Source: Flavobacteriales bacterium
Lineage (GTDB): Bacteria > Bacteroidota > Bacteroidia > Flavobacteriales > Flavobacteriaceae
Assembly: GCA_024643405.1 (NCBI GenBank)
Contig: JAHENA010000003.1
Coordinates: forward strand, 30,249-94,248
Reading direction: 5' to 3'
DNA: 64,000 nucleotides
The notes under the pieces are model-generated. The model was not told the origin of the DNA, did not search any database, and saw nothing but the letters and a program-made list of their open reading frames with translations. This document shows positions 1-64,000 of this stretch, in pieces; within the stretch, counting starts at the first letter, position 1, and each line of letters begins with the position of its first letter. The position numbers were made by a program, and so were the translations under genes.

Positions 1-1508
1 TCGTTTATGGCCGTAGGTGATAAATTGTGAGAAATATTTCTTACCTGATCACAGGAGTAATCAATCATATCAATCACTTTATTAAAAAGTGTTTTATTTT
101 CTGTTGAAAGTGATTTGGGATCTATGCTTGAAAGTTGGAATTTTATAGATGACAAATCGCCATTAATTCCATCATGTAAATCTTGTGCTAAACGGATACG
201 TTCTTTTTCTTCACCTTCAATAAGCGCTTGTAGTTTTGATAAATCATGTTCTTGTTTCAGTTTATCAATTTCCAAGTTTTTTAATTTTTGTCGCTGCGTA
301 TAAAAGTACCATAAACCAAAGAACAGGAACAATAATAATATTCCACTAAATAAGGCAAATGAAAACTGGTTTTTCTTTTTTGTGAGTTCTAGTTCGTTGT
401 GCTCTAAGGCTATTTGCTTTTCAACAATTTCCTTATCTTTTCTTTCTGATTGGTATTGTTTTTCTAAAAGATTAATTTGCTTTAAATGCGTTGCGTTAAG
501 AAGTGAATCTTTTAGTTGTGAATTTCTTTTTAAATGATAAAAGGCTTTTTCGGTGTTTTTTAAGTTTTCGTAAATACTAGACAATTGTAGATGTGCTTTC
601 TCTTGAATTTCAATTGTTTCATCTATTTCAGCAATCTTTAAAGCTTCGTTTAAATATTTTATCGCCTTAGTGTAATCTTTATTAAATGCATAAGATCGTC
701 CAAGTTCTAAAATCAAATCATTTTTATAATAATTATCATTTATTTCATTAATAAAAGGAAGTGCCTTTTCAAAATATTGAATTGCTTTTTTATAGTCTTT
801 ATTCTCAAAATAATAGGTTCCAAAATTACGTTGGGCGAAATAATTTAATCGATTATCATTTAGTGTTTTTGTAATGTTATCAGCTTTTTCAAAATATTTA
901 TAAGCTTCTTCAAACCGTTTGAATTTTAAGTTAGCCAAACCTAAATCGCCTATTGCATAGGCTAAATGTTCTTTGTTGTTTTCTGGAATTATCTGTAACG
1001 ATTTATTTAAATATTCTATTTCTTTTTTATGGTTATTTAAAGAACTGTAAAAAGCAGCCAAATTCTCGTAAGACGTTCCTAATCTTGTACTGTCCTTAAT
1101 GGTTTCAAATATTTTAATGCCTTTAATATAAAAATCTATAACTTTATCAAATTCACCTTTGTATTGGTAGGTGTTGCCTAAATTAATATATAAGCCACCC
1201 GTGCCTTTTTGGTAATTGGCATCAATACTATATGGCAAAGCTAGTTTGTAATAATAAATAGCAGAATCGTAATGAGCTAAATCATTATGTACGATGCCGC
1301 TGTATTGTAACGATTTAATGACACCTATTTTAAAGCCGCTTTTTTTACTTTTTAAAAAGGTTTCTTTGTAAATTTTTAGGGCTTCGTTAGGGTTGGAAGA
1401 TTCCTTCTCATAGGCTATGTCTAGTAAGCTATTAATAGCAAGTGTGTCGTTTTGTGCAAAACTTAATTTGAAACAACATAACAAGCCTATGAACAGGAAA
1501 TACTTCAT
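1..1508 (-). CDS. TPR-repeat sensor histidine kinase (HisKA_3/NarX-DegS type), partial: C-terminus runs off the left edge
   Basis: Own reverse-strand translation from the ATG at 1508: MKYFLFIGLLCCFKLSFAQND (signal peptide), many TPR-like helices, one TM segment (FSFALFSGILLLLFLFFGLWYFY), then ERIRLAQDLHDGINGDLSSIK, a HisKA_3 H-box. Missing from the ORF track because it is truncated. Confidence 0.88.
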   Translation of the reverse strand, partial: MKYFLFIGLLCCFKLSFAQNDTLAINSLLDIAYEKESSNPNEALKIYKETFLKSKKSGFKIGVIKSLQYSGIVHNDLAHYDSAIYYYKLALPYSIDANYQKGTGGLYINLGNTYQYKGEFDKVIDFYIKGIKIFETIKDSTRLGTSYENLAAFYSSLNNHKKEIEYLNKSLQIIPENNKEHLAYAIGDLGLANLKFKRFEEAYKYFEKADNITKTLNDNRLNYFAQRNFGTYYFENKDYKKAIQYFEKALPFINEINDNYYKNDLILELGRSYAFNKDYTKAIKYLNEALKIAEIDETIEIQEKAHLQLSSIYENLKNTEKAFYHLKRNSQLKDSLLNATHLKQINLLEKQYQSERKDKEIVEKQIALEHNELELTKKKNQFSFALFSGILLLFLFFGLWYFYTQRQKLKNLEIDKLKQEHDLSKLQALIEGEEKERIRLAQDLHDGINGDLSSIKFQLSSIDPKSLSTENKTLFNKVIDMIDYSCDQVRNISHNLSPTAIN

Positions 1509-1550
1509 TTTATAAATACAAGAATGGTTATTTAAATGTAATTAATTTAT

Positions 1551-2294
1551 TTACTTTTTAATTATTTTTTTTGAAATGCATCCGTTTTCGGTTTTAATTT
1601 GAAGTAAATAAAATCCTGAAGGAACCTTTGATAGATTTATATCACCTAAATTTGTTGATTTATCTAGAACCACGCGTCCATTTAGATCAACTAATGTTAG
1701 TTTTTCTATGATATTATTTTGAATTGAAATATGAAGCATGTCTTCAACAGGGTTTGGGTACATTTTAAAATTTTCAAATACCACCTCATTGTTTGAAAGT
1801 GTACTTGTAAATTCTGGTCGTCCATACAAACTCCATTTACCATTACTGCTTTGAACCCGTATATGCAATACGTGGTCGCCAGCAGCTAAATCATTAGGAA
1901 TAGCAATATTTAATGTTTCATCTAACAAAGCACCTTGAGTAATGGCAACTGATGTCGCATTGCCAACGCCGGGGTCGGTATCAATAAAATATTCCGCAGC
2001 TACTATAGTATTATTGTCAATTTGCTCCGATTTATAAAATACTTGTCGTCCATACAAACTCCATTGGTTTTGGTTGTTTTTTGTTCTAATATGTAAAATA
2101 TGAATGCCTGAAGTAATATTGGTTGTTGGAATAGAAAATAGCTGGTTTATGGTTGTTGCTTCTGCAATTGTTAATGTATTAGCATTTCCAACACCGGGGT
2201 CTGTATCAATAAAATATTCAGCCTCGGTTATGGTATTTTGACTAGTAACTACTAGGCTGAAAAATAGAATTATTAAAGTTATATATGTTTTCAT
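1551..2294 (-). CDS. Secreted protein with two AEYFIDTDPGVGNA repeats and a T9SS type A C-terminal sorting domain
   Basis: C-terminus FKMYPNPVEDMLHISIQ...GFYLLQIKTENGCISKKIIKK is typical of Por/T9SS sorting domains. Signal peptide begins at MKTYITLIILFF, so the start is probably 2294 rather than 2315. Confidence 0.85.
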   Translation of the reverse strand: MKTYITLIILFFSLVVTSQNTITEAEYFIDTDPGVGNANTLTIAEATTINQLFSIPTTNITSGIHILHIRTKNNQNQWSLYGRQVFYKSEQIDNNTIVAAEYFIDTDPGVGNATSVAITQGALLDETLNIAIPNDLAAGDHVLHIRVQSSNGKWSLYGRPEFTSTLSNNEVVFENFKMYPNPVEDMLHISIQNNIIEKLTLVDLNGRVVLDKSTNLGDINLSKVPSGFYLLQIKTENGCISKKIIKK

Positions 2295-2304
2295 GATATT
2301 TATA

Positions 2305-3378
2305 TTAATTTTCAATATTAGCGTTTGCTTTTAATACCACTTGCAGATTGCTTCCTGCACCAACAATTGGGTTGTTAATGCTGATAAAAGTTGGGTAAGG
2401 TAAATCGAATGGATAACCTTTCATTTGGAATTTAAAGGCTTGACCATAAATACCTAAATCAGAACCGTCTAAGCTTGCTCCAATTGCGGGTGAACCAACT
2501 ATAAGTTTATAGTTTTTTGTATAATCAAAAATGGGGTTTTCAGGATTGCCAATGGCTGTAAATTGCGGATTGGTATTGTTTATATTATTTGTGCCGTTGA
2601 GTGCATCAATTGTTTGTCCACCATAGGCAAAGGTTAAACAGTTTTGAAAGGTTATTGTGCTAGCAGTGTTATTTATAGTTGATATAGTTGAACTCGAATT
2701 TAGTATAAACATATTATTTTTAACAACAGGGTTGTTACAGCTTTCGAAAAAAATATTGTTTGATACAACTGAACTAATAATCAAATTATTTGAAAAGGTA
2801 TCTGATGCAACAAGACCATTTGCAACCGCATTAAATCCTGCCATATTAAATATATTATTTGAAATTAGATTGTTTCCATGCGATGTTCCGTTAAACCTGA
2901 TTACATTGAAACCAGTTTGAAGGAATATATTTCCTTGTACAATCCAGTTGAATGCTTGGTATAAATCCATCCCGTTAATTCTATTATTTTGAATACGAAT
3001 ATTTGTGAATGAAGCTTCGTTTAAATCTGATATATTTGGAAATGTTAAGCCTGATATTGATGAATTTGAAGCATTGGTATTGTTTGGGATATTCCTGCTA
3101 AGGGTAATGTACCCAACTGAAGCAAATTCGCCATTTGCCAATTCTGGGCGATGTCCTATACTTCTTAAATGGATTTCTTTTACAATGGTAAAACCAGCAT
3201 AAACTATGGGCGAAGGATGTATGTAGATAATATCACCTGCTGTAGCAGCATCAATTGCTGCTTGTATGGAGCTAAACTGTGCCGCAGTTCCAGGGCGGTT
3301 ATCAACCGTCCACGTGTTTTGTGCTAAAAGGCTAGTGCAAAATAATAAAAGAGTCAATTTTAAAATAGAAGTTTTCAT
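2305..3378 (-). CDS. Secreted right-handed beta-helix-like protein
   Basis: Signal peptide MKTSILKLTLLLFCTSLLAQ; FSSIQAAIDAATAGDIIYIHPSPIVYAGFTIVKEIHLRS is the classic entry into a parallel beta-helix; Asn-rich coils follow. Confidence 0.75.
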   Translation of the reverse strand: MKTSILKLTLLLFCTSLLAQNTWTVDNRPGTAAQFSSIQAAIDAATAGDIIYIHPSPIVYAGFTIVKEIHLRSIGHRPELANGEFASVGYITLSRNIPNNTNASNSSISGLTFPNISDLNEASFTNIRIQNNRINGMDLYQAFNWIVQGNIFLQTGFNVIRFNGTSHGNNLISNNIFNMAGFNAVANGLVASDTFSNNLIISSVVSNNIFFESCNNPVVKNNMFILNSSSTISTINNTASTITFQNCLTFAYGGQTIDALNGTNNINNTNPQFTAIGNPENPIFDYTKNYKLIVGSPAIGASLDGSDLGIYGQAFKFQMKGYPFDLPYPTFISINNPIVGAGSNLQVVLKANANIEN

Positions 3379-3792
3379 AATTAATAGCGTTTAAAAGTTA
3401 TACTGCTAAATTATACTGAGATATAGGTCTATTTTTAAGGGGAAAACATGAAAAATAAAACTTAGGGGAAACCCTAATGTTTCAATTTTTAGATGTTATT
3501 TTAATAAAATAGTTATAAAAAATAAATTATGTTAAGCTCAAAATATGACTTTAGAGCCACGTTTGTGTTTTTATGAATTTTAGAAAGATAAAAAACACAC
3601 AAAATCTAATTTAAGGGTATTTTTAAGCGATTTAAGACACTTTTTATTAATTAACAAATGTTGATAATTTATATGTTTAATCGATAAAATACTTTTAAAA
3701 GGACTGATAAATAGTTATCTTTGTAAGTATCCTAAAATGGTGCCAAACGCATCATTTTTTTATGTGAAAACATTAAAATAAAAGTATTATAA

Positions 3793-5736
<1,944 letters not shown>

Positions 5737-5758
5737 TTAAAAATTTCTTAAATGTGAG

Positions 5759-5797
5759 AATAGCCCTGATATGTTCACTATTTCAGGGCTATTTTTT
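5759..5797 (+). terminator. Intrinsic terminator downstream of gyrB
   Basis: AATAGCCCTGA ... TCAGGGCTATT followed by a T run. Confidence 0.85.
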
Positions 5798-5899
5798 GTA
5801 AAAAAATCATAAAAAAACAGTTAAAGTGTAATTTTTTATCGATAAAATGTAATTTATTAAAATATTTTCCTATATTTGTTAAACCAAATTTATCATTTC

Positions 5900-6916
5900 A
5901 TGAAAAGAATTACCATCATATTATTCATTTGCTTGACTACAATAGTTATGAAAGCTCAAAATGATATAAATGGGCTTCTTGCTGCTGGTATTGAAGACAC
6001 ACAAAGATTTACGAATGATTATTTAGCACCAGGAACCAATGGGTTAATGTACAGTATTAATGCTAACTGGTTTAATACAGCGGTTGTAAAACCTTTAGGT
6101 GGCTTTGAAATTTCAGTTATTGCGAATGCCGCAACTATTGGAAATGAAAACAAATCATTCTTAATGAATACAGATTTGTATAATAATGTTGTTTTTCAAC
6201 AAGGGCCAAATTCTCAAAATGTCGCTACTGTTTTAGGTGAAAATAATCCAAACATTGACGTTGTAATAACCTATGATGACCCAATATTTGGTCAACAAAC
6301 AGAGCAAATTACACTTCCTGACGGCCTTGCTTCAGAAAACATTAATATGTTACCTGCGGCATTTATACAAGGGGCGGTGGGGTTAATAAAAGGAACAGAG
6401 ATTAAGGCTAGATTTATTCCTAAAATAAAAACAAAAGATGTTTCCTTAGCTTTATATGGTGTTGGTATTCAGCATGAATTCACCAAATGGTTGCCTGCAG
6501 ATAAAATATGGCCAGTGGCCATTTCAGGGTTGGTGGCTTATTCGCATGTAGATGGTTCTTATGATCTTACAAGTTCATCTTTAGTAAGTGGAGAAAATCA
6601 ACGCTTGGAATCTGCAATGGAAACATGGTTATTTCAATTAATGGTATCAACACAATTGCCAATTATCAATTTTTATGGTGGTCTTGGATATATTAAAGGA
6701 GAATCGCAATCAGACATATTAGGTACGTATAGAGTTTCCAATGGCATACTTACAGGTGAAGATATTGTGGATCCATTTTCTGTGTCAAGTGAAATATCTG
6801 GAGTTAGAGGAACTGTAGGTGCCAAGTTGAAATTAGGATTTTTTAGGCTTAATGCCGAATACCATCTTGCAGAATTCAACGCATTTTCAGTTGGTATAAA
6901 CTTTGGATTTAGATAA
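5900..6916 (+). CDS. Outer-membrane beta-barrel-like secreted protein (DUF6588-like)
   Basis: Signal peptide MKRITIILFICLTTIVMKAQ; alternating beta-rich body ending NFGFR (terminal aromatic pattern). TATATTTG at 5871-5878 argues for the downstream start at 5900 rather than 5876. Confidence 0.65.
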   Translation: MKRITIILFICLTTIVMKAQNDINGLLAAGIEDTQRFTNDYLAPGTNGLMYSINANWFNTAVVKPLGGFEISVIANAATIGNENKSFLMNTDLYNNVVFQQGPNSQNVATVLGENNPNIDVVITYDDPIFGQQTEQITLPDGLASENINMLPAAFIQGAVGLIKGTEIKARFIPKIKTKDVSLALYGVGIQHEFTKWLPADKIWPVAISGLVAYSHVDGSYDLTSSSLVSGENQRLESAMETWLFQLMVSTQLPIINFYGGLGYIKGESQSDILGTYRVSNGILTGEDIVDPFSVSSEISGVRGTVGAKLKLGFFRLNAEYHLAEFNAFSVGINFGFR

Positions 6917-6996
6917 AAATTAAGAAGCTTTAGCTTTTATAAAAAATATATTTAGTGTTTAGTTTTAGTTAGTTTTAATTATTTGAATTAGTCGTG

Positions 6997-7026
6997 AAAA
7001 GTGCAAGTTTTATCTTGCACTTTTTT
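6997..7026 (+). terminator. Intrinsic terminator
   Basis: AAAAGTGCAAG-ttttat-CTTGCACTTTTTT. Confidence 0.8.
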
Positions 7027-7091
7027 CATTTACACCATTATTATTTGTAATTTTACAAGATTCAAATAAATAAAATTAAATATAAAATATT

Positions 7092-8018
7092 ATGAAAGTA
7101 ACAGTAGTTGGAGCAGGAGCAGTTGGTGCAAGTTGTGCTGAATATATTGCCATTAAAAATTTCGCTTCAGAAGTTGTTTTATTAGACATTAAAGAAGGCT
7201 ATGCAGAAGGAAAAGCCATGGATTTAATGCAAACTGCTTCATTGAACGGATTCGATACAAAAATATCGGGAATCACTAATGACTACAGTAAAACAGCAAA
7301 TAGTGATATTTGTGTTATTACCTCAGGAATTCCACGTAAACCAGGTATGACTCGAGAAGAGTTAATTGGTATCAATGCGGGCATTGTAAAAACCGTCTCT
7401 TCAAGTTTAATTAAGCACTCTCCAAATACTATTATTATTGTGGTGAGTAATCCAATGGATACTATGGCCTATTTGGTTCATAAAACCACGAGTATACCAA
7501 AAAGTAAGATTATAGGTATGGGTGGCGCATTAGACTCTGCTCGTTTTAAATATCGATTGGCGGAAGCTTTAGGCGGACCAATAAGTGATGTTGATGGTAT
7601 GGTTCTTGGCGGACATAGTGATACGGGTATGATTCCATTAACACGCATGGCAACAAGAAATGGTGTGCCTGTTTCTGAATTTTTATCTGCTGACAGATTA
7701 AATGCAGTTAAGGAAGACACAAAGGTTGGAGGGGCAACACTGACTAAATTATTAGGTACTTCTGCTTGGTATGCACCTGGTGCTGCAGTTTCATCTCTGG
7801 TCCAAGCCATTGCTTGTGATCAGAAAAAAATGTTTCCTTGTTCAGTAATGCTTGAGGGAGAATATGGTTTAAACGATATTTGTCTTGGTGTTCCAGTAAT
7901 ATTAGGTAAAAATGGTATTGAAAAAATAGTTAATATCGAGCTTAATAAGGCAGAAAAGGATAATATGAAAGTGAGTGCCGAGGCTGTTAAAGCTGTTAAT
8001 GATCTATTAGAATTATAA
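7092..8018 (+). CDS. mdh: Malate dehydrogenase
   Basis: MKVTVVGAGAVGASCAEYIA Rossmann start; ITSGIPRKPGMTREELIGINA; VVSNPMDTMAYLVHK; catalytic VLGGHSDTGMIPL. Confidence 0.96.
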   Translation: MKVTVVGAGAVGASCAEYIAIKNFASEVVLLDIKEGYAEGKAMDLMQTASLNGFDTKISGITNDYSKTANSDICVITSGIPRKPGMTREELIGINAGIVKTVSSSLIKHSPNTIIIVVSNPMDTMAYLVHKTTSIPKSKIIGMGGALDSARFKYRLAEALGGPISDVDGMVLGGHSDTGMIPLTRMATRNGVPVSEFLSADRLNAVKEDTKVGGATLTKLLGTSAWYAPGAAVSSLVQAIACDQKKMFPCSVMLEGEYGLNDICLGVPVILGKNGIEKIVNIELNKAEKDNMKVSAEAVKAVNDLLEL

Positions 8019-8144
8019 CATTTTATTAATATAAAATGACATACTTTAAGATGGTCAAAAGGGTATTGACAAGTAAGTAAATTTTAATAAAAAATAAGGG
8101 CAGCATAATAGTTGCTCTTTTTTTTTATAAATCTCGTAATTATA

Positions 8145-8175
8145 TTGTCAATTCTATGTGTAAATCATATATTTG
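8145..8175 (+). promoter_or_regulatory. Candidate Bacteroidota sigma-A promoter for secDF
   Basis: TTG (8145-8147) - N20 - TATATTTG (8168-8175), matching the TTG/TAnnTTTG architecture. Confidence 0.55.
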
Positions 8176-8222
8176 CTCGTTTTAAAAAATTCAACGAATA
8201 AAATTAATTAATTTAATAAATA

Positions 8223-11200
8223 ATGCAGAATAAAGGATTAGTAAAACTATTTGCAGTTTTGTTTGGATTGGTAAGTATTTATCAATTGTCTTTTACGTTT
8301 AAAGCAAATCAAATAGAAAGAAATGCAAAAGAAATTGCTATAAGTAAAGTTTCCGATACAGAAGTTGATTACAGGGCTAAAAGGAGTAATGAAGAGGCAA
8401 ATTATTTAGAATCAATTGCTACAGATACTGTCTTTAACATAGGTATTGCAAAATTCACTTATAATGAAGTGAAAGAAAAAGCAATGAATCTTGGTTTAGA
8501 CTTGAAAGGCGGTATTAATGTCATACTTCAAGTATCAGTCAAAGACATTTTAAAAGGATTGGCAAATAATAGCACAAATCCTATTTTCAATAAAGCTTTG
8601 GACGATGCTTCTGAACTTCAAAAAAACAGTCAAAACACCTATTTAGAAGATTTTTTTAAAGCATTTGATGCTATTAAAGGGGACACGAAATTAGCATCTC
8701 CTGATATATTTTATACCAAAGCATTAGACGGTGAAATAGATGGCAGTATGTCTGATGACGAGGTAAAACAAGTGATTCAAACAAAAATTGATGAATCCAT
8801 TATTTCTGCATTTGAAGTATTGCGTAAGCGTATTGATGAATTTGGAGTTACGTCTCCAAACATTCAACGTTTGGGTACATCAGGGAGAATTCTTGTAGAA
8901 TTACCAGGTGTAAAGGACATAGAACGTGCAACGGGATTATTACAAAGTACCGCTCAATTGGAGTTTTGGGATGCTTATAAAGGTGAAGACTATTTTACAT
9001 TTTTATCTCAAGCTAACGAAGTATTAAAAGGGATTGTAAACCCAAAACCTGAAGCCCAAAAGGCGGAAGGTGATGATGAGGAAAATGCGACAGATTCTAA
9101 AATTGATGAACTTTTAGGAGATACAACTACAGATTCAACGGCTGTAGCTGCTAATCCTTTATTTGATTTAATAAGAGGTCAAGGATATCCTGGAGGACCA
9201 GTCATCGCTAAATTCGAAATTAAAGATAAAGCTAAGGTTGCTGAGTATTTAAACATGCCTCAAGTGAGAGCATTACTTCCGGTGGAGCAACGTTATGTGA
9301 AATTTGCATTTGGTAAACCAGAAAAAGACAGTGAGTTAATTGATTTATATGCTTTAATAGGTAACAGAGATAATACACCAGAGTTAAGTGGAGCCGTTGT
9401 AACTGATGCAAGAAATGCTTTTGGTCCAACAGGTAAGCCAGAAGTGTCTATGCAAATGAATGCTAAAGGTGCTAAAATCTGGGAAGAAATGACGGGTCGT
9501 GCATACAGCCAAGGTACACAAATTGCAATTGTTTTAGATAATATTGTGTATTCTGCGCCTGGAGTAACTTCAGGCCCAATTGCTGGTGGAAATTCATCTA
9601 TATCAGGAAGTTTTACTTTAAATGAAGCGGTGGATTTAGCGAACGTTTTGCGTGCGGGTAAATTACCGGCAAGAGCAGATATTATTCAAAGTGAAGTAGT
9701 AGGACCATCATTAGGCCAAGAGGCTATTGACAATGGTAAAGTATCATTTTTAATTGCATTGGCATTAGTTTTGGTTTGGATGATTGTGTATTACGGTAAA
9801 GCAGGTGGTTTTGCTGATATTGCCATGGCATTGAATATTCTATTAATTTTTGGGATTCTCTCTGGATTGGGTGCCGTGTTAACACTACCTGGAATTGCGG
9901 GTATTGTGCTTACCATTGGTATGTCAGTGGATGCGAACGTTATTATTTATGAGCGTATTCGAGAGGAAATCGCAAAAGGGAAAGGGTTAAAAGAAGCCAT
10001 TCAAGATGGTTTTAGTAATGCCTTATCTTCAATTTTAGATGCGAATATTACTACTGGTTTAACAGCCCTAATATTATTTATATTCGGAACTGGTCCAATT
10101 AAAGGATTTGCAACAACCTTATTGATAGGTATTGGAACTTCATTGTTTACCGCTATTTTTATTACTAGATTATTAATAGACTGGTATGTTAACAGAGGAG
10201 GTAAATTTGATTTCTCGACAGCGTTGACTAAAAATCTTTTTAGAAACCTAAATATTGAGTTCCTTCAAAAACGTAAAATCGCTTATGTGGTTTCTGGAGC
10301 ATTTTTAGTAATAAGTTTGGGCTCATTATTAACTGAAGGATTAGATCAAGGTGTGGACTTTGTAGGAGGTAGAACGTATCAGGTGCGCTTTGCACAAGAT
10401 GTGAATCCAACAGAAATTACAGCAACATTGTCAAACGCTTTTGGTAGTGCTGATGCGAAAACTTTTGGTGATGCCAATCAGTTAAAAATAACCACGAAGT
10501 ATAAAGTTAATGAAACTGGAGCAGAGGTTGATGAACAAATCAGACTTGAATTATACAAAGCATTGCAACCTCATTTAGACGGTTTATCTTATGAGGATTT
10601 CATAAGTGATGCAGACACCAAAACAGTTGGTTTAATGAAGTATTATAAGGTGACACCTACCATTGCAGATGATATTAAACAAGCTTCATTTTGGGCGATT
10701 TTAGGTTCTTTAATTGTAGTGTTCCTATACATATTAATGCGATTTAAAAAGTGGCAATTCTCCTTGGGAGCGGTATTAGCGGTTTTTCATGATGTATTAA
10801 TTGTACTTGGTGTGTTCTCGTTAACTTATAAGTTCTTACCATTTAGTATGGAAATTGACCAAGCTTTTATTGCCGCCATATTAACTGTAATTGGATATTC
10901 ATTAAACGATACTGTTATTGTTTTTGACAGAATTAGAGAATATTTGAATGAGCACTCAAGTTGGAATTTTGGTAAAGTTGTAAATGTGTCTTTAAGTAGT
11001 ACTTTGGGTAGAACTTTAAACACCTCTTCAACTACTTTAGTGGTATTATTAGCGATATTTATTTTTGGTGGAGATTCTATTAGAGGATTTATGTTCGCCT
11101 TAATCGTTGGTATTGTAGTAGGTACTTATTCTTCATTATTCATTGCAACACCTTTAATGTACGACACTATAAGTAATGCTGAGAAAAGAAAAGGAAGAGA

Positions 11201-11237
11201 AAGCGCTATAGCTCAAAAGCAAAAAGCTGTAAAATAA
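8223..11237 (+). CDS. secDF: Fused protein translocase SecDF
   Basis: SecD motifs (LGLDLKGGINVILQV, ELPGVKDIERA, VLTIGMSVDANVIIYERIREE) followed in the same ORF by SecF motifs (GVDFVGGRTYQVRF, VIGYSLNDTVIVFDRIRE). Confidence 0.97.
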   Translation: MQNKGLVKLFAVLFGLVSIYQLSFTFKANQIERNAKEIAISKVSDTEVDYRAKRSNEEANYLESIATDTVFNIGIAKFTYNEVKEKAMNLGLDLKGGINVILQVSVKDILKGLANNSTNPIFNKALDDASELQKNSQNTYLEDFFKAFDAIKGDTKLASPDIFYTKALDGEIDGSMSDDEVKQVIQTKIDESIISAFEVLRKRIDEFGVTSPNIQRLGTSGRILVELPGVKDIERATGLLQSTAQLEFWDAYKGEDYFTFLSQANEVLKGIVNPKPEAQKAEGDDEENATDSKIDELLGDTTTDSTAVAANPLFDLIRGQGYPGGPVIAKFEIKDKAKVAEYLNMPQVRALLPVEQRYVKFAFGKPEKDSELIDLYALIGNRDNTPELSGAVVTDARNAFGPTGKPEVSMQMNAKGAKIWEEMTGRAYSQGTQIAIVLDNIVYSAPGVTSGPIAGGNSSISGSFTLNEAVDLANVLRAGKLPARADIIQSEVVGPSLGQEAIDNGKVSFLIALALVLVWMIVYYGKAGGFADIAMALNILLIFGILSGLGAVLTLPGIAGIVLTIGMSVDANVIIYERIREEIAKGKGLKEAIQDGFSNALSSILDANITTGLTALILFIFGTGPIKGFATTLLIGIGTSLFTAIFITRLLIDWYVNRGGKFDFSTALTKNLFRNLNIEFLQKRKIAYVVSGAFLVISLGSLLTEGLDQGVDFVGGRTYQVRFAQDVNPTEITATLSNAFGSADAKTFGDANQLKITTKYKVNETGAEVDEQIRLELYKALQPHLDGLSYEDFISDADTKTVGLMKYYKVTPTIADDIKQASFWAILGSLIVVFLYILMRFKKWQFSLGAVLAVFHDVLIVLGVFSLTYKFLPFSMEIDQAFIAAILTVIGYSLNDTVIVFDRIREYLNEHSSWNFGKVVNVSLSSTLGRTLNTSSTTLVVLLAIFIFGGDSIRGFMFALIVGIVVGTYSSLFIATPLMYDTISNAEKRKGRESAIAQKQKAVK

Positions 11238-11253
11238 ATAAATTAAGTAATAT

Positions 11254-11293
11254 TTAAAAAAAGCCTGTTAACATATGTTAATAGGCTTTTTTA
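11254..11293 (+). terminator. Intrinsic terminator downstream of secDF
   Basis: AAAAAAAGCCTGTTAACATATGTTAATAGGCTTTTTT. Confidence 0.8.
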
Positions 11294-11398
11294 ATTTAAA
11301 TATCAATAAAGTATTGAGAACAACAAAGCCTTTATTTATATACATTTGTTAAATAATTTATAACTACCAACAAATTATAATTAAATTAAACTTTCCAA

Positions 11399-12694
11399 TT
11401 GAAAGATAAACAAGCGCAAATTAGAAAATTTCTTTTTGTCTCAAAGTGGGGCGAATCATTAGATATTGTAAATTCCATTAAGGCAGAAGGAAATGAAGTC
11501 AAATTTTATATTGAAGATAAGACTTCAAAAGAAATAGGTTATGGGTTCGTGGATAAAGTCACCCATTGGGAAAAGTTCATTGATTGGGCCGATATTATTA
11601 TTTTTGATTATACCGGATATGGTAAAATTGCCAGTCAGTTAAGAAGTGCAGGTAAATTAGTGATTGGAGGAACGGAGTATTCAGATAAACTTGAATTAGA
11701 TAGAAATTTTGGTCAGTCTGAATTGCAAAAACATAAAATTAAAGTAATTCCGTCAAAAGAATTTACATCTTTTCATGATGCTATTACATATATTGAAAAC
11801 AATCCTAATACCTATGTCATTAAACCTTGTGGAGAAACTCAAGAATTAAAACAGTTGTTGTTTGTAGGCAGTGATGATGAAGGTCTGGATGTGATTAGAG
11901 TACTTAAAGCCTATGAAAAATCATGGGGTAATGATTTTGGTAATTTTCAATTACAGCGTAAGGTAAAAGGGGTTGAAATTTCAATTGCTGCGTTTTTTAA
12001 CGGCAAAGAATTTATATATCCTATCAACATTACTTTTGAACATAAAAAATTGTTTCCAAAGGAATTGGGTGTTTCAACTGGTGAAATGGGAACCAGTATG
12101 TTCTGGACTAAAGACTCCCCAATTTTTGATGCAACTTTATTAAAATTTCAAAGCACATTAGCAAAAGATAACTTTGTTGGCCATATAGATATTAATTGTA
12201 TTGTGAATGGGAATGGAATATATCCTTTAGAGTTTACCTCAAGATTTGGGTATCCTCAAATATTTATTCAACGTGCAGGAATAAATGAACCCATGGGAGA
12301 ATTTTTTATAAAAATTGCTTCCAAGCAAACCTTCAAAATAAACGTTAAAAAGGGATTTCAAGTAGGTGCTTTTATTGTAGTGCCGCCATTTCCTTATGAT
12401 GACAAAAAAACATTCAATCTATTTTCTAAAGACGCCGTGGTTGTTTTTAAAAAGAATGGAAGAGAAGGGGTTCATCCTATGCATCTAAAGAAGGTTAATG
12501 ATGAATGGCTTATTACCGGTAATACAGGTATTGCGGTATTAGTGACAGGTAATGGTCAAACCATGAAAGATGCACAGAAAATGATGTACAATAGAATTAG
12601 TAATGTGATTATTAATAATGGCTATTATAGAACAGATATAGGCGATAGATGGAGTGAAGACTCAGACAAACTTTGGTCGTGGGGTTTATTATAA
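11399..12694 (+). CDS. Divergent PurD-like (GARS-type) ATP-grasp ligase
   Basis: ATP-grasp layout: NTYVIKPCGETQELKQLLFVG, QRKVKGVEISIAAFFNGKEF, HIDINCIVNGNGIYPLEFTSRFGYPQ. Lacks the PurD N-terminal GGREHA motif. Uses a TTG start at 11399; TACATTTG -7-like element at 11341-11348. Confidence 0.72.
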   Translation: MKDKQAQIRKFLFVSKWGESLDIVNSIKAEGNEVKFYIEDKTSKEIGYGFVDKVTHWEKFIDWADIIIFDYTGYGKIASQLRSAGKLVIGGTEYSDKLELDRNFGQSELQKHKIKVIPSKEFTSFHDAITYIENNPNTYVIKPCGETQELKQLLFVGSDDEGLDVIRVLKAYEKSWGNDFGNFQLQRKVKGVEISIAAFFNGKEFIYPINITFEHKKLFPKELGVSTGEMGTSMFWTKDSPIFDATLLKFQSTLAKDNFVGHIDINCIVNGNGIYPLEFTSRFGYPQIFIQRAGINEPMGEFFIKIASKQTFKINVKKGFQVGAFIVVPPFPYDDKKTFNLFSKDAVVVFKKNGREGVHPMHLKKVNDEWLITGNTGIAVLVTGNGQTMKDAQKMMYNRISNVIINNGYYRTDIGDRWSEDSDKLWSWGLL

Positions 12695-12715
12695 ATTATA
12701 ATTATCTACTTTCAA

Positions 12716-13171
12716 ATGACTTTTAATCTTTGTTTAAATTATGAGCAGTTTTTTAAAATATTACCAGAAGATTGGAATGATTATATTTTAACTTTTTGGG
12801 AAGATTTTAAATCAACAACGGAATGTTATGTATTAGTTGAAGATAATCAGGTAATTGCAGGTGGTTTGGTTTTTTCAAAATGTCCTCCGGATATGTTATA
12901 TGCCATTATTGAAACAAATAAATGGTTTGAAAAGGGGTATCTTTATTTAGGTTTTATTTTTGTTCTGGAAGAAAAACGACATCAAAATTTGGGCTCCGTT
13001 TGGATAAACAATTTAAAAGCAAAGTTTCCTAATCAAAAGTATTGGTTAACCATTGAAAATCTCAAACTAGATAGTTTTTATGTAAAAAATGATTTTAAGA
13101 AAGTAAAATCACTTTTTAATGGAGATCAGGAAGAATGGCTTTATGTATTTGAGCCTAAGGTTTTAAGGTAA
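12716..13171 (+). CDS. GNAT-family acetyltransferase-like protein
   Basis: YVLVEDNQVIAGGLVFSKCP...YLGFIFVLEEKRHQNLGSVWINNLK...LDSFYVKNDFKKV resembles the GNAT core; 21 nt downstream of the ATP-grasp ORF. Confidence 0.62.
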   Translation: MTFNLCLNYEQFFKILPEDWNDYILTFWEDFKSTTECYVLVEDNQVIAGGLVFSKCPPDMLYAIIETNKWFEKGYLYLGFIFVLEEKRHQNLGSVWINNLKAKFPNQKYWLTIENLKLDSFYVKNDFKKVKSLFNGDQEEWLYVFEPKVLR

Positions 13172-13175
13172 TTGT

Positions 13176-13670
13176 TTAGTTGGAATAATAAATACTGTCA
13201 CCAATGTTTAAGTGCCAGACATCTACTAAACCAGCATTAATTTCCAAGACGTATTTTGCGGGTAATTCAGAAGGTAAAGAACTTTCATCATAAGGTTTAG
13301 CATTTTTCTGAAAGCTTACAATGTGTTTATTTTCATTGATGTATATTAGATCCAATGGAATCTTTGTGTTCTTCATATAAAAAAACCGTTCTCTGCTATC
13401 ATCAAAAATAAAAAGCATGCCCTGATTTGATTTCATTGAAGTTCTGTACATCAACCCTGTTTGAATTTCATAATCATTATCGGCAATTTCAATATCTAAG
13501 CCGATTTTAGTTGAATCTGAAGTTTTTTTAACAATAACTAAGTCACCTTCTTTTTTAAAAATTACATCAGAATGTTTGATGGTCTGTACTTCTTTTTTAC
13601 AAGAATTAAAACTCAAAGAAATACAAACTAAGATCAATAAAAAAACTCTGAATGAATAGTTCCCTGACAT
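13176..13670 (-). CDS. DUF192 family lipoprotein
   Basis: Lipobox LSFNSC; QTGLMYRTSMKSNQGMLFIFDDSRERFFYMKNTKIPLDLIYIN is the DUF192 signature. Confidence 0.85.
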   Translation of the reverse strand: MSGNYSFRVFLLILVCISLSFNSCKKEVQTIKHSDVIFKKEGDLVIVKKTSDSTKIGLDIEIADNDYEIQTGLMYRTSMKSNQGMLFIFDDSRERFFYMKNTKIPLDLIYINENKHIVSFQKNAKPYDESSLPSELPAKYVLEINAGLVDVWHLNIGDSIYYSN

Positions 13671-14600
13671 TTATTTAACTTCTGTTTTTGGCTTATAGAC
13701 AAACATAAAATAGAGTCCGATAATAATAAAGGGAATGCTCAACCATTGGCCAGTATTAAAACCAAACCAATTAATGTACTCATCACCCTGCGGTTCTTTA
13801 ACATATTCTACAAAAAAGCGAATAGTCCATAATAAAATTAAAAACAACCCAAATAGGAAACCTGTTTTGTTTTTTAAATTAGTTTTTGAATACACAAACC
13901 AAAGAATTAAGAATACAAAAATATAAGAAAATGATTCATAAAGTTGTGCAGGATGGCGATAAGGTACTGCATCTAGAAGATTTTGAAACTGAGGATTATC
14001 CGTTACGGCATCATAGGCTTTCTGTACATTTTTAATACCTGTAAGTCTAACGACTTCACTTTTATAATAATAGTCTTGAATGAAACGTACACCGAAATTG
14101 GAATCGGTTACTTTTCCAATAATTTCTGAATTGATAAAATTCCCTATTCTGATAAAAACTGCTCCAGAAGCTACAGAAATAACCACTCTATCCAATATCC
14201 ACAATAAGGATTTGTAGTTATACTTTCTTCTATATAAATACATCCCCACAATAATACCTATAGCTGCACCATGACTTGCTAGGCCTTGAAAACCTGTAAA
14301 TTCAAATCTCGGATTCGTTCTGATAGGAAGAAAAATGCTCCAGAAGTCTTGAGTTATTAATTCTGACTGGTAAAATATGACATGACCTAATCTGGCACCA
14401 ATCATGGTCGCTAAAACCGTGTATATGAATAATGGATCTAAATATTCCAGTGAAACCTTTTCTTTGGTGAAAATTCGTTTCATGATATACCAACCAATTA
14501 AAAAAGCGACGATCCACATGAGACTATAAAAGTGAAGCTTAAAATTTCCTAAAATTTCAATACCAGTTAGCGGATTCCAGTCAAACTTTAATAAATACAT
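13671..14600 (-). CDS. lgt: Prolipoprotein diacylglyceryl transferase
   Basis: LASHGAAIGIIVGMYLYRRKY, IRIGNFINSEIIGKVTD, PYRHPAQLYESF; multipass membrane protein. Confidence 0.95.
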   Translation of the reverse strand: MYLLKFDWNPLTGIEILGNFKLHFYSLMWIVAFLIGWYIMKRIFTKEKVSLEYLDPLFIYTVLATMIGARLGHVIFYQSELITQDFWSIFLPIRTNPRFEFTGFQGLASHGAAIGIIVGMYLYRRKYNYKSLLWILDRVVISVASGAVFIRIGNFINSEIIGKVTDSNFGVRFIQDYYYKSEVVRLTGIKNVQKAYDAVTDNPQFQNLLDAVPYRHPAQLYESFSYIFVFLILWFVYSKTNLKNKTGFLFGLFLILLWTIRFFVEYVKEPQGDEYINWFGFNTGQWLSIPFIIIGLYFMFVYKPKTEVK

Positions 14601-14719
14601 AGGTTCTAAATTTTTCTATGTAAAGATAATAGATTGGTATTACTTATAGAATGTTTCCAATAATAAATTGAATTTAAAAGAAGCTTCATAAATTCTCTTC
14701 AAATGAAGAGAATACAAGA

Positions 14720-15850
14720 TTATTTTGTGAGTTCTAATATTTCAACTTCAAAAATTAAGTTTGATTTTGGTGGAATTATGGCATTACCTGTTTCCCCGTA
14801 TGCTAAATAAAAAGGAATGAATAAGGTTGCTTTATCACCAACAGATAGCTGTTGTAATCCTTCTTTAAATCCGGTAATCATCTTAGCATTAGCGCTTAAG
14901 TCTGCTTTTATGGGCTGATAATCATTATTGGTTTTTCTTTCTTCATCAACTGAATCCAGGGCTTTAGCTATGTCTAATTTACTGGTTTGAAGTAATTTGC
15001 CATCTTCAAAATATACCGTGTAATTAATTAAAACTTTTGAATTTTCATTTAATTCTTCGCCAGTACCGTTTTCAGTAACTAAAAATTGTAAACCAGATGA
15101 TAGTAATCTAGATTTGTTTTTCTGAGCGTCAAATTTTTTCTTTGTAGCCTTTAACAGTTCCTGTTCTTTTTGAATACGCTTTTTTTCTATTCGTTCTAAT
15201 TCAGCAAAATGATTGATAAAAATATGAGCAGCATCAAAGGTTTTAGCATTAACGCCTACTTTGATAATATTGACTTCTTTTAGGGTCACATCTTCAATTG
15301 GTTTGTCATCTTCTTCTGAAGTTTTAACCTTAGAGATAGAATCTAGAACATCAAAACCTATAACTAATTCACCAAAAACAGAATGTACATTATCTAAATT
15401 CGGATCTGCAATCTCAGTTATATAAAACTGACTCCCATTAGTTTTTGGACCATCATTAGCCATACCTAAAATACCTGGTTTGTCATGCTTTAAATCCGGC
15501 ACAAATTCATCGTCAAACCAATACCCAGGATTGCCATTTCCTGAACCTGATGGATCACCGCCTTGTATGATAAAACTATCAATAACTACGTGAAAAATAG
15601 TGCCATCATAAAACTTTTTGTCTCGGTATAAACTATCTACTAATGTGTTTGTGCCATCCGCAAGCGATACAAAATTAGCAACCGTATTAGGTGCTTTTTT
15701 ATAATATAATTTAGCTACCATGACGCCTTTCGAGGTTATAAATTCTGCATAAATGCCATCAGTAAGGTCAGGGTATTTATTCTGGCATGAAAAACATAAT
15801 ATTAAAAATAAAAATGGAATAAACTTATATGTATATTTTTTTGTATCCAT
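14720..15850 (-). CDS. Lipoprotein with cyclophilin-type plus FKBP-type peptidyl-prolyl isomerase domains
   Basis: Lipobox LCFSC; N-terminal cyclophilin (FHVVIDSFIIQGGDPSGSGNGNPGYWFDDEF, MANDGPKTNGSQFYIT); C-terminal FKBP (GEELNENSKVLINYTVYFEDGK, IPFYLAYGETGNAIIPPKSNLIFEVEILEL). Confidence 0.9.
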   Translation of the reverse strand: MDTKKYTYKFIPFLFLILCFSCQNKYPDLTDGIYAEFITSKGVMVAKLYYKKAPNTVANFVSLADGTNTLVDSLYRDKKFYDGTIFHVVIDSFIIQGGDPSGSGNGNPGYWFDDEFVPDLKHDKPGILGMANDGPKTNGSQFYITEIADPNLDNVHSVFGELVIGFDVLDSISKVKTSEEDDKPIEDVTLKEVNIIKVGVNAKTFDAAHIFINHFAELERIEKKRIQKEQELLKATKKKFDAQKNKSRLLSSGLQFLVTENGTGEELNENSKVLINYTVYFEDGKLLQTSKLDIAKALDSVDEERKTNNDYQPIKADLSANAKMITGFKEGLQQLSVGDKATLFIPFYLAYGETGNAIIPPKSNLIFEVEILELTK

Positions 15851-15862
15851 ATAAAATCTAAT

Positions 15863-16402
15863 TTACTTTTCTGAGATGGCATAAACAGTCACTTCACAAA
15901 TAATAGGAATATTTGTGCCAATTCTATTTTGGTCACCATAATAACCATAAGCCTTTTGTGAAGGAAAAAGAAAAGTAACTGTTTCACCTGTTTTCATAAG
16001 TTTTAATCCTTCGCGCAAACCTGTGAAAATTTCTTCTTGATCCATGGCATAAGATTGATTTTTTAGGTCATCCTTGGAGTAGATAGTTGCGCCATCTAAA
16101 GTTTTAACGTTATAATCGAAATTTACAATATTGCCAAACGAGGGTGTTTTTAATGAGTCAACATCCGTTTTAATATTATAATAATACCAAAAACCACTTT
16201 GAGAGGATAAGTACTCTACCTTTTTTTCGGATAGAATCTTTTGAATTTTAGCTTGTTCTTTAGCATTTAGTTTTTTATTTCGCTCTACTGAGACATCAAT
16301 AAAAGAACCTGTTTTTACCGAAATTGGTTTTCTGGCTTCTGGCGACTTACAGCCAATAAAAAATAGCATCGCTAATACTAATAAAAATATTTTATTCATC
16401 AT
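15863..16402 (-). CDS. gldI: Gliding motility-associated FKBP-type peptidyl-prolyl isomerase lipoprotein GldI
   Basis: Lipobox FFIGC; FKBP core FTGLREGLKLMKTGETVTFLFPSQKAYGYYGDQNRIGTNIPIICEVTV; adjacency to the PPIase fusion gene. Confidence 0.82.
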   Translation of the reverse strand: MMNKIFLLVLAMLFFIGCKSPEARKPISVKTGSFIDVSVERNKKLNAKEQAKIQKILSEKKVEYLSSQSGFWYYYNIKTDVDSLKTPSFGNIVNFDYNVKTLDGATIYSKDDLKNQSYAMDQEEIFTGLREGLKLMKTGETVTFLFPSQKAYGYYGDQNRIGTNIPIICEVTVYAISEK

Positions 16403-17411
16403 TCAGGGCATTTGAATAGTCAGGTAATATAGCAATAAATTTATTAATAGTATCATTTAAAGACAGTTCACTTCTTCCTCCAGCAGCATTAATATGACCA
16501 CCTCCGTTAAAATGCAATCTCGAGAAATCATTTACCGAAAAGTTTCCTTTTGAACGTAAGGACATTTTTATAATACCTTCTTGTTTATCTTCAATAAAAA
16601 TAACTGCAAAAACTATATTTTCCAATGAAAGGCCATAATTTACTACACCTTCAGTATCACCTTTTTTGAAATTATATTTATTTAATTCATCTTGAGATAG
16701 TGTAATATAGGCAGTTCTTAATTCAGAAATAACTTTTAAATTATTAAGGGCGCAACCTAATAATTGAAGCCTTTCATAACTATTTGTGTCATAAACTTGA
16801 TTGTGTATATAAGCACCGTTGGCGCCTTTTTCAATTAAATCAGCTACAATTATATGGGTATTACTGGTTGTACAAGGAAATCTAAAGGAGCCAGTATCGG
16901 TCATAATCCCTAAGTACAGACAGGTTGCAATATTTGAATCAATGAGATGGGTATCTCCCAACAGATGAATGAATTGATAAACCATCTGACATGTAGAGCT
17001 CATACTCACATCAGAATAAATGAATTGGGCGTAATTATCTGGAGATTGATGATGGTCTATTAAAATTTTAATTGCCGTGCTTTTTTCTAAAACGGTTTCC
17101 ATATTACCAGTTCTGTGCAAAGCATTAAAATCAAGAGTAAAGATAAGGTTTGCCTTTTCAATTAAGCTATTACAGGTTTCTGTTTGATAATCATGAATTA
17201 ATACCTGATTGTTGCCTGGAATCCATTTTAAGAAATTTGGATAGTCATTGGGACATATAACCGTTACATTATGTTTGGACTGTTTTAAGTAATGATATAA
17301 TCCCACAGTTGAACCCATGGCATCACCATCTGGGTTTTTATGAGGAACGATTACAATGTTTTTTGGAGAAGCTAATAATTTTTTTATTTTTTCAATTTCT
17401 GGATCTTTCAT
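16392..17411 (-). CDS. DHH/DHHA1 phosphoesterase (nanoRNase/pAp phosphatase, NrnA-like)
   Basis: VPHKNPDGDAMGSTVGLYHYL, ILIDHHQSPDNYA, TDTGSFRFPCTT, FNGGGHINAAGG. Confidence 0.92.
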   Translation of the reverse strand: MKDPEIEKIKKLLASPKNIVIVPHKNPDGDAMGSTVGLYHYLKQSKHNVTVICPNDYPNFLKWIPGNNQVLIHDYQTETCNSLIEKANLIFTLDFNALHRTGNMETVLEKSTAIKILIDHHQSPDNYAQFIYSDVSMSSTCQMVYQFIHLLGDTHLIDSNIATCLYLGIMTDTGSFRFPCTTSNTHIIVADLIEKGANGAYIHNQVYDTNSYERLQLLGCALNNLKVISELRTAYITLSQDELNKYNFKKGDTEGVVNYGLSLENIVFAVIFIEDKQEGIIKMSLRSKGNFSVNDFSRLHFNGGGHINAAGGRSELSLNDTINKFIAILPDYSNALNDE

Positions 17412-17448
17412 AAGAAGCGAATATACAATTTTTTAAAATTGGATAAAC

Positions 17449-17478
17449 TTGTTTATAATAAGAAATACATTACTTTTG
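17449..17478 (+). promoter_or_regulatory. Candidate promoter for ndk
   Basis: TTG (17449-17451) - N19 - TACTTTTG (17471-17478). Confidence 0.6.
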
Positions 17479-17560
17479 CACGAAAATTAACAAAGGGTTG
17501 ATTTCTTATTCTCTTAAGAAGAATTGAGTACAATTAAAAAAGATTAAATTAAAATTACAA

Positions 17561-17980
17561 ATGGTAACAAATAGAACATTCACGATGCTAAAGCCAGATG
17601 CTGTTGAAAAAGGACACATTGGTGCTATATTAGAAAAAATTTCAGTTTCAGGATTTAGAATTGTAGCAATGAAACTAACTCAAATGACAAAAAATGATGC
17701 AGAAGCATTTTATGCTGTTCATAAAGAACGTCCATTTTTTGGAGAATTAGTTGAATATATGACAAGAGGTCCAATTGTAGCTGCAGTTTTGGAAAAGGAA
17801 AATGCGGTTGAAGATTTTAGAACCTTAATTGGGGCGACAAATCCAGCTGATGCAGCTGAAGGAACTATTCGTAAATTATTTGCAAATTCAATCAGTGAGA
17901 ACGCGGTTCATGGAAGTGATAGTAATGACAATGCCGCTATTGAAGGTGCTTTTCATTTCTCAGGAAGAGAAATGTTTTAA
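17561..17980 (+). CDS. ndk: Nucleoside diphosphate kinase
   Basis: [39 protein letters not shown] containing the catalytic His motif. Confidence 0.97.
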
Positions 17981-17992
17981 ACTTTAAACTTT

Positions 17993-18035
17993 AAAAAGAA
18001 AAGCCTGCAACATTGTTGCAGGCTTTTCTTTTTAT
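17993..18035. terminator. Strong intrinsic terminator after ndk, usable on both strands
   Basis: AAAAAGAAAAGCCTGCAAC-ATT-GTTGCAGGCTTTTCTTTTT, near-perfect long palindrome. Confidence 0.9.
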
Positions 18036-18051
18036 TATAATATTTTATTTA

Positions 18052-18083
18052 ATCAAAAAAAAGCCTATCACTTGGATAGGCTT
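18052..18083 (-). terminator. Intrinsic terminator for the cold-shock gene
   Basis: On the minus strand AAGCCTATC-caagt-GATAGGCTT followed by a T run. Confidence 0.85.
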
Positions 18084-18110
18084 CTAACTTGTAAAATGTT
18101 AAAGTATATT

Positions 18111-18302
18111 TTAGATTACTTTTACGTTTACTGCGTTCAGTCCTTTTTTGCCTTCTTGCAAATCGAATTCTACTGCATCACCTTCACGAATTTCATCGAT
18201 TAATCCAGAAATGTGTACAAAATGTTCTTTGTTGTTGCCATCTTCAATAATGAATCCAAAACCTTTTGAATCGTTGAAGAATTTTACTGTACCTTTACTC
18301 AT
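18111..18302 (-). CDS. Cold-shock domain protein (CspA family)
   Basis: MSKGTVKFFNDSKGFGFIIEDGNNKEHFVHISGL, RNP1/RNP2 motifs. Confidence 0.96.
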   Translation of the reverse strand: MSKGTVKFFNDSKGFGFIIEDGNNKEHFVHISGLIDEIREGDAVEFDLQEGKKGLNAVNVKVI

Positions 18303-18388
18303 TGTTTAAATATTATAAAAATTAAGTGACAAAGATAAACTATTTATTAAGATATTTATAATAATTATATTTTTATTTTTATTGGTAA

Positions 18389-18685
18389 TTAACGCAATAT
18401 CAGTTTTTTAATAATTTCTTTTCCTAATTCTTCATTTAACATGGAAATGATTTTTTCTTTACCATAGCTTAATTCTTCTCGAAGTACGCTTGAACTAAGC
18501 TGAACAAATAAGGTATTTCTCTCTAATTGCACAGCGGTTGTATAATGGTTTACACCATTTCCCATAAGTTTAGCCCAAGCATCAGCAACGTTCACTTTGT
18601 TTAATCCAGTTTCTAATTTATTGGTTTGAACAAATTCTTTTAAAGCATCTGAGATACTTATATGCTCATTATTGCGTTTTGCCAT
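18389..18685 (-). CDS. DUF721 family protein
   Basis: Small basic protein, VADAWAKLMGNGVNHYTTAVQLERNTLFVQLSSSVLREELSYGKEKIISMLNEELG; located beside recF. Confidence 0.8.
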   Translation of the reverse strand: MAKRNNEHISISDALKEFVQTNKLETGLNKVNVADAWAKLMGNGVNHYTTAVQLERNTLFVQLSSSVLREELSYGKEKIISMLNEELGKEIIKKLILR

Positions 18686-19101
18686 TAGTTTGAGTTGATG
18701 GGCTTATAGGATTTATAAATATAAATATTCCTTTCGGCATTAATAATTTTTAATTCTTTTTCATTTGCGAATAAAATAGTTTCTTTCCATTTTGAAAAGT
18801 TGGTTTCATAATAAATATTTAAACTATCATTTTCTATTTGGAGATTAAACGCTTCAGCATCATTTGTACCTTCAAAAGAACCATTTAAAGTAGGTTTTAA
18901 TTTTTTTCTAAAACCATTTAAACTGTCATTAACATTAAAATAGTCAATAAATTCATTGTAATTATAATCATGTACTTCACCAGAAGCTAATATGACTTTT
19001 TCAATTTCCCAGTATCCGTCTAAATGTTTAAGATACTCTTCTTTATTCTTTTGACAGCTTATGTTAATAATAATAAATAGAATGATTGACAGTCGCTTCA
19101 T
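18685..19101 (-). CDS. Hypothetical lipoprotein
   Basis: Signal peptide/lipobox MKRLSIILFIIINISC starting at 19101; the longer ORF start (19209) lies inside recF and is unlikely. Confidence 0.7.
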   Translation of the reverse strand: MKRLSIILFIIINISCQKNKEEYLKHLDGYWEIEKVILASGEVHDYNYNEFIDYFNVNDSLNGFRKKLKPTLNGSFEGTNDAEAFNLQIENDSLNIYYETNFSKWKETILFANEKELKIINAERNIYIYKSYKPINSN

Positions 19102-19105
19102 ATTA

Positions 19106-20185
19106 TTAAAGTTTAAAAATTTCATAAGATTGATGTACTTGTTTAATAGCATTTTCAGTTCTGTCGGCATGCGTATCGCTAATAAAAATTTGTCCAAAAT
19201 TTTCATCATCTACTAATTTAATAATTTGTGAAACACGCTGTTCATCTAATTTGTCAAAAATGTCATCTAGAAGCAAAATGGGATCATCACCACTTTGCTT
19301 TTTTATAAAATCAAACTGAGCTAATTTGAGTGCTATTAAAAATGATTTTTGTTGGCCTTGACTGCCAAACTTTTTTATAGGATGCTCTTCAATATTAAAA
19401 TGTAAATCATCCTTATGGATACCCACACTGGTATATTGTAAGGCTTTATCTTTATTGATTTGATTCTTCAGGAGCATATCTAAACTGTTTTCAAACAAAT
19501 CACTTTGATACACCAAACTTACCATTTCGTTGCCATTGCTTATGGCTTTGTAACGAGATTTAAAAATGGGAATAAATTCTTTTAAAAAGTCCTCACGTTT
19601 TTTAAAAATTTTGGTACCATAATCTGTTAATTGATTATTGTAAATTTCTAAGGTGTCCGCATTAAAGGTGTGATTTAGTGCAAAATATTTTAATAACGCA
19701 TTGCGCTGTGTAAGAATTTTATTGTAATTAATTAAATCAACTAAATACGCTTTATTGCTTTGCGAAATTACACTATCAATAAATTTTCGTCGGGTATCAC
19801 TACCTTCAATAATTAGGTCTCTGTCAGCTGGTGATATAATAACTAAAGGCAAAAATCCAATATGTTCACTAAATTTTTCATATTCTTTGCCATTGCGTTT
19901 AATTATTTTTTTTTGTCCACGTTTTAAACTAATAATAATTTTTTCTGGCTGATTATGTTTTAAATAATCACCATTTACTACAAAAAAATCCGAGTCATGT
20001 TTTATATTTTGTGTAGCAACTGGATTAAAATAGCTTTTTCCGAAAGATAAATGATAAATAGCATCAAGTACATTAGTTTTTCCAATGCCATTATTTCCAA
20101 CAATACAGTTTATTTTATCGTTGAAAGTGAATATTTTGCTATCAAAATTTTTATAATTAAGTAATGAAAGTGATTTTAAAATCAT
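19106..20185 (-). CDS. recF: DNA replication and repair protein RecF
   Basis: [48 protein letters not shown] (Walker A), [31 protein letters not shown]. Confidence 0.96.
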
Positions 20186-20318
20186 ACAAAAAGTAACTTA
20201 AAGCCTTTTTTATTGTAATTGGAATAAAAGACCGTGCAAATTATTCAAAAATAACAAATAAATAACCTTTAATTTATGAAGAAAAATTATATTTTTGCAC
20301 CGCATTAATAAAGAATAT

Positions 20319-21092
20319 ATGGCCACTTATAATAAAAGAGGATACAAAGGAAAAAATAAAGAGGAAAAGGAACATAATATTGAAACTGGTTCAACTACGG
20401 CTGAAGTTTTTAATAAACTTGATGAATCTGCTTCAAGGACCGAAGCTTTTGTTGAAAAGAATCAAAAATACATTTTTGTTATTATTGGTTTGGTTGCCGC
20501 AATTGTTCTGGGATATTTAGGGTATTCAGAATTTATTGCAAAACCAAAGCAAGCAAATGCCATGAATGATATGTTTCAAGCACAGAAATATTTTGATCAA
20601 GCAGTTAATGGCGTGGAAAAGGACTCATTATTTACATTGTCTTTAAACGGAGGAGAAGGTAAATTTGGAATGTTAGACATTATTGAAGAATATAATGGAA
20701 CGCCAGCGGCAAATTTAGCTCATTATTATGCTGGAACTGCGTATTTAAGATTGAAAGACTATAAAAATGCTGTTGAACATTTGAATAAATTTTCAAGTGA
20801 TGATGAAATATTGGCCCCATTGGCTAAAGGAAACATTGGTGACGCGTTTGTTCAATTAAATCAATTAGATGATGCTTTAGATTATTATGACCAAGCGGCT
20901 AAAATGCGTGATAATGATTATACTACACCTATGTATCTATATAAGGCAGGAACAATAGCTTTAGATTTAGGTAAAGCAGATAAAGCATTGACTTATTTTG
21001 AAACCATAAAGGAAAAATATCCAAATGCTTCAGAAATGGCCATGGTAGAAGTTTTATTAGGTAAAGCAAAAGTATTGGCTAATAAGTATTAA
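20319..21092 (+). CDS. TPR-repeat membrane-anchored protein (YfgM/tetratricopeptide-like)
   Basis: TM helix YIFVIIGLVAAIVLGYLGYSEF then TPR units; the ATG at 20319 is a more plausible start than 20295 given TATTTTTG just upstream. Confidence 0.75.
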   Translation: MATYNKRGYKGKNKEEKEHNIETGSTTAEVFNKLDESASRTEAFVEKNQKYIFVIIGLVAAIVLGYLGYSEFIAKPKQANAMNDMFQAQKYFDQAVNGVEKDSLFTLSLNGGEGKFGMLDIIEEYNGTPAANLAHYYAGTAYLRLKDYKNAVEHLNKFSSDDEILAPLAKGNIGDAFVQLNQLDDALDYYDQAAKMRDNDYTTPMYLYKAGTIALDLGKADKALTYFETIKEKYPNASEMAMVEVLLGKAKVLANKY

Positions 21093-21095
21093 TAT

Positions 21096-21581
21096 ATGGC
21101 TACGGCAAATCATAATTTATCAGACTATGATAAAGCAACAATCCCAAGCGCGAATAAATTTCGGTTTGGGATTGTTGTTTCAGAATGGAATCCGTCAATT
21201 ACCGAAGGATTATATAAAGGTGCTTATCAAACTTTAATTGAACACGGTGCTTTACCAAACAATATTGTTCGTTGGAATGTGCCAGGAAGCTTTGAACTGG
21301 TATATGGATGCAAGAAAATGCAAAAGCAAATGGTGAATGTGGTGATTGCTATTGGCAGCGTGATTCAAGGTGAAACTAAGCATTTTGATTTTGTTTGTGA
21401 AGCGGTTTCTCAAGGTATCAAAGATCTTAATGTTCTTGATCCAACACCTGTTATTTTTTGTGTACTAACAGACGATAATCTTCAGCAAGCTATTGATCGT
21501 TCTGGCGGAAAGCATGGTAACAAGGGAACTGAAGCAGCCATTGCTGCCATAAAAATGGCTGAATTGCGTAAAAATATGTAA
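21096..21581 (+). CDS. ribH: 6,7-dimethyl-8-ribityllumazine synthase
   Basis: FGIVVSEWNPSITEGLYKGA, WNVPGSFELVYGCKKM, IAIGSVIQGETKHFDFVCEAVSQGI, GGKHGNKGTEAA. Confidence 0.96.
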   Translation: MATANHNLSDYDKATIPSANKFRFGIVVSEWNPSITEGLYKGAYQTLIEHGALPNNIVRWNVPGSFELVYGCKKMQKQMVNVVIAIGSVIQGETKHFDFVCEAVSQGIKDLNVLDPTPVIFCVLTDDNLQQAIDRSGGKHGNKGTEAAIAAIKMAELRKNM

Positions 21582-21709
21582 TTCATTTTAATCTTAAGGC
21601 TTCCTGTTATTTTCAAATATTCACAGTGTTTGTTAACAATTTTTGGCATTTCATTTTACGCTTTTTGTCTATTTTTAAGTATTTTTGAAGGATATGCAAT
21701 CAATGGATT

Positions 21710-21946
21710 TTGTTAAAACCTCGAAAAAATAAATCATTTAATTATAAGCCAAGATTTTCTAAAGACTCAGATTTAAATACCGAGGATTTGGAAACTACTA
21801 AAAATGGAGATTTTAGTTCAAAATGGCGGCTTAATCAAGGACTTGGCAATAGAAAAATTAAAAAAGGACTTTCATTACCCATTTTGATTTTAATTTTGGC
21901 CTTAATTCTAATTTGCATGTATATGTTAGATATTAAGTTTAATTAA
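21710..21946 (+). CDS. Small single-TM protein with RKNKxFxYxPR N-terminal motif
   Basis: (M)LKPRKNKSFNYKPRF...SLPILILILALILICMYML; TTG start; homologous in layout to the next ORF. Confidence 0.55.
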   Translation: MLKPRKNKSFNYKPRFSKDSDLNTEDLETTKNGDFSSKWRLNQGLGNRKIKKGLSLPILILILALILICMYMLDIKFN

Positions 21947-21962
21947 CTTAATATATGTTTTT

Positions 21963-22253
21963 ATGGGACTATTCAAATTAAGAAAAAATAAAAAATTCAG
22001 TTATACACCTCGTCATTTTGATGATAAAGGAGAAGGGAACCCTTTTGAAATTAAGCATAAGTTTGATGATTTTAGAAAAACCGTTGGTAGCAATAACGGA
22101 TTAAAAACTAAAATAAATCATGTGCTAGATGATTTGAAAGGTAATCCTGATTTCGCAGCTAATAGAAGAATCATTTTTATAATATGCATCCTTATTTTAG
22201 TGTTTCTATTTATCATTGATTTTGATTTGTCAATTTTCTTTTCAAAACGATAA
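21963..22253 (+). CDS. Small single-TM protein with RKNKxFxYxPR N-terminal motif (paralogue of the preceding ORF)
   Basis: MGLFKLRKNKKFSYTPRHFDDKG...RRIIFIICILILVFLFIIDFDL; stop abuts the mutL start. Confidence 0.7.
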   Translation: MGLFKLRKNKKFSYTPRHFDDKGEGNPFEIKHKFDDFRKTVGSNNGLKTKINHVLDDLKGNPDFAANRRIIFIICILILVFLFIIDFDLSIFFSKR

Positions 22254-24104
22254 ATGGCTGACATAATACAATTATTACCAGATCATGTAGCCAATCAAAT
22301 TGCAGCTGGAGAAGTTGTTCAGCGCCCTTCTTCCGTAGTTAAGGAATTGCTTGAAAATGCTATTGATGCCGAAGCTACTGTTATCAAACTCATTATTAAA
22401 GATGCGGGCAAAACCTTGGTTCAGGTGATTGATGATGGTAAAGGTATGAGTTCTACGGATGCACGATTGAGTTTTGAACGGCATGCAACTTCAAAAATTA
22501 GAAATGCTGAAGATTTATTCCATTTGCACACCAAAGGATTTCGAGGAGAGGCCTTGGCAAGTATTGCTGCCATTTCTCATGTGGAACTAAAAACAAAACA
22601 ACCTCAGGAAGAAGTCGGAACTTCCATCGTTATTGAGGGAAGCGAGATTGTTTCTCAAGAAGTGGTGGTTACACCAAAAGGGACGTCTATTTCTGTTAAA
22701 AATTTATTTTTTAATATACCTGCACGGCGAAATTTTTTAAAATCAAATACTGTAGAATTACGTCATGTTATTGATGAATTTCACAGAGTGTCTTTGGCAC
22801 ATCCAAATATTTCATTTGTTTTTTATAATAATGGGAGTGAATCTTTTAATTTGCCAGTTAGTAATCAACGACAACGTATAGTTAATCTGTTTGGAAATAA
22901 GACTAATGAAAAATTGGTGCCTGTTGTGGAAGATACAGAGGTTTTGAAAATATCAGGATTTGTAGGAAAACCTGAATTTGCAAAGAAAACAAGAGGTGAA
23001 CAGTATTTTTTTGTGAATGATCGTTTTATAAAAAGCGCCTATTTAAATCATGCCGTCGCTTCGGCTTTTGATGGGTTGTTAAAAACCGGATGGCATCCAA
23101 GCTATTTTTTAAACTTAAATGTAGATCCACAAAGTATTGATATTAATATACATCCTACAAAAACAGAAATTAAGTTTGATGATGAACATACGTTATATGC
23201 TTTATTACGTTCTGCCGTAAAACATAGTTTAGGGCAATTTAATATTGCACCTGTTTTAGATTTTGAGCGTGATCCGAATCTTGATACCCCTTATAATTAC
23301 AATCAAAAGGAAAGTGGTTTACCTGGTATTGAAGTAGACAGGACTTTTAACCCTTTTCATGAAGAAAGAAACGCATCGGTAAAATCTTCATCTTACAGAA
23401 AGGAACCGGCAGTTAGTTGGGAAAGCTTATATGTGGGCCTAGAATCAAGAGGGACAAAAACACAACATGATTTTAGTGAAGTCCATTTTGAAAGTGATCA
23501 TAATTCGGAATCATTATTTGTGGATGATAAAAGTATTGATAGTGGACAAACAACTTATCAGCTTCATAATAAGTACATTGTAAGCACTATTAAATCAGGG
23601 ATGTTAATTATGGATCAGCATCGGGCTCATCAACGAATTTTATATGAAGATTTATTGGAGAATTTGACTGTAAAGGGAGCTTCAAGCCAACAATTATTAT
23701 TTCCTTTGCAACTTCATTTTTCAAATCATGAGATTGAAATAATTAAGCAATTAAAAGAGGACCTTGAATATACAGGATTTATATTTTCAAACGTTTCTAA
23801 TGAAACTATTGAAATTTCAGGCGTACCAATAAGTCTACCTGAAAGTGAAGTTTCAATTATTTTAGAGCAATTGATATGTGATGTTGAAAATGAAGTGCCC
23901 GATAGTAATTTTAGTATTACTGATTTATTAGCAAAATCATTGGCTAAAAGTTTGGCAATTAAAAATGGGCAACCTTTAAAAAAAAGTGAACAAGAGCACT
24001 TAGTTAATAGGTTGTTTGCATGTAAAGAACCAAATGTGTCTCCTACTAATAGAGCCACTTTTGTGACAATGAGTGTTGATGAATTAGATAAAAAATTTAT
24101 TTAA
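22254..24104 (+). CDS. mutL: DNA mismatch repair protein MutL
   Basis: IIQLLPDHVANQIAAGEVVQRPSSVVKELLENAIDA, DDGKGMS, RHATSKI, TKGFRGEALASIA. Confidence 0.97.
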   Translation: MADIIQLLPDHVANQIAAGEVVQRPSSVVKELLENAIDAEATVIKLIIKDAGKTLVQVIDDGKGMSSTDARLSFERHATSKIRNAEDLFHLHTKGFRGEALASIAAISHVELKTKQPQEEVGTSIVIEGSEIVSQEVVVTPKGTSISVKNLFFNIPARRNFLKSNTVELRHVIDEFHRVSLAHPNISFVFYNNGSESFNLPVSNQRQRIVNLFGNKTNEKLVPVVEDTEVLKISGFVGKPEFAKKTRGEQYFFVNDRFIKSAYLNHAVASAFDGLLKTGWHPSYFLNLNVDPQSIDINIHPTKTEIKFDDEHTLYALLRSAVKHSLGQFNIAPVLDFERDPNLDTPYNYNQKESGLPGIEVDRTFNPFHEERNASVKSSSYRKEPAVSWESLYVGLESRGTKTQHDFSEVHFESDHNSESLFVDDKSIDSGQTTYQLHNKYIVSTIKSGMLIMDQHRAHQRILYEDLLENLTVKGASSQQLLFPLQLHFSNHEIEIIKQLKEDLEYTGFIFSNVSNETIEISGVPISLPESEVSIILEQLICDVENEVPDSNFSITDLLAKSLAKSLAIKNGQPLKKSEQEHLVNRLFACKEPNVSPTNRATFVTMSVDELDKKFI

Positions 24105-24106
24105 AT

Positions 24107-24856
24107 ATGATGAGAATATCAGATACAGTAAAGCATTTATTAATTATTAATGTGCTTATGTTTATAGGAACATTGACGATAGGAAATGGAACCTTATTTT
24201 ATGATTTATTTGCACTTCATTTTCCAAAAAATCCAGCCTTTGAATTCTGGCAAATCATTACTCACATGTTTATGCATGGAGGTGTAACGCATATCTTGTT
24301 CAATATGTTCGCACTTTGGATGTTTGGGACACCTGTTGAACAGTATTTAGGCGGAAAGAAGTTCTTATTTATTTATATATCCGCTGGGTTAGGGGCGGTA
24401 GCTTTGCAGGTAGCTTATTATTATTTTACTTTTTTACCTTCATATGAAAACCTTATTACTTCTGGAATTACACCAAATGAAATAACTCAAATGCTTTCTA
24501 ACAATGAAGTTATAAAAGGAGTAACTCAAGCTCAGTTTGCAGATCTTCAAAAGATTTTCCCCATTTTTAATGCAACGATGGTAGGGGCCTCCGGATGTAT
24601 TATGGGTATTTTAGTGGCTTTTGGGATGATGAATCCAGAAGCTAAGCTGATGATGATATTTCTACCAATTCCTATAAAAGCAAAATATTTTATTCCAGGT
24701 ATTATTATTTTAGATTTAATTTCTGGTATAACAGGTCAATCATTCTTTAGTCCAAGTAATACAGCTTATATGGCGCATGTGGGAGGTGCATTGACTGGAT
24801 TTTTTATTATGTGGTACTGGAAAAAGAACCAGTTTAATAAAAATCGTTGGTATTAA
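24107..24856 (+). CDS. Rhomboid family intramembrane serine protease
   Basis: HMFMHGGVTHILFNMFALWMFG, NATMVGASGCIMGIL (GxSG), YMAHVGGALTGFF. Confidence 0.93.
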   Translation: MMRISDTVKHLLIINVLMFIGTLTIGNGTLFYDLFALHFPKNPAFEFWQIITHMFMHGGVTHILFNMFALWMFGTPVEQYLGGKKFLFIYISAGLGAVALQVAYYYFTFLPSYENLITSGITPNEITQMLSNNEVIKGVTQAQFADLQKIFPIFNATMVGASGCIMGILVAFGMMNPEAKLMMIFLPIPIKAKYFIPGIIILDLISGITGQSFFSPSNTAYMAHVGGALTGFFIMWYWKKNQFNKNRWY

Positions 24857-25725
24857 TGACACTTACACAAGATATAAAATCAAAATTATCACGGCTTCAT
24901 GTTCTTGAAAAGATTATTGTTGTCAACATTATAGTATTTCTTATAGGCCTATTATTGCAATTACCTCAGCAAACTACCGAGCAATCTAGTTTAATGTGGT
25001 TTGAATTACCTAGCGAGTTTTCTGATTTTATTTTAAAACCATGGTCTATTATAACCTATGCATTTGTGCATTATGATTTTATACACATCTTATTTAATAT
25101 GCTCTGGCTCTATGTTATAGGACAATTATTTCTTAATTTATTTAGTCCAAAACTAGCATTAAACGTCTATTTTTTAGGAGCTATAAGTGGCGGGTTATTG
25201 TTTTTGCTTTGCTATAGTTTTTTTCCACAAGTATTTTTGACTGGCAACAGGTTGGTGGGTGCTTCGGCTTCCGTTAGAGCTTTGTTAATTTTCATTTGCG
25301 CCTATTTGCCTAATAAAGAAATTCAATTTTTTACTTTTAATTTAAAGCTTTGGTATTTTGGATTGGCCATTGTTATACTTGATGTATTAGGTCTTTTTGG
25401 AAATAATGCAGGTGGAAATTTGGCACATATTGGGGGAGCAGCCTTAGGATATTTTTATGCCATTCAATTACGAAATGGTAATGATATTGGAAAAGGGTTT
25501 GAACGCTGGATGGATGCGTTTGTAGGATTTTTTAAGTCATCAAAAAAAGCACCATTAAAAACGGTTCATAAAAATAAGTCAAAAGTTGGTGGATATACCA
25601 AACAAGATTTTGATGCTTTTAATAACCAAAAGAAAATTGATATCATTTTAGATAAAATAAGTAAAAGTGGTTATGATAGTTTGTCCGCTGAAGAGAAGGA
25701 ATTTTTATTTAGAGCCGGTAAATAA
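24856..25725 (+). CDS. Rhomboid family intramembrane protease, second tandem copy
   Basis: YAFVHYDFIHILFNMLWLYVIG, NRLVGASASVRALL (GASA variant), NLAHIGGAALGYF. Start at ATG 24856 preferred. Confidence 0.88.
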   Translation: MTLTQDIKSKLSRLHVLEKIIVVNIIVFLIGLLLQLPQQTTEQSSLMWFELPSEFSDFILKPWSIITYAFVHYDFIHILFNMLWLYVIGQLFLNLFSPKLALNVYFLGAISGGLLFLLCYSFFPQVFLTGNRLVGASASVRALLIFICAYLPNKEIQFFTFNLKLWYFGLAIVILDVLGLFGNNAGGNLAHIGGAALGYFYAIQLRNGNDIGKGFERWMDAFVGFFKSSKKAPLKTVHKNKSKVGGYTKQDFDAFNNQKKIDIILDKISKSGYDSLSAEEKEFLFRAGK

Positions 25726-25730
25726 ATTAT

Positions 25731-26753
25731 ATGAAGAAGCTACATCTGTTCGATAAGATTGTATTTGTTTTTAATACAATAATTGCTACCGTGCTTCTTT
25801 TGTCTTTAATTTTACCTTTCTTACCGCCAAAAACATTTTCTTTTCTTTCTGTTTTAAGTTTAGGAGTTCCTTTCCTTATTCTCCTCAATGTATTGTTTTT
25901 ATTATATTGGTTAATTAAAATAAAAAGGCAAGTGTTGTTGTCTTTTTTGGTGCTCTTTATTGGATATGTCTTTCATGGTTCTTTATATAAGTTTTCCTCT
26001 TCAAGTGATATTAATATTGATAATCCTATTAAAGTGATGAACTTTAATGTGAGATTATTTAATTTATATGATTGGATTAAAGAAAAAGATGTTGATTTCA
26101 AGATTGTTAGCTTTGTTAAAAGTGAAAATCCTGATATAGTATGTATTCAGGAATATCATCCAAATTCTAGAATTGATTTTTCCTTTTTCAAGTATCGATA
26201 TGATAAACTCTCCGGCAAATCAACAAAACATGGTCAGGTTATTTTATCACACTATCCCATCATAAATTCAGGATCTGTTGAATTTCCTAATACGGCTAAC
26301 AATGCTATTTATGCAGATGTGGTAAAAAATAAAGATACTTTCAGAATTTATAATATTCATTTGGAATCTTTGAAGATTGATACTGACGTTGAGAAACTTA
26401 AAGAAGAAGGCTCCGAACGTCTATTAAAGCTGGCCGGAACCACCTTTAAAAGACAACAATTTCAGTCTGAATTATTCTTGCTTCATAAAAAACAATGTCC
26501 GTATAAAATGATTATTTGTGGCGACTTTAATAATACGGCCTATTCTTATGTGTATAGAAAAATTAAAGGTGATTTAAATGACACTTTTAAGGAGGCTGGT
26601 GCTGGCTTTGGAAGAACCTATGATTTTAAATTTTTCCCGGTAAGAATTGATTTTATTTTTGCAGATGATTCCTTTGTTGTAAATAAATTTAAAACCTATG
26701 ACAATCATTTATCTGATCATTATCCTATCATGACTTCACTTAGTTTGGAGTAA
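25731..26753 (+). CDS. Membrane-anchored endonuclease/exonuclease/phosphatase family protein
   Basis: N-terminal TM helices; VMNFNVRLFNLYDW, DIVCIQEYHP, ICGDFNNTAYSYVYR, DFIFADDSF, HLSDHYPIMTSLSL. Confidence 0.92.
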   Translation: MKKLHLFDKIVFVFNTIIATVLLLSLILPFLPPKTFSFLSVLSLGVPFLILLNVLFLLYWLIKIKRQVLLSFLVLFIGYVFHGSLYKFSSSSDINIDNPIKVMNFNVRLFNLYDWIKEKDVDFKIVSFVKSENPDIVCIQEYHPNSRIDFSFFKYRYDKLSGKSTKHGQVILSHYPIINSGSVEFPNTANNAIYADVVKNKDTFRIYNIHLESLKIDTDVEKLKEEGSERLLKLAGTTFKRQQFQSELFLLHKKQCPYKMIICGDFNNTAYSYVYRKIKGDLNDTFKEAGAGFGRTYDFKFFPVRIDFIFADDSFVVNKFKTYDNHLSDHYPIMTSLSLE

Positions 26754-26765
26754 TAGAAATTGTTT

Positions 26766-27074
26766 TCACATTAAAGAACAATCAATAGTATCAGCTAGTA
26801 TATGAATTACTAATCCCAATCCAATTAGCCTCGTTTTTTTAGGAATTAAAAGCAAAATGTAAAAAGTGATAGCTATATATGTATGAAGTGGATGGAAATT
26901 AATACTGCATCTATTGGGATCAAATACGGGATTTGCCAGAAGATGATCTAAATCTATCCATAATCCAGAAAGCATTATTAAAAATGCCTGCATCCAAATT
27001 TTTTTAAAAGCCAGTAAAGCAACGAATAAGGGGATTAATAAATGGCAACTGTAATGGAGTATTGTTTGAAGCAT
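26766..27074 (-). CDS. DUF6122-like small membrane protein
   Basis: Multipass protein with GLWIDLDHLLANPVFDPNRCSINFHPLHTY. Confidence 0.7.
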   Translation of the reverse strand: MLQTILHYSCHLLIPLFVALLAFKKIWMQAFLIMLSGLWIDLDHLLANPVFDPNRCSINFHPLHTYIAITFYILLLIPKKTRLIGLGLVIHILADTIDCSLM

Positions 27075-27694
27075 TAAATATGAGAAATCGTTTGTGATTC
27101 TAAATAGCTAAGGGCATTAGGACCTTCATTGAATAACAAATCTAATATACTCAAGTTATTTATAAAGCCATGCTTATCATCAAAAACTTGCGCGTAAGGC
27201 TCAAATTGAGGTTCTTCAATTTTAGCATTAACTAAATATCTAAAGTCAATTGTATTGTGAACTATTTTTTGATAATCATTTGTCTTTGAGTAATTTATGT
27301 CAATCTGTAAACAATCACAAATGGCTACAAAACATTTTAAATTAAAATCTAAAAGATAGTTTGTTTTGACGTTGAATAAATAGACGAGCTCATCTTTATA
27401 ATACTCAAAAAATGGCGAGGTGCTGTAGGCTGAAAGTAGTGATTTCCAATGATGATTCTGCCAACTGGTCTCCTGTGAAATTTTTACATCTTTATATTTC
27501 TGTCTATTTTTTTGGCTATGAATCACAGGAATATTTAATAACAATTTTCCATTAGCAGCATAAATGTACGTTCTGTTTCGGTAGGTTTGTTTTAAGAAAT
27601 TATCTTCATACTCAAAAGTTAACTTTTCAGTATTCACAATTGCTGCAAAATGAGCAACATTAGGAAAGTATGTTGGATGTATTAAAATATTCAT
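27074..27694 (-). CDS. WbqC-like family protein
   Basis: ILIHPTYFPNVAHFAAIVN...KQTYRNRTYIYAANGKLLLNIPVIH...WQNHHWKSLLSAYSTSPFFEYYKDEL. Confidence 0.85.
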   Translation of the reverse strand: MNILIHPTYFPNVAHFAAIVNTEKLTFEYEDNFLKQTYRNRTYIYAANGKLLLNIPVIHSQKNRQKYKDVKISQETSWQNHHWKSLLSAYSTSPFFEYYKDELVYLFNVKTNYLLDFNLKCFVAICDCLQIDINYSKTNDYQKIVHNTIDFRYLVNAKIEEPQFEPYAQVFDDKHGFINNLSILDLLFNEGPNALSYLESQTISHI

Positions 27695-27736
27695 TTATTA
27701 ATCTTCTTACTTTCTTACTAAAGAGTCATTTACTGA

Positions 27737-29287
27737 TTAAGCATTTTCCTTTTTATATTTTCTCCATTTGTTAAAGCCAGTCCATCCTGCAATGACAATT
27801 AAAAAAGGAATTAAATACGAAACAGGTTGTCCGCTGCCACCAACGGTTGTAAATAAGCGCTCCCATCTAATTTTATCAAATCCTTTGCCGTTGGTGTTCC
27901 AACTCATCCAAACAAAAACTGGTTTACCAACAACATGATTAAACGGCACAAAACCCCAGGCGCGTGCATCTTGGGAATTATGGCGGTTATCACCCATCAT
28001 CCAGTAATAATCTTGTTTAAAAGTATAGGTGGTTGCAACTTCACCATTAATTAATATTTGATTTCCTTGCACCTCTAAAGTGTTGCCTTCATAAGCGGTT
28101 AAGACGCGTTTATAAAGCGGTAATACATTTAAATTAATATCAATAGTTTTTCCCGCTTGTGGAATATAAAGAGGACCAAAGAAGTCATTATTCCAATTAT
28201 AATCTGGATTATGTGGGAAAATATTCGGATCTCTTTTTCCTTTTTCTTCCTTTAAGGGTGTAATAGTTTTTATGTTTGGGTGATTTTTGAACTTACTCAA
28301 ATCCTCGTCAGTTATGGCTGGAAAATAACTTACCGATCTATCTTGATTGTACTGCGGAAAATCGGTAATATTATATCGGCTAGCCAACTGATAATTATTA
28401 AATGGCCCGTTCCTGGTCTCAATCATATAGGAGAACTGAAGCTTAGCTCTTTCCGGTAAAACATTTTGTTTTCCATTAATATATACGTAGCCATTTCTCA
28501 CTTCTAAAGAATCTCCCGGAAGTCCGACACAACGCTTTACATAATTGGTTTTTTTGTCTATGGGCTTATAGTAAAATTTATCGGTATGCCTCATATCCAG
28601 CATGGTGTCAACAGGCCAGTTGAAAACAACGATGTCATTATGTTTAATTTTTTGAAAACCAGGAATCCTCATATAAGGTAATTCATATTTAGAGACATAT
28701 GATTTTATTTTTAAACCTGGAATGGTGTCATGAACCATAGGAGCAGCAATGGTTGTCATTGGAATTCTTGCCCCATAATGAAATTTACTTACAAATAAGA
28801 AATCGCCCACCAATAATGTTTTTTCTAATGAAGATGTTGGAATGGTAAAGGGCTGTATAAAATAGGTATGAACAATAGTAGCGGCTACAATAGCAAATAA
28901 AATTGAACTTATCCAATCCCCTAAACCTGTCCTTGGATGTAAGCTTCTGTCTTCTACATATTTTAAATCTGCCACATAATTAAGGTAGAAATTATAAAAA
29001 CCTAAGGTTCCAACTGCTAAAATTGTATCAATATTTGAATTTTTACCAAAGCTTCTTGCTGTTTCAACCCAAACAACTGCAAACATAATGAGGTTTACAA
29101 TAGGAAGGAATAATAGAAGGGTCCACCACCATGGTCTATTAATGATTTTCATTAAAATAACAGCATTATAAACAGGAATAAAAGCTTCCCAGGCTCGTCT
29201 ACCGGCTTTTGTATATAATTTCCAGGTTCCAAAACCATGGATTCCTTGAATTATCAAGAAAAATATAAACCATTGCATTAGTGTCAT
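27737..29287 (-). CDS. lepB: Signal peptidase I with N-terminal membrane extension
   Basis: FTIPTSSLEKTLLVGDFLFVSKFHYG (Ser region), NYVKRCVGLPGDSLEVRNGYVYING (Lys region), YYWMMGDNRHNSQDARAWGFVP. Confidence 0.94.
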   Translation of the reverse strand: MTLMQWFIFFLIIQGIHGFGTWKLYTKAGRRAWEAFIPVYNAVILMKIINRPWWWTLLLFLPIVNLIMFAVVWVETARSFGKNSNIDTILAVGTLGFYNFYLNYVADLKYVEDRSLHPRTGLGDWISSILFAIVAATIVHTYFIQPFTIPTSSLEKTLLVGDFLFVSKFHYGARIPMTTIAAPMVHDTIPGLKIKSYVSKYELPYMRIPGFQKIKHNDIVVFNWPVDTMLDMRHTDKFYYKPIDKKTNYVKRCVGLPGDSLEVRNGYVYINGKQNVLPERAKLQFSYMIETRNGPFNNYQLASRYNITDFPQYNQDRSVSYFPAITDEDLSKFKNHPNIKTITPLKEEKGKRDPNIFPHNPDYNWNNDFFGPLYIPQAGKTIDINLNVLPLYKRVLTAYEGNTLEVQGNQILINGEVATTYTFKQDYYWMMGDNRHNSQDARAWGFVPFNHVVGKPVFVWMSWNTNGKGFDKIRWERLFTTVGGSGQPVSYLIPFLIVIAGWTGFNKWRKYKKENA

Positions 29288-29347
29288 AATTATAATTTTT
29301 TATTGTTAGAGGTGTATCACCTTTAAATGTTACTTAAAATAAAAATC

Positions 29348-30052
29348 TTAACCAATATTTAACACATCATTCATTGTAAAGACACCTGTTTTACCCACAA
29401 TCCATTCCGCAGCAATAACGGCTCCAAGAGCAAATCCTTGCCTGTTATGAGCGACATGTTCAATAGTTATTGTATCTACTTCGCTTTGATAAGTGATGGT
29501 ATGGGTACCAGGAACGTCTTCAATTCGTTTAGCAGTAATATTGATTGTGTTTTCATTGCTCTCTTCAAGTTTCCATTGTTTGTAATTTGAATGTTCAGCA
29601 ATAATGTCATTTGCCAATGAAATGGCTGTGCCGCTAGGAGCATCTAATTTCTGCGTATGATGAATCTCCTCCAAACTTACTTTATATTGTTTAAGGTTTG
29701 TCATCATGCGTGCTAAAGTTTTATTTAGCTCAAAAAAAATATTCACACCCAAACTAAAATTTGAAGCATAAATAAAAGCGCCTTTTTTTTCTTTGCAAAG
29801 AGCAACGGCATTGTTATAATCTTCTAGCCATCCGGTGGTTCCTGAAATAACGGGTACCTGGTTATTTATACAGTTTGATATATTATTAAATGCTACTGTA
29901 GGAATACTGAAATCTATCGCAATGTCAGCCTTGGTAATGTCATAAACATGGTCATCTTTATCAACCTTAAGTACAATTTGGTGCCCGCGTTGTATTGCTA
30001 TTTGTTCAATGGTTTTACCCATTTTTCCGTAACCAAGTAATGCAATTTTCAT
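29348..30052 (-). CDS. dapB: 4-hydroxy-tetrahydrodipicolinate reductase
   Basis: MKIALLGYGKMGKTIEQIA, VPVISGTTGW, ASNFSLGVNIFFELN, EEIHHTQKLDAPSGTAI. Confidence 0.95.
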   Translation of the reverse strand: MKIALLGYGKMGKTIEQIAIQRGHQIVLKVDKDDHVYDITKADIAIDFSIPTVAFNNISNCINNQVPVISGTTGWLEDYNNAVALCKEKKGAFIYASNFSLGVNIFFELNKTLARMMTNLKQYKVSLEEIHHTQKLDAPSGTAISLANDIIAEHSNYKQWKLEESNENTINITAKRIEDVPGTHTITYQSEVDTITIEHVAHNRQGFALGAVIAAEWIVGKTGVFTMNDVLNIG

Positions 30053-30055
30053 TAT

Positions 30056-30634
30056 TTAAAATTTAAAATTTAGAGTTAATCCAACATCACTTTTAGCATC
30101 AAGTTCATTCACTTTAAAATGAGGTACTAAAGTTAAATTATCATTTACATTATATTGAAGAAGATGTGCATCCACATTAGCATCAATAATGTTTAGGGCA
30201 TATAAACCAATAGTTACTAATAGAGATATTTCTTTATTTTTTCTATAAAATTTTTGGGCACGTTGTAATCCATCTAAAGTGACTCTGTTAAAAAATTCAT
30301 CATCTTCAAAACCAGCAAGTCTTCTTTTATAGGCGTCCCTGTATCTGTTATATTCTTTATTATTGGAAACATAAAAATAAACACCAGTGCCTAATGCAGC
30401 ATAAACAATAGGTATTTTCCAATATTTCTTATTATATGCTTGACCTAAACCAGGTAATACCGCTGAATAAAAGGCAGCTTTTGCAGGAGATAATGGGTTA
30501 ATTGGGTCAGAAATTTCAGTTATTTTTTCAGTAGTTAATGTACTGCTTGGTGTTTCTTTTTCATCGTCTTGACCATAAATGGAAACACAGCAGAGAAAAC
30601 AAAATACATTAACTATGAAAAATTTATTTAGCAC
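30056..30634 (-). CDS. DUF5683 domain-containing protein
   Basis: SPAKAAFYSAVLPGLGQAYNKKYWKIPIVYAALGTGVYFYVSNNKEYNRYRDAYKRR, typical DUF5683; located after parB. Confidence 0.82.
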   Translation of the reverse strand: MLNKFFIVNVFCFLCCVSIYGQDDEKETPSSTLTTEKITEISDPINPLSPAKAAFYSAVLPGLGQAYNKKYWKIPIVYAALGTGVYFYVSNNKEYNRYRDAYKRRLAGFEDDEFFNRVTLDGLQRAQKFYRKNKEISLLVTIGLYALNIIDANVDAHLLQYNVNDNLTLVPHFKVNELDAKSDVGLTLNFKF

Positions 30635-31535
30635 CTTCCACTAATTTTTTGAGACGATTAAAATCTTCTTCGGAATGAAATGGAATAGAAATTTTTCCTT
30701 TGCCATTATTAGAAACTTTAACCTCTATTTTATGTCCAAAGTATTCAGAAAATTCTTTTATCCCCTCTTGAATGTAATTGGGTACTTTTGAAGTAGTTTC
30801 ACTTTTTGTGGTAATCTTAACTTTTTCAGAATTATTAATGTTTCTAACCAATTCTTCTGTTTCTCTCACGGAAAGTTTATTCGATAGAATATTTTCATAA
30901 ATATCAAGTTGCACAGATTGGTCTTCAATAGTAATTATAGCTCGGCCATGCCCCATAGAAATAAATCCATCGCGCATGCCTGTTTGAATAATGGGATCTA
31001 ACTTTAAAAGACGCAAATAGTTTGATATTGTTGAGCGTTTTTTGCCTACCCGTTCACTCATTTGTTCTTGAGTAAGCTTGATTTCTTCAATTAAACGCTC
31101 ATATGATAATGCAATTTCAATAGGATCTAAATCTTGGCGTTGTATGTTTTCAACCAAGGCCATTTCTAAAGATTCTTGGTCGTTTGCAATTCTGATATAA
31201 GAAGGAATGGTTTCTAAACCAATAAGTTTTGAGGCTCGGTAACGTCTCTCACCAGATACCAACTGATATTTATTAAATCCTGATTTTCTAACCGTAATTG
31301 GTTGAATAACACCAAGTTCTTTGATAGAGGAAGCTAATTCTCTTAACGTTTCTTCATTGAAATTAGTTCTGGGTTGAAAAGGGTTAACCTCAATAGAATC
31401 AATATCTAACTCCACTATATTACCAATTACCTTGTCAGCATTCTTATCTTGTACGGATTGAATGTCATTACTAGGATCTTTTAAAAGTGCTGATAAGCCT
31501 CTACCTAAAGCCTGTTTCTTAATTGCTTTAGCCAT
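30624..31535 (-). CDS. parB: Chromosome partitioning protein ParB
   Basis: ALGRGLSALLKDP, NPFQPRTNFNEETLRELASSIKELGVIQPITVRK, LVSGERRYRASKLIGL, VENIQRQDLDPIEIALSYERL. Confidence 0.97.
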   Translation of the reverse strand: MAKAIKKQALGRGLSALLKDPSNDIQSVQDKNADKVIGNIVELDIDSIEVNPFQPRTNFNEETLRELASSIKELGVIQPITVRKSGFNKYQLVSGERRYRASKLIGLETIPSYIRIANDQESLEMALVENIQRQDLDPIEIALSYERLIEEIKLTQEQMSERVGKKRSTISNYLRLLKLDPIIQTGMRDGFISMGHGRAIITIEDQSVQLDIYENILSNKLSVRETEELVRNINNSEKVKITTKSETTSKVPNYIQEGIKEFSEYFGHKIEVKVSNNGKGKISIPFHSEEDFNRLKKLVEGAK

Positions 31536-31538
31536 ATC

Positions 31539-32303
31539 TTAAGAGTTTTTATTGATAATTTCTTTCGCCAAACTTAAGTAATTTGTAGCACCTTTACTAC
31601 TGGCATCATATTTAATTATGTTTTCACCATAGCTTGGAGCTTCACTTAAGCGCACGTTTCGTTGTATAATGGTTTGAAAAACCATGTTGTTGAAATGTTT
31701 TTGAACTTCTTCAACTACTTGATTTGATAATCGTAATCTGGAGTCATACATGGTTAACAATAAACCTTCAATATCTAACTCAGGATTATGAATTTTTTGT
31801 ACACTTTTTATGGTATTTAAAAGTTTTCCTAAACCTTCTAAGGCAAAATACTCACATTGTATTGGAATAATAACGGCGTCCGCAGCTGTTAAAGCATTTA
31901 ATGTAAGCAGTCCTAAAGAAGGTGCACAGTCTATAATAATAAAATCATAGTCGTTCTTAATGTCAGCTAATGCTTTTTTTAGCATATATTCTCTTTCATC
32001 TTTATCAACTAGTTCAATTTCTATAGCGACTAGGTCTATATGTGAAGGAATAATATCTAAGTTCGGAGTATCAGTACTTATAATAGCTTCTTTTGCTGTA
32101 TTTGAATGTTCTAGAAGCTGATAAGTTCCTAATTCAACGGTGTCAACATTTATTCCTAATCCAGAAGTTGCATTTGCCTGAGGGTCAGCATCTATTAATA
32201 AAACTTTTTTTTCAAGAACGCCTAATGAGGCAGCTAAATTGATTGATGTTGTTGTTTTTCCTACACCACCTTTTTGGTTGGCAATTGCAATGATTTTACC
32301 CAT
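31539..32303 (-). CDS. parA: Chromosome partitioning ATPase ParA/Soj
   Basis: MGKIIAIANQKGGVGKTTTSINLAASL, LLIDADPQANATSGLG, IIIDCAPSLGLLTLNAL. Confidence 0.97.
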   Translation of the reverse strand: MGKIIAIANQKGGVGKTTTSINLAASLGVLEKKVLLIDADPQANATSGLGINVDTVELGTYQLLEHSNTAKEAIISTDTPNLDIIPSHIDLVAIEIELVDKDEREYMLKKALADIKNDYDFIIIDCAPSLGLLTLNALTAADAVIIPIQCEYFALEGLGKLLNTIKSVQKIHNPELDIEGLLLTMYDSRLRLSNQVVEEVQKHFNNMVFQTIIQRNVRLSEAPSYGENIIKYDASSKGATNYLSLAKEIINKNS

Positions 32304-32517
32304 TAATGATTTGGTTTTATGATTGGTAAAAATACAATTATTTATGAGGAATAAAAATCCAACTTGTTAACATTAAAGTTGTTTTTTCATCTTTTAAAAA
32401 CAGCGTTATTTAAAGTTTAAATTTTATAATCTAGAGCTAGGCATGTATGAGATTTCTATATTTAACAATAATTTAAGATTGTATTTTTTATATTTAAACA
32501 AATATTAAAAATATCAC

Positions 32518-35286
32518 ATGAAAAAATTCAACTTCATTTTAAAAATTTACTTAGCGTTATCCTTAATCTGTGCATGGTCATTTTCAGTGTCTGCACAAAT
32601 CAACAAAACTGCGAATGTTGAAGGGATTAATGAATACCTGTTAGATAATGGTTTAAAAGTATTATTGTTTCAAGATAATTCGGCACAAACCATAACAGTA
32701 AATATAACCTATCAAGTCGGTTCAAGGAATGAAGGATATGGAGAGAAAGGAATGGCTCATTTATTAGAGCATATGGTGTTTAAAGGCACACCTAATCATC
32801 CAAATATCCCTGAAGAATTATCTTCACATGGTGCCAGACCAAATGGAACAACGTGGTATGACCGCACTAATTATTTTGAAACTTTTAATGCCACTGATGA
32901 AAATTTAGATTGGGCTCTAGATTTAGAGGCTGATAGAATGGTGAATTCATACATCGCCAAAAAGGACTTAGAGTCTGAATTTACAGTTGTTAGAAATGAA
33001 TTTGAAAGTGGTGAAAACTCACCTTCAGGTGTTTTAATGGATAAAGTTATAAATGCTGCTTTTCTATGGCATAATTATGGAAATTCAACTATTGGAAACC
33101 GTTCAGATATTGAGCGAGTCCCAATTGATAATTTAAAAGCCTTTTACAAAAAATACTATCGCCCAGATAACGCAGTTTTAATGGTTACGGGTAAGTTTGA
33201 ACCAGAAAAAACATTGGGGCTTATTCAAAATAAGTTTGGTAGTATTAAAAATCCAGAAACACAGTTAAGAGATATTCCTACCATAGAGCCAGCTCAAGAT
33301 GGTGAAAAACGGGTGACCTTAAGTAGGGTTGGAGATTTACAAATAGTATCTGTACTGTATCATACACCGGCCGGATCTCATGAAGATTATGCAGCACTTC
33401 AAGTGGCAGAACAAATTCTTACTGATGAACCATCAGGCAGACTCTATAAAGCTTTGGTTAATGAGAAAAAAGCTTCCTCAATCTGGTCTTTTTCACCTTT
33501 TACTAAAGAACCTTCATTTATGTATATGAATGTTGATGTGCCTTCTGAAAAGTCATTGACTGATGCTGAATCAACCCTTTTAAACGTTCTGGATAATTTG
33601 TCAAAAAACCCTGTAACTGAAGATGAGTTAAATCGTGCAAAATCTAAACTTTTAAAACGATACGATCAGATTTCAAGAAATTCAGCTTATTTGGGAACCT
33701 ATATGAGTGAATTTATTGGCGCTGGAGATTGGAGATTATCTTTTATTCAACGTGATAGAGTAGAGAAAATGACGGTAGATAAAGTAAATGCTGCCATTCA
33801 AAGATATTTAATCAATACCAACAGAACTGTGGGGGAATTTATTCCTTCAAAAGCACCTATTCGAGTTGAGATTGAACATACTGCTGGATTGACTGAGCTA
33901 GTTACAAGTTACAAGGGAAAAGAAGGTTTTGGAGTTGGAGAAGTTTTTGATGTTGCTTATGACAATATTCAGAAACGATTAGATACTGGTGTCCTTCAAA
34001 ATAAACCAATTGAATATGGTTTTATTAAAAAAGATAATCGTGGCGAAACAGTAAGTTTGTCTTTTGCCATTAGAAATGGGACATTGGAGAATCTTATGAA
34101 CAACGGAATGGTAGCAAGTTACACTGCTAGAATGCTGAATAAAGGAACCAAAACTAAGTCTCGACAGGATATTGAAGATAAATTAAGTGCTATAAAATCG
34201 TCGGTTTATTTTAGTGGATCTGATGGAAGGTTAACTGCTAATATTACGAGTACCAAAGAGAATTTAAAAGAAGCTTTGATATTAATGACTGACATGATTA
34301 AGAACCCAGTTTTTGATTCGGAAGAATTAGATAAATTAAAAACCCAAAGTTTAGCAGGAATTGAAGAAAGTAAATCAGAACCTCAGTCTTTGGCTTCTAG
34401 ACAAATTGGATTAATCAATCAGAAATATGAAAAAGGACATCCCTTATATAATATGACTATTGACGAAGAAATTGAAGCAATTAAAGATGTTTCAGTTGAT
34501 GCTTTAAAGGATTACCATAAGAATTTTTATGGCATTTCAAATAGTGCAACATTAACAGCTATTGGAAATATAGAGGAGCATGAGTTAAAGAATTATTTTG
34601 AAAAGGAATTTGGTGATTTTAAATCTGATTTAGCATTCTCTCCAATTCAAAATAAGTTTACTGGAAATGTTCCTGCTAATCAAAAAATATTGACACCAGA
34701 TAAAAAGAATGCATTTACTTTAGGAACTTTATCCTTTGAATGCAGTCAAGAAGATGATGATTATGCTGCTTTACAAATAGCGGGAGAAATTTTTGGTGGT
34801 GGATTTTTAAATTCTAGAATTGCGTCCCGATTGCGCCAAAAAGATGGAGTAAGTTATGGCGCAGGAGGCGCTGTAAGAGTAGATAACGAAAAAGCTGACA
34901 AAAATTCTATGGCTTTTATTTATGCTATTTACGCTCCAGAAAATGCGGCTAAAGTTCAATTAGGTTTTAAAGAAGAAATAGCCCGTTTTATTGATGGTGG
35001 TATTACAGAAGAAGAACTTAAAAGTGCTGTAAATGGATGGGTTCAAGAGCAAAATGTATCAAGAGCTAAAGATAATGAGTTGCTTAGATTAATTAGTAAC
35101 AATATCTATTATGAAAGAGACATGATGTTTCAGAAGAAAATTGAAGATAAAGTTAGTAGTCTAAAGGTTGAGGATGTCAATAAAGCCATTAAAAAATACT
35201 TCAAATCATATGAAAATTGGACCGTAGTAAATGCTGGAGACTTTGAAAATTTTGAAATTAAAAATAGTGATAAAAAAGTAGATTGA
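32518..35286 (+). CDS. Secreted M16 family zinc peptidase (double-domain)
   Basis: Signal peptide; GMAHLLEHMVFKGT (HxxEH), ESEFTVVRNEFESGENSP, second M16-type half with GGGFLNSRIASRLRQKDGVSYGAG. Confidence 0.95.
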   Translation: MKKFNFILKIYLALSLICAWSFSVSAQINKTANVEGINEYLLDNGLKVLLFQDNSAQTITVNITYQVGSRNEGYGEKGMAHLLEHMVFKGTPNHPNIPEELSSHGARPNGTTWYDRTNYFETFNATDENLDWALDLEADRMVNSYIAKKDLESEFTVVRNEFESGENSPSGVLMDKVINAAFLWHNYGNSTIGNRSDIERVPIDNLKAFYKKYYRPDNAVLMVTGKFEPEKTLGLIQNKFGSIKNPETQLRDIPTIEPAQDGEKRVTLSRVGDLQIVSVLYHTPAGSHEDYAALQVAEQILTDEPSGRLYKALVNEKKASSIWSFSPFTKEPSFMYMNVDVPSEKSLTDAESTLLNVLDNLSKNPVTEDELNRAKSKLLKRYDQISRNSAYLGTYMSEFIGAGDWRLSFIQRDRVEKMTVDKVNAAIQRYLINTNRTVGEFIPSKAPIRVEIEHTAGLTELVTSYKGKEGFGVGEVFDVAYDNIQKRLDTGVLQNKPIEYGFIKKDNRGETVSLSFAIRNGTLENLMNNGMVASYTARMLNKGTKTKSRQDIEDKLSAIKSSVYFSGSDGRLTANITSTKENLKEALILMTDMIKNPVFDSEELDKLKTQSLAGIEESKSEPQSLASRQIGLINQKYEKGHPLYNMTIDEEIEAIKDVSVDALKDYHKNFYGISNSATLTAIGNIEEHELKNYFEKEFGDFKSDLAFSPIQNKFTGNVPANQKILTPDKKNAFTLGTLSFECSQEDDDYAALQIAGEIFGGGFLNSRIASRLRQKDGVSYGAGGAVRVDNEKADKNSMAFIYAIYAPENAAKVQLGFKEEIARFIDGGITEEELKSAVNGWVQEQNVSRAKDNELLRLISNNIYYERDMMFQKKIEDKVSSLKVEDVNKAIKKYFKSYENWTVVNAGDFENFEIKNSDKKVD

Positions 35287-35308
35287 TTAAAGTACACCTA
35301 AACTCGAT

Positions 35309-35344
35309 AAAAAAGCCAGTTTGATGCATCAAACTGGCTTTTTT
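35309..35344. terminator. Bidirectional intrinsic terminator between convergent genes
   Basis: Perfect 36-nt palindrome AAAAAAGCCAGTTTGATGCATCAAACTGGCTTTTTT. Confidence 0.93.
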
Positions 35345-35353
35345 AGTTTTTAA

Positions 35354-37477
35354 TTAATCTATCAAGATTTCTAGTATTTTAATGGCTGCATCACTAATTT
35401 TAGTTCCAGGGCCAAAAACAGCCACCGCTCCGGCATCAAATAAAAATTGGTAGTCTTGCTTTGGAATGACACCACCAACTATGACCATGATATCATCTCT
35501 GCCGTATTTTTTAAGTTCATTAATAACTTGTGGCACCAGCGTTTTATGGCCTGCAGCCAATGAAGAAACCCCTAAAATATGGACATCATTTTCTACAGCT
35601 TGTTTGGCAGCTTCTTGCGGCGTTTGGAATAACGGCCCAATATCAACATCAAAACCAACATCAGCATAACCTGTCGCGACTACTTTCGCACCACGGTCAT
35701 GACCATCTTGTCCCATCTTAGCAATCATAATACGAGGTCTTCTGCCTTCTTGTTCTGCAAAAACATCAGCAAGTGTTCTCGCTTTTTGAAAGGATGCATC
35801 GTCTTTTATTTCTTTACTATACACACCACTAAATGATTTAATTTGTGCTTTATACCTACCAAAAACAACTTCAAGGGCATCACTAATTTCGCCAAGGGTT
35901 GCCCTTTCTCTGGCTGCTACAATAGCTAAAGCTAATAAATTTTCGTTTCCTAAACGAGCCGCTTCGGTTAATTTTGCTAATGCAACATTTACTTTGTTAG
36001 TATTACGTATAGTCTTAATATTTTTAAGTCGCTCTATTTGTTGTGTTCTAACCGTTTGATTGTCTACTTCAAGGGTTTGTATGGGGTCTTCCTCTTCGAG
36101 TCTGTATTTGTTGACACCTACAATAATGTCTTGACTAGAATCTATTCTGGCTTGTTTTCTGGCAGCAGCTTCTTCAATGCGCATTTTAGGAATGCCCGCT
36201 TCGATGGCTTTTGTCATGCCCCCTAATTCTTCTACTTCTTCAAATAAGGACCAGGCTTTTTGAGCAATTTCATGCGTTAAGGTTTCTAAATAATAACTCC
36301 CAGCCCAAGGGTCAGCAGTTTTAGTAATTTTAGTTTCTTCTTGTAAATATATTTGAGTATTTCTTGCTATTCGTGCAGAAAAATCAGTTGGTAAAGCAAT
36401 CGCTTCATCTAAGGCATTAGTATGTAAACTTTGAGTGCCACCAAAAGCAGCCGCAGCGGCTTCAATACAAGTTCTTGAAACGTTATTAAACGGATCTTGT
36501 TCTGTTAAACTCCAGCCGCTGGTTTGACAATGGGTTCTAAGAATCAGAGATTTTTCATTTTTAGGATTAAATTGTTTCACAATTTTTGCCCAAAGCATGC
36601 GCGCTGCACGCATTTTGGCAATTTCCATGAAATGATTCATACCGATGGCCCAAAAGAAGGATAAGCGCGGTGCAAAAGTGTCAATATCCATCCCTGCATC
36701 AAGGCCTTTTCTAATATATTCTAAACCATCAGCAAGTGTATATGCTAATTCGATGTCACAAGTGGCACCAGCTTCTTGCATATGGTAACCAGAAATACTG
36801 ATGCTATTAAATTTTGGCATGTTTTTACTGGTATATTCAAAAATATCTGAAATAATTTTCATTGAAGGAGTTGGTGGATATATGTACGTGTTGCGAACCA
36901 TAAATTCCTTTAGAATATCATTTTGAATAGTACCTGATAAATCTTTTTGATTGACCCCTTGTTCCTCTGCTGCCACAATATAAAATGCCATAATTGGTAA
37001 AACGGCACCATTCATAGTCATAGAGACAGACATTTTATCTAGTGGAATTTGATCAAATAGAATTTTCATATCTTCAAGAGAATCAATAGCGACACCTGCT
37101 TTTCCAACATCACCAACAACGCGTTCATGATCACTATCATATCCTCTATGGGTTGCCAAATCAAAGGCTACAGATAATCCTTTCTGCCCAGCAGCTAAAT
37201 TTCTTCTGTAAAATGCATTACTATCTTCAGCAGTTGAAAATCCGGCGTATTGACGAATTGTCCAAGGTCTTTGAACATACATAGTGGCATAAGGGCCACG
37301 AAGAAATGGTGGAATTCCAGCTCCAAAATTTAAATGCTCAATGGGTTTTAGATCTTCAGGAGAATATGTGGACTTTAAATTTATAGTTTCGGCTGTTAAA
37401 AAAGTGTTTTGTGTTAAATGCTTTTGGTTTTCAGCTTGACGGTTTAAAGTAATATGTTGAAGATTTTTTCTTGACAT
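35354..37477 (-). CDS. scpA: Methylmalonyl-CoA mutase large (catalytic) subunit
   Basis: [59 protein letters not shown]12-binding [32 protein letters not shown]. Confidence 0.96.
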
Positions 37478-37493
37478 TTTTTAAAGCACTTGG

Positions 37494-38114
37494 TTAGTGG
37501 GTTATATTAAAATCTACTTTTTGTTTTTCTTTTTCAACTGATGAAAAATCGACATCAAAAAGTTTGGCATAAAACAAATCAAACGCGACATATGAGGCTA
37601 AATATTTATCGCTTAAAGTCGAACTGTAATTAGTAGACAATGGTGCGCCAAATAATTTAGGATTCATACTGTTTGTTGAAAGTAGAGCGTTTAGGGTCGT
37701 TTTTAAATCGGGATTAGTTATATTTTGGGCTATACAATCCATATATCCACTATTATAATTTAAATGACTGACTGTGTTATTAATATCCCACAGTTCTGAA
37801 TCATTTTTTAAAGCTTCAAATACTTTTAAGGTATGTTCCGAAACCATGTTTTTAAAATTAACTCTACTGTAAAGTGATAATCTGATAAACTGAGAATAGG
37901 CCAATAATAAACTTTTTTTGTCTTTACCATAAAAGTTTAAGATGTCATTTTCAAAACTATAAAGAGCTTCATTATATAATTTTGAGTTCAGATTTGCACA
38001 TTCTAAAGCAACTGGTTTATCTGCATATTCATATTCTGTAAACGCGTTTTCTTTTTTGCAGCTGGTTGCAAAACACAGAAAAAATAAAGTCATAAGAAAA
38101 ATTTTTGTTGTCAT
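37494..38114 (-). CDS. Hypothetical lipoprotein located between the two mutase subunit genes
   Basis: MTTKIFLMTLFFLCFATSCKKENAF lipobox; no recognised domain. Confidence 0.7.
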   Translation of the reverse strand: MTTKIFLMTLFFLCFATSCKKENAFTEYEYADKPVALECANLNSKLYNEALYSFENDILNFYGKDKKSLLLAYSQFIRLSLYSRVNFKNMVSEHTLKVFEALKNDSELWDINNTVSHLNYNSGYMDCIAQNITNPDLKTTLNALLSTNSMNPKLFGAPLSTNYSSTLSDKYLASYVAFDLFYAKLFDVDFSSVEKEKQKVDFNITH

Positions 38115-38115
38115 T

Positions 38116-39489
38116 TTAATCTTCTTTTTTTAATCGTTCTTGCTCTAGTTTTTCGGCTAATCTTTTTTGAATGATTGGTTCGAATAAGGTTTTTCTTTGA
38201 TTTGTTTTTATAAAAGGATAGAGTTCTAGTTCTTGCTTCATTTTATCCTTAGGATTTGGGTGTTTATTGCTTCCTAATAATATTTCTTTTCCGTCATCAA
38301 ACTGTCGTTGTTCTTTCGCTGCATTCTCTTTTATTTTTCGTTGGATAGTGCCGTCTTTAAGTTGGTTAAGAAAACCACCATTTTCTTCAATATTTTTAAA
38401 AAGTTCTAAAGATTTTTCCGTTATTTGATTTGTCAAACTTTCTATATAATAAGCCCCGTCAGATGGGTTATTTACTTTGTCAAAATAACTTTCATGTTTT
38501 AAAATTAATAACTGATTACGGGCTATTCGCTCCCCAAATTCATTGTCTTTATGATAAACGGCATCATATGCTAAATTACAAACAGTATCGGCGCCACCTA
38601 ATATAGCGCTCATACATTCGGTAGTAGTTCTTAGCATATTTGTATTGTAGTCATACAGTGTTTTATTACGCTTGGTAGGAGTAACTATAATATGACATTG
38701 CGTGTTAAAACCATATTCTAAAGCCAATGTATTCCACAAAATTCTTAATGCCTTCAGTTTTGCAATCTCAAAAAAATAATTAGTACCAACGGATACTTTG
38801 AAAAGTATTTTTATGGATAGTTTCTTATCTTTCTCCATAGTAGAATCAAAATGATTCAAGTACTCATTGGCTTGTGACAACCCATAAGCCAATTGTTGTA
38901 CCATATTCGCCCCTGCATTTTGAAATATAGACAGATCAATACTTAATGTGTTAATTTGATTTACTAATATTTCAAATTTCTGATGATCTTCTTGTAAGGA
39001 ACTAAACCAATTTCCGTTTTTCACTAGATTTCCAATAATGTCCACTTTAAAAAATATGTTTTCTTTATGTATAAGGTCTGGAAACTGAAGGAGGTATTTA
39101 TCTGAAAGGAATTGTAATTCAAAGTAAAGAAAGATTGATGTGGTATCAATATTTTTAATAAGAAGTGTCAGGGAAACAGTCTCATTAGGTATGATAAATT
39201 TGATGCTTTCAGCGCCTCTTTCAATAGCATTTATGGCCTTTCTATTTGATTTTAAGATATCGGCAACAAAGATGGACTGACAAATATGCCATTGCGTGGC
39301 TTTAGTGTTTGAAATGGCTGGAAAATCTTTAAACTCATCAGCATGATAAAATGGTTTAACGTGAATATCTTCATTGGTTTTCCATATAAGATTGTCATTA
39401 TAGTCAGCCCCATTTAAGTCAAATTGTATTTTTTGTTTCCACTGTTTGGATGTCACAGCTTCAAATTCACTAAATAATAATTTACTCAT
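38116..39489 (-). CDS. mutA: Methylmalonyl-CoA mutase small subunit
   Basis: Mutase-like TIM-barrel residues (FEIAKLKALRILWNTLALEYG, GADTVCNLAYDAVYHKDNEFGERIARNQLLILKHESYFDKVNNPSDGAYYIESLT); no B12-binding domain, as expected for the small subunit. Confidence 0.9.
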   Translation of the reverse strand: MSKLLFSEFEAVTSKQWKQKIQFDLNGADYNDNLIWKTNEDIHVKPFYHADEFKDFPAISNTKATQWHICQSIFVADILKSNRKAINAIERGAESIKFIIPNETVSLTLLIKNIDTTSIFLYFELQFLSDKYLLQFPDLIHKENIFFKVDIIGNLVKNGNWFSSLQEDHQKFEILVNQINTLSIDLSIFQNAGANMVQQLAYGLSQANEYLNHFDSTMEKDKKLSIKILFKVSVGTNYFFEIAKLKALRILWNTLALEYGFNTQCHIIVTPTKRNKTLYDYNTNMLRTTTECMSAILGGADTVCNLAYDAVYHKDNEFGERIARNQLLILKHESYFDKVNNPSDGAYYIESLTNQITEKSLELFKNIEENGGFLNQLKDGTIQRKIKENAAKEQRQFDDGKEILLGSNKHPNPKDKMKQELELYPFIKTNQRKTLFEPIIQKRLAEKLEQERLKKED

Positions 39490-39811
39490 TATCTTTTGTT
39501 TTTAAACTGTCTTCATATTCAATGATAAATATTTCTTCGCTGTCACGTTTCATATAATATTCTTCACGCGCAAATTTTTCAAGCCCTTCTTCTGTGCTTA
39601 GTTTTTTTATCGCTTTTTTGTCTTTTTCAATTTCTTTTTGATAATACTCCTTTTCGGTTTCCAAAGCATCAATATCTGAATTTAATTCATGATGAATGAG
39701 ATAGGAATTGGCATCAAAAAAAAGCATCCAAACTATAAAAACAAACAAAATAAGGATAAACACATTTTTGAACGGTTTTAAAAATCTGGATTTATATTTA
39801 AAAATCTGCAT
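39482..39811 (-). CDS. Septum formation initiator family protein (FtsB/DivIC-like)
   Basis: One TM helix, coiled coil LETEKEYYQKEIEKDKKAIKKLSTEEGLEKFAREEYYMKRDSEEIFII. Confidence 0.88.
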   Translation of the reverse strand: MQIFKYKSRFLKPFKNVFILILFVFIVWMLFFDANSYLIHHELNSDIDALETEKEYYQKEIEKDKKAIKKLSTEEGLEKFAREEYYMKRDSEEIFIIEYEDSLKTKDNE

Positions 39812-40417
39812 TTAAAGTTTTTGTGTTATAATAGATCTTACAATATCAATAGCCACGGTATTATGCTTATTATTGGGTATTATCATATCTGCGTATTCTT
39901 TCATAGGTTCAATAAATTGCTCATGCATTGGTTTAAGCGTCGTTTGATAACGCGACAGAACTTCGTCAAGATCTCTTCCGCGTTCTGAAATATCACGTTT
40001 TAACCTTCTAATTAAGCGTTCATCAGTATCCGCATGCACAAATAATTTAATATCAAACATTTCCCTTAATTCAGGATTTGTAAAAATTAAAATACCTTCA
40101 ACTATCATTACTTTTCTTGGATGTGTTAATATGGTATCTCCAGTTCTATTATGCTTAACGAATGAATATACAGGTTGGTTTACAGGCGTATTTGTTTTTA
40201 ATGATTTTAAATGCTCAACCAAAAGTTCAAAGTCAATGGACCGGGGATGATCAAAGTTAATTTTTATCCGTTCGTCATAATTTAAATGTGATGTGTCTTT
40301 GTAATAGGAATCTTGAGAGATTACCCCAACTTCACCGTCTGGAAGTTCATTTATTATTTTATTGACTACGGTTGTTTTTCCGCATCCAGTACCACCGGCA
40401 ATTCCTATAATGAGCAT
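39812..40417 (-). CDS. udk: Uridine kinase
   Basis: MLIIGIAGGTGCGKTTVVNKII, ISQDSYYKD, NFDHPRSIDFELL, FVHADTDERLIRRLKRDISERGRD. Confidence 0.96.
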   Translation of the reverse strand: MLIIGIAGGTGCGKTTVVNKIINELPDGEVGVISQDSYYKDTSHLNYDERIKINFDHPRSIDFELLVEHLKSLKTNTPVNQPVYSFVKHNRTGDTILTHPRKVMIVEGILIFTNPELREMFDIKLFVHADTDERLIRRLKRDISERGRDLDEVLSRYQTTLKPMHEQFIEPMKEYADMIIPNNKHNTVAIDIVRSIITQKL

Positions 40418-40661
40418 AAAAACATTTTTATCTACTTTACAAAGTTAGTTAATTGGAAAGTTAATTAAATCGTTTAAAACTTATTTTTTAAGATTTAAAA
40501 CGTTCAATATGATCAAAAATATGATTAAATATTTAATAATAAGTAAAGTGATTTTTGTTAAAAAATAACTGAAATATGTAGGATTCAATGATATAAAAAA
40601 ATTATATTTGCAATCTGTTTAAAAAAGCGTATTTCCGTTGTAAAATGAACGTTTTTTTAAT

Positions 40662-40736
40662 CGGGGTGTAGCGTAGCCCGGTTATCGCGCCTGCTTTGGG
40701 AGCAGGAGGTCGCAGGTTCGAATCCTGCCACCCCGA
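40662..40736 (+). tRNA. tRNA-Pro(TGG)
   Basis: Cloverleaf read by eye: acceptor CGGGGTG/CACCCCG, anticodon stem-loop CCTGC-TTTGGGA-GCAGG (anticodon TGG), T arm GCAGG-TTCGAAT-CCTGC; TATATTTG at 40603-40610. Confidence 0.95.
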
Positions 40737-40759
40737 CTTAATAACTTTTAGGTGAAGTA

Positions 40760-40797
40760 AAACACTGTTAATTTTATAATTAACGGTGTTTTTTTTT
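40760..40797 (+). terminator. Intrinsic terminator after tRNA-Pro
   Basis: AACACTGTTAATTttatAATTAACGGTGTTTTTTTTT. Confidence 0.8.
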
Positions 40798-40943
40798 GAC
40801 CAAATGCCATAAATTACTTAATAAAATCAATAAGGTAGGCTTTAGATATATTTGTGAATTAATTAATTTGGCTTATGATTAAAAAACTCTATATTCGAAA
40901 AGACTTTAAGGTCTAATTTATTTTCATTTCCATAGAGATAAAC

Positions 40944-42398
40944 TTGATGAATACTTCAAAACACAGACTAGGTTTATTATTAGGGCCATTATTGTTTATC
41001 TTGATTATACTTTTCTACCATCCTAATGGTTTAAGTCATGCTGCCAATGCTGTTTTGGCATCAGCCATTTGGATTGCTGTTTGGTGGATTACTGAAGCTG
41101 TTCCAATTGCAGTTACGGCATTATTACCTATTGTACTTTTTCCCTTATCTGGTGGTATGGATTTAAATGAAACAACTGCTTCATATGGACATAAATATGT
41201 GTTTCTTTATATTGGGGGCTTTATATTAGCTCTTGCCATTGAGAAATGGAAATTGCATAAGCGGATAGCTTTAACAATCATTAAAATTGTTGGAACAAAT
41301 GTTACTAATATCATATTAGGGTTTATGATTGCCACAGCATTTTTGTCTATGTGGATATCGAATACAGCAACAGCAGTTATGATATTGCCAGTGGGAATGG
41401 CGATTGTAACACATTTAAAAGATAATCCTAAAACTATTGAAAATGAGAATTTAATTTTTGGCAAGGCCTTAATGCTTTCAATTGCTTATAGTGCATCCAT
41501 AGGAGGTATGGCAACCCTCATAGGAACACCACCTAATTTAGTATTAGCGGGAGTAGTAAAACAAACCTATAATATTGAAATTTCATTTTCTAAATGGTTT
41601 TTGTTTGGATTCCCAATCGCTGTTATTCTTTTGCTAATGTGTTGGATTTATTTAACTCGTTTTGCTTTCAAGTTTGAACAGAAGGAATTTCCTGGTGGAA
41701 GCCAAGAAATTAAAAAGCAATTAAAAGATTTAGGAAAAATCTCCTATGAAGAGAAAACAGTCTTTATAGTTTTTCTATTAACCGCTTTTGCTTGGATTAC
41801 AAGATCCTTTCTTATAAAAAGTTTGATTCCAGGGATTGACGATACCATAATTGCCGTTTTCTTTGCGGTATTCTTATTCATACTTCCTTCTAAGAAAAAA
41901 GGGGTGAAAATTATGACATGGGAAGATACCATTAAATTACCTTGGGGAATTGTACTTTTATTTGGAGGTGGCATGGCCTTAGCTCTTGGTTTTGAATCTA
42001 GTGGTTTGGCAGTCTGGATTGGTGGACAAATGACTTCCTTAGGATCTTTACCTCTTATTTTATTATTATTAATTTTAATCGGATCGGTTAATTTTTTAAC
42101 AGAAATAACTTCAAATTTGGCCACAACAGCGATGTTATTACCTGTACTGGTATCGTTAGCAAGCGCTTTAGGCGTACATCCCTATTTATTACTCGTTGGA
42201 GCTACATTAGCGGCATCTTGTGCATTTATGTTGCCAGTAGCTACACCACCCAATGCCGTAGTTTTTGGTTCTGGATATCTTAAAATTGAGGATATGGCTA
42301 AAAAAGGGTTCTGGATGAATATTATCTCTATTATTCTTTTAACCTTAATTGTATATTTTATCCTTCCAATAATTTGGGACTTAGAAACCGGTTTTTAA
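40944..42398 (+). CDS. SLC13/DASS family sodium-coupled anion transporter
   Basis: WITEAVPIAVTALLPIVLFPL, FLSMWISNTATAVMILPVGMA, ASIGGMATLIGTPPNLVLAG, TEITSNLATTAMLLPVL, MLPVATPPNAVVFGSGYL. Confidence 0.93.
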   Translation: MMNTSKHRLGLLLGPLLFILIILFYHPNGLSHAANAVLASAIWIAVWWITEAVPIAVTALLPIVLFPLSGGMDLNETTASYGHKYVFLYIGGFILALAIEKWKLHKRIALTIIKIVGTNVTNIILGFMIATAFLSMWISNTATAVMILPVGMAIVTHLKDNPKTIENENLIFGKALMLSIAYSASIGGMATLIGTPPNLVLAGVVKQTYNIEISFSKWFLFGFPIAVILLLMCWIYLTRFAFKFEQKEFPGGSQEIKKQLKDLGKISYEEKTVFIVFLLTAFAWITRSFLIKSLIPGIDDTIIAVFFAVFLFILPSKKKGVKIMTWEDTIKLPWGIVLLFGGGMALALGFESSGLAVWIGGQMTSLGSLPLILLLLILIGSVNFLTEITSNLATTAMLLPVLVSLASALGVHPYLLLVGATLAASCAFMLPVATPPNAVVFGSGYLKIEDMAKKGFWMNIISIILLTLIVYFILPIIWDLETGF

Positions 42399-42501
42399 AA
42401 TTTCTGTATTAGATATTTTACACGCAATTTTTTAACCTGCATCACTATTAAAATAATAACAGGTCATATAACGAGGTTGTTTTTGCTTATAATGTTTATG
42501 A

Positions 42502-43665
42502 CTATTCTGATATTACGTTAAAGGCACCTTTGGTAATAAACTCAGAATTAGGATCAAAGTCCTTAGCATTTAATATTTGAATAAACCCATTGGAAGATTT
42601 ACCAATTTGAATAGTCACTTTTTTAAAAGACGTAACATCTTGTTTTAATATAGCATAATTAGTATTCTCAAAATTTATGACGGCTTCAGTTGGTAGGGCA
42701 TCAAATACATCACTTGAGGTTATTATGTCTGCTTCTAAATACATGCCTGGAGCAAATAATTTAGCATCATCAGAGTTTTCTAAATCGCCATGAATGTCTA
42801 TGGTTCTTTCTGTTGGGTTAATAGCTCTATTTATTAAATGAACACGTCCATTATAGACTTGGCTGGAGTTATTTTGAAGATGTATTTTAATGGGTTGTTC
42901 AACTTTAACAAATGGAAGATCATTCTCAAAAATCTTTAATTCTAGATGCAAGTGTTCTGTATTAGTTACGGTTATTGCTATATCTGATGGGTTTAAAAAC
43001 ATACCTTTTGAAACTTCAATAGAAGTTGCAATACCAGAGATAGGTGAAGTGACACTAATGATAGAGCTAATAGTTTCACCTGTTAAAACAGTTGAGTTAA
43101 TATTCATCAAACTTAATTTCTTTTGTAATGATTGATATTGCGCTAAAGTGACTTTATAGTCTGATTCAGATTTTAAATAATTTTTTTGCGACGTTACGTT
43201 ATCAGCTACTAAGGTTTTTTGTCTTTCATAGTCAGATTTCAAATAATTTAATTTGCTTTTGGCTTCTAAAAAATCTTGTTGAATTTGGATATATTCAGGG
43301 TTTTCAAGTGTAAATAAGATTTGTCCTTTTTTTACACTATCTCCGGGTAAGAGTGAAATAGTCTTAACATATCCTGCAAAATATGCACTTATAGAGGCTT
43401 TGTTTTCTGGCGGAACATCAAACATCCCATTTGCTTTTACTGACGTTGTGAATTCTTGTTTTGTTATTTTACCCAGTACCATATCTGATGAAACAAATTG
43501 AGCATCTGTAATAGTTATTATATCTTTTTCGGAAGATTCTGAACTTTCAATGGTTATAACATCTTCTTTGTTTTTGGAATTACAAGAAACAAGACTAATC
43601 AACACCATGATGAGTAATCCTTTTATTGTTATTATATTTTTAAAGTTGTTGAACATGGTTATCAT
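42502..43665 (-). CDS. RND efflux periplasmic adaptor lipoprotein (CusB/HlyD family)
   Basis: Lipobox VLISLVSC; AYFAGYVKTISLLPGDSVKKGQILFTLENPEYIQIQQDFLEAKSKL; ISVTSPISGIATSIEVSKGMFLNP. Confidence 0.9.
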   Translation of the reverse strand: MITMFNNFKNIITIKGLLIMVLISLVSCNSKNKEDVITIESSESSEKDIITITDAQFVSSDMVLGKITKQEFTTSVKANGMFDVPPENKASISAYFAGYVKTISLLPGDSVKKGQILFTLENPEYIQIQQDFLEAKSKLNYLKSDYERQKTLVADNVTSQKNYLKSESDYKVTLAQYQSLQKKLSLMNINSTVLTGETISSIISVTSPISGIATSIEVSKGMFLNPSDIAITVTNTEHLHLELKIFENDLPFVKVEQPIKIHLQNNSSQVYNGRVHLINRAINPTERTIDIHGDLENSDDAKLFAPGMYLEADIITSSDVFDALPTEAVINFENTNYAILKQDVTSFKKVTIQIGKSSNGFIQILNAKDFDPNSEFITKGAFNVISE

Positions 43666-43667
43666 GA

Positions 43668-46600
43668 TTAATAAGTTAAATAGTTTAATTCTAAAATGGT
43701 TGCGTTATAATCAAAGAGATTTTGTAAATAATTTATCTCAATTTTTGTGGCACTCTCTAATAGTTGTACATATTGAAGAAAATCAACTTCGCCATTTTGG
43801 AAGGCTTTTGAGGCATTCAGGCTTAGTTGTTTTGATAAATTTTGGCCAGTCTTAATATAATAATTAACAGCTTCTTCATATTTTTTTAAATCTGATTGTA
43901 AACTTTTATATTTTGCATTGAGCTGAATTTTATAATTTTCATATTCATTATCAATAATCATGGTCTGTGTTTTGGCCGCATTTATTTTTGATTTATTGGC
44001 GCCAAACCATAAAGGAATTGAAATACCAGCTTGAAAACCTGAATAATTTTTAGCATCTAAACCATTATTTGTTCCTTGGAAAACCGAAAAATTTATATCA
44101 GGTAAAAGATGTTGTCTTTCTAATGAAAGCGTTGTTTGAGACAGCTGTTTTGCGGTTTCATAATAAAGCAAACCAGGATGTTCAGAAGTATTCCAGGTAT
44201 TAAGTTCTAACAATGGAGATAAGTGTTGTGAAATCACATAAGTTGAATCAGATTGAAGCCATTCATTGAAATTGTTATAAGCTTTGGCCACGTTTTCTTT
44301 ACTTTGGGAAAGAAGTAACGAAATTTCTTTTTGCTTGGTTTCAGCAGTTAGTTTTTCAAGTAAATTGGTTTCTCCAACCTCATACCGTTTATTTGCTGCT
44401 TTTGAAAATTGATTATAAAGGCTATCCAAATATGTATATTGCTCCACGACGTTGGTTGTATATACCACATTGTAGTAGGCTTTATAAACCTCCTTTTTAA
44501 GTAAACGTTCATTGATGTTATATTCCTGAAACGATAAAATTGATTTTTGTTTTTCGGCCTTTCTTTGTGTTCCATAAATTGTTGGAAATTGGATGGACTG
44601 GCTGATTCCAAATACTTTTAAAGGGTGTCCGTTTTCAGCAATATTGTTTTCGTCATAATGATAATAAAGCTGAGTTTTGTCAATATTATAAGCAGTTCCC
44701 ATTAATTGTTTAGTTTGATTTACTCTATTAGCTGAAGCTTTTAACATGTTATTGTTTTCTAAAGCGATTTCAACTGCTTGTTCTGCTGTAATTTCTTTAG
44801 TTTGAGAGTTACTAAAAAAGGGTAAAAATAAAAGAGCAAATAGTGGTAAGACCTTGTTTTTGATTTTTGGCATATGTCCTTTTCTATCAAACATGGCGTA
44901 TAAAACTGGTAAGACTACAAGCGTTAATGCGGTTGCGCTAATAAGTCCTCCAACTACTACGGTTGCTAATGGACGTTGAACTTCTGCGCCTGCTGAGGTT
45001 GAAATAGCCATTGGTAGAAAACCAAGTGCAGCGGCCGCGGCCGTAAGTAAAACAGGTCTTAGTCTGTTATTTGTTCCCATAAGAATACGTTTATTAATAT
45101 TGGTAATTCCATGTGCTTTCAGTTCTTTAAACTCCTCAATGAGCACGATGCCATTTAAAACGGCAATACCAAAAAGTGCGATAAAACCTACGCCAGCCGA
45201 AATGCTAAAAGGTAAATCTCTAAAATAGAGTAGAAGTACACCACCAATAGCCGATAGTGGAATAGCACTATAAATAATTAAGGCTTCTTTTACAGAATCA
45301 AAAGCGAAATATAATAGCACAAATATTAAAATAAGAGCAATTGGAACGGCTACTTTTAATCTGGCCGAAGCAGTTCTAAGATTCTCAAATTGTCCGCCAT
45401 AACTTACCGTATACCCCACAGGAAGTTTCACTTCTTTTTCAATAATGTTTTGAACATCTTTTACAACAGATTCTAAGTCACGATTTCTAACATTCACACC
45501 TACAACTATACGGCGTTTTGTGTTATCTCTTGAAATTTTTGCAGGACCTTTGGTATAGTTTATTTCTGCAAATTCACTTAAAGGTAAACTATAACCATTA
45601 GGAAGTAAAACCGATGCAGTTTCAATATTTTGAATATCTTTTCTATGCTTTTCATCATATCTCACTACTAAATCAAATTGTTTTTCGCCTTCAAAAACAG
45701 TTCCAGCTGGCATTCCGGCAAATCCCATAGTAATTATTTTGTTTAAATCTTGGATATTGAGACCATATTTAGCAATGTTGTTTCTTTTATACTTCACTGA
45801 CATTTGTGGCAAACCTGCTGTTTTTTCAACAGATATATCAGCAGCGCCTTTAACGTTTTGAATAGCTTTTTCTACTTCAAGTGCTTTCTTATAAAGAACA
45901 TCTAAATCCTCACCAAAAATTTTGATTGCCAAATCAGCACGAACACCCGTGATAAGTTCATTAAAACGCATCTCAATAGGTTGTGTAAATTCGTAGTCAA
46001 CCCCAGGAATTTCAGATAGGGCTTCTTTAAATTTATCAGCCAATTCATCTTTCGTTTTGGCAGAAACCCATTCGCTTTTTGGTTTTAACTTAATAATCAC
46101 ATCACTTTCTTCCATTGACATAGGGTCAGTAGGAACTTCAGCGGCCCCAATACGACTTACTACTTGTTCTACTTCTGGGAACTTTAAAAGTATTTTCTCC
46201 ATCCGCGATGTTGCTTCAACGGTTTTGGTTAAAGAGGTTCCTGTTTTCAGTATAGGTTGAATAACGAAATCACCTTCATCTAAGGTGGGAACAAATTCGC
46301 CACCCATTCTTGAATACAAAAATGCGGTCATTAATAATAAAGCAACTGAAAGTGATAAGACTAATTTTTTTTGACGAAGTGCCCATGAAATGGTAGGTTG
46401 GTATTTATCTTCAAGAAAAGCAATTAGTCTTGAAGAAATAGTTCTTTTTTCAACGTTTGAAGGTTTTATAAATAAGGAAGCCATTACCGGAATATAGGTA
46501 AAGCATAAAACCATGGCACCAATAAGAGCAAAACAGAAAACCAAGGCCATAGGACGAAACATTTTTCCTTCAACATTGACTAGTGATAGTATTGGAATAA

Positions 46601-47990
46601 AAACGATGATGATAATTAACTGACCAAAAACAGCTGATTTCATCATTTTGGTAGCACCTTGAAAGGTGATTTTATCAATTAAACCTTGTCTTTCGTTTGC
46701 TGGAATAGATAAAAGTTTAGCCCTTTGACTTGTTATTTTAAATGCAATGAATTCCACGATAATGACTGCTCCGTCTATAATTATACCAAAGTCAATCGCC
46801 CCTAAACTCATAAGGTTGGCATCTACACCAAATATGTACATGAGTGATAAAGCAAAAAGCAAACATAAGGGTATAACCGATGCGACTACCAGACCAGAAC
46901 GGATATTGCCTAAAAGTAAAACCACCACAAATATGACAATTAAACAACCGAGTATTAAGTTTTCTGCTATGGTTGTAGTTGTTTTTGCAATAAGTTCACT
47001 TCGTTCTAAAAAAGGATTGATACTTATTCCAGGAGGTAATGAAGATTGAATTTCATTAACGCGGTCTTTAACTGCGTTGATAACGGCATTTGAATTAGCG
47101 TCTTTTAACATCATAACCTGACCAAGTACTTTTTCTCCTTCACCATTTCCAGTAATTGCCCCAAACCGATTGGCATATCCAAATCCGACTTTTGCAATAT
47201 CTTTTATATAAACCGGTACATTTTCTCTTCTGGTAACTACAATGTTTTCAATATCTTCTAAAGAACTTACTAAACCTTCCCCACGAATAAAATAACTTTC
47301 ATTAAGTTTTTCTATATAACCACCACCAGCAATACTGTTATTTTTTTCTAAAGCATTAAAAGCATCAAAAATAGAAACATTCATAGCTCTTAATCGTTCT
47401 GGGTTTAAGGCTACTTCATATTGTTTTAAATGGCCTCCCCAGGTATTTACTTCAACAACTCCTGGAATTCCTGAAAGTTGTCGTTTTACAATCCAATCTT
47501 GAATGGTACGAACGTCGGTTAATGAATACTTGTCTTTATATTTAGGGTCAACATTGATTATATATTGATAAATTTCTCCAAGTCCGGTTGATACAGGACC
47601 CATAAAAGGAGTTCCAAATCCAGCAGGGATTTTTTCTTCTGCATTTTTGATTTTTTCTGCAATAAGCTGTCTTGGTAAATAGGTACCAATATTGTCTTCA
47701 AATACAACTGTAACAACTGACAAACCAAATTTTGAAACCGACCGAATTTCTTTTACACCTGGCAAGTTGGCCATTTCTAATTCTACTGGATAGGTTAAAA
47801 ACTTCTCAACATCTTCAGTAGCTAAATTTCTGGAAGTAGTAATTACCTGAACTTGATTATTAGTAACATCGGGTACCGCACCTATAGGAATATTGGAAAG
47901 TGAATAAAAACCAAAACCAATAATACCTGCAGTGAAAAGCAAGACTATAAGTTTATGGTGGATGCTATACTGGATAATTTTTTCTAACAT
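43668..47990 (-). CDS. CusA/CzcA-type heavy-metal RND transporter fused to a TolC-like outer-membrane factor
   Basis: N-terminal ~1040 aa RND (QYSIHHKLIVLLFTAGIIGFGFYSLSNIPIGAVPDVTNNQVQV; DFGIIIDGAVIIVEF); C-terminal ~400 aa with signal-like LPLFALLFLPFFSNSQTKEITAEQAVEIALENNN and two OEP-type repeats. Start at MLEKIIQYS (47990) preferred over 48017. Confidence 0.92.
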   Translation of the reverse strand: MLEKIIQYSIHHKLIVLLFTAGIIGFGFYSLSNIPIGAVPDVTNNQVQVITTSRNLATEDVEKFLTYPVELEMANLPGVKEIRSVSKFGLSVVTVVFEDNIGTYLPRQLIAEKIKNAEEKIPAGFGTPFMGPVSTGLGEIYQYIINVDPKYKDKYSLTDVRTIQDWIVKRQLSGIPGVVEVNTWGGHLKQYEVALNPERLRAMNVSIFDAFNALEKNNSIAGGGYIEKLNESYFIRGEGLVSSLEDIENIVVTRRENVPVYIKDIAKVGFGYANRFGAITGNGEGEKVLGQVMMLKDANSNAVINAVKDRVNEIQSSLPPGISINPFLERSELIAKTTTTIAENLILGCLIVIFVVVLLLGNIRSGLVVASVIPLCLLFALSLMYIFGVDANLMSLGAIDFGIIIDGAVIIVEFIAFKITSQRAKLLSIPANERQGLIDKITFQGATKMMKSAVFGQLIIIIVFIPILSLVNVEGKMFRPMALVFCFALIGAMVLCFTYIPVMASLFIKPSNVEKRTISSRLIAFLEDKYQPTISWALRQKKLVLSLSVALLLMTAFLYSRMGGEFVPTLDEGDFVIQPILKTGTSLTKTVEATSRMEKILLKFPEVEQVVSRIGAAEVPTDPMSMEESDVIIKLKPKSEWVSAKTKDELADKFKEALSEIPGVDYEFTQPIEMRFNELITGVRADLAIKIFGEDLDVLYKKALEVEKAIQNVKGAADISVEKTAGLPQMSVKYKRNNIAKYGLNIQDLNKIITMGFAGMPAGTVFEGEKQFDLVVRYDEKHRKDIQNIETASVLLPNGYSLPLSEFAEINYTKGPAKISRDNTKRRIVVGVNVRNRDLESVVKDVQNIIEKEVKLPVGYTVSYGGQFENLRTASARLKVAVPIALILIFVLLYFAFDSVKEALIIYSAIPLSAIGGVLLLYFRDLPFSISAGVGFIALFGIAVLNGIVLIEEFKELKAHGITNINKRILMGTNNRLRPVLLTAAAAALGFLPMAISTSAGAEVQRPLATVVVGGLISATALTLVVLPVLYAMFDRKGHMPKIKNKVLPLFALLFLPFFSNSQTKEITAEQAVEIALENNNMLKASANRVNQTKQLMGTAYNIDKTQLYYHYDENNIAENGHPLKVFGISQSIQFPTIYGTQRKAEKQKSILSFQEYNINERLLKKEVYKAYYNVVYTTNVVEQYTYLDSLYNQFSKAANKRYEVGETNLLEKLTAETKQKEISLLLSQSKENVAKAYNNFNEWLQSDSTYVISQHLSPLLELNTWNTSEHPGLLYYETAKQLSQTTLSLERQHLLPDINFSVFQGTNNGLDAKNYSGFQAGISIPLWFGANKSKINAAKTQTMIIDNEYENYKIQLNAKYKSLQSDLKKYEEAVNYYIKTGQNLSKQLSLNASKAFQNGEVDFLQYVQLLESATKIEINYLQNLFDYNATILELNYLTY

Positions 47991-48052
47991 TTTTAGGTGT
48001 ATTTGATTACAATGCAAATTTAAAATGTAGAACTAAGAATTATCTAATCAAT

Positions 48053-48073
48053 ACCTTAAGATTTGCTTAAAAA
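48053..48073 (-). promoter_or_regulatory. CTTAA-N6-CTTAA direct-repeat box upstream of the RND gene
   Basis: ACCTTAAGATTTGCTTAAAAA on plus; identical to the copy at 50318-50338; half-sites spaced 11 bp. Confidence 0.6.
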
Positions 48074-48093
48074 GGAGAAGTTGACTTAATATC

Positions 48094-48124
48094 AAAAAAA
48101 AGGTTCGGGAACCACCCCGAACCT
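48094..48124 (-). terminator. Intrinsic terminator downstream of the sensor-kinase gene
   Basis: AGGTTCGGG-aaccac-CCCGAACCT; the plus-strand A run before it becomes a T run on the minus strand. Confidence 0.85.
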
Positions 48125-48223
48125 AACCAACCGTTTAAGAAATTATATTAATTAAAGAATTAATCATCTCTTAAATTTATAATACAAATAAAGTGTATTT
48201 TTATTAAAAAGCACTATTAATTT

Positions 48224-48243
48224 CTTAAGATTTGCTTAAAAAA
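48224..48243 (-). promoter_or_regulatory. CTTAA-N6-CTTAA box overlapping the 3' end of the sensor-kinase gene
   Basis: CTTAAGATTTGCTTAAAAAA, third copy of the same sequence; encodes the final FLSKS* of the kinase. Confidence 0.4.
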
Positions 48244-49610
48244 TTAATAGTAAAAGTAGTTCCCTTATTAGGTTTGCTTTCTATGTTAATAATTGCTTTA
48301 ATAGCTTCTGCTGATTTTAGGGCGATGGAAAGCCCTAAGCCATTTCCTGAAATGTGTTTGTGCTCCAATGCTTCAGATCTAAAGAAATGATTAAAAACAT
48401 TGGGAATATCTTCGTTTTTTATGCCAATACCTTCATCTTTTATTTTACAAAGAATGCTTTTATCAATAGACATTAATTGGATGAGAATAGATTTGTTTTG
48501 GGTTGAATATTTAATGGCATTGTTAATAATATTATCTAGGATGAGGTTGGCATGGTATTTTGGCACCAAAGTTTTTTCTTCTGTTTCTACTTGTAATTCA
48601 ACTTTTAAATTTTTTGAAAGAATATCCTTATCATATCTCACCAATATTTCATTTATAAGAGTTGGTAATGAAATGAGGGTGTTATTTAATATCGTATTGG
48701 TAGAATCTAATCTGGCCAACAATAATAATTGTTCTGTGGTTTTTGTCATTCTATCAATTTCTGAAAGGCTATATTTTATTTTATTTTCATATTCATTTAC
48801 GTCTCTCGGTTTTCTTATTAATACTTCTAATGTGCCTCTTAACGAAGCAAGTGGTGTACGCAACTCATGAGAAGCGTCTGATGTAAATTGACGCTCTCTT
48901 TCTATCGCATTTTCAATGCGTTGTAAAAGTTGATTGATGCCAGATGATAAATCATATAATTCATCTTTATATACTGGTAGTTCAACGCGTTCATTTAAAT
49001 TATTTTTAGTAATTCTATTGGTGGTTTGTGTAATATTTTTAACTGGAATGATACTTCTTCCAGCAAGATATCTGGAAACAAAATAAAGTCCGCAAAGCAT
49101 TGTTAAATAAGATATTATGAGCGTGTTTCTTAATTTAAATAGAACCATCAAGGATGGTTCTAGGGTTATGGCTGCCAACATATAACCTTTAGTTACACCA
49201 TTGCTTTCAATAGGCTTTTGAATTTGCCGAATTGCCTGATCTTTTAAATTGGTATTAAAATGAGTGCCGTATTCATTGATGTCTTTAAATGGTAAAACAT
49301 CCCTTTTTAGGTTTGGTGATTTATCCATCACACTGCCATTAATATCAATAATCTGAATGAAAATAGGATTCATTTGAATCTCTTTATGTTCAACTTCTTC
49401 CCATTCTGCCTTATTAATAAATTGAATAGCGTCGCCAATTATTTTTATTTCACCAGAATGTTTTGATGCTTCAAAATTTAAACTATTATCTAAATTTTGA
49501 TACATGGTTTCTTGAACAACGAAAAAAACAACCCCAAATATGATAGCCATAATCACAGCAGTAGCTATCATATAATGCAAAGCAATTCTATTTTGAAAAC
49601 TTAATTTCAT
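48225..49610 (-). CDS. Two-component sensor histidine kinase (heavy-metal CusS-like)
   Basis: Two TMs, HAMP, ERERQFTSDASHELRTPLASLRGTLEVL H-box, IKDEGIGIKNEDIPNVFNHFFRSE, GNGLGLSIALKSAEA. Confidence 0.94.
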   Translation of the reverse strand: MKLSFQNRIALHYMIATAVIMAIIFGVVFFVVQETMYQNLDNSLNFEASKHSGEIKIIGDAIQFINKAEWEEVEHKEIQMNPIFIQIIDINGSVMDKSPNLKRDVLPFKDINEYGTHFNTNLKDQAIRQIQKPIESNGVTKGYMLAAITLEPSLMVLFKLRNTLIISYLTMLCGLYFVSRYLAGRSIIPVKNITQTTNRITKNNLNERVELPVYKDELYDLSSGINQLLQRIENAIERERQFTSDASHELRTPLASLRGTLEVLIRKPRDVNEYENKIKYSLSEIDRMTKTTEQLLLLARLDSTNTILNNTLISLPTLINEILVRYDKDILSKNLKVELQVETEEKTLVPKYHANLILDNIINNAIKYSTQNKSILIQLMSIDKSILCKIKDEGIGIKNEDIPNVFNHFFRSEALEHKHISGNGLGLSIALKSAEAIKAIINIESKPNKGTTFTINFLSKS

Positions 49611-50275
49611 AGTTCATCGGCGATATATCCAATTCCTCTTATGGTTTGAATAAAATCTTCGTGTGGATTTAACTTCAGTTTTTTTCTTAAGGCATTAATG
49701 TATACATCTATAACACCCGTATTGTAATCAAAATGTATATCCCATACATTTTGAATAATACTCGTTCTGGTGCATACAACTCCTTTATTTTTCAATAAAT
49801 ATTCTAATAAAGCGAACTCTTTTTGAGTTAGCATAATTTCTTCATCTGCATTAAATACTTTATGAGTTTTAGTATTTAACAAGATATTTCCAATTGAAAA
49901 TGTGGAATGCTCTACAGATTTAGACCGTAATTGTACTTTAATTCGTTCTAAGAGCTCATCAAAGTGAAAAGGCTTTTTAATATAATCATTAGCCCCAGAT
50001 TGTAGTCCGAAAATAGTTTCATCTACCGTATCTTTTGCAGTTAAAAAAATTATAGGAGTATTATTAAATGATTTTCTAAATTCATGACATATTTCAATAC
50101 CGCTTAAGCCGGGGAGCATCCAATCTAATAGTAACAAATCATAAATACCAGACAAAGCAAGCTCTAAGCCTGTCTTTCCATTATCAGCAACGTCTACAAT
50201 AAAAGATTCTTCTTCTAATCCTTGTTTAAGAAAATTAGAAATGCCAGTTTCATCTTCTACAACTAATATTTTCAT
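49607..50275 (-). CDS. OmpR-family response regulator (CusR-like)
   Basis: MKILVVEDETGISNFLKQGL, LLLDWMLPGLSG, winged-helix end VIDVYINALRKKLKLNPHEDFIQTIRGIGYIA. Start at 50275 preferred over 50302. Confidence 0.94.
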   Translation of the reverse strand: MKILVVEDETGISNFLKQGLEEESFIVDVADNGKTGLELALSGIYDLLLLDWMLPGLSGIEICHEFRKSFNNTPIIFLTAKDTVDETIFGLQSGANDYIKKPFHFDELLERIKVQLRSKSVEHSTFSIGNILLNTKTHKVFNADEEIMLTQKEFALLEYLLKNKGVVCTRTSIIQNVWDIHFDYNTGVIDVYINALRKKLKLNPHEDFIQTIRGIGYIADEL

Positions 50276-50317
50276 GATGCAAAAATTATTTTTTAATTTC
50301 AAAAAACAATTAAATGT

Positions 50318-50338
50318 ACCTTAAGATTTGCTTAAAAA
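50318..50338 (-). promoter_or_regulatory. CTTAA-N6-CTTAA direct-repeat box upstream of the response-regulator gene
   Basis: ACCTTAAGATTTGCTTAAAAA, identical 21-mer to 48053-48073. Confidence 0.6.
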
Positions 50339-50425
50339 AGAATTGAAAATGAAAATTTTAATAATTAGAATAAATAAGTCTGTGAAAGTTAAACTTTCAG
50401 AGGTTCAGAACTTTTATAAAGAATA

Positions 50426-50686
50426 TTAATTAAATTCTGATGAATCTAAATCTTGAAGTTCATTAAGTTGTTTCAATAAATCAAATGTTTTCTTGGCTTC
50501 TACTTCATCAACTACACTAATAGCAGCACCAACGTGTACCATGACATAGTCATTAACATTTGCTTCTGGTACAAGTGTTAAACTCACTTCTTTAATAACA
50601 CCGTCAAAAGACACTCTGCCAGTTCTAAAGGTTTCATCTAACTGAGCTGTTATTTCTATTAATTTTCCTGGAATTGAAAGACACAT
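50426..50686 (-). CDS. hypC: Hydrogenase maturation chaperone HypC
   Basis: MCLSIPGKLIEI...VSLTLVPEANVNDYVMVHVGAAISVVDEVEAKKTFDLLKQL. Confidence 0.95.
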   Translation of the reverse strand: MCLSIPGKLIEITAQLDETFRTGRVSFDGVIKEVSLTLVPEANVNDYVMVHVGAAISVVDEVEAKKTFDLLKQLNELQDLDSSEFN

Positions 50687-50698
50687 AATTTTTTTGAA

Positions 50699-51520
50699 TT
50701 AATTTTCTTTAAGCCACTGATACCAAGCTTCCATTCCTTCACCAGTAGTAGCAGAAACCTCAAAAAATTTCAATTTAGAATTTACTTGTAAGGCATAAGA
50801 CTTTAACTTTTTAATATCAATATTTAAATAGGGTAACAAATCTATTTTATTTATGATGCAAATATCCGAGGTATGAAACATATCAGGATATTTAATAGGT
50901 TTGTCTTCTCCTTCAGTGGTGCTGATTATAACCACACGTTTATTTTCACCTAGATGGAACATAGATGGACACACCAGGTTCCCCACATTTTCAATCATTA
51001 AAATGGAGTGGTCTTTTATGTTTAATTTTTTTACGGCCTCATAAACCATATCACTTTCTAAATGACATCCTTTGCCCGTATTGATTTGAATAACAGGTAT
51101 GCCTAAAGCATTAATTCTATTGGCATCGTTAAGTGTTTGTTGATCTCCTTCAATCACATAAAATATTTTTTCATTTTTTAAGTCGGTTAAAGTTCTTTCT
51201 AAAATAGAGGTTTTACCTGAGCCTGGAGAACTCACTAAATTTAAAGCGAAAATGTTTTTAGCTTCAAAATAGCCTTTATTTCTTGACGCCATCACATCAT
51301 TATGTTGCAAAATATCTTGTTCTAAATCTATCACCGTTTTATGGTGATGGTCATAATTATGGCTATGGGGATGGTCATGGTCATGGTGATGATGATCATG
51401 TGTATGCTCATGACTATGAGAATGCCCGTCATGATGATGATGTCCGTGTGCTTCTACCTCACTAGGATTTTGAATAATCACACCATTTTTTTCTGATCCG
51501 CAACCGCAAGTTCCACACAT
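50699..51520 (-). CDS. hypB: Hydrogenase nickel incorporation GTPase HypB with His-rich region
   Basis: MCGTCGCGSEK N-terminus, HGHHHHDGHSHSHEHTHDHHHHDHDHPHSHNYDHHH, NLVSSPGSGKTSILERTL, ICIINKIDLLPYL. Confidence 0.97.
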   Translation of the reverse strand: MCGTCGCGSEKNGVIIQNPSEVEAHGHHHHDGHSHSHEHTHDHHHHDHDHPHSHNYDHHHKTVIDLEQDILQHNDVMASRNKGYFEAKNIFALNLVSSPGSGKTSILERTLTDLKNEKIFYVIEGDQQTLNDANRINALGIPVIQINTGKGCHLESDMVYEAVKKLNIKDHSILMIENVGNLVCPSMFHLGENKRVVIISTTEGEDKPIKYPDMFHTSDICIINKIDLLPYLNIDIKKLKSYALQVNSKLKFFEVSATTGEGMEAWYQWLKEN

Positions 51521-51576
51521 AATTTGTAATTTTTATAATTTTGTTAAATACTTAATTTCGGGTCATCTTTGAATTT

Positions 51577-51918
51577 TTAAGACACCTCTAAATATTTTAC
51601 CCTCAATTCTTTGCCTTTAATAATGCTTTTTAAGAAGCTATTGCATTTAGGACATGAATCATAAAAATATTTAACTTTAAAAATATGGTGACAATCACCA
51701 CATTTTGCCTCTCCTTCAATAATATTTATTCTTTTTTCAGCATGTTCCAATACCGTGTCTTTAACAGCCGAAGGCCAAACAAAATCTAAAGAATCAAATT
51801 CAATTCCTGCCAGTGTGCCTATTTCAAGTTCAATGAATTCAACTTTATTTTTATTGGCTTTTTTTGTTTCTTTTTCAGCAATATCAACTATACCCAACGC
51901 TATTGATAATTCATGCAT
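51577..51918 (-). CDS. hypA: Hydrogenase nickel insertion protein HypA
   Basis: MHELSIALGIVDIAEKE; zinc site CGDCHHIFKVKYFYDSCPKC. Confidence 0.96.
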   Translation of the reverse strand: MHELSIALGIVDIAEKETKKANKNKVEFIELEIGTLAGIEFDSLDFVWPSAVKDTVLEHAEKRINIIEGEAKCGDCHHIFKVKYFYDSCPKCNSFLKSIIKGKELRVKYLEVS

Positions 51919-51990
51919 GTAGTTAATATTTTTGAAAGTTTAACCTATTGATATATAGAACAATAATAAATATTTACAAGAATTAATAAT

Positions 51991-52004
51991 ATGACAAATG
52001 TCAT
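51991..52004. promoter_or_regulatory. Candidate Crp/Fnr-family-like dyad in the hypA/hydrogenase divergent region
   Basis: ATGACA-AA-TGTCAT inverted repeat (TGAC-N4-GTCA core). Confidence 0.45.
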
Positions 52005-52014
52005 GTTTTTTCTT

Positions 52015-52043
52015 AGAATGATTTTCTAGCTTTAAATCATTCT
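52015..52043. repeat. 10-bp perfect inverted repeat upstream of the hydrogenase small subunit
   Basis: AGAATGATTT-tctagcttt-AAATCATTCT. Confidence 0.7.
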
Positions 52044-52089
52044 TTTTAAAATATGTAATATCTCATTTTTTTTAATCTAAATTTTCATT

Positions 52090-53214
52090 ATGGCTAAAAA
52101 CAACGAATTAAGAGAAACTTATTATGAGAGCATAATAAAACAGGGCTATAGTAGAAGAGATTTCATGAAGTTTGCCACCTATATTGCTGCCTATATGGGA
52201 TTGGAAAACTCTATGGTTGGTCAAGTGGCAAAGTCTCTTGAAACTACACACAGGGTACCAGTAATTTGGGAACATTTCCAAGAATGTACGTGTTGCAGCG
52301 AATCTTTTATTCGTTCTGACCATCCTATAGTGGCAGATATTATTCTTGATAAAATTTCATTAGATTATACGTTAACCTTAATGGCAGCTTCAGGACATCA
52401 AGCAGAAGCGGCTAAGCAGGCCACCATGGAAAAATACAAAGGTGAGTATATTCTTTGTGTTGAGGGGTCTGTACCAATGGGTGATGATGGTAATTACTGT
52501 TGTATTGGTGGAAGATCAGCTAAAGATTTATTAATTGAATCAGCTGCAGGAGCCAAGGCTATAATTGCTTGGGGTAGTTGTGCATCAAACGGATGTGTTC
52601 AGGCGGCAAAACCAAATCCTACAAACGCAACACCAATTCATAAAATTATAAAAAACAAACCAATTATAAGAGTTCCGGGTTGTCCTCCAATTGGGGAAGT
52701 TATGGCTGGTGTCATTGTACATTTAGTCACTTTTGGAAGATTGCCAGAATTGGATCGATTAGGAAGACCAAAAGCATTCTACGCAAAACGAGTTCATGAT
52801 AGTTGTTATAGAAGACCATATTATGATGCTGGATTGTTTGCTCAAACCTTTGATGACAAAAATGCTAAAGATGGTTATTGTTTATATAAGTTGGGTTGTA
52901 AAGGGCCTATGACCTATAATTCATGTGGAACCATAAAATGGAATAATGGCGTGAGTTATCCAATTCAATCCGGACATGGATGTATAGGATGTAGTGAAGA
53001 AAACTTCTGGGATAACGGACCATTCTATGAAAGATTGACTAAAGTTCCAGGACTTCATGAAGAAGGACTGGCCGATGATATTGGAAAAGTTGGAGCCGGT
53101 ATTTTAGCAGGTGGCTTAGCGGTCCATGCGATTGCAGCTAACATTTCCAAAAGAAAAGAATTAACAAGCCGAATAAATCGAGGCATATCAAACGAAAAAA
53201 ATATTGACTCTTAA
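52090..53214 (+). CDS. Uptake [NiFe]-hydrogenase small subunit, Tat-exported, six-cysteine (O2-tolerant group 1 type)
   Basis: Tat motif SRRDFMKF; ECTCCSESFIRS, GSCASNGC, RVPGCPP; GCKGPMTYNSCGTIKWNNGVSYPIQSGHGCIGC; C-terminal hydrophobic anchor VGAGILAGGLAVHAIAANI. Confidence 0.96.
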   Translation: MAKNNELRETYYESIIKQGYSRRDFMKFATYIAAYMGLENSMVGQVAKSLETTHRVPVIWEHFQECTCCSESFIRSDHPIVADIILDKISLDYTLTLMAASGHQAEAAKQATMEKYKGEYILCVEGSVPMGDDGNYCCIGGRSAKDLLIESAAGAKAIIAWGSCASNGCVQAAKPNPTNATPIHKIIKNKPIIRVPGCPPIGEVMAGVIVHLVTFGRLPELDRLGRPKAFYAKRVHDSCYRRPYYDAGLFAQTFDDKNAKDGYCLYKLGCKGPMTYNSCGTIKWNNGVSYPIQSGHGCIGCSEENFWDNGPFYERLTKVPGLHEEGLADDIGKVGAGILAGGLAVHAIAANISKRKELTSRINRGISNEKNIDS

Positions 53215-53225
53215 AAATTAGAATT

Positions 53226-54962
53226 ATGGCAGATAGAATAGTAGTTGATCCTGTTACCAGAATTGAGGGTCATTTAAGAATAGAAGCAGAAATTAAAGAT
53301 GGAATCATAGTAGATGCCTATAGCTCCAGTACAATGGTAAGAGGTATTGAAGAAATTGTTAAAGGAAGAGATCCTAGAGATGTCTGGGCTTTTGTACAAA
53401 GAACATGTGGCGTATGTACAACAGTGCATGCATTAACATCAGTAAGAGCAGTTGAAGATGCTTTAGGTATAGCGATTCCACCAAATGCCGAAATGGTAAG
53501 AAATATTATGGAAGGTGCATTATACATGCATGACCATACCATTCACTTTTATCATTTACACGCCTTAGACTGGGTAGATGTAGTGAATGCTTTAAATGCA
53601 GATCCTGTTAAAACTTCTGAATTAGCACAAAGTATTTCGAATTGGCCAAAAAGTTCACCAGGTTATTTTTCTGATATTAAAAAACGCATCACTAAATTTG
53701 TTGAAAGTGGTCAATTAGGAATTTTTGCCAATGGCTATTGGGGTCATCCTCAGATGAAATTGCCTGCTGAGGTAAATTTATTGGCAGTAGCTCATTATTT
53801 GGAAGCTCTGGAATGGCAAAAAGAAATTGTAAAAGTCCATACCATTTTTGGAGGAAAAAATCCACATCCAAATTATTTGGTTGGGGGAATGGCATGTGCT
53901 ATAAATACTGAAAATCCTGGAGGAATTAATGCAGAGCGCTTAGCCATGGTTAAATCGCTTCTTGATGAAGGAAAACGATTTATTGAACAAGTTTATATTC
54001 CAGACTTATTGGCAATTGCATCCTTCTATAAAGATTGGGGAGCCATTGGCAAGGGATTTGGAAATTATATGTCTTATGGTGATTTCCCAGTTAATGGCTA
54101 TGCAGATCAATCTAATTTTAAATTTCCACAAGGAGTTATTTTAAACCGAGATTTATCTAAGGTATTAGATGTTAATCATAGAAGTAGTGACGAAATTGAA
54201 GAGTTTGTCAATAATTCCTGGTATGATAATTATGCCGAGGGTAAAGAAACCGGTAGACATCCATGGGAAGGAGAAACCAATATTAAATATTCAGGTCCAA
54301 AACCACCGTACGAACATTTGAATGTTGAAGAAAAGTACAGTTTTGTAAAAACACCACGATGGAAAGGGATGCCTATGGAAGTGGGTCCTTTAGCGAGGCT
54401 TTTAGTAGGTTATGGAAGAGGTAATAAGGAAATACAAGAGGCTGTCAATGCTGCTTTAGCGCATTTAGATGTTCCGGTTGATGCCTTATTCTCAACTTTA
54501 GGTAGAACTGCTGCCAGAGGAATAGAAACGCAATTGGTAGCCAATTGGACCATGGAATTTTATGATACGTTAATACGTAATATCAAAAATGGCGATCAAA
54601 GAATGGCTAACACTGAAAATTGGGAACCCTCCACTTGGCCATCAGAAGCAAAAGGAGTAGGCTATATGGAAGCTCCTAGAGGAGCTCTAGCACATTGGAT
54701 TAAAATTAAAGATGGAAAGACTGAGAACTATCAACAAGTGGTTCCAACAACCTGGAATGCATCTCCAAGAGATCCTAAAGGTGAACGTTCTGCTTATGAG
54801 TCTACGTTAATTGGCACGCCAGTGGCAGATCCAGAATTACCGCTCGAAATCATTCGCACTATTCATTCGTTTGATCCATGCTTGGCCTGTGCCGTGCATT
54901 TATATGATGAGCATGGTAATCATATCTCCAGAGTTCAACATACCGGTAGTTGTGAAATTTAG
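53226..54962 (+). CDS. Uptake [NiFe]-hydrogenase large subunit
   Basis: L1 motif RGIEEIVKGRDPRDVWAFVQRTCGVCTTVHALTS; L2 motif SFDPCLACAVH with a 20-residue C-terminal tail. Confidence 0.97.
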   Translation: MADRIVVDPVTRIEGHLRIEAEIKDGIIVDAYSSSTMVRGIEEIVKGRDPRDVWAFVQRTCGVCTTVHALTSVRAVEDALGIAIPPNAEMVRNIMEGALYMHDHTIHFYHLHALDWVDVVNALNADPVKTSELAQSISNWPKSSPGYFSDIKKRITKFVESGQLGIFANGYWGHPQMKLPAEVNLLAVAHYLEALEWQKEIVKVHTIFGGKNPHPNYLVGGMACAINTENPGGINAERLAMVKSLLDEGKRFIEQVYIPDLLAIASFYKDWGAIGKGFGNYMSYGDFPVNGYADQSNFKFPQGVILNRDLSKVLDVNHRSSDEIEEFVNNSWYDNYAEGKETGRHPWEGETNIKYSGPKPPYEHLNVEEKYSFVKTPRWKGMPMEVGPLARLLVGYGRGNKEIQEAVNAALAHLDVPVDALFSTLGRTAARGIETQLVANWTMEFYDTLIRNIKNGDQRMANTENWEPSTWPSEAKGVGYMEAPRGALAHWIKIKDGKTENYQQVVPTTWNASPRDPKGERSAYESTLIGTPVADPELPLEIIRTIHSFDPCLACAVHLYDEHGNHISRVQHTGSCEI

Positions 54963-54977
54963 CTAAATAAAAAGATC

Positions 54978-55730
54978 ATGAAAAAAATAACAAATTTTAA
55001 ACGTGTATACGTCTGGGAATTACCAGTCAGGATCTTTCATTGGTTAAATGTTTTGGCTTTATTTGTCTTGGTTGTTACAGGTTTTATAATTGCTAATCCA
55101 CCAGCTATATTATCCAGCGCAGAAGCAACAAACTTACATACTTTTGGCTTTGTTAGGTTTTTACATTTTACGGCGGCTTACATTTTCTTATTCGTTTTAA
55201 TATTGAGAGTTTATTGGTCATTTATGGGTAATAGATTTGCAAGTTGGAGAGCGTTTTGGCCGTTTACCAAAAAGAACTGGAATAATTTTTGGCATGTGAT
55301 GAAAATTGATATCATGCTCATGAATGAGAAGGAAGAGGATGTGTCTAAAATTAGTATTGGACATAACAGTGTAGCCACACTTTCATATTTAGTCATGTTT
55401 GTTTTAGCTCTTGTTCAAATAGCAACAGGTTTTGCTTTATATGGAGATATGGCCTCCTGGTGGTTACCTAAAATGTTTGTATGGGTCATTCCACTTTTTG
55501 GTGGAGACTTTATAGTTAGGAGCATTCATCATACTGCCATGTGGTTTTTTATTTTTTTTGCTATGGTTCATGTTTATTTGGTATTTTATCATGATTGGCT
55601 CGAGGGAAGAGGAGAAGTGTCTTCTATATTTGGAGGCTATAAATTTGTTTCTGATGAACGTTTAAAGCATGCCCATAATGAAGATGAAGTAGAAATTAAA
55701 GATGAAAAAGGAATTGTAGCCACAAAATAA
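54978..55730 (+). CDS. Ni/Fe-hydrogenase b-type cytochrome subunit
   Basis: VYVWELPVRIFHWLNVLALFVLVVTGF, multipass with His pairs, SIHHTAMWFFIFFAMVHVYLVFYHDWLEGRGEVSSIFGGYKFV. Confidence 0.95.
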   Translation: MKKITNFKRVYVWELPVRIFHWLNVLALFVLVVTGFIIANPPAILSSAEATNLHTFGFVRFLHFTAAYIFLFVLILRVYWSFMGNRFASWRAFWPFTKKNWNNFWHVMKIDIMLMNEKEEDVSKISIGHNSVATLSYLVMFVLALVQIATGFALYGDMASWWLPKMFVWVIPLFGGDFIVRSIHHTAMWFFIFFAMVHVYLVFYHDWLEGRGEVSSIFGGYKFVSDERLKHAHNEDEVEIKDEKGIVATK

Positions 55731-55752
55731 ATTAGTTTTATTAATCAATCTT

Positions 55753-55799
55753 AAATTCATTCAAAGACATACAATTTTGGATTTGAATGAATTTATTTT
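55753..55799 (+). terminator. Candidate terminator after the structural hydrogenase genes
   Basis: AAATTCATTCAAA ... TTTGAATGAATTT followed by a T-rich stretch. Confidence 0.6.
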
Positions 55800-55899
55800 T
55801 TACTTTATAATTTGAAATACCAATAAAATTAGCTTAGACCAAAAAAAAATAGTTTTTATTAGTATGATATCTGACCTCTAACTTAATAAGTATATAAAG

Positions 55900-56433
55900 A
55901 TGAAAATCCCAGAAAGAACACCAGTTGCAATAAGTAGCGATTCCTATTTTTTTGAAAAGGATAAATCCAATAGTATTTTGGTGATGGGTGTTGGTAATTA
56001 TTTAATGGGAGATGAAGGGATTGGTGTGCATATTATACAGGAAATGGCGAAGCAGGAACTTCCAGAATATATAGATATTCTTGATGGTGGAACAGGTGGG
56101 TTTTTACTACTCAGCTGTTTTCAGGTATATCCTACTATTATTTTTGTTGATGCTACCATGGACGGTAAACCTGCAGGTACTATTTCCTTAATTCGTCCCA
56201 AATTTGCATCCGATTTTCCTTCAGCTTTGAGTGTTCATGACGTGGGCTTAAAAGACATGGTAGAGGCGGTTTATTTGATGGATAAAGTCCCAGACATACA
56301 TTTATTTACGGTTTCAATAGAAGAAATGAATCCCATGACCATAGAATTAAATTCAAAAGTAGAAGCTGTAATCCCTGAATTAATTCATAGAATTTATGAA
56401 CATGCAAAAAATTTGCATCTTCAGACAAAATAA
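55900..56433 (+). CDS. Hydrogenase maturation endopeptidase (HyaD/HoxM-like)
   Basis: ILVMGVGNYLMGDEGIGVHIIQEM, IDILDGGTGGFLLL, TIIFVDATMDGKPAG, LSVHDVGLKDMVEAVYLM. Confidence 0.93.
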   Translation: MKIPERTPVAISSDSYFFEKDKSNSILVMGVGNYLMGDEGIGVHIIQEMAKQELPEYIDILDGGTGGFLLLSCFQVYPTIIFVDATMDGKPAGTISLIRPKFASDFPSALSVHDVGLKDMVEAVYLMDKVPDIHLFTVSIEEMNPMTIELNSKVEAVIPELIHRIYEHAKNLHLQTK

Positions 56434-56456
56434 GTTTATGATTAGCAGACACATTT

Positions 56457-58724
56457 ATGCAGAAAACCTATAAAATTCTTATCTCAGGACAAGTTCAAGG
56501 TGTAGGTTTTAGGCCATATGTGTATAATTTAGCTAAGGATTTTTTATTAAAAGGTTCTGTTTCCAATAATGAAAATGGGGTTATTATTTTAGTTCAGGGT
56601 TTAGATCAATCCGTTCAAGATTTTTATGATAGGTTAATTCATTTTCCGCCACAGGTTTCCAAAATCAGGGAGTGTTCAATCACAGAGATTCAGTTTATTT
56701 TATTTAATGAATTTAATATAGTTCCTTCAACAAAGGAAGGTCAGCTTAATGTAATATTGACACCAGATTTTGCCCTGTGTGATGATTGTAAAGACGATAT
56801 CAAAGATGTAGAGAATAGACGTTTTTCTTATCCTTTTACCACATGCGTAAATTGTGGACCAAGGTGGGCCATCACTGAAACTTTTCCTTTTGAAAGGAAT
56901 CATACCAGTATTGATGAATTTCCCATGTGTGAAACCTGTCAAGAAGAATTTGAAAATCCTTCGAATAGACGATTTCATTCACAAACCAATACCTGCTCAA
57001 CTTGTGGAATTAATTTAGATTTAATAAATCATCTGGGCCAACATATTCAAGTACAAAAGGATGAATTATTTAAGAAAGTTGCTTTTCTTTTAGAAGAAGG
57101 AAGTATCATTGCCATAAAAAACACCAGCGGTTTTTTGTTATGCTGTAATGCGGAAAATGAAAGCGCAGTTCAAAAACTTAGAGACAAAAAACAACGACCC
57201 AAAAAGCCATTCGCTGTTTTATATCCTTCCATCCATCATTTAAAGCATGAATTAGTAATAAGTGCTGAACAAGAAAAAAGTCTCCAATCTGTTGAAAGGC
57301 CTATTAATATTATTAACGCAATTGGTTATAAAGGTAAGATTCATTTAAGCAAAGTCGCACCAGGATTAAATCAAATAGGGGTAATGTTACCATATTCTGG
57401 CATATTGCAATTATTGGCTAATGAATTAAAATTTCCTATTGTGGCTACCAGTGGTAATATTCATGGCTCACCAATTATTAGTGATTTTGATGAGGCCTTT
57501 TTAAAACTAAGTCATGTGGCAGACTATTTCTTATACCACAATTTAAAAATTATTCACGCACAGGATGATTCTGTCGTAAAGTTCAGTAAAAAGTTTAGTA
57601 AAGAAGTGTTATTCCGCAGATCCAGAGGTTATGCGCCTAATTTGTTTAACATTTCTATAAAAGCAGATAAAAAAATTATGGCATTAGGGGCGCATTTAAA
57701 AAGTACTATTGCTTATGTGCCTAATGCATATGTTTATTTGAGTCAGTATCTAGGAAATCTGGATAATTATGATGTTTATCAGCGTTTTACAGATACTGCT
57801 TTAAATTTAATGGAAGTATTTGAACAGACGCCAGAAGTTCTTTTAGTTGATGCCCATTCAGGCTATCAGAGCACGATGTATGGTAAGGAATTGTCTGAAG
57901 AACTAATGATTCCATTATATAAAATTCAACATCATAAAGCACATTTTGCCTCAGTATTAGAAGAGCATCATTTATTTGGTTCCAAGGAACCTGTTTTGGG
58001 AGTTATTTGGGATGGTACAGGTTATGGTGATGATGGGCACATTTGGGGTGGAGAATTTTTTGAATACCATTCAAATAAAATAGAAAGGGTTTCCCATTTT
58101 GACTATTTTGATTGGCTTGCAGGAGATAAAATGTCGAAAGAACCTAGATTATCTTTCCTCTCTTTATCAAGATCTGAAATGAAAAATATTATAGAAAAGA
58201 AGTTTGAAACACATGAATTTGAGATTTATGAAAAATTGAAACTTAGAAATAAATTAAAAACGTCATCTGTTGGTAGATTATTTGATGCGGTTGCTTCCTT
58301 ATTAGGCATTTGTGACTTAAATACTTATGAAGGTGAAGCCGCTATTTTGATGGAAAATTATTTAGAGGATTATAATTTGGAGCATTGTAATCTCTATAGT
58401 TCAGTTTCAGATAATGGCCTAATTCCTACTAAAGAGTTATTTCATAATCTGTATTTAGATTTTAAAACGGGTAATTCAAAAGAAATGGTAATTGCTAATT
58501 TCTTTTACACTTTAGCATCATTAGTTTTTCAAATGGCTAAAAAAAACCATTATAAGCATATTGCTTTTAGTGGGGGCGTTTTTCAAAATACTACACTCAT
58601 AGATATGATTAAAGAAATAGGAGAAAAGGAATATAAATTATATCTTAACATAAACTTAGCTCCCAATGATGAAAATATTTCTTTTGGACAAATTATGTAC
58701 CATCTAAATTGCACAAATGAATGA
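56457..58724 (+). CDS. hypF: Carbamoyltransferase HypF
   Basis: Acylphosphatase domain GQVQGVGFRPYVYNLA; zinc fingers CDDCKDDI, CVNCGPRW, CETCQEEF, CSTCGI; Kae1-like end GVIWDGTGYGDDGHIWGGEF. Confidence 0.97.
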   Translation: MQKTYKILISGQVQGVGFRPYVYNLAKDFLLKGSVSNNENGVIILVQGLDQSVQDFYDRLIHFPPQVSKIRECSITEIQFILFNEFNIVPSTKEGQLNVILTPDFALCDDCKDDIKDVENRRFSYPFTTCVNCGPRWAITETFPFERNHTSIDEFPMCETCQEEFENPSNRRFHSQTNTCSTCGINLDLINHLGQHIQVQKDELFKKVAFLLEEGSIIAIKNTSGFLLCCNAENESAVQKLRDKKQRPKKPFAVLYPSIHHLKHELVISAEQEKSLQSVERPINIINAIGYKGKIHLSKVAPGLNQIGVMLPYSGILQLLANELKFPIVATSGNIHGSPIISDFDEAFLKLSHVADYFLYHNLKIIHAQDDSVVKFSKKFSKEVLFRRSRGYAPNLFNISIKADKKIMALGAHLKSTIAYVPNAYVYLSQYLGNLDNYDVYQRFTDTALNLMEVFEQTPEVLLVDAHSGYQSTMYGKELSEELMIPLYKIQHHKAHFASVLEEHHLFGSKEPVLGVIWDGTGYGDDGHIWGGEFFEYHSNKIERVSHFDYFDWLAGDKMSKEPRLSFLSLSRSEMKNIIEKKFETHEFEIYEKLKLRNKLKTSSVGRLFDAVASLLGICDLNTYEGEAAILMENYLEDYNLEHCNLYSSVSDNGLIPTKELFHNLYLDFKTGNSKEMVIANFFYTLASLVFQMAKKNHYKHIAFSGGVFQNTTLIDMIKEIGEKEYKLYLNINLAPNDENISFGQIMYHLNCTNE

Positions 58725-59815
58725 AGTATTTAACAGAATATAGAAATTTAGAGGCAACCAAAAATTATTTAGAGCTTATCCATAAAGTAGCTACCAAGAC
58801 ATGGAAAATCATGGAGATATGTGGCGGACAAACGCATGGATTGGTAAAAAATGGCATTCTAGAATTGTTGCCGGAATCTGTTCAGATGATTCATGGACCA
58901 GGTTGCCCTGTTTGTGTAACACCATTAAATTTAATTGATAAGGCTATTGAACTTTTAGAAAATGGTGTTATTGTATGTTCTTTTGGTGATATGATTAGAG
59001 TTCCAGGAAGCAAAAAAAGTTTATTGGAAGCCAAGTCAAATGGTGGAGATTTAAGAATTTTATATTCACCTATTGAGGCAGTAAAAATAGCAAAGAATAA
59101 TCCTGATAAAGAAGTCGTGTTTTTTGCAGTAGGATTTGAAACAACCGCACCGGCTAATGCACTCTCTGTTTTACATGCTCAAAAAGAAGGGCTTAAAAAC
59201 TACTCTATTTTGGTCTCACATGTATTGGTTCCTCCTGCAATGGAAGCTATTTTGGATGATAAGTTCTGTAAGATCAATGCCTTTTTAGGGGCTGGGCATG
59301 TTTGTGCTATTATGGGTTATAGAGAATATTTTCCGCTTGCTGAAAAATATAAAATACCTATAATAATAACAGGTTTTGAGCCACTTGATTTAGTACAGGG
59401 TATCTACATGGCGGTGAGTCAATTGGAAAAGGGAATTTATGAAGTTGAAAATCAATATTCCCGAGTGGTCAAGGAAGAAGGTAACATAGCGGCCTTAAAA
59501 GTTATTAATAAGGTATTTGAAGTAGGAGCTAGAGAATGGCGGGGCATAGGGGAGATTCCCAATAGTGGCTATGTTTTGACTCATGAATTCAAAAGTTTTG
59601 ATGCTGAAAAAAAATTTGGTATCAGTCATTTAAAAGTGCCAGAAAATCCTAATTGCATTGCAGGAGCTATATTAAAAGGGATAAAAAAGCCGCATCAATG
59701 CGACCAATTCGGTAAAAAATGTACACCTTCTAACCCATTAGGAGCGCCAATGGTTTCTTCAGAAGGAGCCTGTGCGGCATATTATCATTTTTCAAGTAAT
59801 TTAATGTCAGAATAA
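58721..59815 (+). CDS. hypD: Hydrogenase maturation factor HypD
   Basis: EICGGQTHGLVKNGILELLPESVQMIHGPGCPVCVTP, VGFETTAPANALSVL, GAGHVCAIMGYREYFPLAEKYKIPIIITGFEPLD; ATGA overlap with hypF. Confidence 0.97.
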   Translation: MKYLTEYRNLEATKNYLELIHKVATKTWKIMEICGGQTHGLVKNGILELLPESVQMIHGPGCPVCVTPLNLIDKAIELLENGVIVCSFGDMIRVPGSKKSLLEAKSNGGDLRILYSPIEAVKIAKNNPDKEVVFFAVGFETTAPANALSVLHAQKEGLKNYSILVSHVLVPPAMEAILDDKFCKINAFLGAGHVCAIMGYREYFPLAEKYKIPIIITGFEPLDLVQGIYMAVSQLEKGIYEVENQYSRVVKEEGNIAALKVINKVFEVGAREWRGIGEIPNSGYVLTHEFKSFDAEKKFGISHLKVPENPNCIAGAILKGIKKPHQCDQFGKKCTPSNPLGAPMVSSEGACAAYYHFSSNLMSE

Positions 59816-59817
59816 TA

Positions 59818-60843
59818 ATGGAAAAGGAAGAATTAGGATATGAAACTATACAACTTGGCCATGGAAGTGGAGGATTAATGACCCGTGACTTATTGGATAA
59901 AATTATTTTCAAATCATTCAGCAACCCCTATTTAGATCAAAAACACGATGGCTCTGTCATAAATATTAACGGTAGAATGGCCATTTCAACAGATAGTTTC
60001 GTGGTTTCTCCCATTTTTTTTAAAGGGGGTAATATTGGTGAATTAGCTGTTAACGGAACTGTAAATGATGTGGCCATGTGCGGTGCAATACCAAAATATT
60101 TATCATTAGCATTCATTGTTGAAGAAGGATTAAAAGTTGAGGATTTTATTACTATTGTTAATTCCATAAAAAAAGCAGCTGATGAAAGTGGCGTACAAAT
60201 AATAACAGGGGATACCAAGGTAGTAGAAAGAGGTAAAGGCGACAAAATATTTATTAATACCACAGGTTTTGGTGAAGTAAATTCTCACGCTAAAATTGCT
60301 TCTGAACACATTAAAAATGGTGATAAAATTCTTCTTAATGGTTTTGTCGCGCAACATGGTATGGCAATAATGTCACAAAGAGAAGGTTTAGAATTTGAAT
60401 CAACTATAGTTAGTGATACAACCAACCTCAATTTTTTAGTGAATGATTTAATTAACAAATTTGGAGATAAAATTCATCTTTTTAGAGATCCAACAAGAGG
60501 TGGTGTAGCCAGTGTTTTATCTGAAATTTCACAAGACATTAAAAAAGGGGTTCTTATTTATGAAGATAAGATTCCATTAGAGAAACAAGTTGCTGCGGCT
60601 TGTGAAATTTTAGGGCTTGACCCATTGTATGTTGCGAATGAAGGCGTCTTTATGGTAATTGTTGATGCTTCTATTCAAAATGAAGTATTGTTATTTATGA
60701 AAAATGATCCAAAGGGCAAAAATGCTGCCTATATTGGAGAAATAACGCAAGAACATCCTGGTAAAGTAGTCATGAAAAGTGCCATTGGTGGTAAGAGAAT
60801 TGTAAGTCCTTTAATAGGTGAACAACTGCCTCGTATTTGTTAA
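59818..60843 (+). CDS. hypE: Hydrogenase maturation protein HypE
   Basis: QLGHGSGGLMTRDLLDKIIF, STDSFVVSPIFFKGGNIGELAVNGTVNDVAMCGA, FRDPTRGGVASVLSEI, C-terminal PRIC. Confidence 0.97.
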   Translation: MEKEELGYETIQLGHGSGGLMTRDLLDKIIFKSFSNPYLDQKHDGSVININGRMAISTDSFVVSPIFFKGGNIGELAVNGTVNDVAMCGAIPKYLSLAFIVEEGLKVEDFITIVNSIKKAADESGVQIITGDTKVVERGKGDKIFINTTGFGEVNSHAKIASEHIKNGDKILLNGFVAQHGMAIMSQREGLEFESTIVSDTTNLNFLVNDLINKFGDKIHLFRDPTRGGVASVLSEISQDIKKGVLIYEDKIPLEKQVAAACEILGLDPLYVANEGVFMVIVDASIQNEVLLFMKNDPKGKNAAYIGEITQEHPGKVVMKSAIGGKRIVSPLIGEQLPRIC

Positions 60844-61541
60844 GAAAAAAGCCAATATAAACCTATAATTATTGCAAAAAGACCACCTGAAAACCTAATT
60901 CCTTTGAATAAGGTGTCATTGTGCTCATTTTTACTAAATGAGGAAATTCTGCCAATAAGTATAGCAAATGAGGTCATTGCTAAAACAATTCCGCAACTAA
61001 AGCCAACTAAATAGGAAATTGAATCTATTTGACTTTTAAAACTGGCCACGGGTATAAAAAGCAAGAAATGTGAAATACCAGCTAAGCCATGTAAAAAGCC
61101 TATTGATAAAGAGGCAAAACCGCTTTGTTTTAATTGATGATTATGTGAATGGTGGTGAGAAGTTTCATGTTGATGAGCATGCTCATGTTTATGAATAGCC
61201 ACAGTATTATTACTATGCACATGTAAATGTTTGTGCTTTTTATCTTCTTTGAATATTTTGTAAAAAGACCAAGCTCCAATCAATAAAAGTACAATGCCAA
61301 CTAACTGCTCGCTATATCCGGAAATTGAATCAACAGGGATGAGTTCTCGGAATATTAAAAATAAAATTCCAATAGACAACATGCCCAATAAATGACCAAT
61401 CCCCCATAATAACCCTATTTTCCAGGCTTTTTTTTTGGATTCTATGGCAAATGGAATGACAGCAGCTAAATGATCTGGCCCAGTAATAACATGTAAAATA
61501 GACGCAATTAATGCGGCAATAAAGGGAAAAGAATCACTCAT
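60840..61541 (-). CDS. Putative nickel permease (UreH/NicO-like) with His-rich cytosolic loop
   Basis: ASILHVITGPDHLAAVIPFAIESKKKAWKIGLLWGIGHLLGML; HKHLHVHSNNTVAIHKHEHAHQHETSHHHSHNH loop; tail-to-tail with hypE. Confidence 0.8.
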   Translation of the reverse strand: MSDSFPFIAALIASILHVITGPDHLAAVIPFAIESKKKAWKIGLLWGIGHLLGMLSIGILFLIFRELIPVDSISGYSEQLVGIVLLLIGAWSFYKIFKEDKKHKHLHVHSNNTVAIHKHEHAHQHETSHHHSHNHQLKQSGFASLSIGFLHGLAGISHFLLFIPVASFKSQIDSISYLVGFSCGIVLAMTSFAILIGRISSFSKNEHNDTLFKGIRFSGGLFAIIIGLYWLFS

Positions 61542-61575
61542 GCATAATTAATAAGTGAATTATTATAATACCTAA

Positions 61576-62043
61576 TTATTCAATTCTTACATAATTTTCG
61601 GCATAAATAAGGTTGCCCTCATCATCAACTTGAATCTGGGAAAATTTATCTTCTTCCAAAATTAATTTAAATGTGAATTTTCTTTCTTTTTTTATAGCTT
61701 CATTCATGGCTTTTGATCCGTAGTCTATCACCTCAGTTAAAGTACTATCGCCTATTTTGTAATCGCCATATCCAAACCAGTCCAATGTATCAGAATCTCG
61801 AAATCTGCTCCACATCACCTTTGTGTCAGAATACATTTTTATTTGTTTGTTAGATTCTGATGCAATAATGGTATCCACAACCAAATTATCAGCATAATTA
61901 TAAAAACTAATCTGTTTCCATGCACCTTTCATGGTTAATTCTTTAGATGCGACATTCATTTCATTTTCATCCATTTTTGTTTCAGAATTGTTCTTACATG
62001 AAACAATAAACGTTAAGCTAACGAAGAGTAAAATGGTTTTCAT
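61576..62043 (-). CDS. Hypothetical lipoprotein (lipocalin-like fold possible)
   Basis: Lipobox TFIVSC; beta-rich short protein GAWKQISFYNYADNL...YAENYVRIE. Confidence 0.65.
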   Translation of the reverse strand: MKTILLFVSLTFIVSCKNNSETKMDENEMNVASKELTMKGAWKQISFYNYADNLVVDTIIASESNKQIKMYSDTKVMWSRFRDSDTLDWFGYGDYKIGDSTLTEVIDYGSKAMNEAIKKERKFTFKLILEEDKFSQIQVDDEGNLIYAENYVRIE

Positions 62044-62100
62044 AATAATAGAATTTTATGGTTGACTGATATCTAATTTACAAAAAAAAAGCGAATAACT

Positions 62101-62163
62101 AAATGTATAGCAAGTTATTATAAATGCATAGTAAGTTTTGATAAATTGAACGTAAGTATTCCC
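62101..62163. repeat. Three 21-bp iteron-like direct repeats upstream of trxB
   Basis: 62101 AAATGTATAGCAAGTTATTAT, 62122 AAATGCATAGTAAGTTTTGAT, 62143 AAATTGAACGTAAGTATTCCC (third degenerate); exact 21-bp period. Confidence 0.6.
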
Positions 62164-62181
62164 TTAAAAATTCTACTTTTG
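62146..62181 (+). promoter_or_regulatory. Candidate trxB promoter
   Basis: TACTTTTG at 62174-62181 (-7-like) with TTG at 62146-62148, somewhat long spacing. Confidence 0.4.
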
Positions 62182-62204
62182 CTATAGTATAAATAAATTT
62201 TATT

Positions 62205-63155
62205 ATGGGAGATAGTATTGAGAAAGTAAAATGTTTAATCATTGGCTCTGGGCCAGCGGGTTATACTGCAGCTATTTATGCTGCTAGAGCCAATATGAGC
62301 CCTGTTTTATATCAAGGTATGCAACCTGGAGGGCAATTGACTACAACTAATGAAGTTGAAAATTTTCCTGGATATCCAAACGGAATTACAGGACCAGAAA
62401 TGATGATTGAATTACAAGAGCAAGCAAAAAGATTTGAGGCAGATATTCGTGACGGATGGGTAACAAAAGTTGATTTTTCAGGAGATATTCATAAAGTATG
62501 GGTGAATGACACCAAAGAAATTCATTGTGAAACAGTTATTATTTCTACCGGGGCTTCTGCGAAGTATTTAGGATTAGAATCTGAACAAAAATATTTAAAA
62601 TTAGGAGGTGGTGTTTCTGCCTGTGCAGTATGTGACGGGTTTTTCTATAGAAATCAAGAAGTTGTGATTGTTGGTGCTGGGGATTCGGCTTGTGAAGAGG
62701 CTCATTATCTTTCAAAACTTTGTAAAAAAGTCACTATGATTGTTAGAAGAGATGAATTCAGAGCTTCAAAAATCATGGCGGAGCGTGTTAAGAAAACTGC
62801 AAATATTGAAATTTTATTTAACACTGAAACAGATGAGGTTTTAGGAGATGGACAAGTTGTTACGGCGGTAAGAGTTTTTAATAATAAAACGAATGAAAAG
62901 CATGAAATTCCTGCTACAGGTTTTTTTGTGGCCATTGGGCATAAACCTAATACGGACATTTTTAAAGACTATCTTAATTTAGATGCTACTGGGTATATTC
63001 TTAATAAACCAGGTACGTCAAAAACAAATGTGGATGGTGTTTTTGTTTCTGGAGATGCTGCCGATCATGTTTATAGACAAGCTATTACAGCTGCAGGTAC
63101 GGGTTGTATGGCAGCTTTAGATGCAGAACGCTATTTAGCCTCTAAAGAAAATTAA
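62205..63155 (+). CDS. trxB: Thioredoxin-disulfide reductase
   Basis: CLIIGSGPAGYTAAIYAARANMSPVLYQGMQPGGQLTTTNEVENFPGYP, redox CAVCDG, VVIVGAGDSACEEA, GVFVSGDAADHVYRQAITAAGTGCMAALDAERYL. Confidence 0.97.
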   Translation: MGDSIEKVKCLIIGSGPAGYTAAIYAARANMSPVLYQGMQPGGQLTTTNEVENFPGYPNGITGPEMMIELQEQAKRFEADIRDGWVTKVDFSGDIHKVWVNDTKEIHCETVIISTGASAKYLGLESEQKYLKLGGGVSACAVCDGFFYRNQEVVIVGAGDSACEEAHYLSKLCKKVTMIVRRDEFRASKIMAERVKKTANIEILFNTETDEVLGDGQVVTAVRVFNNKTNEKHEIPATGFFVAIGHKPNTDIFKDYLNLDATGYILNKPGTSKTNVDGVFVSGDAADHVYRQAITAAGTGCMAALDAERYLASKEN

Positions 63156-63250
63156 TAATTTCTTAAAGAGCTAAAAAATTAGTCTTGTTAAAATTTTACT
63201 GGGCTAATTTTTTTTGCCTTTGAAAAAAAAATTATTTTTGAATTTCAAAT

Positions 63251-63324
63251 CGGGATGTGGCGCAGTCCGGTAGCGTACACGGCTGGGGGCCGTGTGGTCG
63301 CAGGTTCAAATCCTGTCATCCCGA
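63251..63324 (+). tRNA. tRNA-Pro(GGG)
   Basis: Acceptor CGGGATG/CATCCCG, anticodon stem-loop CACGG-CTGGGGG-CCGTG (anticodon GGG), T arm GCAGGTTCAAATCCTGT (one terminal G-U pair). Confidence 0.94.
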
Positions 63325-63438
63325 CAAAGTATTTTGCTCGTTTATATAAGTTCGTTATAAGAATATAGTTCGTGTTTATTCAATATTATTTTTTCATATA
63401 TTGTTATAACCATTTTTAACTTCTGAATTATATTTTTT

Positions 63439-64000
63439 TTGAATAATTTTTTGTCTCAATTTCTTAGGAAAGTAGTATTCATGGCATTACTAAATGTAAT
63501 GCCTTTTGTTTCTATGAGTCAAGAAGCAAATTATAATGAAAATTACTATAACTGGTTTGACAAGGCTATTGAAAAATCCAATTCTGGAATTTTTAATGGT
63601 ATTGTATACATTGAACATTACAGGATGTTAAATGAAAGACATAAGTTTTTTATTAATCCTAATTTTAGTAACGGGTCTGTAGTTTATGATGAACAACCGT
63701 TTTTTAATCTTGATTTAAAATATGATTTATTTGAGGACCAATTAATTTTAAGGCAAGTTAACACGCCTAATTCTCCCACAATTTTATTAGATAAAAATAG
63801 GATTTCAAGATTTTCAATTGAAGGGCATAATTTTCAAAAACTTGAATTTGAATTAAAAAATGAACTGAAAATAAATGGGTTTTATGAATTACTTATAAAT
63901 AATGATATTTTGAAATTATATAAAAAATATCATAAAAGGATTTTAAAAAGGACGAATAATAATATTCAATACTTTGAATTCATTGACCAAAACAGCTATA
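63439..64000 (+). CDS. Hypothetical secreted protein, partial (runs off the right edge)
   Basis: Own translation, open to the window end: (TTG start 63439 or ATG 63481) ..RKVVFMALLNVMPFVSMSQEANYNENYYNWFDKAIEKSNSGIFNGIVYIEHYRMLNERHKFFINPNF...; signal-peptide-like start. Confidence 0.7.
   Translation, partial: MNNFLSQFLRKVVFMALLNVMPFVSMSQEANYNENYYNWFDKAIEKSNSGIFNGIVYIEHYRMLNERHKFFINPNFSNGSVVYDEQPFFNLDLKYDLFEDQLILRQVNTPNSPTILLDKNRISRFSIEGHNFQKLEFELKNELKINGFYELLINNDILKLYKKYHKRILKRTNNNIQYFEFIDQNSY

Follow-up and report, generated by a model that had tools for sequence, protein, structure and literature searches.

How does a marine flavobacterium control the oxidation of H2? We analyzed a stretch of 64,000 nucleotides (the window) that includes a divergent pair of genes, hypA on the minus strand and the gene for the small subunit of a [NiFe] hydrogenase on the plus strand. 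Between them lies an inverted repeat, ATGACAAATGTCAT, at 51991..52004 (centre 51997.5, no strand assigned), which the initial annotation had located correctly. The initial annotation's distances from the dyad to the two genes (about 80 nt and about 90 nt) were slightly high: 72 nt separate it from the start codon of hypA (at 51918, minus strand), and 85 nt separate it from the ATG of the small subunit (at 52090). Based on its sequence and conservation, we predict that the dyad is an operator of the Crp/Fnr type, with the consensus ATGAY-N4-RTCAT.

On the minus strand, hypA (51577..51918) is expected to encode a nickel metallochaperone; it matches NCBIfam TIGR00100 with 84.2 bits, slightly under the cutoff of 88.1 bits. 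Downstream of hypA are hypB (50699..51520; NCBIfam TIGR00073, 273.7 bits) and an ORF that we named hypC-like from its sequence (50426..50686), both on the minus strand. On the plus strand are the small subunit (52090..53214; NCBIfam TIGR00391, 483.8 bits), the large subunit (53226..54962; NCBIfam PRK10170, 716 bits, under its equivalog cutoff), the b-type cytochrome of the hydrogenase (54978..55730; NCBIfam TIGR02125, 168 bits), and a hydrogenase maturation protease (55900..56433; NCBIfam TIGR00072, 105.6 bits). The next three ORFs on this strand, at 56457-58724, 58721-59815, and 59818-60843, were named hypF-, hypD-, and hypE-like from their sequences, and given their spacing, they (56457..60843) are probably part of the hydrogenase transcription unit. 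Farther out, the hypC-like ORF is followed by a two-component pair of the heavy-metal type (48225-50302), and beyond the hypE-like ORF, 60840-61541 weakly matches a nickel/cobalt efflux transporter. Judging from these neighbors, metal control of the hydrogenase cluster is possible.

In proteobacteria, uptake hydrogenases and their hyp genes are governed by HoxA/NtrC with sigma54, together with an H2 sensor. The initial annotation had reported no sigma54-like GG-N10-GC element nearby. We agree: neither GG-N10-GC nor a relaxed -24/-12 element is present on either strand of 51901-52100, and the comparative data point to a regulator of the Crp/Fnr type instead. No RNA family from Rfam matches at the dyad.

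Could the dyad be an inverted repeat that arose by chance and has no function? Within the window, it is statistically ordinary. TGAC-N4-GTCA (as TGACNNNNGTCA) occurs once, when dinucleotide shuffling predicts 0.38 occurrences. At least one is present in 33 of 100 shuffles, so by sequence alone the core is no rarer than chance. The significance of the dyad comes from its conservation, its fixed spacing, and its recurrence across the genome, not from its count in the window. We retrieved 80 orthologous small-subunit loci and could delimit the intergenic region between hypA and the hydrogenase in 73 of them, or 74 with the window. Of these 74 regions, 43 contain [AC]TGAY-N4-RTCA[TG]. Aligning orthologous promoters had been proposed as a check, with absent conservation counting against the dyad; once near-identical regions are removed, the dyad is kept in 35 of 57 regions, as compared to 0.1 for dinucleotide shuffles. 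(In Flavobacterium johnsoniae, for example, the hydrogenase promoter, L080, carries CTGACAATTATCAC.) Across orthologues, position 5 is C or T and position 10 is G or A, and the symmetry of the dyad is retained; the central four bases vary, yet they stay rich in A/T. Judging from the alignment, half-sites that covary around a variable, A/T-rich centre are the signature of a protein-binding dyad. (TGA and TCA are invariant in all 32 promoters that we aligned, but these rows were selected by that very pattern.) Conservation across the family and fixed spacing, both far beyond what shuffles give, rule out a chance repeat, and we assign this explanation almost no probability.

The spacing to the putative promoters is the second line of evidence. 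Activators of the Crp/Fnr type act from position -41.5 at class II promoters. We aligned 32 non-redundant promoters, including the one in the window, by their dyads, and in all 32, there is a TA on each side at a distance of exactly 22 nt. The box at this offset begins with TAnnTTTA or a near match on the right side, and with TAnnATTG, TAnnTTTA, or a near match on the left side (read on the other strand). Promoters for sigmaA of Bacteroidetes have TAnnTTTG at -12 to -5 (PMC9723704). In the window, the predicted -7 boxes that resemble TAnnTTTG are TAGCTTTA at 52027..52034 (plus strand, 22 nt to the right of the dyad) for the hydrogenase and TATTATTG at 51961..51968 (minus strand, 22 nt to the left) for hypA. 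If these boxes are placed at -12 to -5, then transcription is predicted to start at about 52039 (plus) and at about 51956 (minus), and the centre of the dyad is at -41.5 for both. Two-sided promoters are not limited to the hydrogenase: other dyads also have a -7 box 22 nt away on both sides (G023:C2:256994-257067, G014:C27:1703-1776, G048:C11:90514-90587, and G000:C126:12207-12280).

Instead of being a class II site, the dyad might be the operator of a repressor, or it might be the -35 element of a promoter like those of E. coli. A sigma70-like match, ATGACA-N17-TAGAAT, does begin on the dyad, but TAGAAT is not conserved among the orthologues, while TAnnTTTA at offset 22 is, so we rejected this promoter. 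As for repression, some relatives have just 8-10 nt between the box upstream of fnr and the -7-like box that comes next, which would suit a repressor; the fixed -41.5 geometry on both sides of the hydrogenase dyad, in 32 of 32 promoters, fits activation. We consider both of these alternatives to be very unlikely.

If the dyad is the site of a regulator of respiration, it should recur near respiratory genes, and the initial annotation had suggested scanning the genome for this. ATGAY-N4-RTCAT occurs 59 times in the host genome, as compared to 21 times for the reversed pattern. A composite unit, with the dyad, a gap of 22 nt, and TAnnTTTR, has 47 matches in the host genome and 0 for the reversed-pattern control; across 60 genomes (including the host), there are 780 matches and 24 control matches. 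Among 111 dyads with A/T cores from the host, TAnnTTTR is at offset 22 in 35 cases and at any other offset (0-49) in at most 2, but these stretches were picked around matches to the dyad or to the composite, so the 35 are enriched by selection; the composite counts are unselected.

The composite unit does precede respiratory and other low-oxygen genes. Genes downstream of it include ccoS, hemN, hemA, PEP carboxykinase (PEPCK), and pyruvate phosphate dikinase (PPDK); 2-oxoacid:ferredoxin oxidoreductases of the indolepyruvate type and of the KorA type; a type III sulfide:quinone reductase; a multiheme cytochrome and DsrO-like iron-sulfur proteins; a ScdA_N/hemerythrin (RIC-like) protein, an iron-sulfur P-loop carrier, citrate synthase, and chain 3 of NADH dehydrogenase; and ferredoxin, ribonucleotide reductase, and universal stress proteins. 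Two other genes, which we named ResB-like and PFOR-like from their sequences, have the dyad but lack a perfect -7 box. As judged from these predicted sites, the targets of the composite unit are a low-oxygen regulon of the FNR type. In F. psychrophilum, genes for the cbb3 oxidase and heme are induced when oxygen is limiting (PMC9723704), in keeping with a regulon that responds to oxygen. Separately, the sulfide:quinone reductase (L116:3130-4359) is a full-length match to a selenoprotein subtype in NCBIfam and has no in-frame stop.

Which protein would bind the dyad? The host genome encodes four proteins with Crp/Fnr-type helix-turn-helix domains: an FNR homologue of 225 amino acids, two paralogous response regulators with receiver, cNMP-binding, and Crp-type helix-turn-helix domains (REC-Crp), and a protein in a 215-amino-acid frame that has a different recognition helix. 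The gene for the FNR homologue (G000:C60:38667-39341) adjoins a gene for a CcoI-like P-type ATPase, and a box sits between the two. Among 28 aligned orthologues of fnr, 26 have a matching box 43-84 nt upstream. The FNR homologue thus has both a predicted low-oxygen regulon with respiratory and heme genes and a predicted site at its own promoter.

The FNR homologue is a divergent one. It scores 86.2 against NCBI's model for Fnr, below the cutoff of 228. The oxygen-labile [4Fe-4S] cluster of FNR is ligated by C20, C23, C29, and C122. Among structurally known proteins that share its cysteines, the closest to the FNR homologue is FNR (5e44/5cvr family). C4, C7, and C106 of the FNR homologue align with three cluster cysteines (C4 and C7 with two N-terminal ones, C106 with C122), and it has no equivalent of C29. 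(The cysteine correspondence of the E. coli row in our alignment was confirmed independently against the FNR sequences in PDB.) In the flavobacterial FNR homologues (L148:1501-2175 and its orthologues L149-L177), C4, C7, C53, and C106 are invariant, and C53 is not a cluster ligand in FNR, so the ligation of the cluster may be rearranged. The recognition helix of E. coli FNR is E-x-x-S-R. In all of the aligned orthologues of the FNR homologue it is T-E-S-x-I-R, that is, E-x-x-I-R and not E-x-x-S-R. The altered helix (I for S) and the altered box (ATGAY) appear to be mutually consistent.

A REC-Crp protein might be the main reader of the box instead, in which case hydrogenase expression would track a phosphorylation signal. 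The recognition helices of the REC-Crp proteins (TETLIR and SETFVR) are similar to that of the FNR homologue (TESTIR). The composite unit is also found in genomes that have REC-Crp only (24 matches in G013, 15 in G033, and 7 in G028), which is why we think that this box, or a similar one, is probably recognized by REC-Crp proteins too. Two metagenome-assembled genomes (L025 and L042), which might be incomplete, have the hydrogenase dyad and REC-Crp with no FNR detected. On the other side, the hydrogenase dyad is kept in at least seven genomes that have FNR but no full-length REC-Crp (L017, L024, L032, L033, L045, L055, and L082), and these include isolates of Allomuricauda zhangzhouensis, Muriicola jejuensis, and Robertkochia. 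Furthermore, the sites near the host's REC-Crp genes and on contig C126, at genes for universal stress proteins, CBS proteins, and DnaJ, are mostly TTGAT-N4-ATCAT (22 nt from TAnnTTTR), unlike the ATGAC dyad at the hydrogenase. (The REC-Crp neighborhoods with sites are on G000:C49, C123, and C126; L117, L139, L140, L187, L188, and L192.) The composite unit has a median of 12 matches in the 39 genomes with an FNR orthologue and 0-3 matches in the 15 genomes with neither FNR nor REC-Crp (P ~ 3e-8, Mann-Whitney test, uncorrected for kinship). Taken together, the comparison of genomes favors FNR over REC-Crp as the binder at the hydrogenase promoter, and we consider it improbable that REC-Crp is the main reader. 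Across the family, ATGAY is preferred to TTGAY in composite sites. We also considered the first base of the box as a way to tell FNR sites from REC-Crp sites, and rejected it: it is suggestive in the host only, and G013, which has REC-Crp only, also prefers A (11 vs. 1).

FNR and REC-Crp might also both act on the box, which would integrate oxygen and phosphorelay signals. The host genome and its genus have both proteins, with similar helices and overlapping site consensuses, but many genomes with the hydrogenase have FNR only. We view joint control as unlikely, if less so than control primarily by REC-Crp.

How does this system compare to known ones? The FNR box of proteobacteria has the consensus TTGAT-N4-ATCAA (PMC1274295). 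The flavobacterial system is like proteobacterial FNR and its class II promoters in having a 14-bp dyad with TGA half-site cores, a 4-bp spacer, and a predicted position of -41.5; it also shares targets (cbb3 assembly, hemN, and hemA) and a box upstream of the regulator's gene. It differs in the outer bases of the box, which are A/T (ATGAY...RTCAT) instead of T/A, in the Bacteroidetes -7 box through which the promoter would be read, and in the recognition helix, in which the S of E. coli FNR is replaced by I. The TGAC-N4-GTCA core is shared with the TTGAC-N4-GTCAA boxes of FixK, DNR, and HcpR. However, position 5 can be C or T here, and a pattern search found TTGAY-N4-RTCAA (the canonical FNR/FixK box) in none of the 74 orthologous promoters; it found no CRP box in them either. 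So, the initial annotation's proposal of a Crp/Fnr-type dyad is supported, but the box is an ATGAY variant that differs from the FixK/FNR box in its outer bases, and among the Crp/Fnr/FixK regulators that it proposed, the best candidate is the FNR-type protein encoded next to ccoI, not FixK.

Another Crp/Fnr-type dyad from the same phylum is the box of HcpR2, GTAAC-N4-GTTAC, in Bacteroides and others (PMC1274295). Its core is TAAC instead of TGAY. Among the 74 hydrogenase promoters, it is present in four, all from Lutibacter (L011, L018, L022, and L037). Boxes of this type are also found separately in the host near some FNR-type boxes (L119, upstream of hemA; L118; and L116), which suggests that another regulator of the Crp/Fnr type controls these genes too. 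In Lutibacter, the ATGAY dyad is missing from its usual position in the hydrogenase promoters even though an FNR orthologue is present (L011, L018, L022, L029, L036, L037, L043, L044, L048, L050, L063, L073, and L076). These promoters are about 70 nt longer. At about -135 to -105 relative to the small subunit, they have in common another conserved block, CTTATTTTAAAACATTCTAAATTA, and then TTGTA..TTAG, which is conserved as well. A different regulator probably acts on them.

Overall, we think it likely, though by no means certain, that an FNR-type activator of the Crp/Fnr superfamily uses the dyad as its operator, with two divergent class II promoters under low-oxygen control. The comparative data thus support the initial proposal of a shared Crp/Fnr-type site for H2 oxidation and nickel insertion, without sigma54. 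We infer that a protein binds the dyad, that it activates rather than represses, that oxygen is the signal, and that the main binder here is the FNR homologue, not one of the REC-Crp paralogues. At low oxygen, a dimer of the FNR-type protein would bind the dyad and recruit the housekeeping RNA polymerase of Bacteroidetes, which would read a TAnnTTTG-like -7 box on each side of the dyad, at a distance of 22 nt. Rightward transcription would yield the hydrogenase structural genes, and leftward transcription would yield hypAB(C). One box would couple the hydrogenase and nickel insertion to the cbb3 oxidase and to genes for heme, ferredoxin oxidoreductases, and sulfide oxidation.

More speculatively, a single dimer might be the only class II site for the two mirror-placed promoters. 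If one dimer serves both, then two RNA polymerases would compete for it, and the box would act as a divider that sets the ratio of transcription between the hydrogenase and nickel insertion. The controller would be a variant of FNR with rearranged cysteines (C4, C7, C53, and C106) and with its own DNA code (ATGAY-N4-RTCAT) across the Flavobacteriaceae. This fuller model is tentative, and we would not bet on all of it.

In the open-access literature, our search found no earlier description of an ATGAY-N4-RTCAT box in Flavobacteriaceae, which is weak evidence of absence, and no description of the control of flavobacterial uptake hydrogenases. The class of system is well known; the features that appear to be new are the variant sequence of the box, the exact mirror placement of the promoters, and the connection to H2 oxidation. 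With the signature of a dyad, 22 nt, and TAnnTTTR, the low-oxygen regulon can be predicted from flavobacterial genomes with little noise. Uptake hydrogenases are present in many marine flavobacteria, and a low-oxygen box predicts that H2 oxidation is part of a micro-oxic program. This would fit the peak in the abundance and expression of group 1d hydrogenase genes in hypoxic seawater (PMC10305171), if the present enzyme is of this group. If our reading of the promoter is correct, then the cell probably turns on H2 oxidation along with the genes for low-oxygen respiration.
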